The notes beneath the pieces are model-generated. The model did no database searches, was not told the DNA's origin, and saw only the letters and a list, made by a program, of their open reading frames with translations. A program made the translations under genes and the position numbers. DNA of 64,000 bases from Acidobacteriota bacterium (GTDB lineage Bacteria; Acidobacteriota; Terriglobia; Acidiferrales; UBA7541), in assembly GCA_013289665.1 (NCBI GenBank), contig JABCZN010000007.1, positions 146,708 to 210,707 of the forward strand, in the 5' to 3' direction. This document shows positions 1-64,000 of this stretch, piece by piece. How positions within the stretch are numbered: the first letter of the stretch is position 1; each line of letters starts with the position of its first letter.

Positions 1-935
1 GAATTGGCCAGACGAAGCTCGGCGTGTTGCTGTGGAGCGAGTTGCGCGCGCACTTGCTGGGCAATGGCGTAGGCCACCTCACCTTGTAGTTTGAGGACAT
101 CGCCAAGATCGCGGTCGTATGTCTCTGCCCAGAGGTGCTGGTCCGTGGGCGCTTGTATTAGCTGGGCGGTGACCCGCACGCGTTGCCCCGAACGAACCAC
201 CGATCCTTCAACGATGGCCGTCACGTTCAACTCGCGCGCAATTTCCGGCAGGCTCTTTTTCGTGCCTTTGTAAGGCATGACCGAAGTTCGGGAAATCACG
301 CGTAGCGAGCCGATCCCGGCGAGGTCAGTAATCAACTGGTCAGTCATTCCATCCGCGAAGAATTCCTCGGATGGATCGCCGGACAAATTGTCGAGTGGCA
401 GAACCGCGATCGAATCCAAGCGTGGGGCCGCACTTGTATGCCGGGGCATGGTGCGGGCCAGCCAGAAGGCGGTGCCTATGACGAATGCCGCAAGGATCCC
501 CCCAGCCCACATTGCCTGAGATGGCGGGCGCTTCGATTCGGCAGACGCTCGGCGGGGCTCCTCGGGATGCGCCGCAGGAGAAGGAGACACGGCCTCCACG
601 GTCTCAACCGGCGCGATGAACCGGTACCCCCGGCGCGGAAGCGTTTCAATGTATCGCGGCATCTCGGCAGAGTCGCCGAGCACCTCGCGAAGGCGCGCAA
701 TCGCATTGTGAAGACTGTGGTCGAAATCGACGAAGGTATCGGCCGCCCAAATCTGTCTCCGCAGCTCCTCACGCGTGACCACGTCGCCCGCGCCATTTAG
801 CAGCGCGGCCAGGAGCTGCAGCGGTTGACCCTGCAGGCGCAGCCTTACGCCGTGCTTGCGCAGTTCGCCCGCACGGGTATCCAGTTGAAAATCGCCGAAA
901 CGGAATCGCGGGGCGCCTGGTGGAGAGGTAGGCAT
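1..935 (-). CDS. CadC-like winged-helix transcriptional regulator with TolB-like/adenylate-cyclase-associated periplasmic domain, truncated at the window edge
   Basis: Manual minus-strand translation from ATG at 935: MPTSPPGAPRFRFGDFQLDTRAGELRKHGVRLRLQGQPLQLLAALLNGAGDVVTREELRRQIW...PRRGYRFIAPVE, then a TM segment and VLPLDNLSGDPSEEFFADGMTDQLITDL...VEGSVVRSGQRVRVTAQLIQ. Open to position 1; missing from the ORF track because it runs off the edge. Confidence 0.85.
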   Translation of the reverse strand, partial: MPTSPPGAPRFRFGDFQLDTRAGELRKHGVRLRLQGQPLQLLAALLNGAGDVVTREELRRQIWAADTFVDFDHSLHNAIARLREVLGDSAEMPRYIETLPRRGYRFIAPVETVEAVSPSPAAHPEEPRRASAESKRPPSQAMWAGGILAAFVIGTAFWLARTMPRHTSAAPRLDSIAVLPLDNLSGDPSEEFFADGMTDQLITDLAGIGSLRVISRTSVMPYKGTKKSLPEIARELNVTAIVEGSVVRSGQRVRVTAQLIQAPTDQHLWAETYDRDLGDVLKLQGEVAYAIAQQVRAQLAPQQHAELRLAN

Positions 936-1186
936 AGCAGGGCCAAAAGAGTCCGCGAAGCTTACCACATTCCCTTGTTGACCAGCGCAGGGTTTTGGTT
1001 ATGGCGAGAAGGCCTTTTCCTTCAATAGGTTGAGGATGGAGATAACTTTGGGAAGGGATGGGGGTAACAGGGATTGACTCTGTTCCTAGTCGGCAGCGAG
1101 AGTGGCCGTGACATTGTGCTCGCCAAGCAGCGTAGCCAAAACCCAGCGCTGAATTCGCGGGCGGATTGATTAAGGAGAGGAAAACC

Positions 1187-1729
1187 ATGACGAGCCCATT
1201 CGTGAAACTCGGTTTCGCTGTTGCGTGTTTTCTTTTTGTGGGAATGATGGACCATGACAAACCTTCAGTTCCCGCACAGGTGGTGGCTTTAGACGAATGC
1301 GATCCCGCAACCTTTAATGCTGCAAACGCTGCTGGGCCGGGTTTCTGCAAAAACGTGGCGCTTGGAGCGTCCACACAGTTTTCGACGTTATTTACAGAAG
1401 CGCAGGGAGGAAATCCCGATCGGAAATGGGATTTCGAACCCGACACGCTCACAGTCGACGAAGGAACCCCGATTATCGCGGTGGACCAGGGCGGCGAGCC
1501 GCATACCTTCACGGAGGTGGCACAGTTCGGTGGCGGTTTTATCGGAGGGCTCAATGGGCCAAACGAGACGACCGTTCCTGAATGCGCTGGTGGCTTTTCA
1601 AGAGTCGAAGTAGCCAGAACGCGCATCCTGCAGGGCAGCCAACGCCAGGTGACGGGCCTTTCGAAAGGTGAACATCTTTTTCAGTGCTGCATCCATCCCT
1701 GGATGCGCATGAAAGTCGAAGTCAAATAA
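1187..1729 (+). CDS. secreted cupredoxin-like (plastocyanin-type) protein
   Basis: Signal peptide; HTF motif and C-terminal C-C-I-H-P-W-M (CxxHxxM copper site pattern). Confidence 0.65.
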   Translation: MTSPFVKLGFAVACFLFVGMMDHDKPSVPAQVVALDECDPATFNAANAAGPGFCKNVALGASTQFSTLFTEAQGGNPDRKWDFEPDTLTVDEGTPIIAVDQGGEPHTFTEVAQFGGGFIGGLNGPNETTVPECAGGFSRVEVARTRILQGSQRQVTGLSKGEHLFQCCIHPWMRMKVEVK

Positions 1730-1758
1730 CCTCTTGTCGAACGTGCGCGTTCAGATTG

Positions 1759-1825
1759 TGGCCCCAGCCGTTGTGGCAGCACTTGCGGGTGGCAGATGTC
1801 GTGCTTAGTGCGACGGTTGGGGCCA
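1759..1825. repeat. inverted repeat / stem-loop downstream of the cupredoxin gene
   Basis: tggccccagccgttg (1759-1773) pairs with cgacggttggggcca (1811-1825), nearly fully complementary. Confidence 0.45.
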
Positions 1826-2063
1826 TAGGATCAGGTCAAGGGTCCAGAGCACGAGCAAACTGGAAGTTACCGGTTCCTCCGCCGGATTCGTGCGGGGAGG
1901 CACGCTTTTGTTGAACTGGTCCGGCCTCCTTTCCGGTGGTCGGCTACGGGAGGGAACGTCAGGGGAGTCTGGTGTGCTTGGCAAAACATGTCCGTTCGGA
2001 CGGGGGACCCCCCGTCGGGGATGTATTGCGCCGCAGCTTTGTCGTGAATATCATTGGTACCAA

Positions 2064-2360
2064 ATGTCCGCATCGTCTGCCAGTTTTCCAAAAACAATTT
2101 GGGCACTTCTGTTTGGGCTTGTAGCGGGTTTCGCAGCGATCGTGGTTATCGTTCTCGGATGTATCTTTCTGGGATTAGTCGCCGGATGGGTGTTTGGTTT
2201 TTTGGGTTGGAAGCAATTGGGCGATCAGGCTAGCATAGCCGGACTATCTTCCATCTACTTCACCGTTCCCATCGGTCTTATAGTCGGGTTAATTGTCTGC
2301 TTCAAGGTGTCCACCAACCGTCGGCCGCAACAATCGGCGCCGCCAAATTCTAACTCTTGA
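2064..2360 (+). CDS. small hypothetical membrane protein
   Basis: ATG at 2064; two hydrophobic helices (MSASSASFPKTIWALLFGLVAGFAAIVVIVLGCIFLGLVAGWVFGFLG...). Confidence 0.5.
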   Translation: MSASSASFPKTIWALLFGLVAGFAAIVVIVLGCIFLGLVAGWVFGFLGWKQLGDQASIAGLSSIYFTVPIGLIVGLIVCFKVSTNRRPQQSAPPNSNS

Positions 2361-2508
2361 AGTCGATTCTTGCGCGTAGCCTGTCCGCTGGATAGCGGTT
2401 GGATCGGAGAGATTCTCGAATGTTCCTACCCGTGGCGATTTGCGGGAGCAATCCTCAAGGAGGTTGCGGCTCCAGCCGGATTCCTGTCAGACTGTTGTAG
2501 GAGCATTT

Positions 2509-2718
2509 ATGAACGAAGTAACCAGAAGGATAACGGAAGAGATCCTGGTTCGAGCGAACGAGGCAATTGGGCGCGGTGAAGCCAGAGGTCCAAAGCTTGA
2601 CCAGTGCTGGAAAAGGATCGACAAATTGAACGGCGGAATCGTCGGTCCAAAGTCATGGGAACAGATAAAGAGAATCGCGGAGCGCTCTCTGGCGGATGGG
2701 AAAGAACCGGAAGCTTAG
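2509..2718 (+). CDS. small hypothetical protein
   Basis: ATG at 2509, MNEVTRRITEEILVRANEAIGRGEARGPKLDQCWKRIDKL..., amphipathic composition. Confidence 0.4.
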   Translation: MNEVTRRITEEILVRANEAIGRGEARGPKLDQCWKRIDKLNGGIVGPKSWEQIKRIAERSLADGKEPEA

Positions 2719-2766
2719 GATACACCCAGTGACTACGGCCAGTAGCGCCAAAATCCGTTTGACCGG

Positions 2767-3007
2767 TTGAGCTCGCAGCGTTACTCAGGCCTTGCCCCTC
2801 GACTCGGTCGCGGCCTGCGCCTGGTACTCCCGCGCGGTCGCTGCCGGCGACGACCCCAACCTAGATCGCCTCAAAGCTCTTTCTCAGGTCATGACACGCG
2901 AACAACTCGACCAAGCCAATTCTCCAATCTCTGCGCAATCTTTTGCGCTTCGGTCTGACTCCGCTCCTTCCATCCCCGCCGCACGCTACCTTTTCTCCGA
3001 TCACTAA
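2767..3007 (+). pseudogene. remnant of a Sel1-repeat protein C-terminus
   Basis: Frame gives DSVAACAWYSRAVAAGDDPNLDRLKALSQVMTREQLDQA, resembling the last Sel1 repeat plus MT-x-EQ-x-xA tail; no upstream repeats or start region. Confidence 0.35.
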
Positions 3008-3277
3008 CGCAGCGAGTCTGTCGCGAGGCCCACACTTGTACCAGCACGGCGGCAAGGCAAAGTCCGCGGAATTGCAGTCGTTGCCGCGAACCCGTCCGGA
3101 ATAAACAGAATCGGTGGACGAATTGTCGCAGGCGTGGACATTTGGCTACAGGTCGAGGAGCCCCCAGAGCACAGCCAGGAATCATCCCGCAAACTGCGCG
3201 GCGTGGGGCGGCTGTGGCTGTGCCGCAGGACAGATTCGGAGGGCCGGGCAAACCCGGCCCAAGTACGGGCTAAGAGA

Positions 3278-4744
3278 TTAGGGGCGCGGCATGGAGTCGG
3301 AGGGCGACATCATGCGGTCGGGGAGAGGAAGGTTGGTTTCGCGGACGGGGCGATCGACTTCACCGGGGCGGGCGGGGGATTCCAAGCCGTCGGTGAGGAG
3401 GAACCCCTCAAGGGCGATGCCGGCGGTCCAAACATTTTCGAGGGCGACGATGTATTCGGCTTGAAGGTCGAAAAGTTTGCGCTGCGATTCTAGGACACGG
3501 GGGTTGGCGGCGAGCATGAGTCCATATTTTTCGACCATCAGGGTGTAGGCCTTTTTTGCGCGTGGGAGCATTTCTTCGCGGTATTCGAGAGCCACGAGTT
3601 TGGCGTTGGCATACTGATCGGCGGCGGTAGCGGCGCGGTCGCGGAGAGTGAGGGAGACGCGCTGCTTTTCGAGATTGGCGCGATCGAGCGAAGCGTTCGC
3701 GGCGGCGATGTTTCCCTGATTGCGATTGAAGATTGGAATTTGCAGGCCGACTTCGGCGATGCCTTCCCAGCCTTTGGCGTGGTTAGCGGTGTCGAGGACT
3801 TCGTTGTTGTATTCCATGCCGCCGCGGAGTTGGAGATCGGGGATGGATTCGCGTTGGGCGCGGACGAGTTCGGCGGAGGCCCGGGCGGCACTGGCGTCGG
3901 CGATGCGGTTGGCGGGAGACCGCGTGGCGATTGTATCGACGGCCTGGTCCTCGTTGAGGTCGGGCCAGTTGTGTTCGAGATCGCCGGAAACGGTGGAGAG
4001 GGGAAGATCGGGGCGGCCGAGAAGCGCCGTGAGGGAGCGCCACTCTTCGCGAAGCGTGTTTTCCTGCATGCGGGCGGAGATGCGAAGGCGTTGGGCGTCC
4101 ACTTCGGAGTCGAGGACTTCAGATTCGTCGGCCTGGCCGGTGTTCGAAAGCTGGCGCTGGGTGTCGGAGAAGCCTTGCTGAATTCTGGCCAGGTCGCGGC
4201 GGACGTCGAGAAGTTCCTGGGCGGCGAGAACGCGGAGGAAAGCGGTCTTCACGGAAGTTTCGACGCGGATTTTCTGTTCCTGGGCTTCGATTTCGGCGAG
4301 TTGCGTTTCTTTGGAGAAGACGTCACGGCTGCGGGCAATTTTTCCGGCAGTGACGATGGTTTGCTGGACGAAGAAGCCTTGCTTGCCGCCGCCTACGGAG
4401 CCGCCGCGAATTTCATCGCCCGTGTAGGCGACGGTGGGATTCGGGTAGAGGCCGGCTTGCTGCTGGCGGGCTTTGGAGGCGCGGATTTCGGCTTCGGCCT
4501 GGTGCAGAGTGGGATTGGATTCGGCGGCGATGCGCTGGGCTGCTTCCAGGGTGAGGAGGGGGGAGCTGGAATTCTCCTGGGCGCGGCCGAGGTGGGGGTA
4601 GACGGGTTGGACGATTGGGATGTTCATGTGGTGGTGGTCCATTTGGTCTTGCGGCATGTTCATGGGTTGTTGCGCTAACGAGGGGAAGAGGGCGGTCGTG
4701 AGCAGGAGTGCTAGAGTGGCGAACTTTTCTGAGACGCGTTGCAT
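3278..4744 (-). CDS. TolC-family outer-membrane efflux protein (CzcC/CusC-like)
   Basis: Signal peptide, Met/His-rich N-terminus (MNMPQDQMDHHHMN), coiled-coil heptads and LTLEAAQRIAAESNPTLHQAEAEIRASKARQQQAGLYPNP. Confidence 0.85.
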   Translation of the reverse strand: MQRVSEKFATLALLLTTALFPSLAQQPMNMPQDQMDHHHMNIPIVQPVYPHLGRAQENSSSPLLTLEAAQRIAAESNPTLHQAEAEIRASKARQQQAGLYPNPTVAYTGDEIRGGSVGGGKQGFFVQQTIVTAGKIARSRDVFSKETQLAEIEAQEQKIRVETSVKTAFLRVLAAQELLDVRRDLARIQQGFSDTQRQLSNTGQADESEVLDSEVDAQRLRISARMQENTLREEWRSLTALLGRPDLPLSTVSGDLEHNWPDLNEDQAVDTIATRSPANRIADASAARASAELVRAQRESIPDLQLRGGMEYNNEVLDTANHAKGWEGIAEVGLQIPIFNRNQGNIAAANASLDRANLEKQRVSLTLRDRAATAADQYANAKLVALEYREEMLPRAKKAYTLMVEKYGLMLAANPRVLESQRKLFDLQAEYIVALENVWTAGIALEGFLLTDGLESPARPGEVDRPVRETNLPLPDRMMSPSDSMPRP

Positions 4745-4823
4745 TTTTGGACTCCGATAGAAAGAAGAAAGATTTAACGCAGAGTTCGCTCGGAACGCAG
4801 AGTGTGCAGAGAAGCAGGAGGAT

Positions 4824-6179
4824 TTAGGAGCCATGGTGGTGCTCCTCGGGTTTGGGGGATTGGGAGTTGCGGATTAGGGATTGGATTTCCTCGTATTTTT
4901 GGTCGGGGAGGACGCGGACCATGGTCATCATGCCCATCATCCCGGCGCTCCAGTTGGCGGGGAGGCCGTGGGTTTCAGGTTTCGTGACTCCTTCGGCATT
5001 GTCCATGGCCATTTCCATGAAGGCGTCTTGCGGGAAGCCGGGGACGGAGTTGGCGTTTCTGGCGATGGGGGAGTGGTGGACATGCTCGACACCGATGGCG
5101 TTGGCAAGAGTCTGCATTTGGCTGAGGGCTTTGGCGTCGCTGGTGCTGGCGGTCTGGATCTGACGGTTGCCGAGCAGGTCCATCATGCTGTTCATCATGT
5201 GATGGGGAAGGTGGCAGTGGATCATCCAGTCGCCGGGATATCTGGCTTCGAACTCGACGACTTTGGCTTGCGCGACGCCAACAAGGACGGTGTTGGTGGG
5301 ATACCAGGTAGATTCAGGAGCGCGGCCGCCTTCGGTGCCGGTGATGACGAACTGGTTGCCGTGGAGGTGGATTGGATGGTGGTCCATGCCGAGATTAACG
5401 AAGCGGAGACGAACGCGGCTGCCGAGTCGCGCGATGAGCGGCGTGGTGGACGGGGCGGAGAGGCCGTTGAAGGTGAGCCAGTTGAATTCCATGGATGCGG
5501 TGTTGGGAACGGTGTTGGACGGGAGGATGGCCCATTCCTGGAGGACGATGGCGTAGTCGTGATCGGTGTGTGGGGCGTAGGCAGATTGCGGATGGGCGAT
5601 GAAAAGGCCGAGGAGGCCGATCATTTCCTGCATGGCGCTGTGGGCGTGATAGAAAAAAGTGCCTTCCTGGTGGACGGTGAATTCGTAGGTGTAGGTTTCG
5701 CCTGGAGCGATGGGTTTCTGGCTGATGAAGGGGACGCCATCCTGTTCGATGGGGACTTCGAGACCGTGCCAGTGCATGGAAGTGCTTTCGGGTAAGGCAT
5801 TTTCGACGACGATGCGGACGCGGTCGCCCTGCGTGACCTGGATGGTGGGGCCGGGGCAGGAGCCGTTGTATCCCCAGGCGTCGATGGTTTTGAAGGGAGC
5901 GATTTTGCGCTTCACGGGTTCGGCGCGGAGGCGGAAGACTTTTATGGGGCCGTCGAGAGTGAAAGGGAGATCGGGGACGTCGGGAGTAATGACGGGGACG
6001 TGGGGACGAGCGTGGGAAGGCGCGGACTTGGTTTTTGTCGCGGCGTAATGGTGGGGAGGATTTTGATCATTGGGTGGGGTGCTTGCTGTTTGGGTGGCGT
6101 CGAGGCGACCGCTTAGACCGAAGAGGCCGGCGGCGAAGACGGCGGCCTCTTGAAAAAAATTCCTGCGAGAGCTGCTCAT
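4824..6179 (-). CDS. multicopper oxidase (laccase/CopA-like), secreted
   Basis: Tat-like N-terminus SSSRRNFFQEAAV; copper motifs HWHG, HAHSAMQ, HPIHLHGNQF, HCHLPHHMMNSMM; Met/His-rich tail. Confidence 0.9.
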   Translation of the reverse strand: MSSSRRNFFQEAAVFAAGLFGLSGRLDATQTASTPPNDQNPPHHYAATKTKSAPSHARPHVPVITPDVPDLPFTLDGPIKVFRLRAEPVKRKIAPFKTIDAWGYNGSCPGPTIQVTQGDRVRIVVENALPESTSMHWHGLEVPIEQDGVPFISQKPIAPGETYTYEFTVHQEGTFFYHAHSAMQEMIGLLGLFIAHPQSAYAPHTDHDYAIVLQEWAILPSNTVPNTASMEFNWLTFNGLSAPSTTPLIARLGSRVRLRFVNLGMDHHPIHLHGNQFVITGTEGGRAPESTWYPTNTVLVGVAQAKVVEFEARYPGDWMIHCHLPHHMMNSMMDLLGNRQIQTASTSDAKALSQMQTLANAIGVEHVHHSPIARNANSVPGFPQDAFMEMAMDNAEGVTKPETHGLPANWSAGMMGMMTMVRVLPDQKYEEIQSLIRNSQSPKPEEHHHGS

Positions 6180-6295
6180 GGAATCCTCCGGGTAAATGGC
6201 CAGAACTGTTTGGATGTTTGTGAGACAAGGCCTGGCCATTGTTGGCCTTGTGCAAATTCCAATCGGGAGAAAGGGGAACGCTTAGGAAGAGCGAA

Positions 6296-6718
6296 TCAGA
6301 GACGGAGAGGTGCGTTTAAAAGGACCGAGCCGGAATCGCCGGGAGAGGAATCTCGGATGGGGATTCGAACCGCATTTAGATCGTCGACTGGCGGGAAGGA
6401 AGGAACATTCTGAGTTGCGGAGAGCCGGGAAGAACCGTAACTGGAAGCCGCGGGGAGCAAACGTTGTTGCTGCGAGCGGAGAAGGGTCAGGAACGAATCG
6501 GTTGGTACGCAGGAGAGCGCAGGAGTGGGTGCGAGTGTGCGGAAACCATGGGACTCGGCGGAATGATGGTGACAGCCTGGGGCCGAGTTTTGATGCGAGT
6601 TCACTTGGAAGCAGGAAAACAGGGTGCAGCGTGTAGTGCACAGAGGGACGGCCAGAAGGCAGAGCACAAGGACCAGGGAACCGAACCGAGCGAATTCGCG
6701 ATGTGCACGACCGAACAC
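6296..6718 (-). CDS. hypothetical Cys/His-containing membrane-anchored protein upstream of the copper module
   Basis: ORF with N-terminal hydrophobic segment (LVLVLCLLAVPLC) and HQNSAPGCHHHSAESHG; same strand as the copper genes. Tentative. Confidence 0.35.
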   Translation of the reverse strand: MFGRAHREFARFGSLVLVLCLLAVPLCTTRCTLFSCFQVNSHQNSAPGCHHHSAESHGFRTLAPTPALSCVPTDSFLTLLRSQQQRLLPAASSYGSSRLSATQNVPSFPPVDDLNAVRIPIRDSSPGDSGSVLLNAPLRL

Positions 6719-6754
6719 CGTTCTATTGTACGCGTACCCAGGTTGAAGTTGAGG

Positions 6755-7636
6755 TCAAAATTTGTTGCGAAAGAGAGCGTGATTGATATCGGGCCAAAAT
6801 TCCTTGGCGATGTTGCTGGCGGCGTCCTGAACCATTTGGCTGAGCCAGCGCTGGTAGGTCTTCACCCACACGTTGGTATCCGCGGAATAGTAGGAATTGC
6901 TAATGCCCGAGGCTGCTCCGGCGCCGACGAACTCGGAAAGATTGAACGTGCTGTCACCCGAATCCTTTCTGGTGATAAGCAGACGGCTTACGGCATAGCC
7001 GGTGCGTTTGAAGAATCCCCCCTTGCCGAGTGTGTAGTAGCGCGGGTCTTCCTTCGTCAAGGTGGGGACGACCGCTTCCACCATGTAATTCTCGATAGTC
7101 CCGTCGGCGAAGGTGTGCGCAAAGTAGTTTCCGTAGCCGGAAGCGCCTTGACCAAAGGACGGCTCAGACTTTCCGGCCATAGAGACACCGGCGAGCATAC
7201 CCTCGTAAATGAAGCTGGAGTAATCGAAGCTATCCTGAGTAGCCAACCAGAATTTTTCCTTGAAACTCTGAGGCGGCAAATAAGTGTTAGCGCTGACGGA
7301 ACGGTAATTGGGGATGATCCACAGGATGCGCTTGGTCTGCTGGACGGAGTCATCGGGATCAACTTTGGGATGAGGGGAATCCACCTTCGCTGCATTGCGG
7401 TCCGTGGTGGCGGAAGAGCCGGACGAAGTCTTGGATTGGGAGGGATCCTGGGGGCCGGCCGATGCCTCCGGGCCGGGGGAGGATGGGGCCTGACCGTATT
7501 CGGAGTCGTCCATTCCGGCGTTTTCCTGGACGGCTGGATTGGACTGCAGTTCCTGGGCGAAGAGATGTGGGCCGAAGCCCACCCTGGCTGTCAGAAAAAC
7601 AGCGATAAGAAATCTCATAAAAGATCGGCGTGACAC
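6755..7636 (-). CDS. secreted conserved hypothetical protein
   Basis: Signal peptide, long ORF, ordered C-terminal domain (PNYRSVSANTYLPPQSFKEKFWLATQDSFDYSSF...). Confidence 0.75.
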   Translation of the reverse strand: MSRRSFMRFLIAVFLTARVGFGPHLFAQELQSNPAVQENAGMDDSEYGQAPSSPGPEASAGPQDPSQSKTSSGSSATTDRNAAKVDSPHPKVDPDDSVQQTKRILWIIPNYRSVSANTYLPPQSFKEKFWLATQDSFDYSSFIYEGMLAGVSMAGKSEPSFGQGASGYGNYFAHTFADGTIENYMVEAVVPTLTKEDPRYYTLGKGGFFKRTGYAVSRLLITRKDSGDSTFNLSEFVGAGAASGISNSYYSADTNVWVKTYQRWLSQMVQDAASNIAKEFWPDINHALFRNKF

Positions 7637-7860
7637 TATCCCCCCAATTGGCTCAAAATTGACGATGGCGCGGCGGCCTAGAACGGCAAGCTTTTTTGCT
7701 GCGAACCGGCCCGCAACTGGAAAGTATTGGATTCATGAACAAGGCTTCGGGATGCATCGCTTCAGAGATTGGAAGATAGGGGACCCCAGGCCCTCCGCGA
7801 GGGGTTAGCCGTTGACTCCGGAGGGGGACGGAAATAGTATCGGCCATCGAGGAGTGTCCC

Positions 7861-8223
7861 ATGATTCTCGATGTGCAGAAGAAACAGGCGACGCCAGAGA
7901 TCGTAGTTTTGGAATTACACGGGCGATTGTTGATGGGAAACGACAGCCGCCAGGTGGAGTGGTCGATTGCCGAGCTGCTGAAGGAAGGGGCGAAGAAAGT
8001 CGTGGTGGATTTGCGGGAGTTGGATGCGATTGACAGCACGGGAGTGGGGATTCTGGTGATGTGCAACGCGAAGCTGCAGAAAGCTGGCGGAGTGATGAGG
8101 ATTGTATCGAGCGACGGGATTGTGGAGAGCACGCTGCAGATGACGCATGTGGACCGGATTGTGAAGTTTTTCGAGACGGTGGAAGCGGCGAGCGAGAAGT
8201 TTGAGGCGGCGGCGGGGGGATAA
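7861..8223 (+). CDS. STAS-domain anti-sigma factor antagonist
   Basis: VVDLRELDAIDSTGVGILVMCNAKLQKAGGVMRIV matches the STAS signature. Confidence 0.85.
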   Translation: MILDVQKKQATPEIVVLELHGRLLMGNDSRQVEWSIAELLKEGAKKVVVDLRELDAIDSTGVGILVMCNAKLQKAGGVMRIVSSDGIVESTLQMTHVDRIVKFFETVEAASEKFEAAAGG

Positions 8224-8267
8224 TGAGCGGTGAACGATCCGTTGGGAGATGGAATTGCGGACAGTTT

Positions 8268-8615
8268 CTACTGAAATGACGCGACGGCGGCGGCCTCGTC
8301 GTCATAGGTGGTGAAGAGATTGAGCAGGCCGACCATCTTCAGCGTCTGCATCGTGAATTTGGAGGGTTTCAGCAGGCGGATGGCGCCGCCGGCTTGCTTG
8401 GCGGTGGTGAGATGGCGGACCAACATGCCGATGCCGCTGGAATCAATTGTCGGGACGCCTTCGAGGTCGAGAATAATTTTGGAGTGACCCTGGCCCAGAA
8501 GTTCAGTGATGGTGGCGTTGAAGCGGTCGAGTGCCTGCCCCATGCTGAGGCGGCCAGCGAGCTTGACGACTTTGATTCCGTCCAAAGTTTTGGTATCAAT
8601 ATCCAACGTTGCCAC
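8268..8615 (-). CDS. STAS-domain anti-sigma factor antagonist
   Basis: GTG start at 8615; ILDLEGVPTIDSSGIGMLVRHLTTAKQAGGAIRLL. Confidence 0.85.
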   Translation of the reverse strand: MATLDIDTKTLDGIKVVKLAGRLSMGQALDRFNATITELLGQGHSKIILDLEGVPTIDSSGIGMLVRHLTTAKQAGGAIRLLKPSKFTMQTLKMVGLLNLFTTYDDEAAAVASFQ

Positions 8616-8777
8616 CCCCTCGCGGCCGGGGATCGAGCTGTGTCCGCCGCATTGACACCCCAGTATGGCTTTGTTACAGTGCGCGGACAACTTAGATAAT
8701 CTTGGGACAAAAAGCAAGAAAGGCAGCGGGCTGGTGACTTTCCCCCGCGATCCTGTCACCAGACGGAAGGTCGGACG

Positions 8778-11186
8778 TTGGCCAGCCAGGAACAAGAATC
8801 CGTCCTTGATCTCTTACCTCTCTCACTGAATTTGCTCGCGGAGCAGGAAGTTGTGCCTCGCGCGAAAGTGTTTGCGCGATTTGTGTCGGAGTTGATTGCC
8901 GATGCGGCGGTGAGCGTATATACGCTTGCGAGCGTTGACGAGAAAACGGTTTGGATTCCGCGGGCGACGGTGGGCGAGGCGAAGCTGCACGACGAGGAGA
9001 TTCCGGCGGAGTCCGGGCTGCTCGGAATGGTGTTTGCTGGGAGCGACGCAATCAACCGGACGGCGGCGGAGATCAAGCGGGAAGACTATCCCCATATAGA
9101 CATTCGAAAGTCACTGCTATCGCTGACTTACCTTCCGCTGGTTCACAACGAAAACCTGGTCGGGGCGCTGGAGATACTGGCGTTTGAGGAGGAGATTTCC
9201 GGGGAGTCTGTGGACGCTTTGTTGCCGGCGACAGAGGTGGCAGCGGCGGCGATCGCGACGGCGGGAGCGTACGAGGAGGAGCGGCACGGGACGATGACGT
9301 CGATCACACGATTGACGCAGCTCTATGACCTGGAGAAGGTTTTTTCATCGACGCTGGAGATGGATGAGCTGTTACCGCTTATTGGAACAAAGATCGCGGA
9401 AATTCTGGATTGCCAGGCGGTAAACATCTGGCTGATGCTTCCGGACGAGTCCGTGGAATTGATGCACCAGGCCGGGGAAGACGCAACGACATTTAAAGGG
9501 CAAAAGCTGAAGGCGAACGAGGGCGTGGCCGGAACGGTGTCGGATAACGGGGAGCCGATTTGCATCAGCGATGCGAGCGAAGAAAGGCTGGTGGAGCGGA
9601 ATAAGGATGCTGGGGAGGCGAGAGTATTTTCACTGGCGGCGGCGCCCATACTGGAAAAATCGGCATTGGTGGGAGTGGTTGAGGCAGTCAACAAGCTGGA
9701 TGGAAACCCTTTCGACGAAGACGACCTGTTTACGCTGAGCAATCTTGCGGAGACGGCGTCCACGGCGTTGCACAACGCGAGTTTGTTGCTGGCTGAGCGC
9801 AAGGTAGAAGTGCTGGAAACGCTGAACACGGTCAGCCATGAGATTACTTCGACACTGAATCTGGAGCGGATGCTGCAGACGATCGTGAACGCGCCCCAAG
9901 CGGTGATTCCGTATGAGCGGGCGGCGATTGTTCTTGAGCACGGCGGAAGGTTCAAGCTGAGCGCGGTGACCGGATTGACGCAGGTGCAGGTAGACCATCC
10001 GGATATCGCACCGCTCAATGGGATCCTGCAATGGGCTTCACTTTCGGAAGAAGTTATTCACGTGCGGCAGCACGGCGTGGAGATTGACGCCGAGCGGGAA
10101 GAGGCCAAGGCCAAATTCAGAAAATATTTCGAAGAGTCCGGGATGCGTGGATTTTACGCACGTCCCCTGAACGACGATACGGGACGCGTGGGAATGCTGT
10201 CGATGGAAAGCCAGGATCCGGATTTTCTGGGTCCCGCGCACCTGGAGATTGTGGAAGTGCTGGCGGGGCAGGCGACGGTGGCGCTGCGGAATGCGCAGAT
10301 GTACAAGGAGGTGCCGTTTATTTCGGTGCTGGAGCCGGTGCTGGTCAGGAAACGCAAGTTCATGGCCATGCGGAAAAGGAAGCGGGCGGCGATCCTCGTG
10401 CTGGCGGGGATCGGATTACTGTTTCTGGTGGCGTGCCCGCTGCCGATGCGGGTGGATGGCGACGCGGTGGTGGCGCCGGGGAAGCGGGCGCTGGTTCAGC
10501 CGGAAGTTGAAGGAGTGATCGGGAAAGTGCTTGTGCGGGAAGGGGAACACGTGCAGCGCGGGCAGGTGTTGGCGGAGATGGAGGGATGGAGTTTTCGCTC
10601 GGCGCTGGCTTCGGCAGAATCGAGATTTGAAACGGCGATGCTGGAGATGAACAAGGCGCTGGCTTCGAACGACGGAACGGAAGCCGGGGTCCGGCGGGTG
10701 CAAGCGGATTATTGGGAGGCGGAAGTGGAGCGGGCGAAGCAAATGGTCGATCGCACGGAGTTGCGCTCACCGATTGACGGCGTCGTAGCTACACCGCACG
10801 TGGAAGATTTTGCGGGGCGGAAACTGGAGCCGGGAGATTCGTTTGCCGAGGTAGTGGATACGTCGCAAGCGATCGTGGATGTGGCCGTTGAGGATGTTGA
10901 CGCGGGATTGCTGAAAGCGGGGCAGGGGGCGGTGGTCAAACTGAACAGTTACCCGACGCGGACGTTTCACGGGGAAGTATCGGTGGTGAGTCCGAAGGGA
11001 ACTATCGTGCGGGATGGGGCAGTGTTTTACGCGCGTGTATCGGTGCCCAATGAGCAAGGAGCGATTCGGGCTGGGATGGAAGGACGCGGGAAGGTGCGGG
11101 TAGGCTGGTCGCCGTCCGGGTATGTAATTTTCCGGCGGCCGTTTATGTGGATCTATTCGAAAATCTGGTATTGGCTGGGCTGGTAG
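8778..11186 (+). CDS. GAF-domain sensor fused to a membrane-anchored HlyD/biotinyl-lipoyl adaptor domain
   Basis: N-terminal repeated GAF-like domains (LTQLYDLEKVFSSTLEMDELLPLIGTKIAEIL...), TM AAILVLAGIGLLFLVACPLPM, then EGVIGKVLVREGEHVQRGQVLAEM and HlyD-type PIDGVVATPHVEDFAGRKLEPGD. Confidence 0.8.
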   Translation: MASQEQESVLDLLPLSLNLLAEQEVVPRAKVFARFVSELIADAAVSVYTLASVDEKTVWIPRATVGEAKLHDEEIPAESGLLGMVFAGSDAINRTAAEIKREDYPHIDIRKSLLSLTYLPLVHNENLVGALEILAFEEEISGESVDALLPATEVAAAAIATAGAYEEERHGTMTSITRLTQLYDLEKVFSSTLEMDELLPLIGTKIAEILDCQAVNIWLMLPDESVELMHQAGEDATTFKGQKLKANEGVAGTVSDNGEPICISDASEERLVERNKDAGEARVFSLAAAPILEKSALVGVVEAVNKLDGNPFDEDDLFTLSNLAETASTALHNASLLLAERKVEVLETLNTVSHEITSTLNLERMLQTIVNAPQAVIPYERAAIVLEHGGRFKLSAVTGLTQVQVDHPDIAPLNGILQWASLSEEVIHVRQHGVEIDAEREEAKAKFRKYFEESGMRGFYARPLNDDTGRVGMLSMESQDPDFLGPAHLEIVEVLAGQATVALRNAQMYKEVPFISVLEPVLVRKRKFMAMRKRKRAAILVLAGIGLLFLVACPLPMRVDGDAVVAPGKRALVQPEVEGVIGKVLVREGEHVQRGQVLAEMEGWSFRSALASAESRFETAMLEMNKALASNDGTEAGVRRVQADYWEAEVERAKQMVDRTELRSPIDGVVATPHVEDFAGRKLEPGDSFAEVVDTSQAIVDVAVEDVDAGLLKAGQGAVVKLNSYPTRTFHGEVSVVSPKGTIVRDGAVFYARVSVPNEQGAIRAGMEGRGKVRVGWSPSGYVIFRRPFMWIYSKIWYWLGW

Positions 11187-11201
11187 GAGCACGGAGAAGT
11201 C

Positions 11202-12113
11202 ATGCGAAAAGAGTGGATATTGGTCGGGCTGGGGGCAGCTTTCCTGGCGATCGGATGTGGAGACGAAAAAGGGCCGGTGAGTGGCGTTGCCAATGCAGCG
11301 GCGCCGGCGGCGCCGGTTCAGCCGCAGCCGGCGACTCCGAAAGCCACTGAACCCGGAAATGCGTCGCTATCCGTATCGGGGCCGATCATTGTGGAGCATC
11401 AAGTGGACCTGACGGCTCAGCGGGACGGGATCCTTGAGAAGATTTATTTTGACGCGCCGGCGAGAGTGAGAGCGGGAACGTTGCTGGCACAACTCGATGA
11501 CCGGCAGATCAAATCGAATCTGGAGGCAGCGCGGGCGAAGACGCGCAGTATCGCGGCGGACTTGAAGAACTGGCAGGCCGAGGCGGAAGTGTTGAAGTCC
11601 GATTATGTCCGGCAGCAGCATTTGATGGAGCTGGGGCTCACATCACAAGAGCAGTTGGAGCATGCCAAATACAAGGCGGAGTCCGACCAATGGGACATCC
11701 TGAGGGTGACGGAGACGCTCAATACCGCGAAGGAAGAGGAACACTCGCTGGAACTGGAGCTGGAGAAAACTAAAGTGACCGCGCCGTTCAACGGACTGAT
11801 TGCGCGGCGTTATGTGCGCGAGGGGCAGAATGTGCCGAAGGGCGAACGGCTGTTCTGGGTGACCGCGGAAGCGCCGCTGCTGGTACGCTTCACGTTGCCA
11901 GAAAAGTTTTTCGGGAAAATGCGCAATGGGCAGACGGTGGAAGTTAACTGTGCCGACGCGCCGGCGGAAAAGCATCTGGCGAAGGTAAAGCAGGTAAGCC
12001 CGGTGGTGGATCCATCGAGCGGAACGTTTGAAGTGCTGGTGGAACTGATGGGTGACCGCGGTTCGCTGCGCCCAGGCATGACGGCCCTGGCGCATCTGGA
12101 AAACTCCCACTGA
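11202..12113 (+). CDS. HlyD/RND-type periplasmic adaptor, possible lipoprotein
   Basis: LGAAFLAIGCGDE possible lipobox; lipoyl halves flank a coiled coil; KVTAPFNGLIARRYVREGQNVPKG. Confidence 0.85.
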   Translation: MRKEWILVGLGAAFLAIGCGDEKGPVSGVANAAAPAAPVQPQPATPKATEPGNASLSVSGPIIVEHQVDLTAQRDGILEKIYFDAPARVRAGTLLAQLDDRQIKSNLEAARAKTRSIAADLKNWQAEAEVLKSDYVRQQHLMELGLTSQEQLEHAKYKAESDQWDILRVTETLNTAKEEEHSLELELEKTKVTAPFNGLIARRYVREGQNVPKGERLFWVTAEAPLLVRFTLPEKFFGKMRNGQTVEVNCADAPAEKHLAKVKQVSPVVDPSSGTFEVLVELMGDRGSLRPGMTALAHLENSH

Positions 12114-12120
12114 AGAAGCC

Positions 12121-14280
12121 ATGAACCTGACGCGCGCACTGGAAGTGGCCCTGCCGGACATACCGGCGCGGAAGCTTGCGGAGAGCTATCCGCGGCTGGA
12201 TCCGGGGACGACGTTCCGTGTGCACGTCGAGGGCGGAAAACCAATCGTGCGGGTGTATGTTCCGAGTATCGCGGGCATGTTTACGTTTGAGCAAGCGCAG
12301 TGGGCGCTGACGCAGTTATTTGACGGAAAGCGAAGTTACGAGGAGATCGCGGAGCTGTACTCGCAGCAAAACGGGATTCAATATGACGCGGAGACTGTCA
12401 GGGAATTTGGGGCGAGTCTCGAATCGAGTGAATTCTGGTACAAGACGCCGCAAGAAAAAAATGTCCAACTAATGCAATTGAGCCGTGAGGAAAGGAAGAA
12501 GAGGTTAAAGGGCAAGAGCATCTGGGCCGACCTCTCGGACGTGGATTTCCCGGCATTCAATCCAGATCCGGTGGTTACCTGGGTGCACGACAAAACGCGA
12601 TTCATCTACACGCCATGGTTCACGGTTTTGTGCGCGATGGTGGTGCTTTTCAGCGCGGGGATAACGATAGCGTACTGGCCGGAGCTCTGGCAGGACACGG
12701 TTGATTTTTACACGTTCTCGAAACGGTCCTGGCTGGACGTATTCAATTACTACGTGTTGGGGATGTTTGTGGTTGGCGTGCACGAATTTGCTCACGCCCA
12801 TGCCTGCAAGCATTACGGGGGGCGGGTGCCAGCGATGGGGTTCGCACTGGTATACCTCATGCCCGCGTTCTACACGGATACGACGGAGGGATTCGTCCAT
12901 GGCTCACGCTATCAACGGCTGATCATCTCGTTCGCCGGGGTTTGGTCGGAGATGGTTCTTTATGCCATCGTGACGCCGATCTGGTGGGCCACGCCGCCGG
13001 ACACTCTGCTGCACAACAGCGCGCACTTCACGATGATGCTGACGGGTTTGATGTCGTTGATCATGAATTGGAATCCGTTGATCAAGCTTGACGGCTATTA
13101 CATGCTCTGCGATCTGGTGGGCATGGATAGTTTGAAGGAAGATTCAACGGCTTATGCCTCGGCGTGGGTCAGAAAGCACATCTGGAGACTTCCGGTAGAG
13201 GTGCCGTACATACCAAAGTCACGCCGGTTTGCATTTGTGTTTTACGCGCTGGCTTCGGGCATTTACAGCTACACCGTGCTGTACATTGTGGCGCGTTTTA
13301 CCGGCAATTTTGTTCGGAATTTCAGCCCGGAATGGGGATTCATTCCAGAAATTGGCGTTGCCTTGATCATTTTCAGATCGCGTATTCGTTTACTGGTGAA
13401 CTTTATGAAATTTCTCTATTTGGACAAGAGAGACCGTGTCGTGGCGTGGTTTACGCCAAAACATACGGCCCTGACCGCCGGCATCGTCGGGCTCCTGCTC
13501 GCTGTTCCCGTTTGGAGAGAGTCGGTGGCCGGCAGTTTTGTGCTGCAGCCGGTGAACCAGGCAGTGGTGCGAGCCCACGTAGCCGGAGCGATTACGAAGG
13601 TTTTCGTTCGTGAGGGAGAGGAACTGCAACAGGGCAGCCCGCTGGCGACATTGAGCAACTTGCCGCTGCAATCCAATCTTTCCGAGGCCCGGACGAAACT
13701 GCTTTTGGCCTCGGCAGAGGCCAAAAAGGCGGGGTTGAGCTATCAAGGGTACGGAAGCGCCCTTGTGGAAAGGGAGCGGTCGAAGAAGCAACTTGGACAG
13801 ATATCCGACATGAATACCGCCCTGGACATGACCGCCCCCATCGAGGGAACCGTGATGACGCCGAAGGTTCAGTCTCTATTGGGCACCTATCTGAAACCAG
13901 GTGGTGAACTACTGGAAATAGCGGACCTGTCACGCTTGAGGGCCAGGATTTACATCTCGGAATTTGACCTCTACAAGATTCGAACTGGCCAGCCGGCAAA
14001 GCTGCAGTTTGAGGCGATGCTGCATCGAAGGGATGGAGAGGTGAGCATGGTCTCCGCCCGCCCAGCGGAAACACCGCGAATGCCAGCTGATGAAGTGGCC
14101 TCCGATACCGGCCCGGGACGCGTGCACCAATTCTATTGCGTGGATATCGTGATAATGAATGCCCAGCGCGATTTGAAGCCGGGGATGAGCGGAGTTGCCA
14201 GGGTTTATAGCGGTCGCCGGAGTATTGCGGGAATGGCTCTGGAGGAGATCAGGAATATTTGGGGCCGGAAGCTCTGGTAA
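12121..14280 (+). CDS. M50-family peptide zinc metalloprotease-like membrane protein fused to a HlyD-type domain
   Basis: HEFAHAHACKHYGG (HExxH), NWNPLIKLDGYYMLCDLVG, multiple TM segments, C-terminal VREGEELQQGSPLATLSN lipoyl/HlyD region. Confidence 0.85.
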   Translation: MNLTRALEVALPDIPARKLAESYPRLDPGTTFRVHVEGGKPIVRVYVPSIAGMFTFEQAQWALTQLFDGKRSYEEIAELYSQQNGIQYDAETVREFGASLESSEFWYKTPQEKNVQLMQLSREERKKRLKGKSIWADLSDVDFPAFNPDPVVTWVHDKTRFIYTPWFTVLCAMVVLFSAGITIAYWPELWQDTVDFYTFSKRSWLDVFNYYVLGMFVVGVHEFAHAHACKHYGGRVPAMGFALVYLMPAFYTDTTEGFVHGSRYQRLIISFAGVWSEMVLYAIVTPIWWATPPDTLLHNSAHFTMMLTGLMSLIMNWNPLIKLDGYYMLCDLVGMDSLKEDSTAYASAWVRKHIWRLPVEVPYIPKSRRFAFVFYALASGIYSYTVLYIVARFTGNFVRNFSPEWGFIPEIGVALIIFRSRIRLLVNFMKFLYLDKRDRVVAWFTPKHTALTAGIVGLLLAVPVWRESVAGSFVLQPVNQAVVRAHVAGAITKVFVREGEELQQGSPLATLSNLPLQSNLSEARTKLLLASAEAKKAGLSYQGYGSALVERERSKKQLGQISDMNTALDMTAPIEGTVMTPKVQSLLGTYLKPGGELLEIADLSRLRARIYISEFDLYKIRTGQPAKLQFEAMLHRRDGEVSMVSARPAETPRMPADEVASDTGPGRVHQFYCVDIVIMNAQRDLKPGMSGVARVYSGRRSIAGMALEEIRNIWGRKLW

Positions 14281-14301
14281 AGGAAAATCTGGACGAAAAA
14301 A

Positions 14302-14328
14302 AAGAAGGCTGCCGGAGGCAGCCTTCTT
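14302..14328 (-). terminator. intrinsic terminator of the 57-aa peptide gene
   Basis: Perfect 12-bp stem aagaaggctgcc-gga-ggcagccttctt, flanked by an A-run that becomes poly-U on the minus-strand transcript. Confidence 0.85.
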
Positions 14329-14352
14329 CCAAAACGTATTAAAAGCAAGAAA

Positions 14353-14526
14353 CTAGGCACGGGCAACCTTGGCGCGCTTGGTCATTTTGCTGCGCTTGGT
14401 CATCTTGGTCATTTTGGATCTCTTGCTGATGACGTGGGAGGCTTCAGGGGCTGGAGCCGAACTGGCTGCGTTGGCCTTCTTGGTGGTTTTCAGAGTGCTG
14501 ATCAGGCTCTTCTTTTCGATAGACAT
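14353..14526 (-). CDS. 57-aa strongly basic small peptide, uncharacterised
   Basis: Manual translation: MSIEKKSLISTLKTTKKANAASSAPAPEASHVISKRSKMTKMTKRSKMTKRAKVARA*. AAGGAG ribosome-binding site 10 nt upstream, terminator downstream. Absent from the ORF track because it is <60 aa. Confidence 0.75.
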   Translation of the reverse strand: MSIEKKSLISTLKTTKKANAASSAPAPEASHVISKRSKMTKMTKRSKMTKRAKVARA

Positions 14527-14579
14527 GGCTGGGTAGCTCCTTATTTTTTTGATTTTGTCCCGCAGACACTGGCCAATAG

Positions 14580-14596
14580 TGCAGGTGACTGGCCAA
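14580..14596 (-). promoter_or_regulatory. putative sigma54 -24/-12 promoter
   Basis: Minus strand TTGGCCAGTCACCTGCA: GG-N10-GC spacing, 10 of 13 informative positions match YTGGCACG-N4-TTGCW; lies 54 nt upstream of the peptide start. Confidence 0.5.
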
Positions 14597-14700
14597 AGTT
14601 GCGGGTGGGCGGATGAGGCAGGATCTTCGCAGAAAAGAAAGAACTTAGCAGGAAAGCACGATTGAAAGCGGGTGGCAGAGGGGGTGAGAATTTTGCCGGA

Positions 14701-14739
14701 TGGTCAAAAATTAACCGCTGACGGGTAAAAAATTGACCA
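14701..14739. promoter_or_regulatory. putative activator-binding (UAS) region
   Basis: Direct repeats AAAAATTAACC (14706-14716) and AAAAATTGACC (14728-14738), 22 bp apart, enclosed by TGGTCAA...TTGACCA inverted arms; about 105-160 bp upstream of the sigma54-like site. Confidence 0.4.
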
Positions 14740-14787
14740 CCTTCTTGGGCTCGAGCCGCGAAAGATTGGATCTCGTTCCCGGGCATG

Positions 14788-16185
14788 TCAATCGAGGTGG
14801 TGCTTGCGGCAGAGGTACTTCATTCGCTGGGGATCCACCTGGAGGAGTTGGGCGGCAGCGGTTTTCTTGCCGCCGGTGCGGCGCAGGGCCGCGTTCAGAT
14901 AAGCGACTTCAATTTTTTCCATTTCGGCATCGAAATCCACGCCCAACTCGGGAATAAGGATAGCTTCCTGACCGCTGGCGCTGTGATGGAGCAGGTGCTG
15001 CGGCAAGTGTTCCGGAGTGATGACGTGGCCAGGGACCATGACGACTAGGCGCTGGACGACGTTTTCGAGTTCCCGAACATTGCCAGGCCAGGTGTAGTCC
15101 TCCAGGATTTCGAGGACTTCCGGCTGCAGGGTTTTGAGGGGCTTTTTGGCGGCGGCGCAATAGACGCGCAGGAAGTGGTCGACGAGAAGCGGGAGGTCGC
15201 CGTTGCGTTCGCGTAGCGGGGGAATAATGATGGGCACGACGTTGATGCGGAAGTAGAGATCTTCGCGGAAGCGGCCTTTGCGGACGGAGTCTTCGAGGTC
15301 TTCGTTGGTGGCGGTGATCAAACGAAAATCGATTTTGCGGGTGGCGCGGCTGCCAAGGCGCTGCACGGAGCGTTCCTGGAGAACGCGCAAGAGTTTGCTT
15401 TGCAGGTTGGGATTAAGAGTGGTGATTTCGTCGAGGAAGAGAGTGCCGTTGTGGGCCGATTCGACCATGCCGGGCTTGGCGGAATCGGCGCCTGTGAAGG
15501 CGCCCTTTTCGTAGCCGAACAGTTCGGACTCCATTAGGGTTTCAGGCAGTGCCGAGCAGTTGAGGCAGACAAAAGGGTGATCCGCGCGGTCGCCGCATTG
15601 GACAATGGCCTGGGCGACGAGTTCCTTGCCGACACCGCTTTCGCCGCGAAGGACCACCGAGGCGCCGGTGCCGGCAACGGCTTCGACGGCTTGATAGACC
15701 TTCTGCATCGCGGCGCTGCCACCAACCAGCCTGTGGAAAGCAGCTTTGCTTTCAAACTGCTGGAGAAGGCGGCGGCCCTCGAGTTCGAGGGCGCGCTTTT
15801 CGATGGCGCGGCAAAGGACGATTTGCAGTTCTGCGTAATTCAAAGGTTGCAGGAAGAATTCGTCGGCGCCGGCCTGGCTGGCTTTGAGAGGGATGGTGCG
15901 GTTGTTGGTCTGGGTGAAGGCGACGATGACGACGTCGTCGCGAATCTTGCGCATCTCAGAAAGGACATCAAGGCCGTCGCCGGGGCCGTCGCCGATGCAA
16001 TCGAGGTTGAAGAGGATGGCGTGGAGATCGGGGAGCTCCAGGGCGGATTTGATTTCGTCTTCGGTGGAGGCGAGGGTGGTGCGAAATTGCGCGCCGAGGT
16101 GCTTGCGCAGTTCGGGGAAGAGCTGGTCGTCGTCGGTGATGACGGCGAGGGCATAACGTTCCGGACTGGCGGCTGGTTCGGGCAA
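14788..16185 (-). CDS. sigma54-dependent response regulator (receiver-like, AAA+, Fis-type HTH)
   Basis: GESGVGKELVAQAI (Walker A), GYEKGAFTGADSAKPG (GAFTGA), FLDEIT, WPGNVRELENVV, C-terminal Fis-like HTH. Confidence 0.93.
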   Translation of the reverse strand: MPEPAASPERYALAVITDDDQLFPELRKHLGAQFRTTLASTEDEIKSALELPDLHAILFNLDCIGDGPGDGLDVLSEMRKIRDDVVIVAFTQTNNRTIPLKASQAGADEFFLQPLNYAELQIVLCRAIEKRALELEGRRLLQQFESKAAFHRLVGGSAAMQKVYQAVEAVAGTGASVVLRGESGVGKELVAQAIVQCGDRADHPFVCLNCSALPETLMESELFGYEKGAFTGADSAKPGMVESAHNGTLFLDEITTLNPNLQSKLLRVLQERSVQRLGSRATRKIDFRLITATNEDLEDSVRKGRFREDLYFRINVVPIIIPPLRERNGDLPLLVDHFLRVYCAAAKKPLKTLQPEVLEILEDYTWPGNVRELENVVQRLVVMVPGHVITPEHLPQHLLHHSASGQEAILIPELGVDFDAEMEKIEVAYLNAALRRTGGKKTAAAQLLQVDPQRMKYLCRKHHLD

Positions 16186-16397
16186 GTGAATGGCTTCCGT
16201 GATTGACTGGGGATTATAGGCGAGCGCGGGGAAACGAAGAAGATCAAAGTTGCGAGGGCGGCCTCGCGCTGGGCGAGATCTCAGATGAGGGCGCAGGCGG
16301 AGTAGTCCGTGCTGGTTATGTAGCGGGCGCTGTCGGCAGCGGGCGACGAGGACACGTTTCCGTGGGTGGAGAAAAAGTGTCCTGACTGGTTGGGAGA

Positions 16398-18584
16398 TCA
16401 GTGCGCGACAATTTTGCCGCGTATCACAGTAACGGAAGCCTTTGGCAACTGGAAGGCGCTGTCCGCGTCAGCAGTAATCGCGGAGCGTGCAGGCGGGCCA
16501 TCGGGATCGGCCACTCCGCCAATGGGGTTCCCTGAATCGGAGTGCCACCTGTATTGCTCGGTGCCGAACGTAACGAAGCTGACGGGACCAGAGAAGTGTT
16601 TCTTCTCGTTGGGGGCGGCGCCCTGAAAGGAAATGTGCATGGTATGCGCATTTTCCTGATCTTTGTTTACAAGCATTACAGACCAATCGCCGTCGGGGCG
16701 CTGCAGGGTATAGGCAGTGACGAGCACGTGACCCGCGTCGTCAACGATGTCGCTGGCACTGGAATAGACATGGTGCTCGTCGTTGCCCGGCTGGGCCCAC
16801 TCCTGGGTGATCAACTGACCTGCGAAATACTGGGAGGTGGGCTGCTGAATCTGATAATTCTTGTCCATGGTAAACATGCTGAATGTGCCAGGGGATGTAT
16901 TGTGGCAACCCAGGGACTGCCCGAGCGGGATGTAGTGGAAATAGTAGACTGCGTTCCCCCCCGCTTCGAAGAAAGCGCCAACAAAGTCTGTCCACCAGAG
17001 AGCGGCAAAAATATCCAGGAATGACTCGTCATCGCCGGCGGCGATGTTGGTTTCCGTGATGAACATGGGAGTGCCGGGGGGCAGCCCATCGTCGCGCCAG
17101 ACCTGCAAAATGTGACGCGTAAGATTCGCCTCGTCGTACAGTTCGCTCCACTGCAGCTTGCATGGCTCGAAAGGGTAATGCTCGAACGAAACAAAAGAGA
17201 GATCGCTCAAACGGTTGTGGGAGCGCAGGTAGTCAAAAAAGCGTCCCATCCAAGAGGTCTTGCCCTCGGCATTGGCCCAGACTTCGATGTCTTTGTTAAC
17301 GCCTTCGAAAATCGGGCCCCCGAGCTTGAGTTTGGGGTCGACCTTGTGCAAGGCAGTGGCCCACTGCAAGTATAGAGCAGCATAATCCTCAGGCAAGGTG
17401 TGCTTGCCATCGGGCTCTTCGCCCATTTCGATGTATGAGATGGGATAGCCGCGTTTCTCTATATATTGGATTTCCGCAACTGCGTTCTCCGGTGTGTCGT
17501 AAAGCATGGCGACCGGGATCATTGCAGGAAGCCCGCGGGTGATGCCGCTTGTGTAGAAGAGGTCGAAACCAACCTGGTCTCCCTGCTGGTTGACCACGGT
17601 GCCGTCATGCCAGGGGTCGACTGAGGAACAATAGGTGTTTGTTTGCGCACGGTCGGATGTGTGGCGAACGACGTCGTGAAGGCGGCCATCGGCGGATGTC
17701 GTACCCAGGTAAAGCTCTTTGATCGCATATCCAAGGCAATTGCGACGATCGTCTGATCCGTGCGTGTCGCAAGTGCCAGACGATTCCGTCATCCAGATGC
17801 GCACCCAGCGCACTGGCAACGGAGTGCGGGAAAGCTGCAGGGTGGCATCGCCGCCCTTTCCATCGGTCACTTTGCCGCCGGGAAACGTGACCCATGAGCC
17901 TTTCGCGGCCTCTTCAATCGGATTCAAGCCAGTCCAGTATTGGACAAGATACTTTTTGGCGTAAGGGTCGGCCCACGCAATCCGGATGGCGCTGATTTCC
18001 TGGGGAGTGGCCAGATCCACGATGACCCACTGCGGATGAAGACTGTCATCCTCCCCGGTATAAGCTTTGGTCAGATAGGGATTGCTCTTCCAATAGGTGT
18101 TGGTGTCGCCGTCGGTTAGCCGCGAGTAGCCGCGGCCGTCGGGCTGGGAGAATCCGGCGTGGGGCAACGGATAACCAAAGGAATGTCGAATGAGCTCCGT
18201 TGGATTCGCGTCACCGACAAAGTAGCCTTTCTCGCCGGCGGCACTCCAAGTCCCTTTTGGATTCCAGTGCCAGGCTTCGACATACAGTTCTGTGTTCTGG
18301 CGATAGGTGACGGTCTGCCAGCCGGTGGAAAGGATTTGCTTGAGAACGGGCTCGGTGAAGACTTTGTCGGTGGCGGCTAGAGGGATGCGGTCGACGCCCG
18401 CGCCGAGGGCTTCGGTTGGACGGAAGGAATTCACCGGGTGGCTGATGTCCACGTGAACGGTTTGTGCTTGGAGCGAGGGAAGAACGCACGCCGCCAGTAG
18501 TAGCAACGTCGCCAATCTACAAAAGCGGCCGAACGGCGCGGCATTTACGAGTAGTCGCAGAACTCCGGAGGCACAAAAGCTCAT
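16398..18584 (-). CDS. secreted glycoside-hydrolase-like protein with F5/8 (discoidin)-type domain
   Basis: Signal peptide; YSRLTDGDTNTYWKSNPY...WVIVDLATPQEISAIRIAW discoidin-like; barrel segment YIEMGEEPDG and FITETN. Confidence 0.7.
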   Translation of the reverse strand: MSFCASGVLRLLVNAAPFGRFCRLATLLLLAACVLPSLQAQTVHVDISHPVNSFRPTEALGAGVDRIPLAATDKVFTEPVLKQILSTGWQTVTYRQNTELYVEAWHWNPKGTWSAAGEKGYFVGDANPTELIRHSFGYPLPHAGFSQPDGRGYSRLTDGDTNTYWKSNPYLTKAYTGEDDSLHPQWVIVDLATPQEISAIRIAWADPYAKKYLVQYWTGLNPIEEAAKGSWVTFPGGKVTDGKGGDATLQLSRTPLPVRWVRIWMTESSGTCDTHGSDDRRNCLGYAIKELYLGTTSADGRLHDVVRHTSDRAQTNTYCSSVDPWHDGTVVNQQGDQVGFDLFYTSGITRGLPAMIPVAMLYDTPENAVAEIQYIEKRGYPISYIEMGEEPDGKHTLPEDYAALYLQWATALHKVDPKLKLGGPIFEGVNKDIEVWANAEGKTSWMGRFFDYLRSHNRLSDLSFVSFEHYPFEPCKLQWSELYDEANLTRHILQVWRDDGLPPGTPMFITETNIAAGDDESFLDIFAALWWTDFVGAFFEAGGNAVYYFHYIPLGQSLGCHNTSPGTFSMFTMDKNYQIQQPTSQYFAGQLITQEWAQPGNDEHHVYSSASDIVDDAGHVLVTAYTLQRPDGDWSVMLVNKDQENAHTMHISFQGAAPNEKKHFSGPVSFVTFGTEQYRWHSDSGNPIGGVADPDGPPARSAITADADSAFQLPKASVTVIRGKIVAH

Positions 18585-18714
18585 GGGCAGGTCTCCTGGA
18601 ACAAACGGATGAAATCTTCTAGGAAAGTCGACTGCACGGCGGGCTGCAGGCGGGGTTAGTTAAGTCTGCGGCGGCACATATTCTGCGCCGCCGCAGACCA
18701 AGTTCTGAGAGTTG

Positions 18715-21700
18715 CTAGAAATTCAGCTTGAGAGCCAACTGCAGCTCTCGCGGGTCGTTTACGGTGTACGTGATTTGGCCGTATGTGGGAGATCCAACAA
18801 GGCTATCAGGTCCGCCAAAGTGCGGATGGTTGAAGGTATTGAAGGATTCCGCGCGGAATTGCAGGCGCATCCCCTCGCGAAGGCTGTTCAGAGGGAAGTC
18901 CTTGAAGAGGGACATGGAGACGTCGCGTGCTCCCGGCTGACGAACGGTGGAAAGCGTTCGGGGGGCGCTGCCATCGGTAAAGTTGGCCGGGATGGCCAGG
19001 TTGCCTGGATTGGCAAAGTAGTTCCCACCGGAGGTGACAGTAGCCTGTTCGGGCGATTGCGAAGATCGGCCCAACGGACCAAGCAGGTCGGGCCGCTGAC
19101 CATACGTAGGAATATTGCCACTATTGCAGAAGTTGATCTGGCAGAAAAGCAGGGGAAGAATTGGCCGCCCGTCATCGATGCGGACGATACCGTTTAGCTG
19201 CCACCCACCGACGATGACATTGAGGATGGGGTTCATGTTCCTGCCGAATTGCCTGCCATGGCCGACCGGCAACTCGTAGACGCCGCTGAATTGGAAGACT
19301 TGCGGAATGTCAAACACCGACTCCGCGCGCTCTCCACCCAGGTTATACGGATTCTGGACGCTAAGAATTGTGCCCGTGTTCAGGAATCCGCCGCCCAGGA
19401 ATACGACGCTGTCATCCGTGGAGGAAGCATTATCAATGGACTTCGCGAAGGTGTAGGTGGCCAGGAACTGCAGGCCGTTGGAGAACTGCTTCTCCGCGCG
19501 AAGTTGCAGAGCGTGATAAATGGAGTTGGCGTATGGCGGAGAGTCGCCCTGGAAGTTGGTGTATTGCGGGTGCGGCAGAAGGAGTTGGAACTCCGCAACT
19601 TGGGGACCGCCTAGACCACTGGCTTGATTGCAGATGTAATGGGTTGGATCACACGCTGTCCCTGGAGGAAACAGGGCTGGATTGAAATAGAAGGGATTCG
19701 CAACCTGATTGTACAGAGCTCCGATCTGGGTCGGAGTCATGCCCGCGGTAGCGGATTTCGGAATGATGTTTTGATCGCGGAAACCACCGAGGTAGAGGTG
19801 CGTACCCTTCTTTCCCACATACTCCGCTTCCACCAGAATCTTACCCGGCAGTTCATGCTCAAGTCCGAGGCTCCAGCCCTGTTCGTAGGGAGTGTTTTGG
19901 CTGATCTGGCGGATGGGACCGACGGCGGCCGAGCCGATGTCATTGAAGGCTCCCAACGAATTGCCAGGAGCCGGAGCGACGCCACAAGTATACGGGGCAG
20001 TGAATGGGCACGAGGTGTTGCTGATCAGGTTCCAGGGAAGGGCGCGATCGAGGTTTGGGTTTGAGGACCTTAGGGTTGTGAGCCACGGAGGCTGGATGTT
20101 GTAGCCCTGGTAGCCCCAAGGTCCGGTGCCTGCTGCGCCGCTGCGGGGAGTGGAGTAGAAGATACCGTACCCGCCGCGGATCACAGACTGGTGGGGCAGC
20201 TGGTAAGCAAAACCCAGCCGTGGCTGGACATCCTTGTAGTCGTAGTAATAGTTATGACGGTCGCTGTTGCTTACAAACACTTCCGCCCCTTGCAAGCTGC
20301 CAAGGGCCGTCAGAGCTGAGCCGGAGATTCCGTCGCCCGACGCAACTGCGAGCTGAGCCGGGGTGAGTTGGATCGGTGCCGTAGCGGTCGGATTGAGCCA
20401 GTCCATGCGGTTAAAACGCTCGGTTCGAGGAGTGTTAATCTCATAGCGCAGCCCAAGGTTGAGGGTGAGTTTCGGGGTAACCTTGTAGTTGTCTTGAATG
20501 AACTCTCCGAATTGGAAGCTCTGTGTGCTGACAAAGTTGTTGAAGCCTTGCTGGCAGGGGGTGCAACCGCCAGTGCCCCCATTGAAAGAACCGACACCCA
20601 ACAGAAAACTGGCAAGCCCGTCGCCGCCGGTTTCAACTCCGGTGGATTGGCCTGTCTGCGAACTGATTTGGGAAGTGCCGCTCTCATCGAAACCGAAGAA
20701 GCCGGAAGGCCAGCCTGGGTTCCCGTGGTTGATGCGGCGCGCCCGCCATTCGCTCCCAGCCTTGAACTCATGCTTCCCGCGTGTCCAATTAACAGAGCCC
20801 CCCAAATGGTAGGCGTCCTGTCCTTCTCTCGTAATGCTGAAATCCGCTGTACCGAGGTTGTGACCGGCATTCCCAGAGCTATAGCCGGCGATGGAAATCG
20901 AAGGAGTGGTGTCAAAACCGTTGTTCAGATAGGAGGGCAATCCCGTTTGGGCATAGAGCGAATTGAAGTTCGGAACAGTAGAGCCAACGCCGGGGAAGTG
21001 GTCGGATTCGCGAATATAACCGAAGGTCACGGTCATGATCACGCTGGGACTAAACGTGTGTGTTTCATTCAGTGCCAGTTGATATTGCTTCGTTGATCCT
21101 GGACCCCCGCTGCAGGGGTCCACAAATTCGGCGTCGGGGGTGTTTCCAAAACAGCTAAAACTGGTGCTGTCGTCCCTCTTTTGAGAATACCTTGCGCTGA
21201 GGAGGTCCTTGTCGCTGAAACGGTGGTCAATCTTTATATCGAATTGGTCTCTCGATTCGGTATTGAGCCCAGAGTTGATATAGTTGCCGCTGAAGAGGTT
21301 CGCCGTCGCCCCAGTGACGTTTGGTTCGGGAAACAACTTGAAAAGATTCGCCGCCACCGGATTGATCAGGTTTCCCGGACCTGCTGGAAGCTGGAACGGA
21401 GTGCCGTTCAAAGCAGGATTACCCGGGCTAGTGTAGGTAGCCAAGTTGTCAAAAGGGATAAAGTTCGTGCGAACTGCCCCTGGAGGTGCGCCGCCGGGGG
21501 GAGTGTTGCTAAAGTTGGCGACATAGGGGTCCCAAAGCTGGCCGGCTCCGGGGTTGCCAGGATTCTGACACATCCCGGTAGTGTCAAACGTTCCGCCCGC
21601 AAGCCCGCAAAGTTCGCTGAAGTTACCCAACGCCGGAACTCCATTAGGGCAGGTAACGCCGGGGGTGCTGGTATCACCCCGCATACAAGCCGTGGGAACA

Positions 21701-22695
21701 CTAATTAGCCCTGAAGTGGCGGATGTATGTGCCCTAAGGCCTTCATAGGCGACAAAGAAAAAGGTTTTGTCTTTGCGAATGGGTCCGCCAACTGTTCCAC
21801 CGAAATTGTTCCGCTTGAGCGCGGGAAGTGGCACGCTACTCGCGTTGTTGAACCAGGAGTTTGCGTCCATGACCGAGTTGCGAAAGAACTCATAAGCACT
21901 GCCGTGGAACTGGTTGGTGCCAGAGCGGGTGACGACGTTGATGATAGCGCCCACCGCGAAGCCGTATTCGGCGGAGAAGTTGGATTGTTCGACCTTAAAC
22001 TCCTCGACGGAATCGACGGAAGGCGTGTAGAGCACGTTCTGGATGCCGCTGTTCTGGTCGAAGTTGGTGGCGCTGGCGCCGTCGATGAGGACGTCGGCGG
22101 TGGCGTTACGGCTGCCGTTGGAGTTGAAGTTGATGCCGCCTTGGGCATTCTTTGTACCCGGCGCGTCCGTTTCCGTGACCCCTGGCGCCAAGTAAGTGAG
22201 GTTGGTGAAGTTCCGGTCGACCAAAGGAAGGTCGTTGACGAACCTGCGATTGACGACTTGGCCAGTGGTGGCGTCTTCGGTTTGCAGGTGAACGGATTCC
22301 GCATTGACTTCGATTGTTTGCGAGGCACCGCCGACTTTCAGGGCGAAGTCGATAGAAATGTTTTGGCTGACATCCATGGTGACACCCATCTGCTCTTCAG
22401 TCTGAAAGCCTTTGGCTTCGACCCGAATTTTGTAGGAGCCGGGAGGGACGGAGCGAATGAGGTATCGGCCGGCCGAATCGGTGGTGGCGGGGAAGGGGTA
22501 GCCCTTGTTCTGGTCGACGAGGGTTACCTTTGCTCCGGGCACTGTAGCGCCGGAGGGGTCGGTGACGACGCCGGTTACGCTGCCGCTATAGAGTTGCGCT
22601 CGCGAGGAAAGCGGAAGCAGCAATGTGAATAAGAGGAGAGCTACACCAAAGGCTAAAGATGTTCTAACACGATGAATAGAGTCGAGGAAACCCAT
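18715..22695 (-). CDS. TonB-dependent receptor with carboxypeptidase-regulatory-like N-terminal domain (Oar-like)
   Basis: GVVTDPSGATVPGAKVTLVDQ..., plug domain with VDEF/NVVTRSGTNQFHGSAYEFFRNS, beta-barrel ending in LKLNF. Confidence 0.93.
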   Translation of the reverse strand: MGFLDSIHRVRTSLAFGVALLLFTLLLPLSSRAQLYSGSVTGVVTDPSGATVPGAKVTLVDQNKGYPFPATTDSAGRYLIRSVPPGSYKIRVEAKGFQTEEQMGVTMDVSQNISIDFALKVGGASQTIEVNAESVHLQTEDATTGQVVNRRFVNDLPLVDRNFTNLTYLAPGVTETDAPGTKNAQGGINFNSNGSRNATADVLIDGASATNFDQNSGIQNVLYTPSVDSVEEFKVEQSNFSAEYGFAVGAIINVVTRSGTNQFHGSAYEFFRNSVMDANSWFNNASSVPLPALKRNNFGGTVGGPIRKDKTFFFVAYEGLRAHTSATSGLISVPTACMRGDTSTPGVTCPNGVPALGNFSELCGLAGGTFDTTGMCQNPGNPGAGQLWDPYVANFSNTPPGGAPPGAVRTNFIPFDNLATYTSPGNPALNGTPFQLPAGPGNLINPVAANLFKLFPEPNVTGATANLFSGNYINSGLNTESRDQFDIKIDHRFSDKDLLSARYSQKRDDSTSFSCFGNTPDAEFVDPCSGGPGSTKQYQLALNETHTFSPSVIMTVTFGYIRESDHFPGVGSTVPNFNSLYAQTGLPSYLNNGFDTTPSISIAGYSSGNAGHNLGTADFSITREGQDAYHLGGSVNWTRGKHEFKAGSEWRARRINHGNPGWPSGFFGFDESGTSQISSQTGQSTGVETGGDGLASFLLGVGSFNGGTGGCTPCQQGFNNFVSTQSFQFGEFIQDNYKVTPKLTLNLGLRYEINTPRTERFNRMDWLNPTATAPIQLTPAQLAVASGDGISGSALTALGSLQGAEVFVSNSDRHNYYYDYKDVQPRLGFAYQLPHQSVIRGGYGIFYSTPRSGAAGTGPWGYQGYNIQPPWLTTLRSSNPNLDRALPWNLISNTSCPFTAPYTCGVAPAPGNSLGAFNDIGSAAVGPIRQISQNTPYEQGWSLGLEHELPGKILVEAEYVGKKGTHLYLGGFRDQNIIPKSATAGMTPTQIGALYNQVANPFYFNPALFPPGTACDPTHYICNQASGLGGPQVAEFQLLLPHPQYTNFQGDSPPYANSIYHALQLRAEKQFSNGLQFLATYTFAKSIDNASSTDDSVVFLGGGFLNTGTILSVQNPYNLGGERAESVFDIPQVFQFSGVYELPVGHGRQFGRNMNPILNVIVGGWQLNGIVRIDDGRPILPLLFCQINFCNSGNIPTYGQRPDLLGPLGRSSQSPEQATVTSGGNYFANPGNLAIPANFTDGSAPRTLSTVRQPGARDVSMSLFKDFPLNSLREGMRLQFRAESFNTFNHPHFGGPDSLVGSPTYGQITYTVNDPRELQLALKLNF

Positions 22696-22874
22696 AATCC
22701 CCCCTGATATCGACAGCTGATTCGAGGACCGGCTGTCTTTAGAAAAGCTAAATACTGCTGCAGCACCTGACTGAACTACTGCTTAGGGGTGTCATTTAAA
22801 TCGATTGAATAAGCGAAATCAGTGCAGGTGTCAAGTGCAAAAATATGCTGAAGGGAATTGGGTGACCGCCGGGG

Positions 22875-24326
22875 CTAGAGCGGCGGAGATTTCCATGGGC
22901 CGCGGGCTTGTTCGAGTTGCTCGGCTACGGCTAGGAGGAGTTCTTCTTCATAGGGTCGGGCGATCAGTTGGATGTTGATGGGGAGGCCTTCGGGGGATTG
23001 GCCCATGGGAAGGGAAAGACCTGGGAATCCTGCGAGATTTAGCCATTGGCAGAAGCGCATGGTGTCGCGGTAATTGTGGGGATCGTTGGGACGGTAGTTA
23101 CCGGCGCCGTGCTTGAAGGCCGGTGCGGTGGAAACCGCTGAGAGAAAAATGGGGACGTCGCGGAGTTGGTGGAGGAGAGAGGCGCGGACCAGATCGCGGT
23201 CAACGCAGGCTTTCTGGAAGGATTCGAGAGTGACCTTTGATTCGACTTGCGTTGCTTCGAGATATGCCAGGAACATCGGGCTGAGTTCTGATTCCTTGCC
23301 GCTAGTGGATTGGCGAAAGAGATCGGCGATCGCCTGGCCGAAGAAAAACCACCATAGTTCGAGAGCCTGATCCAATTTTTCCAATTTGAAGGGTTCGACC
23401 CGGTGATTGAGATCGCAGAGAAGCTGTGCGGTGCAGCGCAATGTAGAGAGAGTTTCCGGTGTGGCGCGGCCGAGTTCGGGGTTCTCAGGAATGCCGATGC
23501 GGAGGCTGCGTAGAGCGGCTGCGGTAATTTCGCGCATAGGCACGGGTGCGGAGAGGGCGTCGCCGGGATCAGGACCAGACATGATGGCGAAGAGTGTGCG
23601 CAGGTCGGCGACCGTACGCGCCATGGGGCCGACGACGCCGATCCAGGCGAAGGCACCGCCGCCAGGAGGGAAGTGGCCGGTGGCGGGAATGCGGCCGGGG
23701 GTGGGTTTCAGTCCGCAGATGCCGCAAAAATGCGCGGGCGTGCGGATGGAGCCGCCGCCGTCGCTGCCGACTCCACCCATCGAGCAACCGGAGGCGATTG
23801 CGGCAGCTTCACCACCGCTCGAGCCGCCGGCGGAATACGCGGGATTCCACGGGTTGGAAGTTTTGCCGCTCAAACGGTTGTCGGTTTCATAGGCCATGAG
23901 GAATTCAGGTGTGTTGGTGTTGCCCAAGAGAATGGCGCCCGCGTCTTCGAGTCGGGAGACGAGGGGCGCGTTGGCCGCGGGGATGTAATCCTTGCGGAGA
24001 AGAGAGCCTGCAGGGCACGGCCAGCCGGCTACATCGAGACAGGATTTTACAGTGAGCGGAATTCCTTCGAGCGGGCGAGGCGTTTCTCCGCACGCAAACG
24101 TGGATTCGGAGTCGCGGGCCCGGGCGCGCGCGGATTCGGCGTCAATGTGCACGAAGGGATTCAGTTGGGGCTGAATCTGCTGGATGCGATCAAGATGCGT
24201 GGCGATGAGTTCGACGGGGGAGACTTCCTTGCGACGGAATTTTTCGCGAGTTTCGGCGATGGTGGAATAAATTGGCTGAGACATGGGTGAGGAAAGAAAT
24301 GTAGCGGCCTGATTCGGATTGGTCAA
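22875..24326 (-). CDS. amidase (amidase signature family)
   Basis: LPVKSCLDVAGWPC-like segment (LTVKSCLDVAGWPCPAGS), GGSSGGEAAAIASG, GGVGSDGGGSIRTPAHFCG. Confidence 0.93.
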   Translation of the reverse strand: MTNPNQAATFLSSPMSQPIYSTIAETREKFRRKEVSPVELIATHLDRIQQIQPQLNPFVHIDAESARARARDSESTFACGETPRPLEGIPLTVKSCLDVAGWPCPAGSLLRKDYIPAANAPLVSRLEDAGAILLGNTNTPEFLMAYETDNRLSGKTSNPWNPAYSAGGSSGGEAAAIASGCSMGGVGSDGGGSIRTPAHFCGICGLKPTPGRIPATGHFPPGGGAFAWIGVVGPMARTVADLRTLFAIMSGPDPGDALSAPVPMREITAAALRSLRIGIPENPELGRATPETLSTLRCTAQLLCDLNHRVEPFKLEKLDQALELWWFFFGQAIADLFRQSTSGKESELSPMFLAYLEATQVESKVTLESFQKACVDRDLVRASLLHQLRDVPIFLSAVSTAPAFKHGAGNYRPNDPHNYRDTMRFCQWLNLAGFPGLSLPMGQSPEGLPINIQLIARPYEEELLLAVAEQLEQARGPWKSPPL

Positions 24327-24472
24327 GGCGAGTTGGAGAAGCCGACGGAAAGCCGCTATAAAATCGGTTGACGATCAGGGTGGCAGCCAAGACAATCGAA
24401 CGGAACATTAAGGAAGTTTGTCGGCAGATCAGTCTTATTTGCGAGTGGCGGATCTGGAAGGATTTTTCCCGA

Positions 24473-27400
24473 ATGAAAGCCAGGCACTGGGGTTTGCGGT
24501 GCGTCTATTGGATTCTCGGACTGTCGGCGTTGCTGCTGCCTGGATTGGTTGTGTTCGCGTCACGCCGGACCGAGGAGCCGTTCAGACAGAATGCGACGAC
24601 TGGGAGCCAGAAGAAGACTCTGGCAACGGCTGCGCTTCGGTTGAATAGTTTGGGAGTGGCGTACCTGAATCAGGGGAAGGCAGCGGAGGGGCAGAAGTAT
24701 TTTGAGCAGGCGCTGGCGACGGATCCGGGGTTTGCGGTTGCGAGGATGAATCTGGGGATCGCGTTGCGGGCGCAACAGAAGCTGGAACAGGCGCGCGCGG
24801 CCCTGGAGGAGGCGGCTTCGAAACTACCCGATGATCCAAACGCCTGGTACAACCTGGGGCTTGTGTATAAGGACGCAGGCGATCCGGCGAAGGCGATTGC
24901 GGCGTTCCAGCATGTGGAGAAAATTGTGCCGGGGGAGCCGGACGCATTTTACTTCGAAGGCTATCTGAATTCGCAACTCCAACAATATGACCAGGCGATT
25001 CCGGCGTTCCAGAAAGCGCTGAAACTTGCGCCGTATCACGCTTCGGCGCAGTTCGGACTGGCGCGGGCATTTCAGAGGAAGGGCGATACGGAAGCAGCGC
25101 GCGAGGGAATGAAAAGATTTCAGCGTATTACGTCGGAGCATCTGGGGATTCCGTTTGGGGCGGGGTATGGAGACCAGGGGAAATTTTCGCTGGCGGAATT
25201 TTTACCTGGAGGGGAGACCGGCGTTCCGGCGGAAATTGCGGTCGATTACGAAGCGCAACCGTTAGAAAAGCTGATGAACCTGGAAAAGAAAAGTTCGGAG
25301 GCAAGCGCGGGCAAAAACGGGGCATGTTTTCTGGACTTTGACGGGGACGGGAAAGCGGATCTGTTTCTGGTAGGAGCTGGGAACGGAAAGAGTGAATTGT
25401 TACACAACGTGGGTCGAGGGCGATTTGAGGATGTTACGGAGAAGGCGGGGCTTGGCGGAGTTGGTGGAGGCCTTGGATGTGCCACGGGAGATTTTGACAA
25501 CGATGGGAAGACGGACCTTGCGGTTTGCGCGAGCGAGGGAGTGCGGCTATTCCACAACGAAGGCGGAGGGAAATTTGTGGATGTGACAGAGAAGGTGGGC
25601 ATTCGCCGCCAAGCGGGATGTGTTTCGCCGACGTTTGTCGATTACGACCATGACGGGGATCTGGATCTGTATTTGACGTTTGCTGCTCAAGGCGTGGAAG
25701 GAAAGAAATCGCGCAATGTTTTGTGGCGAAACAATGGGAATTCAACGTTCACGGACGTTTCGGAGGAGACGGGGCTGGGCGTGGAGGCAACGGGCGGCGG
25801 TGCGGCCAGCACGGATTTCAACAATGACCGGGCAATTGACTTGGTGCTGGCCGGAGGCGCGAGCGGCGCGGACGTGTATCTGAATCCGCGGGAAGGAAAG
25901 TTTGTGGAGTTGCCCGCGATTGATTTCGCGAAGGAGAAGTTGCCGCCGGCCGTCGGAGTGGTGGCGTTTGATTTCAACAAAGATGGCTGGATGGATTTGG
26001 CGTTTACGCATGCTGGCGCACCGGGGATCTCACTGTGGCGAAATGTCCAGGGCAAGCGGCTGGAGCGAGTGATGCTACCCGAATTTGGCTGGACGCAGGG
26101 ATCGGGAATTACCTGGGTGGACTACGACAACGATGGATGGCTGGATCTGGCGGCGGTGGGAGGGAGCGCGAACGGCGGAGAAATTCGTGTGCTGCGGAAT
26201 CTTGGCGATGCGGGATGGTCGGATGTGACGAAGAAAGTGCATCTGGATGGAGTGAAGCTGAAAGATCCGCGCACGATTGCCGTGGCCGATCTGAAGAATG
26301 ACGGGAGTCCGGATTTTGTGGTGACGCAGACGGGTGGTGAGACGCTGGTGCTGGAAAATGTCGGGGCGAATCAGAACCACTGGATCGAGATTGACCTGAA
26401 GGCGCTGAACGACAACAAAAGCAGCATCGGGACGAAGCTCGAGATTTTTGCCGGCGGGCTTTACCAGAAGTGGGAAATCGCTGGAGCTTCAGGATACCTG
26501 GGGCAGAACGGACCAGGGTTGCTCGCGGGGCTTGGCAAGGAAAAGGCCACGGATGTGGTGCGGCTGCTCTGGCCGACCGGCGTGCCGCAAGACGAGGTGA
26601 ACCTGGCAGCCGGCAAGATTCAGGCGATTGCGGAGCTCGACCGGCGGGGAAGCTCGTGCCCGATACTGTTTTCCTGGAACGGGCGGGAATACGAATTTAT
26701 TGCGGACATGATTGGACCGGGAGTCGTGGGGCACTGGGTGGCGCCGGGAGAGCGGGATGTGCCGGACCCGGATGAGTATTTGAAAGTTGCGGCGAAGAGC
26801 GTGCGAGAAAAGAATGGGCGATTGAGCTTCCGGTTTATGGAGCCAATGGAAGAAACGGTTTACCTCGATCAAGTGCGTTTGCTGGCGGTGGATCATCCGG
26901 CGAATGTGGAAGTGAATCCGAACGAGCGATTTGCCAGCGCGCCACCGTTTCCGGAGTTTCGCGTGATCGCTACGCAAAATGCGCGGGTGCCGGCAGGCGC
27001 ATGGGACGACCACGGGAAGGATGTTTTGCAGTTGCTGGCGAAACGCGACCGGAAGTATGTGACGGAATTTGAAGGGCTGCCGTTTGCGGGATTTGCGAAA
27101 TTGCACTGGATTGAGCTGGACTTGGGCGGGTGGGACGCGCAGAAACCGCTGCGGCTGCTGCTGGATGGATACACCGATTATTTCACGGCGACTTCGATGT
27201 ATGCGGCGGACCAGGCGGGGATCAAGGTGATTGCGCCGTATGTGGAGGCGCAGGACGCGAAGGGAGACTGGAACCGGGTCGTGGAGGATATGGGATTTCC
27301 GGCGGGACTGGCGCGGACAATGGTGGCGGACCTTACGGGGAAAATTCCAGCGGGAACGCGACGCATTCGCCTCGTATCGAATCTGAAGATTTATTGGGAT

Positions 27401-27949
27401 GCGGTGCGAATTGACCAGACGCCCCCGGTAGGAGGCATCAAGGTCGAGGAGGTGCCGCTCGAGACGGCATCGCTCGCTTACCTGGGCTATCCGAAGGAGA
27501 TACGACTGCAGCCGGCAAGCGACACGGTGTACACGTATTCGCACCGCAGCCCCACAGGACCGTATGCGCGGGCTGCAGGAAATTACACTCGCTATGGTGA
27601 CGTGAAGAATCTGCTTGGGGCGGCGGACGATAAATTTGCCGTATTCGGATCGGGCGAGGGCGTGGAGCTGGAGTTTGATCCGAAAGGATTGCCGGCACTT
27701 CCCGCCGGATGGACGCGCGACTATTTTTTCTATGCGAACGGGTTCGAAAAAGATTTCGATTTTTATGCCGCGTACGCGTTTACCGTGGAGCCATTGCCGA
27801 GGCATGGGCTGGCCTCTTATCCCTACCAAGCCGGGAAAGAGTATCCGCTGGACGACGAACATCTGAGGTATCAATTCGAATACAATACGCGCTCGCGATC
27901 AGATCGCCTTCCGGGAAACTTGCGTTACACCTATACCGCGCCGAAGTGA
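24473..27949 (+). CDS. TPR plus FG-GAP/VCBS repeat protein with ASPIC/UnbV-type domain
   Basis: TPR motifs (AWYNLGLVYKDAGDPAKAIAAFQ), repeated FxDxDxDGxxD motifs, LLWPTGVPQDEVNLAAGKI as in ASPIC/UnbV. Confidence 0.88.
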   Translation: MKARHWGLRCVYWILGLSALLLPGLVVFASRRTEEPFRQNATTGSQKKTLATAALRLNSLGVAYLNQGKAAEGQKYFEQALATDPGFAVARMNLGIALRAQQKLEQARAALEEAASKLPDDPNAWYNLGLVYKDAGDPAKAIAAFQHVEKIVPGEPDAFYFEGYLNSQLQQYDQAIPAFQKALKLAPYHASAQFGLARAFQRKGDTEAAREGMKRFQRITSEHLGIPFGAGYGDQGKFSLAEFLPGGETGVPAEIAVDYEAQPLEKLMNLEKKSSEASAGKNGACFLDFDGDGKADLFLVGAGNGKSELLHNVGRGRFEDVTEKAGLGGVGGGLGCATGDFDNDGKTDLAVCASEGVRLFHNEGGGKFVDVTEKVGIRRQAGCVSPTFVDYDHDGDLDLYLTFAAQGVEGKKSRNVLWRNNGNSTFTDVSEETGLGVEATGGGAASTDFNNDRAIDLVLAGGASGADVYLNPREGKFVELPAIDFAKEKLPPAVGVVAFDFNKDGWMDLAFTHAGAPGISLWRNVQGKRLERVMLPEFGWTQGSGITWVDYDNDGWLDLAAVGGSANGGEIRVLRNLGDAGWSDVTKKVHLDGVKLKDPRTIAVADLKNDGSPDFVVTQTGGETLVLENVGANQNHWIEIDLKALNDNKSSIGTKLEIFAGGLYQKWEIAGASGYLGQNGPGLLAGLGKEKATDVVRLLWPTGVPQDEVNLAAGKIQAIAELDRRGSSCPILFSWNGREYEFIADMIGPGVVGHWVAPGERDVPDPDEYLKVAAKSVREKNGRLSFRFMEPMEETVYLDQVRLLAVDHPANVEVNPNERFASAPPFPEFRVIATQNARVPAGAWDDHGKDVLQLLAKRDRKYVTEFEGLPFAGFAKLHWIELDLGGWDAQKPLRLLLDGYTDYFTATSMYAADQAGIKVIAPYVEAQDAKGDWNRVVEDMGFPAGLARTMVADLTGKIPAGTRRIRLVSNLKIYWDAVRIDQTPPVGGIKVEEVPLETASLAYLGYPKEIRLQPASDTVYTYSHRSPTGPYARAAGNYTRYGDVKNLLGAADDKFAVFGSGEGVELEFDPKGLPALPAGWTRDYFFYANGFEKDFDFYAAYAFTVEPLPRHGLASYPYQAGKEYPLDDEHLRYQFEYNTRSRSDRLPGNLRYTYTAPK

Positions 27950-27959
27950 GGAGCAGCCG

Positions 27960-29021
27960 ATGGGGAGAACGGGGATCGTCACGATTCGGGACGTGGCGCG
28001 GGAGTGCGGGTACTCAGCCTCCACCGTTTCGATTGTGCTGAACGGCGCGCCGTTGTCGCGGTACATTCCCGCGGATACGAAAGGAAGAATCGAGACCGCG
28101 GCGAAGCGCATGGGGTACCGGCCGAATCCGCTGGCTCGATCGCTGCGGAGCCAACGGTCGAACATTGTTGGGGTGATGGTTATCGACATCACGGATCCGT
28201 TCTGCACGCCGATCTTGCGCGGGCTGGAGAACGCCCTTTATCAGGCGAGTTATTTGTCGCTACTGGCGGATGCGCACAACGAACCGAACCGGTTTGAGCG
28301 ATATCTGGAAATGTTACTGGACCGGAGAGTGGAAGGGCTGGTGGTGATCGCAAACTGGCTGGTGACCGACATCAAGCTGCTGGCGGACCTGACGGAATGC
28401 CAGGTGCCGACGGTGATCGCCGGGCGAAGTTTTGAGAATCATTCGGTGAGCACGGTTTCCGTGGACAACGAAAGCGGCGCGAGCATGGCGCTTGAGCATC
28501 TTTACCGGCTGGGGCACCGGGAAATTGCCTTTTTGCGCGGGCCGAAGGCGCTTTCAAGCAGCGGTCAGCGATGGAAGGGAATTCGCGCGTTCGCACAGTT
28601 AGTGGGGTTGCAACTGGATTTGAAAAAGATTCTGGAGCTGCCAGAGTCCCTGGATCCAAATTCGAGTTTTGAGGCTGGGGCGCAGTTGACCGGGGAATTG
28701 CTCAGGCAGGGCAGGCCGTTCACGGCATTGATGGCTTATGACGATGTGACGGCCTTGGGGGCGTTGCGCGCGCTGAAGAAAAAGGGATTGCGCGTGCCGG
28801 AAGATTGCTCGGTGGTTGGATTTGATGACGTGGCACAGGCGAGTTTATCGGTGCCATCCCTGACGACCGTGCGGCAGCCAATGGAAGCGATGGGCAGCTT
28901 GAGCGCGGGAATGGTGCTGGACGCAATCAAAGCGATGGATGAGAAGCAGGACGTACCGGTGGTGCGCCGAAAGATTCCGGCGGAACTGGTGGTGAGAGAA
29001 TCTACGAAGGCTTTGAAATAA
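27960..29021 (+). CDS. LacI-family transcriptional regulator
   Basis: VTIRDVARECGYSASTVSIVLNGAPLSRYIPADTKGRIETAAKRMGYRPNPLARSLRS. Confidence 0.95.
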   Translation: MGRTGIVTIRDVARECGYSASTVSIVLNGAPLSRYIPADTKGRIETAAKRMGYRPNPLARSLRSQRSNIVGVMVIDITDPFCTPILRGLENALYQASYLSLLADAHNEPNRFERYLEMLLDRRVEGLVVIANWLVTDIKLLADLTECQVPTVIAGRSFENHSVSTVSVDNESGASMALEHLYRLGHREIAFLRGPKALSSSGQRWKGIRAFAQLVGLQLDLKKILELPESLDPNSSFEAGAQLTGELLRQGRPFTALMAYDDVTALGALRALKKKGLRVPEDCSVVGFDDVAQASLSVPSLTTVRQPMEAMGSLSAGMVLDAIKAMDEKQDVPVVRRKIPAELVVRESTKALK

Positions 29022-29051
29022 TAACTGAAAATAAAGAATGGAAAAGAGAAA

Positions 29052-29085
29052 AGCGTTAACACCCCGATCAGGTCGGGGTAAACGC
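29052..29085. repeat. GC-rich hairpin between convergent genes
   Basis: gcgtt-aac-ACCCCGA-tcagg-TCGGGGT-a-aacgc; perfect 7-bp core stem plus outer pairing. Confidence 0.5.
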
Positions 29086-29129
29086 CGGCCGCAGGGGAAG
29101 AGCACAGAGAGCACAGAGTGGAGCGGCAG

Positions 29130-30419
29130 CTATTTGGGAGTGGGTGCGAAGGCGTCGGGGGGATCCAGATAGCCTTGTTGCCAGAATGCCTCACCTTGCA
29201 ATGAGCCTGCGCTGAAGTTCTCTATATTCGCGGAAGTTGCGGCGGCGATGCCACCATCGGCGGCGTCAAAGATTACCACCACACCTTCAGGCGTGGGGTT
29301 TCCGGCGGATGCTTCACGGAGGCCTTTTTCAAAAAGCGCGAGACAATAATTGAGGCGGGCGTTTGGACCCGTCTCTTTCGGATTCTGGGAGAGCGGTTGC
29401 ACAGTAAAAATTCTCACCTTTTTGCCCTTGAGCGGCGCCCAGTCGCCGGGAAAATCTCCAGTCTCTTCGCGTTCGATACGGAAACCGGTGAATTCTTCTT
29501 CCGGGCCGGCCGCGGCGGACGGCAATCTGGCAGCGAGGCCTTCGGGCAACTCGACCGAGTTTCTGCGGACAAAACCGCGCGAATCGCCGGAAATGGTGAT
29601 GTGAATCCACTCCGCTTCCTCGTCCAGGAATTCAAATTCATCGTTGGCTGCAGCTTCAAAGAGCACGCGCGAGTTCTCCGTATTTTTTGCATAGACAGGG
29701 GTGCGGGGTTTCTTGACGACGATCAGATTTCTCGGATGAGCCTGGGTGTGCTGGAGTTCCTGGAGATTCTGGAGTTCGGCGGTGAGTTGTTGAACGCGCT
29801 TTTCTCCGGCGACGCGTTGGTTGCGAAGTAAGGCGATTTCGTCGGGCTGCTGAGCGGCCTGGGGAAGCGGTGCGGCCATTGTCGCGGCGGCTCGGGCGCC
29901 GGAGAGATCAAGCTTGGGTTGCGGCGCTTGGGGAGAATTAAGAGCCGGGGAGACCGCCGAAAGCGGTTTGCCGGCAAGTTTTTCTTCGAGACGATCAAGA
30001 AAATCGAGTTCGAGGCGGCCATTGGAAGGCAGCACCTGGTAGCCGGATTTAGAGATGTCGCGATCGGCGTACCAGGCGGTGATTTTCGCAGAGAGGCGAA
30101 CGATGGTGCCTCCGGCATCGCCGGGGAGCAGTTCAACCGAGAATTGATAGAAGCCGCGTTCGTAACGGTCGAGCGGCTTGTCGGGCGTCGCGACAAAGCC
30201 ATCGAGCACAGGAAGTTTCTGTCCGGAATAAGCTTGCAGATCTTTGAGCGCCTGCTCCACCCGGGCGCGAGGCATGTTGAAATCTCTGGCGTAGGGGATC
30301 GCTTGAGCGGAAGTCTCGCGGGCGAAACAAGTCAGGCAAACAAAGCAGAGCAGGATTTTTGTAAAGCGAAGCGTGGAAACGTTCAAGGCAACTGCTCCAG
30401 AAATTCCTGGGGGAGCCAT
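29130..30419 (-). CDS. secreted hypothetical protein with SH3-like region
   Basis: Signal peptide; TPVYAKNTENSRVLFEAAANDEFEFLDEEAEWIHITISGDSRGFVRRNSVEL. Confidence 0.7.
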   Translation of the reverse strand: MAPPGISGAVALNVSTLRFTKILLCFVCLTCFARETSAQAIPYARDFNMPRARVEQALKDLQAYSGQKLPVLDGFVATPDKPLDRYERGFYQFSVELLPGDAGGTIVRLSAKITAWYADRDISKSGYQVLPSNGRLELDFLDRLEEKLAGKPLSAVSPALNSPQAPQPKLDLSGARAAATMAAPLPQAAQQPDEIALLRNQRVAGEKRVQQLTAELQNLQELQHTQAHPRNLIVVKKPRTPVYAKNTENSRVLFEAAANDEFEFLDEEAEWIHITISGDSRGFVRRNSVELPEGLAARLPSAAAGPEEEFTGFRIEREETGDFPGDWAPLKGKKVRIFTVQPLSQNPKETGPNARLNYCLALFEKGLREASAGNPTPEGVVVIFDAADGGIAAATSANIENFSAGSLQGEAFWQQGYLDPPDAFAPTPK

Positions 30420-31273
30420 CCGCGCTGACCATCGGGTGTCTCCACTCCCAACCAGTGAGGAGTGACGATCAAGATCACGACGTCGGTGAAGGCGGAGAGG
30501 GTCTTGAGAGTGGCGGCGGACTGGAACGGAGCGGCTTTTAAGTCGGCGCCGGGAGATTTGACGCGGCGCTCGAGCTCATGGTGCAAGGCGCTGACCTGCT
30601 GTTCGAGATCTTTTTGGACGGACTGCGCATTGCTGATACGGGAGGTTTCGTCCTCGCGCTGGTGAATCACGGATTGGCGAACGAGTTCGGCGCTGGTCTG
30701 GCGGCGCCTGGCGTCGGCGGCCTGTGCGGCGGCTTCCTGGAGAGTCTCAAGCTGATCCTTGATCTCTTTCATTTCGCTTTTTTCGACGGTGCCATCGGAG
30801 GGGTGAAAGACACGGTGTGCCGTCTCCTGATAGATGGCGTCAATTTTGACGCGGGTACGATTCGCGTCCACGGGAATGAGGACAAAACGAACGGCGATGG
30901 TGCCCTGGTCCCCCGACTCCAGAAAATGACGCGGCGCGATGGCGTTTTTGCGAATCTTGAAATAGACATCGCCCGGGCCTTGCCAGAGATCGAAAAGAGG
31001 AGTGGAGGCAACGGCTTCCGCACCGTTCAAAATTGGCTCCTTATCGAAAATCAGCGTGCCATGGATGACTTGATCGTGAACGACGAACTGCACAGCCTGG
31101 CGAACCTCTTCGAGCGAGCCGAAAAATTCGCGGACGAGTCCGGGAGTGGTGAATGTTTCCTTTGCTATGCCAGCTCCGGGGAGGAGCAGCATCAGGGCCG
31201 AAATTGCGGCGACGCGAACGGAGTCAGAGGGCCGAAAAACCGGGTTGCGCAGGACTTTATTTCCAATCCACAT
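30383..31273 (-). CDS. hypothetical secreted/lipid-anchored protein
   Basis: N-terminal hydrophobic segment; overlaps the downstream gene on the same strand by about 37 nt; ends with an SH3-like VILIVTPHWLGVETPDGQRGWLPQEFLEQLP. Confidence 0.65.
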   Translation of the reverse strand: MWIGNKVLRNPVFRPSDSVRVAAISALMLLLPGAGIAKETFTTPGLVREFFGSLEEVRQAVQFVVHDQVIHGTLIFDKEPILNGAEAVASTPLFDLWQGPGDVYFKIRKNAIAPRHFLESGDQGTIAVRFVLIPVDANRTRVKIDAIYQETAHRVFHPSDGTVEKSEMKEIKDQLETLQEAAAQAADARRRQTSAELVRQSVIHQREDETSRISNAQSVQKDLEQQVSALHHELERRVKSPGADLKAAPFQSAATLKTLSAFTDVVILIVTPHWLGVETPDGQRGWLPQEFLEQLP

Positions 31274-31376
31274 TTTTGATCTGCCTATTGTGTTACTCCC
31301 AACGCATGGGTCGTGTCAAATCCACTGTGAAGCGGGCGAGAGTAGATGGAGGTGTAACAGTGCGGTACCAGAACTT

Positions 31377-31400
31377 CATTTGTAAAATATTTTTCAAATG
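31377..31400. promoter_or_regulatory. 24-bp near-perfect palindrome upstream of the oxidase operon
   Basis: CATTTGTAAAATATTTTTCAAATG; 11 of 12 symmetric pairs match. Confidence 0.5.
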
Positions 31401-31678
31401 ATTGTAAGAAAACTCTTGCATTCTTAGCGCGAGAGGGAGTAGCATCCGCAACGGTTCAGGGACTGAAGGTCGCGCATCGCTCTCTTGACGGAGAGGCAAA
31501 GCGCGGTTTTCGGAAGTTGGTTTGGAGCGATTTGGCCAAATGTGGGAGTTGGCGCTGTGGGAGCGCCAGCGATCTGTTTTGCCTGAAGCACTCTTTCCAA
31601 ATACCCTTCACCCAAACTGAACGCGATCTGGTCGCGTTGTCTACTCAGCGTTTCACCGAACGTAATTGAGGAGGCAGT

Positions 31679-33073
31679 ATGGACGTCAGGGGTGGTAGTG
31701 GGGTGAATCGGATTGCGAAACGTCCGGTAAAAACTCTTTTTTATGTTGCGGCAGTCCTCGGAATTTTTCTTTCGACCTGCAGTCCAGCCAACGCCCTTCC
31801 CGCATTTGCAAGAAAATATGGCATGCCATGTTCCTCGTGCCATGAGGCGTGGCCGAAGTTGAGCCCGTTCGGGCAGCAGTTTAAAGACAATGGGTATCAG
31901 ATGGGGAACGACCGCGATGCCCCCATATTCCAGCAGCCTGCATACTGGCCGGTAACATTCCGCATCACGCCGATCTGGCACCGCGAAAGCAACGACAAGA
32001 CACAGGTCGATGGATCGAACGGAGTGGGTGGAAACGAAGCGACGGTGACTACCCATGGCTTCGACTGGAGCGGCCTGGACTTCCACACGGCGGGGACCCT
32101 CGCCAATAATTATTCGTTCTACGTTCTTCCGTCGTCCGACAACACGGCTGCGTTCCACTTTGAGTCTGTCTGGGCACGCATTGACAACATTGGGGGAAGC
32201 TCGTGGATCAACGTCAAATTGGGCAAGTTTGAGCTCGACAACCTGCTCTCCGAGAAGCGCATCCTGACGCTCACCAATGTTTCCGGCGTTTACACGAACT
32301 ATCACTTCCAGCCCGTGGGAGAAGCTTACAAGTTTGGAATTGGCGACAACCAAGTGGGCGTCGAATGGATGGGGCATTCGAAGAATGACCGGACGCGTAT
32401 TTCTGCCTCGCTGCTCTCTTCCAGTGACGGCCAGCCCAGTGTCCCGAACAGCCGTGCGTACAACGGGTATTTCGCGGCCAGCCAGGCGTTTGAAGTCGGG
32501 AGCCTCGGTTTGCAGCGCGTGGGCGGGTTTGCCTATATCGGACAGGCACCTACGTACTTCCAATTCACCAACGGCGGGCCAACGGCCGGACTTCCCGGCA
32601 CGGGTATCGGGAATAAAGGATTCCAGCGATACGGGTTGATCGGCATGTGGTATGTCAAGAAGTTTGACATTACCACGATCTTCTTCCACAGCCACGACAG
32701 CGCCTATTTGGGAACGAACACGCCGTCTGGCGGACCACTGAATCCAACCGGCGCGCTGCCAACTGGAGCGCAGGCACCGACATGGAACGGCGGACTTTTC
32801 GAGAGTCACTACAATTTCAACCCGCAACTTATCCTGATTAATCGCTACGAGTTGGTGCGCATGTCCCAACAAGCTCTCAGCACAAACCCCGGAAACCTGG
32901 GGAACGCTGATGTGCTGACGTTTGGCGCGCGCTACTATCCGTTTATCTCGAGTCGCGCAGGTTTTGCCTATCACGGGGAGTACGCCATTATCTGGCAGAA
33001 GGGCGTGTCTCCGGTTACTGCCACGAACCAAACGACCAGCAGCTTGCTGTTCGGATTTGACTTCGCATTCTAA
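31679..33073 (+). CDS. monoheme c-type cytochrome fused to outer-membrane beta-barrel (porin-cytochrome)
   Basis: Signal peptide, FARKYGMPCSSCHEAWPKLSPFGQQFKDNGY (CxxCH), about 400-aa barrel-like tail ending in FGFDFAF. Confidence 0.8.
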   Translation: MDVRGGSGVNRIAKRPVKTLFYVAAVLGIFLSTCSPANALPAFARKYGMPCSSCHEAWPKLSPFGQQFKDNGYQMGNDRDAPIFQQPAYWPVTFRITPIWHRESNDKTQVDGSNGVGGNEATVTTHGFDWSGLDFHTAGTLANNYSFYVLPSSDNTAAFHFESVWARIDNIGGSSWINVKLGKFELDNLLSEKRILTLTNVSGVYTNYHFQPVGEAYKFGIGDNQVGVEWMGHSKNDRTRISASLLSSSDGQPSVPNSRAYNGYFAASQAFEVGSLGLQRVGGFAYIGQAPTYFQFTNGGPTAGLPGTGIGNKGFQRYGLIGMWYVKKFDITTIFFHSHDSAYLGTNTPSGGPLNPTGALPTGAQAPTWNGGLFESHYNFNPQLILINRYELVRMSQQALSTNPGNLGNADVLTFGARYYPFISSRAGFAYHGEYAIIWQKGVSPVTATNQTTSSLLFGFDFAF

Positions 33074-33085
33074 GGGGAAAAAATC

Positions 33086-33949
33086 ATGCGGAGACTGCAA
33101 ATTACGAAAATTGTCTTGATTCTCGCAATTGGCATCGCGGTCCCGTTTGCTGGCTTCGGGCAGCAGATGGAATCCCACATCGGAAACCTTACGGGGCATT
33201 CCGAGGCCGGGCGGCAACTGTATTATCGCTACTGCTGGGGGTGTCATGGAGCCCGCGGCAACGGCGACGGCGAAAACGCGCCCTACTTGAACATCCTGCC
33301 ACGCAATTTTGTAATCGGGGCGTTCAAGTGCCGGTCCACGCCGACGGGAACGCTGCCGTTGGATTCGGATCTGTTCAGTACCCTGAAGCGCGGAATTAAC
33401 TTCACCAACATGCCGAACTGGTCCGCCTTGACGGACCAGCAGCGCGCCGACCTGGTTGCTTTCATCAAAACGTTCTCGCCTCGTTGGAAAACCGAAAAGC
33501 CCGGCGATGCAATCCAGGTTCCGGCGGAGCCCGCGTTGTCGGTGGCTAGCATCAAGCACGGCAGCGAATTGTTCCAGAAGCTGGAGTGCTGGAAGTGCCA
33601 CGGCCAGGAAGGCCGCGGCGATGGGCCTTCCGCCTCCACGCTGACTGACAGCAACGACCAGCCCATTCGACCCTACAACTTTACTTCCGACAACCGTTCA
33701 AAGTGCGGGAAGACGAACCAGGATCTCTACAAGATTTTCATGACCGGTCTGGACGGCACGCCGATGCCTTCGTTCGCCGACGTGATCAAGCCGGAAGACG
33801 CGTGGGATCTAGTGCACTTCCTGCGCACATTGCAATACAACAACAAGAGCCCCGAGCTGGCCTTGTGGCTGAGCACCAAGGAAGGCGCGGAAATTGTAAA
33901 CGCCAAGAAAGTACAAAACACCTACACCGGCTCTGGAGTGAAACCGTAA
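33086..33949 (+). CDS. diheme cytochrome c
   Basis: Two CxxCH motifs: CWGCHGARGNGDGENAP and CWKCHGQEGRGDGPSA; signal peptide. Confidence 0.93.
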   Translation: MRRLQITKIVLILAIGIAVPFAGFGQQMESHIGNLTGHSEAGRQLYYRYCWGCHGARGNGDGENAPYLNILPRNFVIGAFKCRSTPTGTLPLDSDLFSTLKRGINFTNMPNWSALTDQQRADLVAFIKTFSPRWKTEKPGDAIQVPAEPALSVASIKHGSELFQKLECWKCHGQEGRGDGPSASTLTDSNDQPIRPYNFTSDNRSKCGKTNQDLYKIFMTGLDGTPMPSFADVIKPEDAWDLVHFLRTLQYNNKSPELALWLSTKEGAEIVNAKKVQNTYTGSGVKP

Positions 33950-33981
33950 TTTGAAGATTCAAGTTTGGGAGGAGGATTCGA

Positions 33982-34692
33982 ATGAGTAAGAAGCACGTAG
34001 TACTGGCAGGAGCCGTGATGCTGGCAGCTTCGGCTGTTGCGTTGGCCGGACCTGCAGGTGGCACCGTCAGCGGCAAGGTGACCTATGAGGGTACGCCAGC
34101 CAAGATGAAGCCGATTGATATGTCGAAAGAACCGTCTTGCCAAAAAATGTACACAACCCCGCCAACGGTGGAAACAGTCGTGACTGGATCGGGCAACAGC
34201 CTTCAGGATGTGGTTGTCTACATTTCCGCCGGGGCCCCGGACGATGCAGCGCCGTCAACCGCGGCGGTTTTCACCCAGAAGGGTTGCCGGTATATTCCGC
34301 ACATCCTTGCATTTCAAGTCAATCAGGAAATCAAGATCGTGAATGAGGATCAAACCTCGCACAACATCCACCCGCTGCCGAAGGTGAACCGCGAGTGGAA
34401 CAAGTCCCAGCCACCGGGAACGCCGCCGATCAGCGAGAAGTATGACAAGGCCGAGTTTATTCCCGTGAAGTGCAACGTGCATCCGTGGATGCATGGAAAT
34501 TTCGCGGTGCTGAAGAACTCCCACTACGCCATAACGGGTGACGGCGGGGCGTTCAGCCTGGGGAATCTGCCTCCCGGCAAGTACACGGTGACCGCTTGGC
34601 AGGAATCCTACGGCGATCAATCGCAGGAAGTGACCATCAGCGGCAGCGAAACCAAAACCGTCAATTTCGTTTTCAAAGCCAAGCCCTATTGA
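33982..34692 (+). CDS. periplasmic blue-copper-like protein with carboxypeptidase-regulatory-like domain
   Basis: TSHNIHP and KCNVHPWMHG (CxxHxxM), then GDGGAFSLGNLPPGKYTVTAW. Confidence 0.75.
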   Translation: MSKKHVVLAGAVMLAASAVALAGPAGGTVSGKVTYEGTPAKMKPIDMSKEPSCQKMYTTPPTVETVVTGSGNSLQDVVVYISAGAPDDAAPSTAAVFTQKGCRYIPHILAFQVNQEIKIVNEDQTSHNIHPLPKVNREWNKSQPPGTPPISEKYDKAEFIPVKCNVHPWMHGNFAVLKNSHYAITGDGGAFSLGNLPPGKYTVTAWQESYGDQSQEVTISGSETKTVNFVFKAKPY

Positions 34693-34789
34693 AATGGGGC
34701 TTGGTAGTTTCTTCTGCAATGGTCAGCGGTTTCGGGCAAGCGCACCTAATGCAATAGATTGCCCTTGAAGCGGGCAAAGGTGGAGAACT

Positions 34790-35593
34790 ATGGGCAAATT
34801 TCTTGCAGTAACTATCATTGTGATCGCAATTGCTTCGGCAATTCCGGTGGTGATGCATACCTGGGAGCCGCCCGCGGATATCTCGACCCATGGGCACCTG
34901 ATCGACAGCCAGAGGGATGACACCATGATCGAAGCGGGTGTGTCGTTCCTTGCCGCGCAGATTCTGCTGGCCATATTCATTTGGCAGTTTGCTGGATCGA
35001 AGAGAGAAGGAAAGAGGAAGACTTTCCCGGGCGGAGCCAAGGGGCTGGTGGGCGCTGCGCTTGTTCTGGTCGGAGCGGAAGTACTGGCGCTTGGAGCGTT
35101 CGGCACGAAGGCCTGGGCGACCGTATATTTCACGCCGCCCAAAGCAGATGCGATGCCGATTCAGGTACAAGCCGGACAATTTGCTTTCTACTTCCGCTAT
35201 CCCGGACCGGATGGCAAGTTCGGTCCGATCCATCCCGAAATGATCAATGAAGGGACCCAGAACCTGTTCGGTCTGGATCCCGAGCACGACGTCGAGTCGC
35301 GGGACGATATCGTGACGGCGGAGATGGCCATTCCCGTGAACAAGGAAATCCATCTGCTGATGCACGCGAAGGACGTGAGCCATTCTTTCTACGTGCCAGC
35401 GCTGCGTGTCCACCAGGATTTCGTGCCGGGACTGGATTTATCGCTGCATTTCACGGCCACCCAGGTCGGAAAGTACGAAATTGTCTGCTCGCAGTTGTGC
35501 GGGCTGGGCCATTACAACATGAGGGCGTACCTGGAAGTAATGTCGCAAGCGGACTTTGATGACTGGCAAAAAAAGCAAGCAGCCGCGCAGTAG
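34790..35593 (+). CDS. coxB: cytochrome c oxidase subunit II
   Basis: CuA motif CSQLCGLGHYNM plus upstream SHSFYVPALRVHQDFVPG; N-terminal TM helices. Confidence 0.93.
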   Translation: MGKFLAVTIIVIAIASAIPVVMHTWEPPADISTHGHLIDSQRDDTMIEAGVSFLAAQILLAIFIWQFAGSKREGKRKTFPGGAKGLVGAALVLVGAEVLALGAFGTKAWATVYFTPPKADAMPIQVQAGQFAFYFRYPGPDGKFGPIHPEMINEGTQNLFGLDPEHDVESRDDIVTAEMAIPVNKEIHLLMHAKDVSHSFYVPALRVHQDFVPGLDLSLHFTATQVGKYEIVCSQLCGLGHYNMRAYLEVMSQADFDDWQKKQAAAQ

Positions 35594-35660
35594 AAAGGCA
35601 CGTGAGGTCAGATGGGAGCAGTCTCCGGCGGTGACTTCTATTTTCGGGTGAGGTGAGCAA

Positions 35661-37448
35661 ATGCACGAAGTATCAGCAGCCCCAGCAGCGCATCATGGCC
35701 CTCCGACGACATTTATTCGGAAGCATGTTTTCAGTACGGACCACAAAGTCATCGGCATCCAGTATTACCACTTGGCGTTGGTGGCGGTGGTGGTGGGCAT
35801 GGTGCTGTCCTGGCTGATGCGCATTCATCTTGGATGGACCAATGCGGCGATTCCGGGACTGCAGGCGCTCTCTGCAAACGGCGCGCCCGGTGGAGTGATG
35901 ACGCCGGAGTATTACCTGCAGTTAATGACCATGCACGCGACGATCATGGTCTTCTTCGTGCTGACCACGGCGCCGTTTGCGGCGTTTGGAAATTATTTTC
36001 TGCCCATCCAGACGGGCGCGGAAGATATGCCGTTTCCGCATTTCAACATGATGTCTTTTTGGGTGACACTGACCGGGTTCCTCGTCCTGGTAAGCGCCTT
36101 CTTTGTGAGTGACGGTCCGCCGCTGGCCGGCTGGACTTCGTACGCGCCGTTGAGCGCGATCGGAAAAGCGGCAGGGCCCGGACAGGGCGCAGGGCAGGTA
36201 ATCTGGGCGACAGCACTGGGCATTTTCTGCGTCGGACAGTTGCTGGGCGCGTTGAATTTCATCTCCACGGTGCTCGATATGCGGTGCAAGGGAATGACCT
36301 TGAGCCGCTTGCCGGTCAGCGCATGGGCTTGGTTCATCACCTCCTGCATGGGGTTGACTGCCTTTGCCGTACTGATGCCGGCGTGCATCCTGCTGATTCT
36401 GGATCATGTGGCGGGGACGAGCTTCTTTATTCCGTCCGGTCTGGTGATCAACGATCAGCTGATACCGCATTCCGGCGGGTCCACACTTCTGTGGCAGCAC
36501 CTGTTCTGGTTCTTCGGGCACCCGGAGGTGTACATCGCCATCGTGCCGGGGATGGGGATCGTTACCCATGTCCTGGTCACGAATATGCGGCGTCCGATGT
36601 TGAGCATGAAGGCGATTCTCTATTCGATGTGGGCGCTGGCGTTTTTGAGCTACATGGTTTACGGGCACCACATGTTTGTCAGCGGAATGAATCCGTTTTC
36701 CTCGCTGGTGTTTTCGTTTCCAACACTGATGATCACGATTCCCTCCACGATTGTGGTGCTGATCTGGATCGGGAGTCTGTACGGTTCGCAACTGCGGATC
36801 AATACGGCGTCGCTTTTTGCGCTGGGGTTCATTTCGATGTTCGTCAGCGGCGGGGTCAGTGGGTTTTTCCTGGCGCAACCCTCGATCGATATCATGCTGC
36901 ACGCCACATACTTTGTGGTGGGTCACTTCCACATGGTTATGGGCGTAGCGGCCATGTTCGGGATCTTCTCCGGAACGTATTTCTGGTTCCCGAAAATGTA
37001 CGGACGAATGATGGATGAGACGTTGGGGAAGATTCACTTCTGGCTGACGTTTGTGGGGACGTATTGCATCTTCATGCCGTTCCATTATCTCGGATGGGCC
37101 GGCAACGTGCGGCGCTATGCGGCGTTCACGGACGATTACCTGAAGCCGCTGATCCCGCTGCACCAGTTTATCTCCGTCGCCGCGCTGTTCACCGGCGCGG
37201 TGCAGCTGATCTTCATCTACAACTTCATCAACAGCAGGTTCCGCGGAGCGCCGGCCCCGCCCAATCCATGGGAGGGAACGTCGCTCGAGTGGATTATGCC
37301 TTCGCCCCCGCCCTGGAACAATTTCGGCGGCAAGGACCCGGTGGTTTATCACGACGCGGAACAGTACGGCGTGAAGACGGCGTCGGGCGCGGACTACATC
37401 ATGCAGAATTCACCGGAGCAGGCTTTGCCCGGCGGGGATGGCGATTGA
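35661..37448 (+). CDS. coxA: cytochrome c oxidase subunit I
   Basis: Heme/CuB ligands: MHATIMVFF, WFFGHPEVYI, GHHMFVSG, HATYFVVGHFHMVM. Confidence 0.97.
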   Translation: MHEVSAAPAAHHGPPTTFIRKHVFSTDHKVIGIQYYHLALVAVVVGMVLSWLMRIHLGWTNAAIPGLQALSANGAPGGVMTPEYYLQLMTMHATIMVFFVLTTAPFAAFGNYFLPIQTGAEDMPFPHFNMMSFWVTLTGFLVLVSAFFVSDGPPLAGWTSYAPLSAIGKAAGPGQGAGQVIWATALGIFCVGQLLGALNFISTVLDMRCKGMTLSRLPVSAWAWFITSCMGLTAFAVLMPACILLILDHVAGTSFFIPSGLVINDQLIPHSGGSTLLWQHLFWFFGHPEVYIAIVPGMGIVTHVLVTNMRRPMLSMKAILYSMWALAFLSYMVYGHHMFVSGMNPFSSLVFSFPTLMITIPSTIVVLIWIGSLYGSQLRINTASLFALGFISMFVSGGVSGFFLAQPSIDIMLHATYFVVGHFHMVMGVAAMFGIFSGTYFWFPKMYGRMMDETLGKIHFWLTFVGTYCIFMPFHYLGWAGNVRRYAAFTDDYLKPLIPLHQFISVAALFTGAVQLIFIYNFINSRFRGAPAPPNPWEGTSLEWIMPSPPPWNNFGGKDPVVYHDAEQYGVKTASGADYIMQNSPEQALPGGDGD

Positions 37449-37490
37449 TCTCGGACACAACGGACGCACGAGAGGAACGGTGTAGAAAAG

Positions 37491-38174
37491 ATGGCGACCA
37501 CATTACCACCTCCGAAAGCTGGAGAACTGGAGCAGCCGGAAAGGCCTGGAAACGGAAGCACCGGCAATGGCGGCTGGCAGAATCTGGTGCCGGCTGACGG
37601 GAATCTCCGGACGATCGAAGAATACTCTCCGCCGCCCTCGAGCAGCGCCATCTGGGTGGGCATCGCGGCGATTTGCATGTCCTTCGCGGCGTTTACCAGC
37701 GCGCTGATTGTCCGACAAGGGGCTTCGAACGATTGGCGGCACATTACGTTGCCGTCGATACTTTTCCTGAGCACGATGCTGCTGGTGGCGAGCAGCGTCA
37801 CCCTGGAGGTAGCGCGGCGTCGTGTCGCGGCCCATATGGGAGGTCTGACTAGCCAGGCCGTGAGCTCGAAACTGTGGCTGTACATGACCCTGGGGCTCGG
37901 TCTCCTATTTGTGGCCGGGCAGTACATGGCGTGGCTGCAATTGAGGTCCGAGGGGCTGTACCTGGCGACCAACCCGAACAGCTCGTTTTTTTATGTATTC
38001 ACCGCCTTGCATGCCCTGCACGTAATGGGTGGCTTGGCCGGGCTGGGCCGCGTCATCCGTAAACTCGGCCTGGGGACGCTGCGGCGGAGCACCCTGGATG
38101 CAACTTCGATCTACTGGCACTTCATGGGCGCGCTGTGGATCTACCTGTTCCTGCTGTTGTGGATGAGAATTTAA
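37491..38174 (+). CDS. cytochrome c oxidase subunit III family protein (first copy)
   Basis: COX3-like TM topology; FTALHALHVMGGLAGLG and SIYWHFMGALWIYLFLLL. Confidence 0.88.
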   Translation: MATTLPPPKAGELEQPERPGNGSTGNGGWQNLVPADGNLRTIEEYSPPPSSSAIWVGIAAICMSFAAFTSALIVRQGASNDWRHITLPSILFLSTMLLVASSVTLEVARRRVAAHMGGLTSQAVSSKLWLYMTLGLGLLFVAGQYMAWLQLRSEGLYLATNPNSSFFYVFTALHALHVMGGLAGLGRVIRKLGLGTLRRSTLDATSIYWHFMGALWIYLFLLLWMRI

Positions 38175-38197
38175 CGAGTTCGATCATAGGAGGCGCC

Positions 38198-38824
38198 GTG
38201 AGTCATCCTGACGTAGCTTTGGGCGGACACCATGCACCCGCAATGGAGCCCTCGCCGTTTGCGATTCCCGCGATCAAGCTGGCGATGTGGCTGTTCATCA
38301 TTTCCGACATCATGACGTTCGCGGCGTGTCTGGTGGCCTACGGATTCCTGCGGAATGCGACGCCAAACTGGCCGAGGCCGTACCACTCCTCAACGATCAT
38401 CAGCGTGCTGGTGATGACGGTCATCCTGGTGACCAGCAGCCTGATCATGTTGATGGCGGTCCGAGCCGCGCGTGCGGGGGACCGCGCCAACGCCTTCCGA
38501 TGGACGATGGTGACCTTGGCGTTGGGGATACTTTTCGCGATCCTGCACGTTCGTGAATGGTTCGGCATGATTGGTCAAGGCGTGACGTTGTCGACGAACC
38601 CGTGGGGCACAGGCCTGTTTGGGGGAGCGTATTTCAGCGTGACCGGCATGGAACTCTTGCACGTGATTGCGGCGCTGATCGCTCTCCTGATCATCGGCCT
38701 GGGCTACAAGAGCGGACGCTATGGGGCAGCGCATGTTGAAAACTGCAACCTGTTCTGGCAATTCATCAATATCGTGTGGATGTTCGTCGTGCCCCTGGTC
38801 TATCTGATGGATATCGCAAGCTGA
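38198..38824 (+). CDS. cytochrome c oxidase subunit III family protein (second copy)
   Basis: GTG start with upstream GGAGG; AYFSVTGMELLHVIAALIALLIIGLGY and NLFWQFINIVWMFVVPLVYL. Confidence 0.88.
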   Translation: MSHPDVALGGHHAPAMEPSPFAIPAIKLAMWLFIISDIMTFAACLVAYGFLRNATPNWPRPYHSSTIISVLVMTVILVTSSLIMLMAVRAARAGDRANAFRWTMVTLALGILFAILHVREWFGMIGQGVTLSTNPWGTGLFGGAYFSVTGMELLHVIAALIALLIIGLGYKSGRYGAAHVENCNLFWQFINIVWMFVVPLVYLMDIAS

Positions 38825-38870
38825 AGATGGGCAAGCCAGTAAAATTGAGTCGCGGAAAGGAAATCTGATT

Positions 38871-39179
38871 ATGAGCACAGCTGGCGAACAGGGCGGACTT
38901 GGCAAATACATCGTCGTTTACCTCTGCATGCTGGCAGTCACGGGGATCGAAGTGGCTATCGCCGGCAGTAACCCCGGCGGAGCTCACCTGCTTCCGATAA
39001 TGCTGATTCTCGCTTTCGCCGGCGCATTGCTGGGGGTTCTGTTTTTTATGGGTCTGGCGGCGGAAAAGCGGAGCCTGATTCTGTTTGTCGCGGTTTTTAC
39101 CCTGTTTGTCATGGCGACAATTAATTATGGCTGGACCGACAGCTTCCGTGTTCTGATGGGTGTGCCGTACGCAAAGTAG
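38871..39179 (+). CDS. cytochrome c oxidase subunit IV-like membrane protein
   Basis: About 102 aa, three TM helices, position in the cox operon. Confidence 0.7.
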   Translation: MSTAGEQGGLGKYIVVYLCMLAVTGIEVAIAGSNPGGAHLLPIMLILAFAGALLGVLFFMGLAAEKRSLILFVAVFTLFVMATINYGWTDSFRVLMGVPYAK

Positions 39180-39207
39180 ACTGTGGCTTGGAGGGAAGGG
39201 AACACAG

Positions 39208-39483
39208 ATGAAGTTCGAGAAGACGTTCCGCATGGCGAGTGTCGCTTTGACGGGGCTGGTTCTGGTGGTTCTCGCTCCGCCGGCGTTTTGCCAAAGTTGC
39301 GCTCTTTGTTACACGCAGGCTGCTTCATCAGGCTCCCGAATGATCGAGGCGCTGCGCAGCGGGATCCTGGTGCTGATCATTCCTCCGACGCTGATGTGGC
39401 TGGTGATTGCCGCGATTATGTATTCCAAACGGAATCAGTTTAAACGCGCCGACAAAGCGGCTGGATCCAACCCCAACTGGTAG
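39208..39483 (+). CDS. small CxxC membrane protein at the end of the cox operon
   Basis: MKFEKTF... signal/TM, QSCALCYTQAASSGSRMIEALRSGILVLIIPPTLMW. Confidence 0.65.
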   Translation: MKFEKTFRMASVALTGLVLVVLAPPAFCQSCALCYTQAASSGSRMIEALRSGILVLIIPPTLMWLVIAAIMYSKRNQFKRADKAAGSNPNW

Positions 39484-39516
39484 CGAGCCGGGGAGACAAC
39501 TGCACGCCCCGGGGTC

Positions 39517-40764
39517 ATGTACATTCAAAGGATGAGAACCTTCCCGCCTCGCCGCGTTTCTAACTTGGATTTCAGCTGGAGTGGAATCTTCCTGACAGCG
39601 CTTTGGACAGCCGTCTCGCTCGCGGGCGTTGCCGTGCCGGCTCAGGATCAGGGGCCGCCGCCACGGCCGAAGAGCCATCATGCGCCGCTCATGCTTCCAC
39701 TTGGCCAGTTCTATGAAACGCCAGACCCGCTTCCTGCCGGCAAACCAGGCGAATTGATCCGGGCCGAGCAGGCGTACGAATACCACCTCTCCTATGAAGC
39801 TTCGACATTTCGCATTCTGTACCATTCTCTTTCTGCGCAGGGGAAGGATGTAGCCGTATCGGGCGTGGTGCTTGTGCCAGACGGCGCGCCACCAGCGGGG
39901 GGCTGGCCGGTCATCGCCTGGGCGCATGATTTCACGGGGTCGGCTCGACAATGCGCGCCGTCGCTGCTGAAAAACCTGAATGAAGGGCCTCTGCTCTCGA
40001 TGTACGCGAGCCTGGGATACGCCGTCGTTGCCTCCGACTACGCGGGGCTAGGAACAAACTTTCCTCATGCTGCCTTCGATACCCGGTCGAACGCCATGGA
40101 TTTGATTTTTGCGATCCCGGCAGCGCGTGCAGCTTTGCGGCAACTCGGGCAAAAGTGGGTGGTGGCGGGGTATTCTCAGGGAGCGAGCGTAGCTGTAGGA
40201 GTGGCAGAAGCTGTTGGTGAAATTGGCGATCCCGATTACCTGGGGGCTGTCAGCATTGCGGGGGTCGCGGAACCGAAGGAGATGTTTGAGCGATTCGCCA
40301 ACCGCCCCGAGCACTCCATGCTGGTGTTTCTGGCGCAGGGGGTGAAGACGGTTTACCCAGCGTTTCGAATCGAGGAGATCCTCGCCGAGAAGGTGATTCC
40401 GCTTTACCAGTACCTCAGCCATGACTGTGAAGCAGGGTCAGGCCCGCAAGTGAGCCCGAATGAAATGCTGAAGCCTGGCTGGGAGAAGAACCTCGACATC
40501 AGGAATTTCTGGGAAAGGAACAGGCTTGGCGGGAGGCCAGCGCATAGCCCACTGCTGGTAATCAGCGGGGAGGCCGAAACTGCGGTTCCGGCGGCGCTCA
40601 CCGCAAGGGCCGTGGACCAACTGTGCCAGCAGAAAGATCGGGTGCTGTTTGTTAAATATCCGGGTCTCGACTCAAGCGGCGTCTTGGGAAACTCAATGAG
40701 CGAGCAGCTTAGTTGGATCAAGGCGCGATTCTCGGGGCTTCCTGCTCCCAGCAATTGCCCCTAG
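39517..40764 (+). CDS. secreted lipase/alpha-beta hydrolase
   Basis: VVAGYSQGASVAVGVA (GxSxG), signal region, C-terminal catalytic Asp/His region. Confidence 0.8.
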   Translation: MYIQRMRTFPPRRVSNLDFSWSGIFLTALWTAVSLAGVAVPAQDQGPPPRPKSHHAPLMLPLGQFYETPDPLPAGKPGELIRAEQAYEYHLSYEASTFRILYHSLSAQGKDVAVSGVVLVPDGAPPAGGWPVIAWAHDFTGSARQCAPSLLKNLNEGPLLSMYASLGYAVVASDYAGLGTNFPHAAFDTRSNAMDLIFAIPAARAALRQLGQKWVVAGYSQGASVAVGVAEAVGEIGDPDYLGAVSIAGVAEPKEMFERFANRPEHSMLVFLAQGVKTVYPAFRIEEILAEKVIPLYQYLSHDCEAGSGPQVSPNEMLKPGWEKNLDIRNFWERNRLGGRPAHSPLLVISGEAETAVPAALTARAVDQLCQQKDRVLFVKYPGLDSSGVLGNSMSEQLSWIKARFSGLPAPSNCP

Positions 40765-40883
40765 GCTGCGGCGCACTCGACTGCGAAGAACCCCCGAGTG
40801 CACACATAGACCGCTACTCCCAGGGCTTTAAAACTGGCTTCACTCGTTGACTTGTTCTGGTCGGCCCCATAGCATACCGCTCG

Positions 40884-41834
40884 GTGAAAGAACATCCGAA
40901 CAAGCGCAAGCAGTCGCATCCGGCGCCGTTGAACGCTCTAGAACACGCGCGTCCGGGCGGGATCTCGACATTCATGCGGTTGCCGCACATCAGCGACCCG
41001 GAGGAGCTGGATATTGCGCTGGTGGGGATTCCGTTTGACGGTGGCACGACGTACCGGCCGGGAGCGAGGTTCGGGCCGAGGCAGGTGCGCGACCAGTCAG
41101 TGCTGATTCGTCCGTGGAACCCCGTGCTGCAGATCAATCCGTTTGCAAAATATCGCATCGCGGACTTCGGCGATTTTCCAGTGAACCCGCTGTCCATCGA
41201 AGACACCTTTCGGCGCGTCGAGGAGCACATGGAGCCCCTAATAGGCGCAAGCACTCGGTGCGCGGCCGTCGGAGGGGATCATTCGTTGAGCTTGCCGCTG
41301 TTGCGCGCTACCGCCACAAAATATGGGCCGGTGGCGGTGATTCAATTCGATGCGCACAACGATCTTTGGGACGAATATTTCGGCTCGAAGCTTTCGCATG
41401 GCACACCGTTTCGCCGGGCGATCGAAGAGGGACTGATCCGCGAGCGCAGTTTTCTGCAAGTGGGCTTGCGCGGGCAGGTGTACGGTGAGGACGATTTCGA
41501 TTTTGCCCGGAAGCACAAGGTGAGCATGATTACCGCGGAGGAGTTTCACGCCGGAGGAATAAAGGTGTTCCAGGAGGAGTTGCGCGCGTTTCGAGGCAAG
41601 CCGGTGTACGTCACGCTGGACATTGATTGTGTAGACCCGGCGTACGCTCCGGGAACCGGGACGCCGCAGGTGGGCGGATTTACGAGCGCGCAAATGCTGG
41701 GACTGCTGCGGGCGCTGCGCGGACTGAAAATTGTCGGTTGCGACCTGGTGGAGGTTTCGCCGCCGTACGACAATGGTGGAATCACCTCGCTGCTGGCCGC
41801 GAATCTGCTTTACGAATTATTGTGTGTATTTTAG
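40884..41834 (+). CDS. speB: agmatinase/ureohydrolase family
   Basis: GGDHSLSLPLL, QFDAHNDLWDEY, TLDIDCVDPAYAPGTGTPQVGG. Confidence 0.9.
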   Translation: MKEHPNKRKQSHPAPLNALEHARPGGISTFMRLPHISDPEELDIALVGIPFDGGTTYRPGARFGPRQVRDQSVLIRPWNPVLQINPFAKYRIADFGDFPVNPLSIEDTFRRVEEHMEPLIGASTRCAAVGGDHSLSLPLLRATATKYGPVAVIQFDAHNDLWDEYFGSKLSHGTPFRRAIEEGLIRERSFLQVGLRGQVYGEDDFDFARKHKVSMITAEEFHAGGIKVFQEELRAFRGKPVYVTLDIDCVDPAYAPGTGTPQVGGFTSAQMLGLLRALRGLKIVGCDLVEVSPPYDNGGITSLLAANLLYELLCVF

Positions 41835-43160
41835 ATGACCGGCCTCGCGCGGAAGCTGAGCCTTTGGAATTACTTCGCGCTGGGATTTGGGACCATGATC
41901 GGCACAGGCTGGGTCATCCTGATGGACGACTGGCTGGGCCGCGGCGGGCCGCTGGGGGCGATGATCGGGTTTCTGATGGGCGGGATCTTACTTTTGCCCA
42001 TCGGGTACATATACGGGCAGTGGGTACGGCGTTTGCCGGATGCGGCGGGCGAGGCCGCGTACACCGCGCAGGTGTTTCCGCCGTTTGTGAGCTACCTGAC
42101 GGGCTGGATGATGTTGCTGGCGTATTTCATAGTGTGTCCATGGGAAGCGGTGGCGCTGGGGAAGCTGGCCGCTTACATTTTCCCGCAGCTCGATACGATT
42201 GCACTTTATCACGTGGCAGGGCAGCCTGTGTTTTTGTCGCGGCTGCTTGTTGGCATTGGCCTTACGGCGTTTCTTTCCTACGTTAATTACCGCGGGATTC
42301 GGGCGAGCGCGGTTTTTCAGAACTGGGCTACCTCCTCGGTGCTGGGGGTATTCCTTCTTCTGGTCCTTATCAGCGCGCATGGCGGCAGCCCAGCGAATTT
42401 CAAGCCGGTGTTCAGCCATTCGTCGTTGGTGTCCGTCTTGTTGACGCTGCAGATCGTGCCGTATTTTGTGACCGGATTTGAGTCGGTGCCCAAGGTGGCG
42501 GAAGAAGCGCATCCGGGTTTTCCGCCGGGGAATTTTTTCAAGGCCATCGCGATGGCGCTGCTGGTGGGCGCGGGATTCTACGTACTGGCGGTGGGTGCGG
42601 TTTCGTTTATTGCGCCGTGGCAGGGACTCCTGGGCAAGCGATTTGCGACAGCGATTGCGTTTGAGCAGGGAACGCATTCGTTGTGGCTGGTTCGGCTGAT
42701 ACTGGGAATCTCGCTGGTGGCGTTGTTTCAGGTATTCAACGGGAATTTCGTGGCGTCGTCGCGGTTGCTGTTCGCGTTTGGGCGCCGGGGAACTATTGCT
42801 CCTGCGTTCGGAAAGATTCATGCAGTCAATCTGACGCCGACGGTAGCGATATTGGCGGTGGCCGGGGGAACGCTGATTGGGTTGTTGCTTGGAGACTCGC
42901 TGCTGGTGCCGGTGACGGAGGTTGGATCCATGGCGGCGGCGCTCGGATGGTTTGCGGCTTGCATTTCGTTTTTCTTCGTGGAGCCTCGCGCTGGATTACG
43001 CATCGTCGCCTTGTTGGGGATGATTATTTCTGCGCTGCTGATCTTGATGAAACTGGTGCCGGCGGTTCCGGGGCACTTCACCGGCGCGGAATGGATTGCA
43101 CTGGGAATTTGGCTGGCGATTGGCCTGCTGCTCCGACGCCGGGCGAAAACAGTCGCGTGA
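41835..43160 (+). CDS. APC-family amino acid permease
   Basis: 12 TM-like hydrophobic segments, N-terminal LSLWNYFALGFGTMIGTGWV; start codon abuts the speB stop. Confidence 0.9.
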   Translation: MTGLARKLSLWNYFALGFGTMIGTGWVILMDDWLGRGGPLGAMIGFLMGGILLLPIGYIYGQWVRRLPDAAGEAAYTAQVFPPFVSYLTGWMMLLAYFIVCPWEAVALGKLAAYIFPQLDTIALYHVAGQPVFLSRLLVGIGLTAFLSYVNYRGIRASAVFQNWATSSVLGVFLLLVLISAHGGSPANFKPVFSHSSLVSVLLTLQIVPYFVTGFESVPKVAEEAHPGFPPGNFFKAIAMALLVGAGFYVLAVGAVSFIAPWQGLLGKRFATAIAFEQGTHSLWLVRLILGISLVALFQVFNGNFVASSRLLFAFGRRGTIAPAFGKIHAVNLTPTVAILAVAGGTLIGLLLGDSLLVPVTEVGSMAAALGWFAACISFFFVEPRAGLRIVALLGMIISALLILMKLVPAVPGHFTGAEWIALGIWLAIGLLLRRRAKTVA

Positions 43161-43206
43161 AGCGCGTCGTGTATACTTTTGAAGACGCCTTTAGGGCGCA
43201 ATTCGA

Positions 43207-43968
43207 ATGATCCCTTACCTTCATATTGGCCCGTTACAACTTCCGACATTTGGCTTGATGGTAGCGCTGGCGCTGATTTCCGCCGCATATGTCCTGCAGG
43301 CGGATTTCGACCGGCGCGGGATGAATGCCGACGCGTTCACGATGATCACGGTCGCGGGGCTGCTGGGAATTCTCGGAGCTAAGCTTTACCACCTGCTAGA
43401 GACCCCTGCGGAGTTTTTTGCGAGTCCCGTACCTCTATTGCTCAGTCGCTACGGATTCGCGTGGTTTGGCGGATTCCTGGGCGGATTTGGCGCATTGCTG
43501 GTGATGAGATGGCAGGCGAAGCTGCCGGTATGGGAATTTCTCGATGCATGCTCGCCGGCCGCTTCGTTTGGGTACGCGATCGGGCGCATCGGCTGCTTTC
43601 TTTCAGGCGATGGAGATTATGGCAAGCCGACGTCGCTGCCGTGGGGGATGAGCTTTCCGAATGGCGTGGTGCCGACGACAGAACGCGTGCATCCCGCGCC
43701 TTTGTACGAATTGTTGATCTGGAGCGCGATCGGATGGCTGCTGTGGCGATTGGGTGCAAAGTTTTTGAAACGACCTGGACATGCGGGAGAAGTGTTCTGC
43801 TACTACCTGATTCTGACGGGAGTCGCGCGCTTTCTGGTAGAGATCATTCGAATTAATCCGCCGTGGATCCTGGGACTGTCCAACGCGCAAGTGGCCAGCG
43901 CGGCCTCGGTGATTGCAGGCTGCATTCTGCTGTGGCGATTGAAGTTGACGCAGTCTCCATCCCAGTAA
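43207..43968 (+). CDS. lgt: prolipoprotein diacylglyceryl transferase
   Basis: GYAIGRIGCFLSGDGDYGKPTSLPWGMSFPNG Lgt signature. Confidence 0.92.
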   Translation: MIPYLHIGPLQLPTFGLMVALALISAAYVLQADFDRRGMNADAFTMITVAGLLGILGAKLYHLLETPAEFFASPVPLLLSRYGFAWFGGFLGGFGALLVMRWQAKLPVWEFLDACSPAASFGYAIGRIGCFLSGDGDYGKPTSLPWGMSFPNGVVPTTERVHPAPLYELLIWSAIGWLLWRLGAKFLKRPGHAGEVFCYYLILTGVARFLVEIIRINPPWILGLSNAQVASAASVIAGCILLWRLKLTQSPSQ

Positions 43969-44009
43969 GGGGTGCGCAAGGGGGTGACCTTGGCACCCTC
44001 GCCGTTCCT

Positions 44010-44900
44010 TCACTTCAAACGAGCGGTATCCCAGGCCAGTTTGTAATAACGTTGTTTGGATTTGATCCGTTCGGAAGCGGTGAACCTCGAAAACAGCGAA
44101 TAAATGGTCCATTTGCGGAGGATACGGGCGCGATCCAGTAAATAGACGGCCCTGGCATGAACAGGCCCATAAAACTTTTTCAGGTAAAGATTTCTGCTCT
44201 CATAAAAGGACGAAATGGAATTTGCGGAGCCCGATTTCCCCCCAAGATGGATGATGGTCGCGCCGGGAACGATGAAGCACTGTACCCCATTGTTTTTTAA
44301 GGTGTGAGCGAGCGCAGTATCCTCGTAAAAGAAGAAAAAATCCTCGTCAAAGAGCGCCGGTTGGGGAATCACCGATCTTCGAATCAGGAAAAATGCACCC
44401 ATCACACCCTCGACTCTGAGCGGGGCGGTTGCTCTTGCTATCTTCCGCTTCTCGCGACTCGCCAGAAGCTTGGCAAACCAGTTGGCATAAATGGAAAAAA
44501 GTGAGGCCTTGAATACCATTCCCTGGTTGCGGCCGTCCTCATAAGTAATCCGCGGGGCGCTGACTCCTGCATCGGCCCGTTCTTCCAGAAAGTGCCAAAG
44601 AGCGATCAACGCGTCGCGGTTGAGAATAACGTCTGTATTTGTTACACAGACGTATTTACTGGCGGTCGCAGCCACTCCCCGGTTGATGCCACGGCCGTAA
44701 CCAAGATTTTCACCGGTCTGAAGATATTGTATTTCCGGGCGAGATTGCAGGAGTTCCTGGGAGCCGTCCACTGAGTTGTTGTCCACAACGGTAAAAGTAA
44801 AAGTGAACGGGGCGTCCAGGTCACTGAAGAAGCTGGTCAAGTTCTTCATGCATTCCAACGTGTTGTAATTGACAGTTACGAACGCGATGTCCACCGGCAT
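44010..44900 (-). CDS. family 2 glycosyltransferase (rhamnosyltransferase-like)
   Basis: VTVNYNTLECMKNLTSFFSDL...VVDNNSVDGSQELL; GYGRGINRGV; FFYEDTALAHTLKNNG. Confidence 0.9.
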   Translation of the reverse strand: MPVDIAFVTVNYNTLECMKNLTSFFSDLDAPFTFTFTVVDNNSVDGSQELLQSRPEIQYLQTGENLGYGRGINRGVAATASKYVCVTNTDVILNRDALIALWHFLEERADAGVSAPRITYEDGRNQGMVFKASLFSIYANWFAKLLASREKRKIARATAPLRVEGVMGAFFLIRRSVIPQPALFDEDFFFFYEDTALAHTLKNNGVQCFIVPGATIIHLGGKSGSANSISSFYESRNLYLKKFYGPVHARAVYLLDRARILRKWTIYSLFSRFTASERIKSKQRYYKLAWDTARLK

Positions 44901-45067
44901 GCGAGATGATTCCCGATCAGTAATGGGCGATTGGGTCACGACACTGCGAAATGTAACATAGCTCTGCGGGGAACCCACGCGTGGCCAGTGCCCGCGTTGC
45001 TGTTCTGCGGCGAGATCACGACTTCGGAGTGGCCAACCTGAAGCTTGGCCACTACAGGGGCGCGAGG

Positions 45068-47737
<2,670 letters not shown>

Positions 47738-47819
47738 ACCGAGGTCCTTTCCAGATTGCTTGAGCCTACTATGATAACCGAAATCACGACTCGCCGCGGA
47801 GACGCTATAATGAAGCGTT

Positions 47820-49265
47820 GTGAAGATACTGCTGATTTCAACGTATGAGCTCGGAAGGCAGCCGTTCGGACTAGCTTCACCGGCGGCGTGGCTGCGGAAA
47901 CGCGGGCACAAAGTGAATTGCCTCGATTTGTCGCGGCAGGCGTTGAGCGAGCAGGCAGTGCGGGAAGCCGGGCTGATTGCGTTTTATGTGCCGATGCATA
48001 CGGCCACGCGGCTGATGTTGGAACTGCTGGAGCCGGTTCGGAGGAGCAATCCCACCGCACATCTGTGTGCATATGGTTTGTACGCACCACTGGCAGCGGA
48101 TAGCTTGCGTGCGGGTGGGATCGAGAGCCTGTTCGGCGGAGAATTTGAGCAAGCACTGGTGGATTTGGCGGAACACCTTTCCGGGCTTTCGGCGTTTCCG
48201 CAGATTCATCCGCTCGATTCGAATGTTTCGCTGGCGCGGCTTCGTTTCGTGACGCCGGATCGCTCGGATCTTCCTTCGCTTGTGAATTATGCCCATCTGG
48301 TGATGCCGGTGGGGGAGCACCGGCTGGTCGGATACACGGAGGCATCGCGCGGGTGCAAGCATTTGTGCCGGCACTGCCCGATTGTGCCGGTCTACAACGG
48401 CGTGTTCCGGATTGTGGATCGCGAAATTGTGCTGGCGGATATTCGCCAGCAGGTGGAGGCGGGAGCACAACACATCACGTTTGGCGATCCGGACTTTTTC
48501 AATGGCGTGGGCCACGCCGTGCCGCTGGTGGAAGCGCTGCACAGCGAATTCCCGCAGCTTAGCTATGACGTAACAATCAAAGTGGAACATCTGCGAGAGA
48601 ACGCGGAACTGTTGAAGACGTTGCGGGACACGGGTTGTCTTTTCATTGTTTCGGCGGTGGAGTCTCTGGACGATCACATTCTGAAGAAATTGCAGAAGGG
48701 GCATACCCGGGAAGATTTTTTCGGTGTGGTAGAGGAGTGCCGCCGGGTGGGGATCGCGCTCCAGCCGACGTTTGTGCCGTTCACGCCGTGGACCACATTT
48801 GAAAATTATCTGGACCTGCTGGCGCAACTCCGGCGATTGGAATTGATCGGAGCGGTGGCGCCGATCCAGTTGGCGATCCGGCTGCTGGTTACGGCAGGCT
48901 CGCGATTGCTGGAAATCGAAGAAGTGCGCAACCGGATCGGTCCGTTTGATGCGAAGTCGCTAATCTTTCCCTGGGAACACGGCGTTCCAGGAATCGACCG
49001 GTTGTCTGAAGAGCTCGAGGACATCGTGTCGGCGGCGGAGAAATCAAAGCAGAGTCGCGCCGCAATTTTCGAGAAGATCTGGCGCGCTGCGAACCGCGCC
49101 GCCGATCGGCGCATCGAAGAGAAGGATTTGCTGGTGCCCGCCACGGCGACAGGCGTGCCGTACCTGAATGAGCCCTGGTATTGTTGAGCGGAGCCGACGC
49201 GGGACCAGTTGGTCCCCATCACCAGAGCGAAGGAAGCGGTCAGGCAGGCAGAATCATTTCTATGA
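47820..49265 (+). CDS. B12-binding-like/radical SAM protein with CUAEP tail; predicted selenoprotein (TGA 49185-49187 read as Sec)
   Basis: CKHLCRHC radical SAM cluster motif. Nucleotides after the ORF-track end: TGT TGA GCG GAG CCG = C-U-A-E-P, then open reading [22 protein letters not shown] to TGA at 49263-49265. Hairpin at 49201-49216. Confidence 0.8.
49201..49216 (+). promoter_or_regulatory. putative bacterial SECIS hairpin
   Basis: GGGACC-AGTT-GGTCCC, perfect 6-bp stem and G-containing tetraloop, starting 14 nt after the TGA. Confidence 0.7.
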
Positions 49266-49275
49266 AGGCTGCGGA

Positions 49276-50580
49276 ATGAATTCCCCAAAGGTTCAACCGA
49301 GAATTCTTTTGTTCACTGCGAAGCTCGGTTACCAGACGCGCGCGTTTGACGCCGCCGCGAAAAAGCTCGGCGTGGATCTGGTATTTGTGACTGACCGGTG
49401 CCACCAGTTGGACGATCCATGGCACGACCGCGCGGTGCCGGTGCGATTTGAGGCGCCGGAAGAGGCTGCGTACGCGGTCATCAAGGAGCTGTCTCGGCTG
49501 CGCGTGGACGGCGTGCTGGCGCTCGGAGATCGGCCAACACTTGCGGCCGCGTATGTCACGAGGGGATTAGGGATCGAGCACAATCACCCGGCGAGCGTGG
49601 AGGCTTGCCGGAGCAAGTTGCGTCTGCGCGAAGTTTTTCGTGATGCCGGCTTGCCAACGCCCTGGTTTCGAAGCGTGCCGCTGCAAGCAATTCCCGAGCC
49701 TGCGCTGATGGGGATGGCGTATCCCTGCGTACTGAAGCCCATTTCGCTTTCGGCAAGCCAGGGAGTCGTTCGGGTGAACAATCGCGAGGAGTTCGTTGCG
49801 GGCGCCAACCGATTGAAACGGTTGCTGGAGTCGGCGGAAATACAGGCCACGCGGGATGCGAATCTGGACCGGATGATCGTGGAAGAGTATCTGCCCGGCA
49901 GGGAAGTGGCAGTGGAAGGCTTGCTGACAAGCGGGGAGCTACGAGTGCTGGCGATCTTCGACAAGCCGGATCCGCTGGAGGGGCCGTACTTCGAAGAGAC
50001 CATCTACGTCACGCCCTCCCGCTTGTCGGAGGTGGAACAGAGATTGATCAAGGAGAGTTTCGTCGATGCGGCTCGGGCGCTGGGGCTCACGCACGGACCA
50101 GTGCACGGAGAGTTTCGGCTGAATGAGCGTGGGGTGTGGCCTATAGAGGTTGCGGCGCGGCCGATCGGCGGACTGTGTGCGCGTGCGCTCAGGTTCCAGT
50201 TGGAAAATGAAACGGAGCCAATCGGATTGGAGGAGTTGTTGTTGCGTCACGCGTTGAATCTTCCGGGTCGAGATGCGCCGCGGGAAACGGCTGCCTCCGG
50301 CGTCCTGATGATTCCCGTCCCCAGAAGTGGTGTCCTGGAAAAGGTGGATGGAGCGGAAGAGGCGCGAGCGGTGGCCGGGGTGACGGAGTTGGAGATTACC
50401 GCACGGTGCCGCGATTATATTGCGGCGTGGCCTGAGGGAGCGAGCTACCTGGGATTCCTGTTTGCGAGAGGCGAGAGACCTGTCGAGGTCGAGAATGCAC
50501 TTCGCGAAGGTCATGCGAAGCTACACTTCAGGCTTACGCCGAGGCTCCCGGTGGAGCATCCAGTGACGGGGAAGGTATAG
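49276..50580 (+). CDS. ATP-grasp ligase
   Basis: ATG AAT TCC at 49276; CVLKPISLSASQGVVRV, IVEEYLPGREVAVEGL, PVHGEFRLNERGVWPIEVAARPIGG. Confidence 0.88.
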   Translation: MNSPKVQPRILLFTAKLGYQTRAFDAAAKKLGVDLVFVTDRCHQLDDPWHDRAVPVRFEAPEEAAYAVIKELSRLRVDGVLALGDRPTLAAAYVTRGLGIEHNHPASVEACRSKLRLREVFRDAGLPTPWFRSVPLQAIPEPALMGMAYPCVLKPISLSASQGVVRVNNREEFVAGANRLKRLLESAEIQATRDANLDRMIVEEYLPGREVAVEGLLTSGELRVLAIFDKPDPLEGPYFEETIYVTPSRLSEVEQRLIKESFVDAARALGLTHGPVHGEFRLNERGVWPIEVAARPIGGLCARALRFQLENETEPIGLEELLLRHALNLPGRDAPRETAASGVLMIPVPRSGVLEKVDGAEEARAVAGVTELEITARCRDYIAAWPEGASYLGFLFARGERPVEVENALREGHAKLHFRLTPRLPVEHPVTGKV

Positions 50581-50582
50581 CT

Positions 50583-50915
50583 TCAGCCTTTGGCTTTGGG
50601 GGGAACGTAGCCTTCGGGGAGTTTTGCACCATCGCCGAAGAAAAATTGTTCCATCTGCTCTTCCATGATTTTCTGGGAATTCGGATCGATGGGGTTCAGG
50701 CGATATTCATTCATCAGCATCTTGGAATACTCCACCCAGAGCTTCCAGGCCTCTTTGGAGACACTTTCATAAACACGCTTGCCGATTTCGCCTCGCCAGG
50801 GTACGCGATCCAATCCTGGCATCTCCTTGTCGAATTTCACGCAATGAACCATGCGTGTGCCTGGCTTGACCGGTTCACTGGGAGCGGGCGTTGGTCCGCA
50901 AGAATCATCTGCCAT
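50583..50915 (-). CDS. yggX: oxidative damage protection / Fe(2+)-trafficking protein YggX
   Basis: VHCVKFDKEMPGLDRVPWRGEIGKRVYESVSKEAWKLWVEYSKMLMNEYRLN. Confidence 0.9.
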   Translation of the reverse strand: MADDSCGPTPAPSEPVKPGTRMVHCVKFDKEMPGLDRVPWRGEIGKRVYESVSKEAWKLWVEYSKMLMNEYRLNPIDPNSQKIMEEQMEQFFFGDGAKLPEGYVPPKAKG

Positions 50916-51115
50916 TGTGGTTTCCCCCGAAGGAGATATTGTCCGTCAGCCCACGAGTTGTTGCAAGTTCTGGGAAACGTGGTGACGGATCAATTGACAG
51001 TTGCCAAACCTGATAGGCCAGGCTTCAGAACTAGTGAGCCGTTAAAGGTCTTTTTTTGTCTTTCTTCCGGGTGTTTCTTCTGATATTTCTCAAGGGCTTT
51101 CCTGGAGGCGTTTCC

Positions 51116-51727
51116 TTGGCAAACATCACAACGGTCTTTTGGGACATCGGCGGTGTTGTTCTGACGAACGGCTGGGACCACAATTCGCGGATCGAGGCCG
51201 CAAAGACCTTCCAGTTGGACTCGGAAGAGTTCCGGGAACGGCATGACCTGTCGTTTCCCGCATTCGATACCGGGCAGATTACCCTCGACCAGTATCTGGA
51301 CAGAACTCTGTTTTACAGGCCGCGGGCTTTTAACCGCGAAGAATTTACGGCCTTCATGTTCGCCCAGTCGAAGGAGTATTCGGAAACGCGGGAGTTGCTG
51401 CGGGAAGTAGCACGTATCAAAAAATATTTTGTAGCATCCATTAATAATGAGCCGCGTGAGCTGAATAACTATCGAATTGAAGCGTTTGGCCTGCGCAAGG
51501 ACTTTCAGGTCTTTTTCAGCTCCTGTTATCTGCACGCGCGAAAACCGGAGGAGCAAATCTACCGGATCGCGCTGGAGGTATCGCAGCGGCCGGCGGAGCA
51601 ATGCGCTTTCATTGACGACCGCCAGCTCAATCTGGAGAACCCGCGGCGATTGCGGATGCACGTGATTCACCACAAGAATGCCGCACAGACTCGAGCCGAA
51701 CTGAAAGCTCTTGGGATTGAGGTATAG
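51116..51727 (+). CDS. HAD-superfamily hydrolase
   Basis: VFWDIGGVVLTNGWD, SINNEPRELNNYR, CAFIDDRQLNLENPRRLRMHVIHHKN; start is ambiguous (ORF opens at 51056). Confidence 0.85.
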   Translation: MANITTVFWDIGGVVLTNGWDHNSRIEAAKTFQLDSEEFRERHDLSFPAFDTGQITLDQYLDRTLFYRPRAFNREEFTAFMFAQSKEYSETRELLREVARIKKYFVASINNEPRELNNYRIEAFGLRKDFQVFFSSCYLHARKPEEQIYRIALEVSQRPAEQCAFIDDRQLNLENPRRLRMHVIHHKNAAQTRAELKALGIEV

Positions 51728-51780
51728 TCGAAAAGTCATCCAAATAGGCATTGCAGGGCAATACATCACGGAGGAAATTC

Positions 51781-53304
51781 ATGCCTGAAGAAGAGAAGCG
51801 CTCGGGTCCCGTCTATGGAACAACTGCCGAGCCATGCTCGGTGATTCTGTTTGGCGCTTCAGGCGATCTGGCCAAGCGCAAAGTGATCCCCGCGATGTAC
51901 GACCTGGCGCAGCACGATTCCCTTGGGGAGCGCTATGCAATCGTCGGGTTCGCCCGAACTCCGATGACCGATGAATCCTTCCGGGCCACCATCGGGGAGG
52001 CAGCGAAAACGATTTCCGAGGTCGGACCGATCGATCCCGCCAAGTGGAAGGAATTCTCTTCCAATCTTTACTATTCAGCCGGCGAGTATGGGGATCTGAA
52101 TTCTTTTCTGCAACTTGCCAAGCGGCTGGCGGAAATCGATAAGGAAAAGAAACTGGGTGGCAACCGGTTGTTTTACCTCTCGACGCCGCCGGAAGTTTAT
52201 CCGGACATTGTGGCACAGTTGGGCCGCGCCGGACTGGCCAAGCCTTCGAATCCCAATTCCTGGGTGCGCATCATCATTGAGAAGCCCTTCGGGCGTGATT
52301 TGGCGTCTGCCAGGGAGTTAAACAAGATCGTGCTCGACGTTTTTGAAGAGAAACAGGTCTACAGAATCGATCATTACCTTGGAAAAGATACGGTGCAGAA
52401 TCTCTTGGTCTTGCGATTTGGGAACGGCATCTTTGAGCCGCTGTGGAATCGCAATTATGTGGATCACGTCCAGATTACGACCGCGGAGACTCTTGGGGTG
52501 GAGAGGCGCGGCGGCTTTTATGAGACGACCGGCGCGCTGCGGGACATGATCCAGAGCCACGTTTTGCAACTGACGTCGTTGACGGCCGTAGAGCCGCCGG
52601 CATCGTTTGACGCAACGGCGGTGCGCAACGAAAAGCTCAAAATTCTGCAATCGATTCGCCCTTACAACCTGGAAATGGTGGCGCAGTCCGCAGTGCGCGG
52701 ACAGTATGCCGCTCGGACCGTCGATGGGGGAAAACTGGCCGGATACAGGGACGAGCCGGGTGTGAATCCCAATTCGCGCACGGAGACTTTTGTGGCCATG
52801 AAGGTCTTGATCGACAATTGGCGCTGGGCAGGGGTTCCATTTTACCTGCGCACGGGAAAGCGGCTTGCGAAGCGCACCACGGAAATCATGATCCAGTTTC
52901 GCTGCGCGCCGCATATTGTGTTCCGCGAGCGCGAAGTTGAGCCGAACCGGTTGGTGCTGAATATCCAACCCGACGAAGGGATTTCGGTCTCCTTCGGGGC
53001 CAAACGGCCGGGAACAGAGATGAGCATCGGCAACGTAACCATGAATTTCAGCTATCGCGAAGCATTCGGAGGGGCAACGAGGAGCGCGTATGCGACGCTG
53101 TTGAATGACTGCTTGCGCGGAGACGCAACACTTTTTGACCGCGGTGATTCGGTGGAAGCGGCCTGGTCGATTGTGGATCCGATCCTGGACGTGTGGAGCG
53201 CTGCAAGGACGGGGACAGTGCCGGTGTACCCGGCTGGCACCTGGGGACCCAAAGAGTCCGACCAATTGCTGGAACGCGACGACAGACAATGGTATAACTA
53301 TTAA
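51781..53304 (+). CDS. zwf: glucose-6-phosphate 1-dehydrogenase
   Basis: [41 protein letters not shown]. Confidence 0.97.
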
Positions 53305-53338
53305 AACGGTTTAATGAAGAGATTAGAGGGGAGGTTCG

Positions 53339-54322
53339 GTGATACTTGCGGGCGACGTGGGCGGCACAAAATGCAATCTTGCGCTGTTTGCTGAGAAAGA
53401 AGGGAAGCTGCATGTTGTTTTCCGGCAGCGGTTCGCCAGCAAGGATTTCGCCAGGTTTGACCTGATCATCAAGGAATTCACGCGGCAGGCGGCTCCGCAC
53501 TTGACCGATGAGAAAGTGCGCGCTGCTGGTTTTGGCGTGGCCGGACCGGTGATCAACAACCGGATTCACGCCACCAACCTTCCCTGGGTGATCGATGCGG
53601 ATAGTTTGTCGAAGGAACTTGGCGTCAGGACGATTGCGCTGATGAACGACCTCGGCGCGACGGGTCACAGCCTGGAACATCTTTCCACGGAAGATTTTGT
53701 GGTGTTGAACCAGGGAATTCCGGTCGAGGGAGCGACGCGCGCTTTGTTGGCGGCCGGGACGGGTCTGGGACAGTCGATTCTTTTCTGGGACGGCAACCGG
53801 TATCGAGTGGTTCCTAGCGAAGGAGGACATTCGGATTTCGCACCGCACACCGACGAGCAAATCGAGCTGTTGAAGTTCATGCGCACGCGCTATCCACAAG
53901 TAAGTTGGGAGCTGATTCTCTCCGGCCGGGGTTTCCGCACACTCCACGAATTTCTTTCGTCCAGCGTGAAGCATCCCATCTTTGAGGATCCGGACGCGGA
54001 TCCTGCGCCGTTTATCACGAAAACCGGCTTGTCGAAGGAATGCCCCGTTTGTGTGCAGACGCTGGATCTCTGGACCGCAATTTATGGCGCGGAGGCAGGG
54101 AATCTTGCCCTGAAGGTGCTCGCGCTTGGCGGCGTCTTCGTGGCAGGCGGAATTGCCGTGAAGATTCTCCCCAAAATCCAGGACGGAACTTTTTTCAAAT
54201 CGTTCCGCGATAAATGGCATTTTACGGAAATGCTGAGCAATGTCCCCGTCTCAGTGGTGTTGAATGAGTCTGCCCCGCTGATCGGCGCTGCCTACGAAGC
54301 CCTCGCCACGCTCGGCCGATAG
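53339..54322 (+). CDS. glk: glucokinase
   Basis: LAGDVGGTKCNLALF, FGVAGPVINNRIHATNLPWVID, LLAAGTGLGQSIL. Confidence 0.93.
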   Translation: MILAGDVGGTKCNLALFAEKEGKLHVVFRQRFASKDFARFDLIIKEFTRQAAPHLTDEKVRAAGFGVAGPVINNRIHATNLPWVIDADSLSKELGVRTIALMNDLGATGHSLEHLSTEDFVVLNQGIPVEGATRALLAAGTGLGQSILFWDGNRYRVVPSEGGHSDFAPHTDEQIELLKFMRTRYPQVSWELILSGRGFRTLHEFLSSSVKHPIFEDPDADPAPFITKTGLSKECPVCVQTLDLWTAIYGAEAGNLALKVLALGGVFVAGGIAVKILPKIQDGTFFKSFRDKWHFTEMLSNVPVSVVLNESAPLIGAAYEALATLGR

Positions 54323-54457
54323 CCCTTGCGCGCTCCCTCCTGAACCCGCAATGTTTGGTACACTGAAGTGTCATTCGCCCGGTCCGTCCGAGCGCCATCC
54401 TTCATATCGCAAGTCCTGCCGCAAGCCAACGCGCGAGCGGAGGCACGGAGAAGTCTC

Positions 54458-55951
54458 ATGAGTACCCCCGTCACATCGCAAGTGATTGACGTTCAGAACT
54501 ATTTCGGCGGCGCCTGGCATAAATCCTCCGCATCGGAGTATTCGAATGTCACCAATCCGGCCACGGGAGAAGTAATCGGGCGCACGCCGCTCTCCTCGAA
54601 GACTGAGGTTGATACCGTGGTGCAGGCCGCTGCTGCTGCATTTCCGGCATGGCGGCGGACGCCGGCCGGAGAGCGGATCCAATATCTGTTCAGGCTGAAA
54701 AATCTTCTCGAAGAACACATCGATGAGCTTTCGAAGCTGATCACCCTGGAAAATGGCAAGACTTTTGCCGAAGCGAAGGCCGAATGGCGCCGTGGAATTG
54801 AAAACGTAGAGGTCGCCTGCGGCATTCCCATCATGATGCAGGGCTACAACCTGGAAGACATCACTCCCGGAGTGGATGAGACATTGATCCGCCAGCCGCT
54901 TGGTGTGGTGGCGGCCATAGTGCCTTTTAATTTTCCGGCGATGATTCCGTTCTGGTTTCTCCCGTATGCGATTGCCTGCGGCAACACCTTTGTGTTGAAG
55001 CCGAGCGAGCGCGTGCCTTTGACGGTGCGCCGCACCATGGAGCTGATCGAGAAGACGGGCATTCCCAAGGGCGTCGTGAACATCGTGAATGGCGGCCGGG
55101 AAGTGGTGGACGCGCTTTGCGATCATCCGACGGTGAGGGCCATCAGTTTCGTGGGCTCCACGCCGGTGGCAAAGCATGTGTACCAGCGCTCCGCGGCCGC
55201 AGGGAAGAGGATGCAGTGCCAGGGCGGCGCAAAAAATCACGTGATCGTGTTACCGGATGCGGACATGGATCTGGCGAAGCAGATTATCAGCGATTCCGCT
55301 TTTGGATGTGCGGGGCAGCGTTGCCTTGCGGTTTCCGTTGCCGTAACGATCGGCGAAGCACAGAAGACTTTTCGCGACGCGATCGCAGAAGCGGCGTCTT
55401 CCATTAAGGTTGGGTTTGGCCTCGACACCGGTGTTCAGATGGGGCCGGTCATTTCTCCCGCGAGCAAGCAGCGCATCGAAGGATTGATTGCGCAGGGAGT
55501 GTCGGATGGCGCGAAGCCGGTCGTTGATGGGCGCAATCCGAAGCTGGCGAATTATGAGGGCGGAAATTTCCTGAAGCCTACCGTGCTTGACGGCGTGCCG
55601 GCTTCGAGTTCGCTGGCGGATACGGAGATTTTCGGGCCAGTGTTGAGCTTGATTCATGCCGACACGATTGACGAGGCCATTGAATTCATCCGCAAAAGCC
55701 CGTATGGCAATCAAGCGTCGCTCTTCACTACGAGCGGCGCGGCGGCGCGGAAGTTCCGCTACGAGGCGCCGGCTGGAAATATCGGTATAAATATTGGCGT
55801 TGCGGCGCCGATGGCGTACTTTCCATTCAGCGGTTGGAAGGAGAGCTTTTTCGGCATTCTGCACGCGCAAGGCAAGGACGCGGTGGAGTTCTACACGGAA
55901 TCGAAAATCGTCGTCGAGCGTTGGTCGCGCCAGGAAACGCGCAAATTCTAA
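54458..55951 (+). CDS. mmsA: methylmalonate-semialdehyde dehydrogenase (CoA-acylating)
   Basis: ALDH fold: [56 protein letters not shown]. Confidence 0.93.
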
Positions 55952-55975
55952 CCGGTCACGTCTTTCCTTAGGACG

Positions 55976-57103
55976 ATGACCAGCAAACCCATCAACCTCC
56001 GGATGAATGAGAGGGTGGAGTGCGCGGAAACGCTCCCCTCCCGCTTTTACAACGATCCCGGCATCCTCACCTTGGAAAAAGAACGCATCTTTCGCCGCAC
56101 CTGGCAACTGGTGGGAACGCTGAGCCAGGCTTGCGGGGACGCGGACGGCAGAAAGCGGACTATCGCCGATCCTGAAGCGTTCTTCACTGTGGATGTGGCC
56201 GGTGAGCCTGTCGTTGTGGCCAGGGACAATTCAGGGACGCTGCGCGCGTTTAGCAATGTGTGCCGGCATCGCGCGGGCCCCATCGCGCAGGGTTCGGGTT
56301 GCCGGAATGTATTCAACTGTGCGTATCACGGTTGGACATACACGCTCGATGGGCGGCTGATCGGCACCCCGGAAGTCGACGGCATGGAATTTTTCGACCG
56401 CTCCACGATGGGCATGGTTCCGCTGCGCTGCGAAACGTGGGAACAGTTCATCTTCGTCAACTTCGACCTCGAAGCTCCTCCTCTTTCCGCTTTCCTTGAA
56501 AATATTCCCAAGCAGGCAGCCGATTTCGATTTCATGGGGATCGAACTGGCCGAGCGTCGAGATTACTACCTGAACTGCAACTGGAAGATTTATGTGGATA
56601 ATTATCTTGAGGGATACCACATTCCCATCGTTCATCCGGGATTGATGAAAGAGATCGATTACCCGAGTTATCGGACGGAAGTCTTTCGCTATTCTTCCCA
56701 GCAGTTGGGGCCAGTCAAACAAGTAAAGCCAGGGGACAGCGGTGAGCGGGTTTATGCACCGGAGGCGGGAACGAAGGATGCGCTCTATTTTTGGGTCTTC
56801 CCCAACCTGATGCTGAACATTTATCCGGACAATATTCAGACTAACGTGATCGTGCCGCTTGGGCACGATCGAACGCTGACCATCTTCGAATGGTATTTTC
56901 ACGACCCGCATTCGGAAACTGTTAAGGAGCGGGTGAGAAAGACGCTCGGCTTCAGCGAAACCATCCAGCAGGAAGATATTCACATCTGCGAAGCGGTTCA
57001 GCGCGGCCTGCAGTCGTCAACCTATGACCGCGGGCGCTATTCGGTGAAGCGGGAAAATGGCGTGCACCATTTTCATAGGCTGCTGAGCGAATTCCTGCAG
57101 TAA
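55976..57103 (+). CDS. Rieske-type aromatic ring-hydroxylating oxygenase alpha subunit
   Basis: CRHRAGPIAQGSGCRNVFNCAYHGWTYTLDG; mononuclear iron motif region DNYLEGYHIPIVHPG. Confidence 0.92.
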   Translation: MTSKPINLRMNERVECAETLPSRFYNDPGILTLEKERIFRRTWQLVGTLSQACGDADGRKRTIADPEAFFTVDVAGEPVVVARDNSGTLRAFSNVCRHRAGPIAQGSGCRNVFNCAYHGWTYTLDGRLIGTPEVDGMEFFDRSTMGMVPLRCETWEQFIFVNFDLEAPPLSAFLENIPKQAADFDFMGIELAERRDYYLNCNWKIYVDNYLEGYHIPIVHPGLMKEIDYPSYRTEVFRYSSQQLGPVKQVKPGDSGERVYAPEAGTKDALYFWVFPNLMLNIYPDNIQTNVIVPLGHDRTLTIFEWYFHDPHSETVKERVRKTLGFSETIQQEDIHICEAVQRGLQSSTYDRGRYSVKRENGVHHFHRLLSEFLQ

Positions 57104-57198
57104 ACCCGGATACAGAAACCCAGCGACACCCTTCCAAAGCGCCCACTGAATTTTTCAGAAAAGGACGCAGCCATGCTGCGCCCCATGGTCAATTCAGT

Positions 57199-57813
57199 CT
57201 ACGGATGGGCCGGCGCGGGGTTTGCCGCGGGTTTGTTGAAATCGAAATTTACTTTGGGAGCCTGGCGCGCGCCTTCTTCGGTCTTGAAATAGGCGTCGTT
57301 GCGCGCGAATCCAGCGAAGCTGGCGACCAGGCTGCTCGGGAAGAGCGAAATGTAGGTGTTGTAGTCCTGGACCGCTTCGTTGTAGCGACGGCGTTCCACG
57401 GCGATGCGGTTTTCCGTTCCCGCCAGCTCATCCTGCAGGCGCATGAAATTCTCATTTGATTTCAGCTGCGGATAATTTTCGACGATCACTAGCAGGCGGC
57501 TCAGCGCCGAATCCAGTTGGCCATTCGCGGCGATTTTATCCGAGGGCGTTTTGGCGCCTACCAGCGCCGCGCGAGCTGCCGCAATGTCGCCGAAGACTTT
57601 TTGTTCCTGGACGGCAAACCCCTTCACGGTTTCCACCAGGTTCGGAATCAGGTCGGCGCGGCGCTGCAATACAACGTCCACCTGGGCCCATGCGGCATTG
57701 ACCGCCTCCCGCTTGATCGCCATCTGGTTGCGACGGCTGACATATGCGGATCCCAGAACAAACGCCAGAACCAGAACAATCACCAATGCTACGATTGCCG
57801 CTTTCATATCCAC
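57199..57813 (-). CDS. lemA: LemA-family protein
   Basis: NAAWAQVDVVLQRRADLIPNLVETVKGFAVQEQKVFGDIAAAR. Confidence 0.93.
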   Translation of the reverse strand: MDMKAAIVALVIVLVLAFVLGSAYVSRRNQMAIKREAVNAAWAQVDVVLQRRADLIPNLVETVKGFAVQEQKVFGDIAAARAALVGAKTPSDKIAANGQLDSALSRLLVIVENYPQLKSNENFMRLQDELAGTENRIAVERRRYNEAVQDYNTYISLFPSSLVASFAGFARNDAYFKTEEGARQAPKVNFDFNKPAANPAPAHP

Positions 57814-57838
57814 CTCGAAGTGTTAGATTCGCGAATTC

Positions 57839-58573
57839 TCAGGCACCCATGCGTTGCCACTGTTTTTTCGGGACCATGGTGTCCAGTGTGTTGACCACTT
57901 TCTCCAGGGCACGCATGTATCCGTCATAAAGCGCAGCTGGATCTTTTTTCCAAACCCTGGACTCGCGTTGTTCATAGATCGCGGCGAAGGTTTCCGCGTT
58001 CGCACCCGTCAACTGTTCGATGCGGGCAAAAAGTTCGTTCGTTGCAGCGGGCGGCTCCTCGCCGAAGGCGAGGAGTGTGTGGCGAAGAAGCGCCTTTGTC
58101 CCCGAAATGGTTTTCTTAAGCACCGCGGTCATTTCGAGTTCATTCCGGCCTGAATGGAGCACGTGCTGCCGGAGTTTCAATAGCAGCAGTCGCAACTCGT
58201 GTTCCAGTTCAACGCGATGAAGATTCATGGGGATTTCAAGGTCGGCGACCGGGTCTTTGCCGAACAGGACGCGGCGCGATTTCTTCATGTCCAGGCTTTC
58301 GATGGCAAAGACGTCAGTGGACCGCCGCAATTCTTCGGTGAGGAAGAACAACGGCGCGGGTTCCTTCATTTCGTGCGTCCACCAGCGAACCACCGGCGAA
58401 AGCAACTGCAGTTCCCGGAGATCGATCGAAACGAGTGTGCACAGAACGTTGAGGTCCGAGATTCCGGGCTGAAAATCACTGCGCGCGGCAGACCCGTACA
58501 GGACAACCGATTCCAGGTTCTTGCCGGCCGCTTCTTTCAGCCGGCTCACGAGTTCCGTCAATTTGCCTTCCAT
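57839..58573 (-). CDS. nucleotidyltransferase-domain protein
   Basis: NLESVVLYGSAARSDFQPGISDLNVLCTL (GSxxxxxxxxxSDxN). Confidence 0.8.
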   Translation of the reverse strand: MEGKLTELVSRLKEAAGKNLESVVLYGSAARSDFQPGISDLNVLCTLVSIDLRELQLLSPVVRWWTHEMKEPAPLFFLTEELRRSTDVFAIESLDMKKSRRVLFGKDPVADLEIPMNLHRVELEHELRLLLLKLRQHVLHSGRNELEMTAVLKKTISGTKALLRHTLLAFGEEPPAATNELFARIEQLTGANAETFAAIYEQRESRVWKKDPAALYDGYMRALEKVVNTLDTMVPKKQWQRMGA

Positions 58574-58609
58574 GGCACCCGCCTCAACTGCACATTTGAA
58601 CTTGTCCGT

Positions 58610-59410
58610 CTACCAACTGCCGCCAGCCCCGCCGCCACCGCTGGCGCCACCGCCAAATCCACCAAATCCACCGCCGCCCCCCCCCCCCCCCCCCCCGCCA
58701 CCCGATCCGCCTCCCCAACCGCCACCTATCATGGGGCCGATCCACCAGCCGCTGCCACCTCCGCGCCGGTTGATATTGCTTCCGGAACCCGCCGATCTGG
58801 CTATCCGAAAGATCAGGAGGATGATTCCCAGCAAAATCCAAACCGCGATGCCACCCATCTGACCATCATGCCGGCGCACTTGCTGAATCTGCGGCGCTCC
58901 TGTGAGCGTTACACCTTTGTCGTCCGCAATGTGTTTTGCCAATTGCCAGGCTGCCGCCGTGATCCCGCCGTTGTAATCGCCTTTCCGGAAGTAGGGCACC
59001 AGCAGGCGCCCTGCGTCGCCTGCTCGCGCATCCGTGATCACCGGTTCGAGGCCGTAACCAACCTCCGTCCAATACTTGCGGTCATTGGGGGCGACCAGCA
59101 ACAGGACTCCGCGATCGTCTTTTTTCGATCCAACGCCAAATTGCTTGTACAAATCGTTAGCGTAAGTCTGGACGTCAGCCCCGTCCAGTGATTTGACGGT
59201 CACAATGGCCATCTGCGCGCCGGTCTTTTCTTCCAGCTCCTTAAAGAGCGCTTCGAGTTGGGTTTTTGTTTGCGGCTGAATGATTCCAGCGCGATCGGTG
59301 ACGTAGCCGGTGGGATGGAAATCCTTGAAATCATCCGCAGGGGTGACGATGGCCACGGACAGTGCGAGGCACAGGATACAAACTAATGAGATTGCCATTC
59401 GCCGATGCAT
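58610..59410 (-). CDS. TPM-domain (YgcG-type) protein with glycine-rich tail
   Basis: YVTDRAGIIQPQTKTQLEALFKELEEKTGAQMAIVTVKSLDG...; tail GGFGGFGGGASGGGGAGGSW. Confidence 0.92.
   Translation of the reverse strand: MHRRMAISLVCILCLALSVAIVTPADDFKDFHPTGYVTDRAGIIQPQTKTQLEALFKELEEKTGAQMAIVTVKSLDGADVQTYANDLYKQFGVGSKKDDRGVLLLVAPNDRKYWTEVGYGLEPVITDARAGDAGRLLVPYFRKGDYNGGITAAAWQLAKHIADDKGVTLTGAPQIQQVRRHDGQMGGIAVWILLGIILLIFRIARSAGSGSNINRRGGGSGWWIGPMIGGGWGGGSGGGGGGGGGGGGFGGFGGGASGGGGAGGSW
58677..58696. repeat. 20-nt C/G homopolymer within the TPM gene
   Basis: Uninterrupted 20-nt C run on the + strand. Confidence 0.9.
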
Positions 59411-59708
59411 CGGGGGAATCACGCGACTGCGAGTGTGACTTTCCAAGAGTGTCCTGAAAAAGAAAATTGTGACATCGAACAGATCAGAATCCACCAGCGG
59501 TGCGGATTGCAGCGAAGCCGCTGCGCGAATTCTCTCACAGAATTGGGAAAGAGGGTCGCCCGGTTTTTCCGCCAGGCTGCGCTCCGGGGTGAGGCGCGAT
59601 ATGGCATCTTAGAGGGGTGGCGGAAAATACGCGGGTAGGCTATTCTGAATTGTAAAGAAGTTGACGCAACTTCCATTACGCAAAGCCCCCAGACACAGGA
59701 TCAATGTT

Positions 59709-61127
59709 ATGAGCGAGACGAAAACCACTACGCCCGCGGCCAAGGCGGCGCGCCCCACCTGGAAGCCGGCCGGCCGAGTTCATGCGGGTGAGCAGCCGTT
59801 TACCTATCCCCTGAAGCGGGAATTTGCGGAACCGGACTGGCGCCGCCTGCCTGGCTATAAGAGTGTCTCCAAAGCAGAGTGGGAGACTGCGCTGTGGCAA
59901 CGCCGCCACACGGTGAAGAACCTGAAGGAGTTGAAAGACGCTTTTGGCGAGTTCATCCCGGATGCGCTGATGGCTTCTCTCGAGCGCGACATCAAGGAGC
60001 GGGCAACGATGTCCATCCTGGTGCCGCCGCACATGCTGAACACCATGGATGAGAAGGATCTCTGGAACGATCCGGTGCGGCGTTACATGCTGCCGGCGTT
60101 TGACGACCGGCATCCGGAATGGCCCAGCCATCCGAAAGCGAGCCGCGATTCCTTGCACGAATCGGATATGTGGGCGGTGGAGGGATTGACGCACCGCTAT
60201 CCGACAAAGGTGCTGGCGGAAATGCTTTCCACATGCCCGCAGTATTGCGGGCACTGCACGCGGATGGACCTGGTCGGCAACGACGTGCCGCAAGTCATCA
60301 AGCTGAAGTTCCAGATTCCGCAGAAGGACCGCTACCAGCAGATGCTGGATTATCTGCGGGTCACTCCTTCGGTGCGCGACGTTGTGGTGAGCGGCGGCGA
60401 CATTGCCAACGTCCCCATCGGCACGCTGGAGGATTTTGTTTCCAAGTTGATGGACATTCCGAATATCCGGGACATTCGCCTGGCGACCAAAGGTCTGATT
60501 GCCATCCCACAGCACTTCCTGCAGTCCGAAGTTCAAGCGGGACTAGATCGGTTGGCGAAGAAGGCGCGGGAGCGCGGCGTAGATATTGCCGTGCACACGC
60601 ACGTGAACAACGCTCGCCAGGTGACGCCACTGGTGCGAAAAGCGGTGGAGTCGCTGCTGGACATGGGCTACCGGGACGTCCGGAACCAGGGTGTTTTGTT
60701 GCGCGGCGTTAACGCGTCCCCGAACGAGTTGCTGGAACTTTGCTTCGCGCTTCTGGATTACGGCAAGATCATGCCGTACTACTTCTATCAATGCGATATG
60801 ATTCCGAACGCCGAGCACTGGCGGCTGGCGATCCATGAAGTGCAGCAATTGCAGCACGACATCATGGGCTATTTGCCGGGATTCGCCACGCCGCGCATGG
60901 TGTGCGACGTGCCGTTTGTCGGGAAGAGATGGGTGCACCAGGTGAAAGAGTACGACCGGCAACTGGGAATTTCATACTGGACGAAGAATTACCGCACGGG
61001 TATCGAAGCGGACGACCCGGAAGCATTGAATCGCCGCTACGAGTATTACGACCCCATCTATACGCTGCCCGAGACCGGGCAGAATTTCTGGCGGGAAAAG
61101 ACCGTCCAGCAGACGCTTTCTAAGTAA
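59709..61127 (+). CDS. KamA-family radical SAM aminomutase-like protein
   Basis: STCPQYCGHCTRMDLVG (CxxxCxxC), LLRGVNASPNELLELCFALLDYGKIMPYYFYQCDMI. Confidence 0.88.
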   Translation: MSETKTTTPAAKAARPTWKPAGRVHAGEQPFTYPLKREFAEPDWRRLPGYKSVSKAEWETALWQRRHTVKNLKELKDAFGEFIPDALMASLERDIKERATMSILVPPHMLNTMDEKDLWNDPVRRYMLPAFDDRHPEWPSHPKASRDSLHESDMWAVEGLTHRYPTKVLAEMLSTCPQYCGHCTRMDLVGNDVPQVIKLKFQIPQKDRYQQMLDYLRVTPSVRDVVVSGGDIANVPIGTLEDFVSKLMDIPNIRDIRLATKGLIAIPQHFLQSEVQAGLDRLAKKARERGVDIAVHTHVNNARQVTPLVRKAVESLLDMGYRDVRNQGVLLRGVNASPNELLELCFALLDYGKIMPYYFYQCDMIPNAEHWRLAIHEVQQLQHDIMGYLPGFATPRMVCDVPFVGKRWVHQVKEYDRQLGISYWTKNYRTGIEADDPEALNRRYEYYDPIYTLPETGQNFWREKTVQQTLSK

Positions 61128-61218
61128 GCCGGGTCCGATCGCAAAGCCCAAGCTCCCGTGAAGGGTGTTCATCACTGTCCCACCCGTCTGGTTTGACCGG
61201 CGGAATGGGTATGACCAG

Positions 61219-61240
61219 ACAGGGGTACCCCCCTGTTTTT
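61219..61240 (+). terminator. intrinsic terminator downstream of the KamA-like gene
   Basis: ACAGGGG-TACC-CCCCTGT followed by TTTT. Confidence 0.6.
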
Positions 61241-61573
61241 GCCTAAGAGACGTAGGGAAGGGATTTCCGGGACGAAGAAGTGGCCGGCGACCAGCGCCAG
61301 GCGACCAGTGAAGAATGTGGACGGTCGGGAATGGTATGGCCTGCAGGCTCCTCCCCCCTGTTTTTCGTAAGAAAAACTGGAGTATATAGACCGCAATCCG
61401 TTGACGCGTGGACTCGTGAAATATCCGAAGGATTGGGCGCAGAGCAGCTGGTCATGCTACGTAACGGGAGAGCCGGGGATTTTGGGAATCGATGTCGTTT
61501 CGGAATGAAGAAGAGGAAAGAGAAACCCAGGAGCCACCCCCTGACCCCGCGACTTAAGATCGCAGTGAAAAAT

Positions 61574-62215
61574 TCAGCGTTGTTCAATCACGCGCTGTTT
61601 GATGGCGAAGCGGAGGAGTTCGGAGTTATTCGCCAGGCTGAAGTCCTGCATGATGCGGTACTTGTGAAAGGCCACGGTGCGGGTGGCCACGTTCAGGATG
61701 GCGGCGGCTTCTTTCATGGTGTGCCCTTCGGCTAGAAGCTGCAGAACTTCGCGCTGCCGAGGGGTCAGCACGCGGCCAATTTCCGGGCAGCGCGGTTCGC
61801 GCGCAGAGAGTCCTTTCAGTGCTTCCTCCAGGGCGGGAGTGACGTACTTTCCACCATGCAGGACTTCCCGAACAGCTTTGACCAGCTCCGAGCCCGCCGA
61901 TTTTTTCAGCAGGAAACCTGAGGCCCAGGTGCGCAGGGTCTCCGCCGCAATTTCAGCGTCCTCGTTCATGGTCAGGACGATGATTTTTATGGCCGGGTTG
62001 GCAGACTTCAATTGTTCGCTGGCATCGAAGCCGTTCAGCAGGGGCATGTTCAAGTCCACGAGTGCGACATCGGGTTTCAGGGCAAGGGCTTCGCGGACAA
62101 GCGAACGCCCGTCCGCGACGACGGCGACAACCTCAAATTCAGGTTCCAGAAGCCGCTTGATCGCTTCGGCGACCAGGGTGTGGTCGTCGGCAAGCAGAAT
62201 GCGTGCTTTGCCCAC
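61574..62215 (-). CDS. NarL/LuxR-type response regulator
   Basis: ILLADDHTLVAEAIKRLLE...VALVDLNMPLLNGFDASEQL, LTPRQREVLQLLAEGHTMKEAAAILNVATRTVAFHKYRIM. Confidence 0.95.
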   Translation of the reverse strand: MGKARILLADDHTLVAEAIKRLLEPEFEVVAVVADGRSLVREALALKPDVALVDLNMPLLNGFDASEQLKSANPAIKIIVLTMNEDAEIAAETLRTWASGFLLKKSAGSELVKAVREVLHGGKYVTPALEEALKGLSAREPRCPEIGRVLTPRQREVLQLLAEGHTMKEAAAILNVATRTVAFHKYRIMQDFSLANNSELLRFAIKQRVIEQR

Positions 62216-62337
62216 GTGAAGAACCTCCGAATTGCACTGCCCCGGGGGAAATGGATCGAAAACTTGCCAAGAGGATACCGCAAACGGGTGAGGTTAAAAA
62301 GGATGGGAGAGCCCAGGGACAGAAGGCGTGTGCCGAC

Positions 62338-62466
62338 GTGCTTGCTTTCGAGCAACCCAGCGCAGCTCAGAAATTCTCCGCCCAAGAATTTCTGAAAGCA
62401 GACTGCTCCGCCCAGAAAAGAACGAAACGAGCTTGCCCACCACGCGGGCTGCTCGAAAGTAAGCAC
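62338..62466. repeat. 129-bp nested inverted-repeat element
   Basis: Outer 17-nt arms gtgcttgctttcgagca / tgctcgaaagtaagcac (one G.U pair); inner 10-bp hairpin cagaaattct-ccgccca-agaatttctg (62368-62394). Confidence 0.65.
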
Positions 62467-62790
62467 ATCGAGAGGCGATAGAGGAAAACGTAGCAAAGCT
62501 GCTCAAGAACGGGTGAGTTTCGCCTCAAGAGCGCAGCAATAATGAGGGAGTTCAGGGGATAAGGGAACTGTCAATAGTTACAGTCCTGGCAAGAATCTTG
62601 CAATTTTAACAATTTCTGGCCCCGCGGTGGGAGTGTCTAAAAGAGGACTAGGCTTCTTTATTTCAAGGAATTCACGCGCGGCGGGTAGCCGATGGACGGG
62701 ACACGTGCCTGTGGAAAAGAGAAAATCTGAAGATTCCTGGCCGGCCAAGGACTGCCCTTGCGGCAATGCAAATTAAAGATAAATAATGGT

Positions 62791-63684
62791 TTAGTCGGCC
62801 GCAGCGGCGGCAACGGTTTCTTCGTCTTGCAATCTGGGGCGCTTAATATCCCAGGCAAGGCCCAGCGTCTTGAGCGCATAAATGCCGTACCAGTTCACGT
62901 CTAGCTCATACCAGGCGTGGCCATGGCGCGCCGCTTGTGGCTCTGCGTGATGGTTGTTATGCCAGCCCTCGCCAAAGGTCAGAATAGCGACCCAGAAACT
63001 GTTGGTCGAAGTGTCGCCAGTTTCGTAGCGTTGCGATCCCCACATATGCGTCGCGGAATTCACCAGCCAGGTGGCATGCAGGCTGACGACCGTGCGCAGG
63101 AAGACTCCCCAGAAGAGCCAGGGCCAGCCGCCAATCGCATAAAAGAGGATGGCGACTACAACCGATGGCACCACGTGCCACTTGCTGATCCAGAGATGGA
63201 ACTTGTCTTTGCGAAGGTCGGGGACATAGGGAAGGAACTCGACTCGGTCCTGATGCATGGCCCGGCCGGTGAGGATCCAGCCCATGTGGGACCATATGCC
63301 GCCATCTCGCGGCGAGTGGGGATCGCCCTCTTTGTCCGTATTCTGATGATGCATGCGGTGGGTGGCGACCCAGGAAATTGGGCCGCCTTCTATGGCCAGC
63401 GTGCCGCAGGTAGTCAGGAGATACTCAACGAATTTCGAGGTTTTGTAGCCGCGATGGGTAAGCAGGCGGTGATAGCCCATGCCAATGCCCAAGCTGCCGG
63501 CAACCCACCACATCACCAGGCCAAGGATCAGGGCTTGCCAGGTAAAGAAGAAAACAGCGGCCAGGGCGCCCAGATGGAGAGCGATCATGACGGAGGTGAC
63601 GCCCCAGTTGACGGGCTGATGAAAGGTGCGGTCGTGCTCGATAAAAGTGCGGAGGCTCATGGTCTGAGATAACTCTACCACCAA
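62791..63684 (-). CDS. acyl-CoA/fatty-acid delta-9 desaturase family
   Basis: HRLLTHRG, HRMHHQNTDKEGDPHS, HNNHHAEP histidine boxes. Confidence 0.93.
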   Translation of the reverse strand: MVVELSQTMSLRTFIEHDRTFHQPVNWGVTSVMIALHLGALAAVFFFTWQALILGLVMWWVAGSLGIGMGYHRLLTHRGYKTSKFVEYLLTTCGTLAIEGGPISWVATHRMHHQNTDKEGDPHSPRDGGIWSHMGWILTGRAMHQDRVEFLPYVPDLRKDKFHLWISKWHVVPSVVVAILFYAIGGWPWLFWGVFLRTVVSLHATWLVNSATHMWGSQRYETGDTSTNSFWVAILTFGEGWHNNHHAEPQAARHGHAWYELDVNWYGIYALKTLGLAWDIKRPRLQDEETVAAAAAD

Positions 63685-63838
63685 GACTTTTGCATTCGTA
63701 GGAAAACGAGGGGTAGGTTGTAGTTTTGCTTACTTGGCCGGACGTTCAGGAAAAAATAGTGCTGGCCAAAGGGGCAAAATGTGCTATTCTATACATGCGT
63801 TTGTTGCTCTTGTAACACCTTTAGATTCGATTTTAGAG

Positions 63839-63869
63839 GGGCTGCGAGTTCAAACTCGCGGCCTTTTTT
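63839..63869 (+). terminator. intrinsic-terminator-like hairpin in the csp leader
   Basis: GGCT-GCGAGTT-CA-AACTCGC-GGCC followed by TTTTTT, about 60 nt upstream of the csp start. Confidence 0.7.
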
Positions 63870-63930
63870 GCTTTACGGCTGGAGGCAGTCGAGCAGCAGC
63901 AAATAATTTAAACAAAGAATAGGAAACACA

Positions 63931-64000
63931 GTGAAAGAACAAGGAACAGTGAAGTGGTTCAATGCCAGCAAGGGATATGGCTTCATTCAGCGCCAGTCCG
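63931..64000 (+). CDS. cold-shock protein, truncated at the window edge
   Basis: GTG start: [23 protein letters not shown]..., RNP1 motif KGYGFI. Confidence 0.93.

Follow-up and report, generated by a model that had tools for sequence, protein, structure and literature searches.

A 64,000-nucleotide stretch of Acidobacteriota DNA (hereafter the window) carries on its forward strand a gene for a 481-residue CUAEP-tail radical SAM selenoprotein (47820–49265, GTG start, predicted Sec456). The apparent stop within this gene, UGA at 49185–49187, is almost certainly read as selenocysteine, which would yield the full-length enzyme. Taken together, the predicted decoding of this UGA as Sec, the membership of the protein in family NF040546 and its pairing with an L-amino-acid ligase are very likely correct, the chemistry of the pair being a separate matter.

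Reading Frame and Coding Tail

The open reading frame at 47820–49262 has a single interruption, the TGA at 49185–49187. When the sequence was re-read, TGT TGA GCG GAG CCG was found at 49182–49196 (TGT at 49182–49184), so that the CUAEP motif occupies residues 455–459 of the read-through product. As the first-pass annotation had claimed, the in-frame TGA follows TGT and is itself followed by AEP within 25 sense codons (49188–49262, forward strand) that lead to the final stop TGA at 49263–49265. This coding tail is overlooked by standard annotation and is kept in relatives. The ATG of the next gene was found at 49276, in agreement with the stated 10 nt past the corrected end. Within the radical SAM domain protein (PF04055), the CxxxCxxC motif of the [4Fe-4S] cluster (Cys179/183/186; 48354–48377, forward strand) has invariant cysteines in an alignment of 40 relatives, in which the N-terminus was also conserved.

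Family NF040546 and Exchange of Sec and Cys

The read-through product matched the NCBIfam model NF040546, "CUAEP/CCAEP-tail radical SAM (seleno)protein", over its full length with 614.9 bits (cut-off 500), and the family named in the first-pass annotation is thus the right one. The family is already catalogued, and the gene of the window is a new member of it, with a C-U-A-E-P tail encoded with UGA and no difference at the family level. Alignment of homologues placed Cys (TGC or TGT) exactly at the UGA column, as had been anticipated; in relatives with a readable tail, this column holds either UGA or Cys, and the following AEP is kept in all of them, with a few SEP variants. The tail motif was C-[UGA or Cys]-[A or S]-E-P wherever it could be read (about 100 relatives), the patterns used to find tails having admitted other residues only partly, so that rare exceptions were possibly missed. 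When the tail was left out of tree building, at least 11 changes between Sec and Cys were counted, 8 of them forced by well-supported branches. Sec and Cys thus swap readily, and no other residue was seen.

In a sample of the phylum, 61 of 396 genomes contained a protein above the NF040546 cut-off. A search of a named collection yielded 80 loci, mainly from Acidobacteriota and also from Methylomirabilota, Tectomicrobia, Chloroflexota, Planctomycetota and Actinomycetota, and the phage collection contained no relatives. A literature search for the word CUAEP returned no paper, and the accession NF040546 is absent from a 2026 selenoproteome review. No published function was found for the family, which had already been described as uncharacterised.

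SECIS Hairpin

A putative bacterial SECIS hairpin, GGGACC-AGTT-GGTCCC, lies at 49201–49216 on the forward strand. It consists of a perfect 6-bp stem (GGGACC at 49201–49206 and GGTCCC at 49211–49216) and an AGTT loop (49207–49210) with GU in it. The first-pass annotation was right about the perfect stem and about the early loop G (position 2), but its 14-nt distance from the TGA needs correction, the spacer being 13 nt. Because an Rfam search of the window gave no match, the hairpin was tested directly for pairing, stability and covariation.

Among 75 distinct UGA tails, each scored in the better of two stem registers, all six pairs were formed in 54, five in 20 and four in 1. On average, 5.7 of 6 pairs were formed; the 28 Cys tails, in which the hairpin generally does not form, reached a mean of 3.6 (p = 3e-13), and sliding the stem gave about 3. 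When compared with synonymous recodings that followed each gene's own codon usage, the real sequences of UGA members were more stable (mean −10.9 vs −6.2 kcal/mol), whereas those of Cys members had no excess stability (−4.2 vs −4.2 kcal/mol). Covariation was assessed on sequences hand-picked for diversity. In the class with a 5-nt loop, compensatory changes occurred at four of the six pairs, and pairing was 97.5%, versus 53% at best when slid; the class with a 4-nt loop, to which the window belongs, had compensatory changes at three of the six pairs, a weaker support of like sign. The loop G was present in every UGA member (75/75) and in 20 of the 28 Cys members. The conservation of the hairpin and of the tail exceeds chance. 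The hairpin at 49201–49216 very likely directs the insertion of Sec at the UGA at 49185.

Selenocysteine Machinery

The search of the genome for sel genes, proposed in the first-pass annotation, succeeded in part. A typical tRNA-Sec with a long variable arm (62.6 bits) and SelA (554 bits) were found, but the assembly, which is 77% complete, yielded neither SelB nor SelD. The own-genome matches to SelB and SelD were rejected, as they proved by size and sequence to be IF-2, CysN, LepA and PurM. Both SelB and SelD are present in the two nearest relatives (81% and 77% protein identity); in the nearer one (81%), a single contig carries both selB and selD, and selB has pyrF and pyrD nearby. The ortholog of pyrD, a core gene, is missing from the own assembly too, which fits an assembly gap, and the absence of SelB and SelD is probably due to the incompleteness of the assembly.

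The missing SelB and SelD would also fit a true stop, in an organism that has lost Sec decoding and in which the protein ends at Cys455. We regard this as highly improbable: the genome retains an intact tRNA-Sec and SelA, the hairpin and the coding tail are likewise intact, the near relatives have a complete Sec machinery, and the missing pyrD, near selB in those relatives, speaks for a gap. The earlier proposal that the UGA probably encodes selenocysteine is thus supported by the hairpin, by the Cys-aligned homologues and by the presence of tRNA-Sec and SelA.

At the level of genomes, SelB accompanied the UGA form in 36 of 38 cases and the Cys form in 16 of 22, and it occurred in 8 of 20 genomes without the family (Fisher p 0.04 and 9e-6), these being hand counts over related genomes that are not independent. 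It should also be noted that in many of these genomes (noted at L154, L155 and L156) an in-frame TGA occurs within SelD itself, and SelD is therefore probably a selenoprotein there.

The Downstream L-Amino-Acid Ligase

The gene at 49276–50580 (forward strand) encodes an ATP-grasp L-amino-acid ligase with the domains PF13535 and PF18603 (LAL_C2) and a predicted LAL fold. Its best matches in the PDB were BL00235 (3vot, a 235-bit profile match) and BacD, and the comparison of its fold with BL00235 gave a Foldseek E of 4e-34, the structural match having about 27% identity. BL00235, a dipeptide ligase, is thus its nearest match both by profile and by fold. The ATP-grasp fold and LAL_C2 are common to the window ligase and these two enzymes, from which it differs in its pairing with a radical SAM enzyme.

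This pairing is near-obligate. Among the 396 genomes, 63 had both genes, 5 only the ligase (one of them a weak match), 2 only the radical SAM gene and 326 neither (p 2e-64); the count was made by hand, and both genomes with the radical SAM gene alone are less than 75% complete. In many genomes the two genes lie on different contigs. Of 14 genomes selected mainly for their non-adjacent genes, 13 contained the ligase, and only Nonomuraea lacked it at that threshold. It was the sole conserved neighbour beyond general synteny, as the flanks of relatives held no third conserved partner. The near-obligate ligase is absent from any description of the family that we found.

Upstream, the ligase frame stays open as far as an ATG at 49168 (49168–50580) and so overlaps the region of the Sec codon in another frame, and a gene caller may choose this false start. 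At four loci, an unidentified protein is encoded by a gene that begins close to where the radical SAM gene ends; at one of them (L115), this protein has 238 aa and its gene, about 101–817 nt after the Sec codon, lies between those of the radical SAM protein and the ligase.

Kinship to ArsL and Proposed Chemistry

The second-best family for the radical SAM protein was ArsL (NF040542; 263.5 bits, below the cut-off of 450), with 31–35% identity over about 400 aa, and the CUAEP family is the sister of ArsL. In the arsinothricin pathway, ArsL is predicted to transfer the SAM aminocarboxypropyl group to arsenite (PMC8552651). The two families share their domain layout and a C-terminal vicinal pair (CC or CU), but ArsL has a tail about 40 residues shorter, without Sec, which ends in RCCLKC, and this end is absent from the window protein. 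Furthermore, ArsL genes lie amid ars genes, whereas the CUAEP gene does not: no homologues of ArsM, ArsN, ArsR, ArsB or ArsQ were found within about 10 kb in the flanks of relatives, the sole arsenic gene there being an ArsC 3.3 kb away at one locus (L095). The ArsS-type radical SAM selenoprotein (TIGR04167), which also carries Sec according to a review (PMC13188914), belongs to a different family with a reported Sec motif GxxU, and the window protein does not match TIGR04167.

Clusters of the ArsL type on plasmids of Priestia and Alicyclobacillus (L149:2430–3964 and L150:2118–3668) also contain two further genes, one of the ATP-grasp type and one resembling carboxymuconolactone decarboxylase, which may point to a peptide-linked arsinothricin. 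Orthology of the ATP-grasp genes in these clusters with the window ligase was rejected at about 23–24% identity, so that these ligases are analogous and not established as orthologs.

Based on the above, we suggest the following scheme. The radical SAM enzyme, with its Cys-Sec-Ala-Glu-Pro and short tail, would act with the downstream ligase. It would make an unusual amino acid derived from SAM, the Cys-Sec pair would handle a soft element, and the ligase would join the product to another amino acid to form a dipeptide. An amino acid derived from SAM and subsequently ligated is the simplest reading of the kinship to ArsL, the vicinal Cys/Sec and the presence of an amino-acid ligase; as a statement about chemistry, we put this scheme forward tentatively, as one that may well be wrong. 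More doubtful still is its extension to a widespread two-enzyme pathway, present in Acidobacteriota as well as several further phyla and separate from arsenic resistance: the selenoenzyme would build an unusual element-containing amino acid from SAM, Sec would grip the element being alkylated, and a dedicated ligase would make the dipeptide.

An arsinothricin-type arsenic compound that is then linked to a peptide appears unlikely as the product. The sister relationship to ArsL and the ATP-grasp genes in the plasmid clusters would agree with it, but the ligases of those clusters are distant from that of the window, and the lack of ars genes beside the CUAEP gene speaks against arsenic being the normal substrate.

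In the structure comparison, the nearest solved folds of the radical SAM protein were AprD4 and the B12 enzymes OxsB and TsrM, which keeps a conventional radical mechanism in play. Such an enzyme, of the 5'-deoxyadenosyl-radical or B12 type, would modify an amino acid or peptide, with the Cys-Sec tail as a hydrogen-atom donor or redox pair and not as a metalloid ligand, and the ligase would use that amino acid. The invariant, canonical CxxxCxxC motif and the lack of arsenic genes nearby are consistent with it as well, but the kinship to ArsL is far closer (263 bits) than that to AprD4 and the B12 enzymes (45 bits or less); we consider this mechanism a serious contender, though somewhat short of probable. 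The tail was modelled with low confidence: residues 431–480 had a pLDDT of about 52–76 on average, which counts against the main explanation, and the approach of the tail to the active site therefore stays hypothetical.

Consequences for Annotation and Function

In Thermomicrobium roseum DSM 5159 (NC_011961.1, L148:7935–9371), the annotated protein WP_012643191.1 ends exactly at the UGA. Beyond this codon, the DNA encodes AEP and contains a strong hairpin; WP_012643191.1 is therefore probably a truncated selenoprotein in the public annotation. This case bears out the earlier expectation that standard annotation would cut the protein at Sec; such annotation strips Sec and the tail from CUAEP proteins. 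The points new to the present work are the near-obligate ligase, the covariation of the SECIS hairpin, the switching between Sec and Cys and the T. roseum protein that stops at UGA.

The family is almost always accompanied by one enzyme that forms peptide bonds, which makes its function testable: with the near-obligate ligase and the relationship to ArsL, this functionally uncharacterised family becomes accessible to an assay of two proteins. If the two-enzyme pathway is true, it would represent a new route to a natural product or a cofactor.
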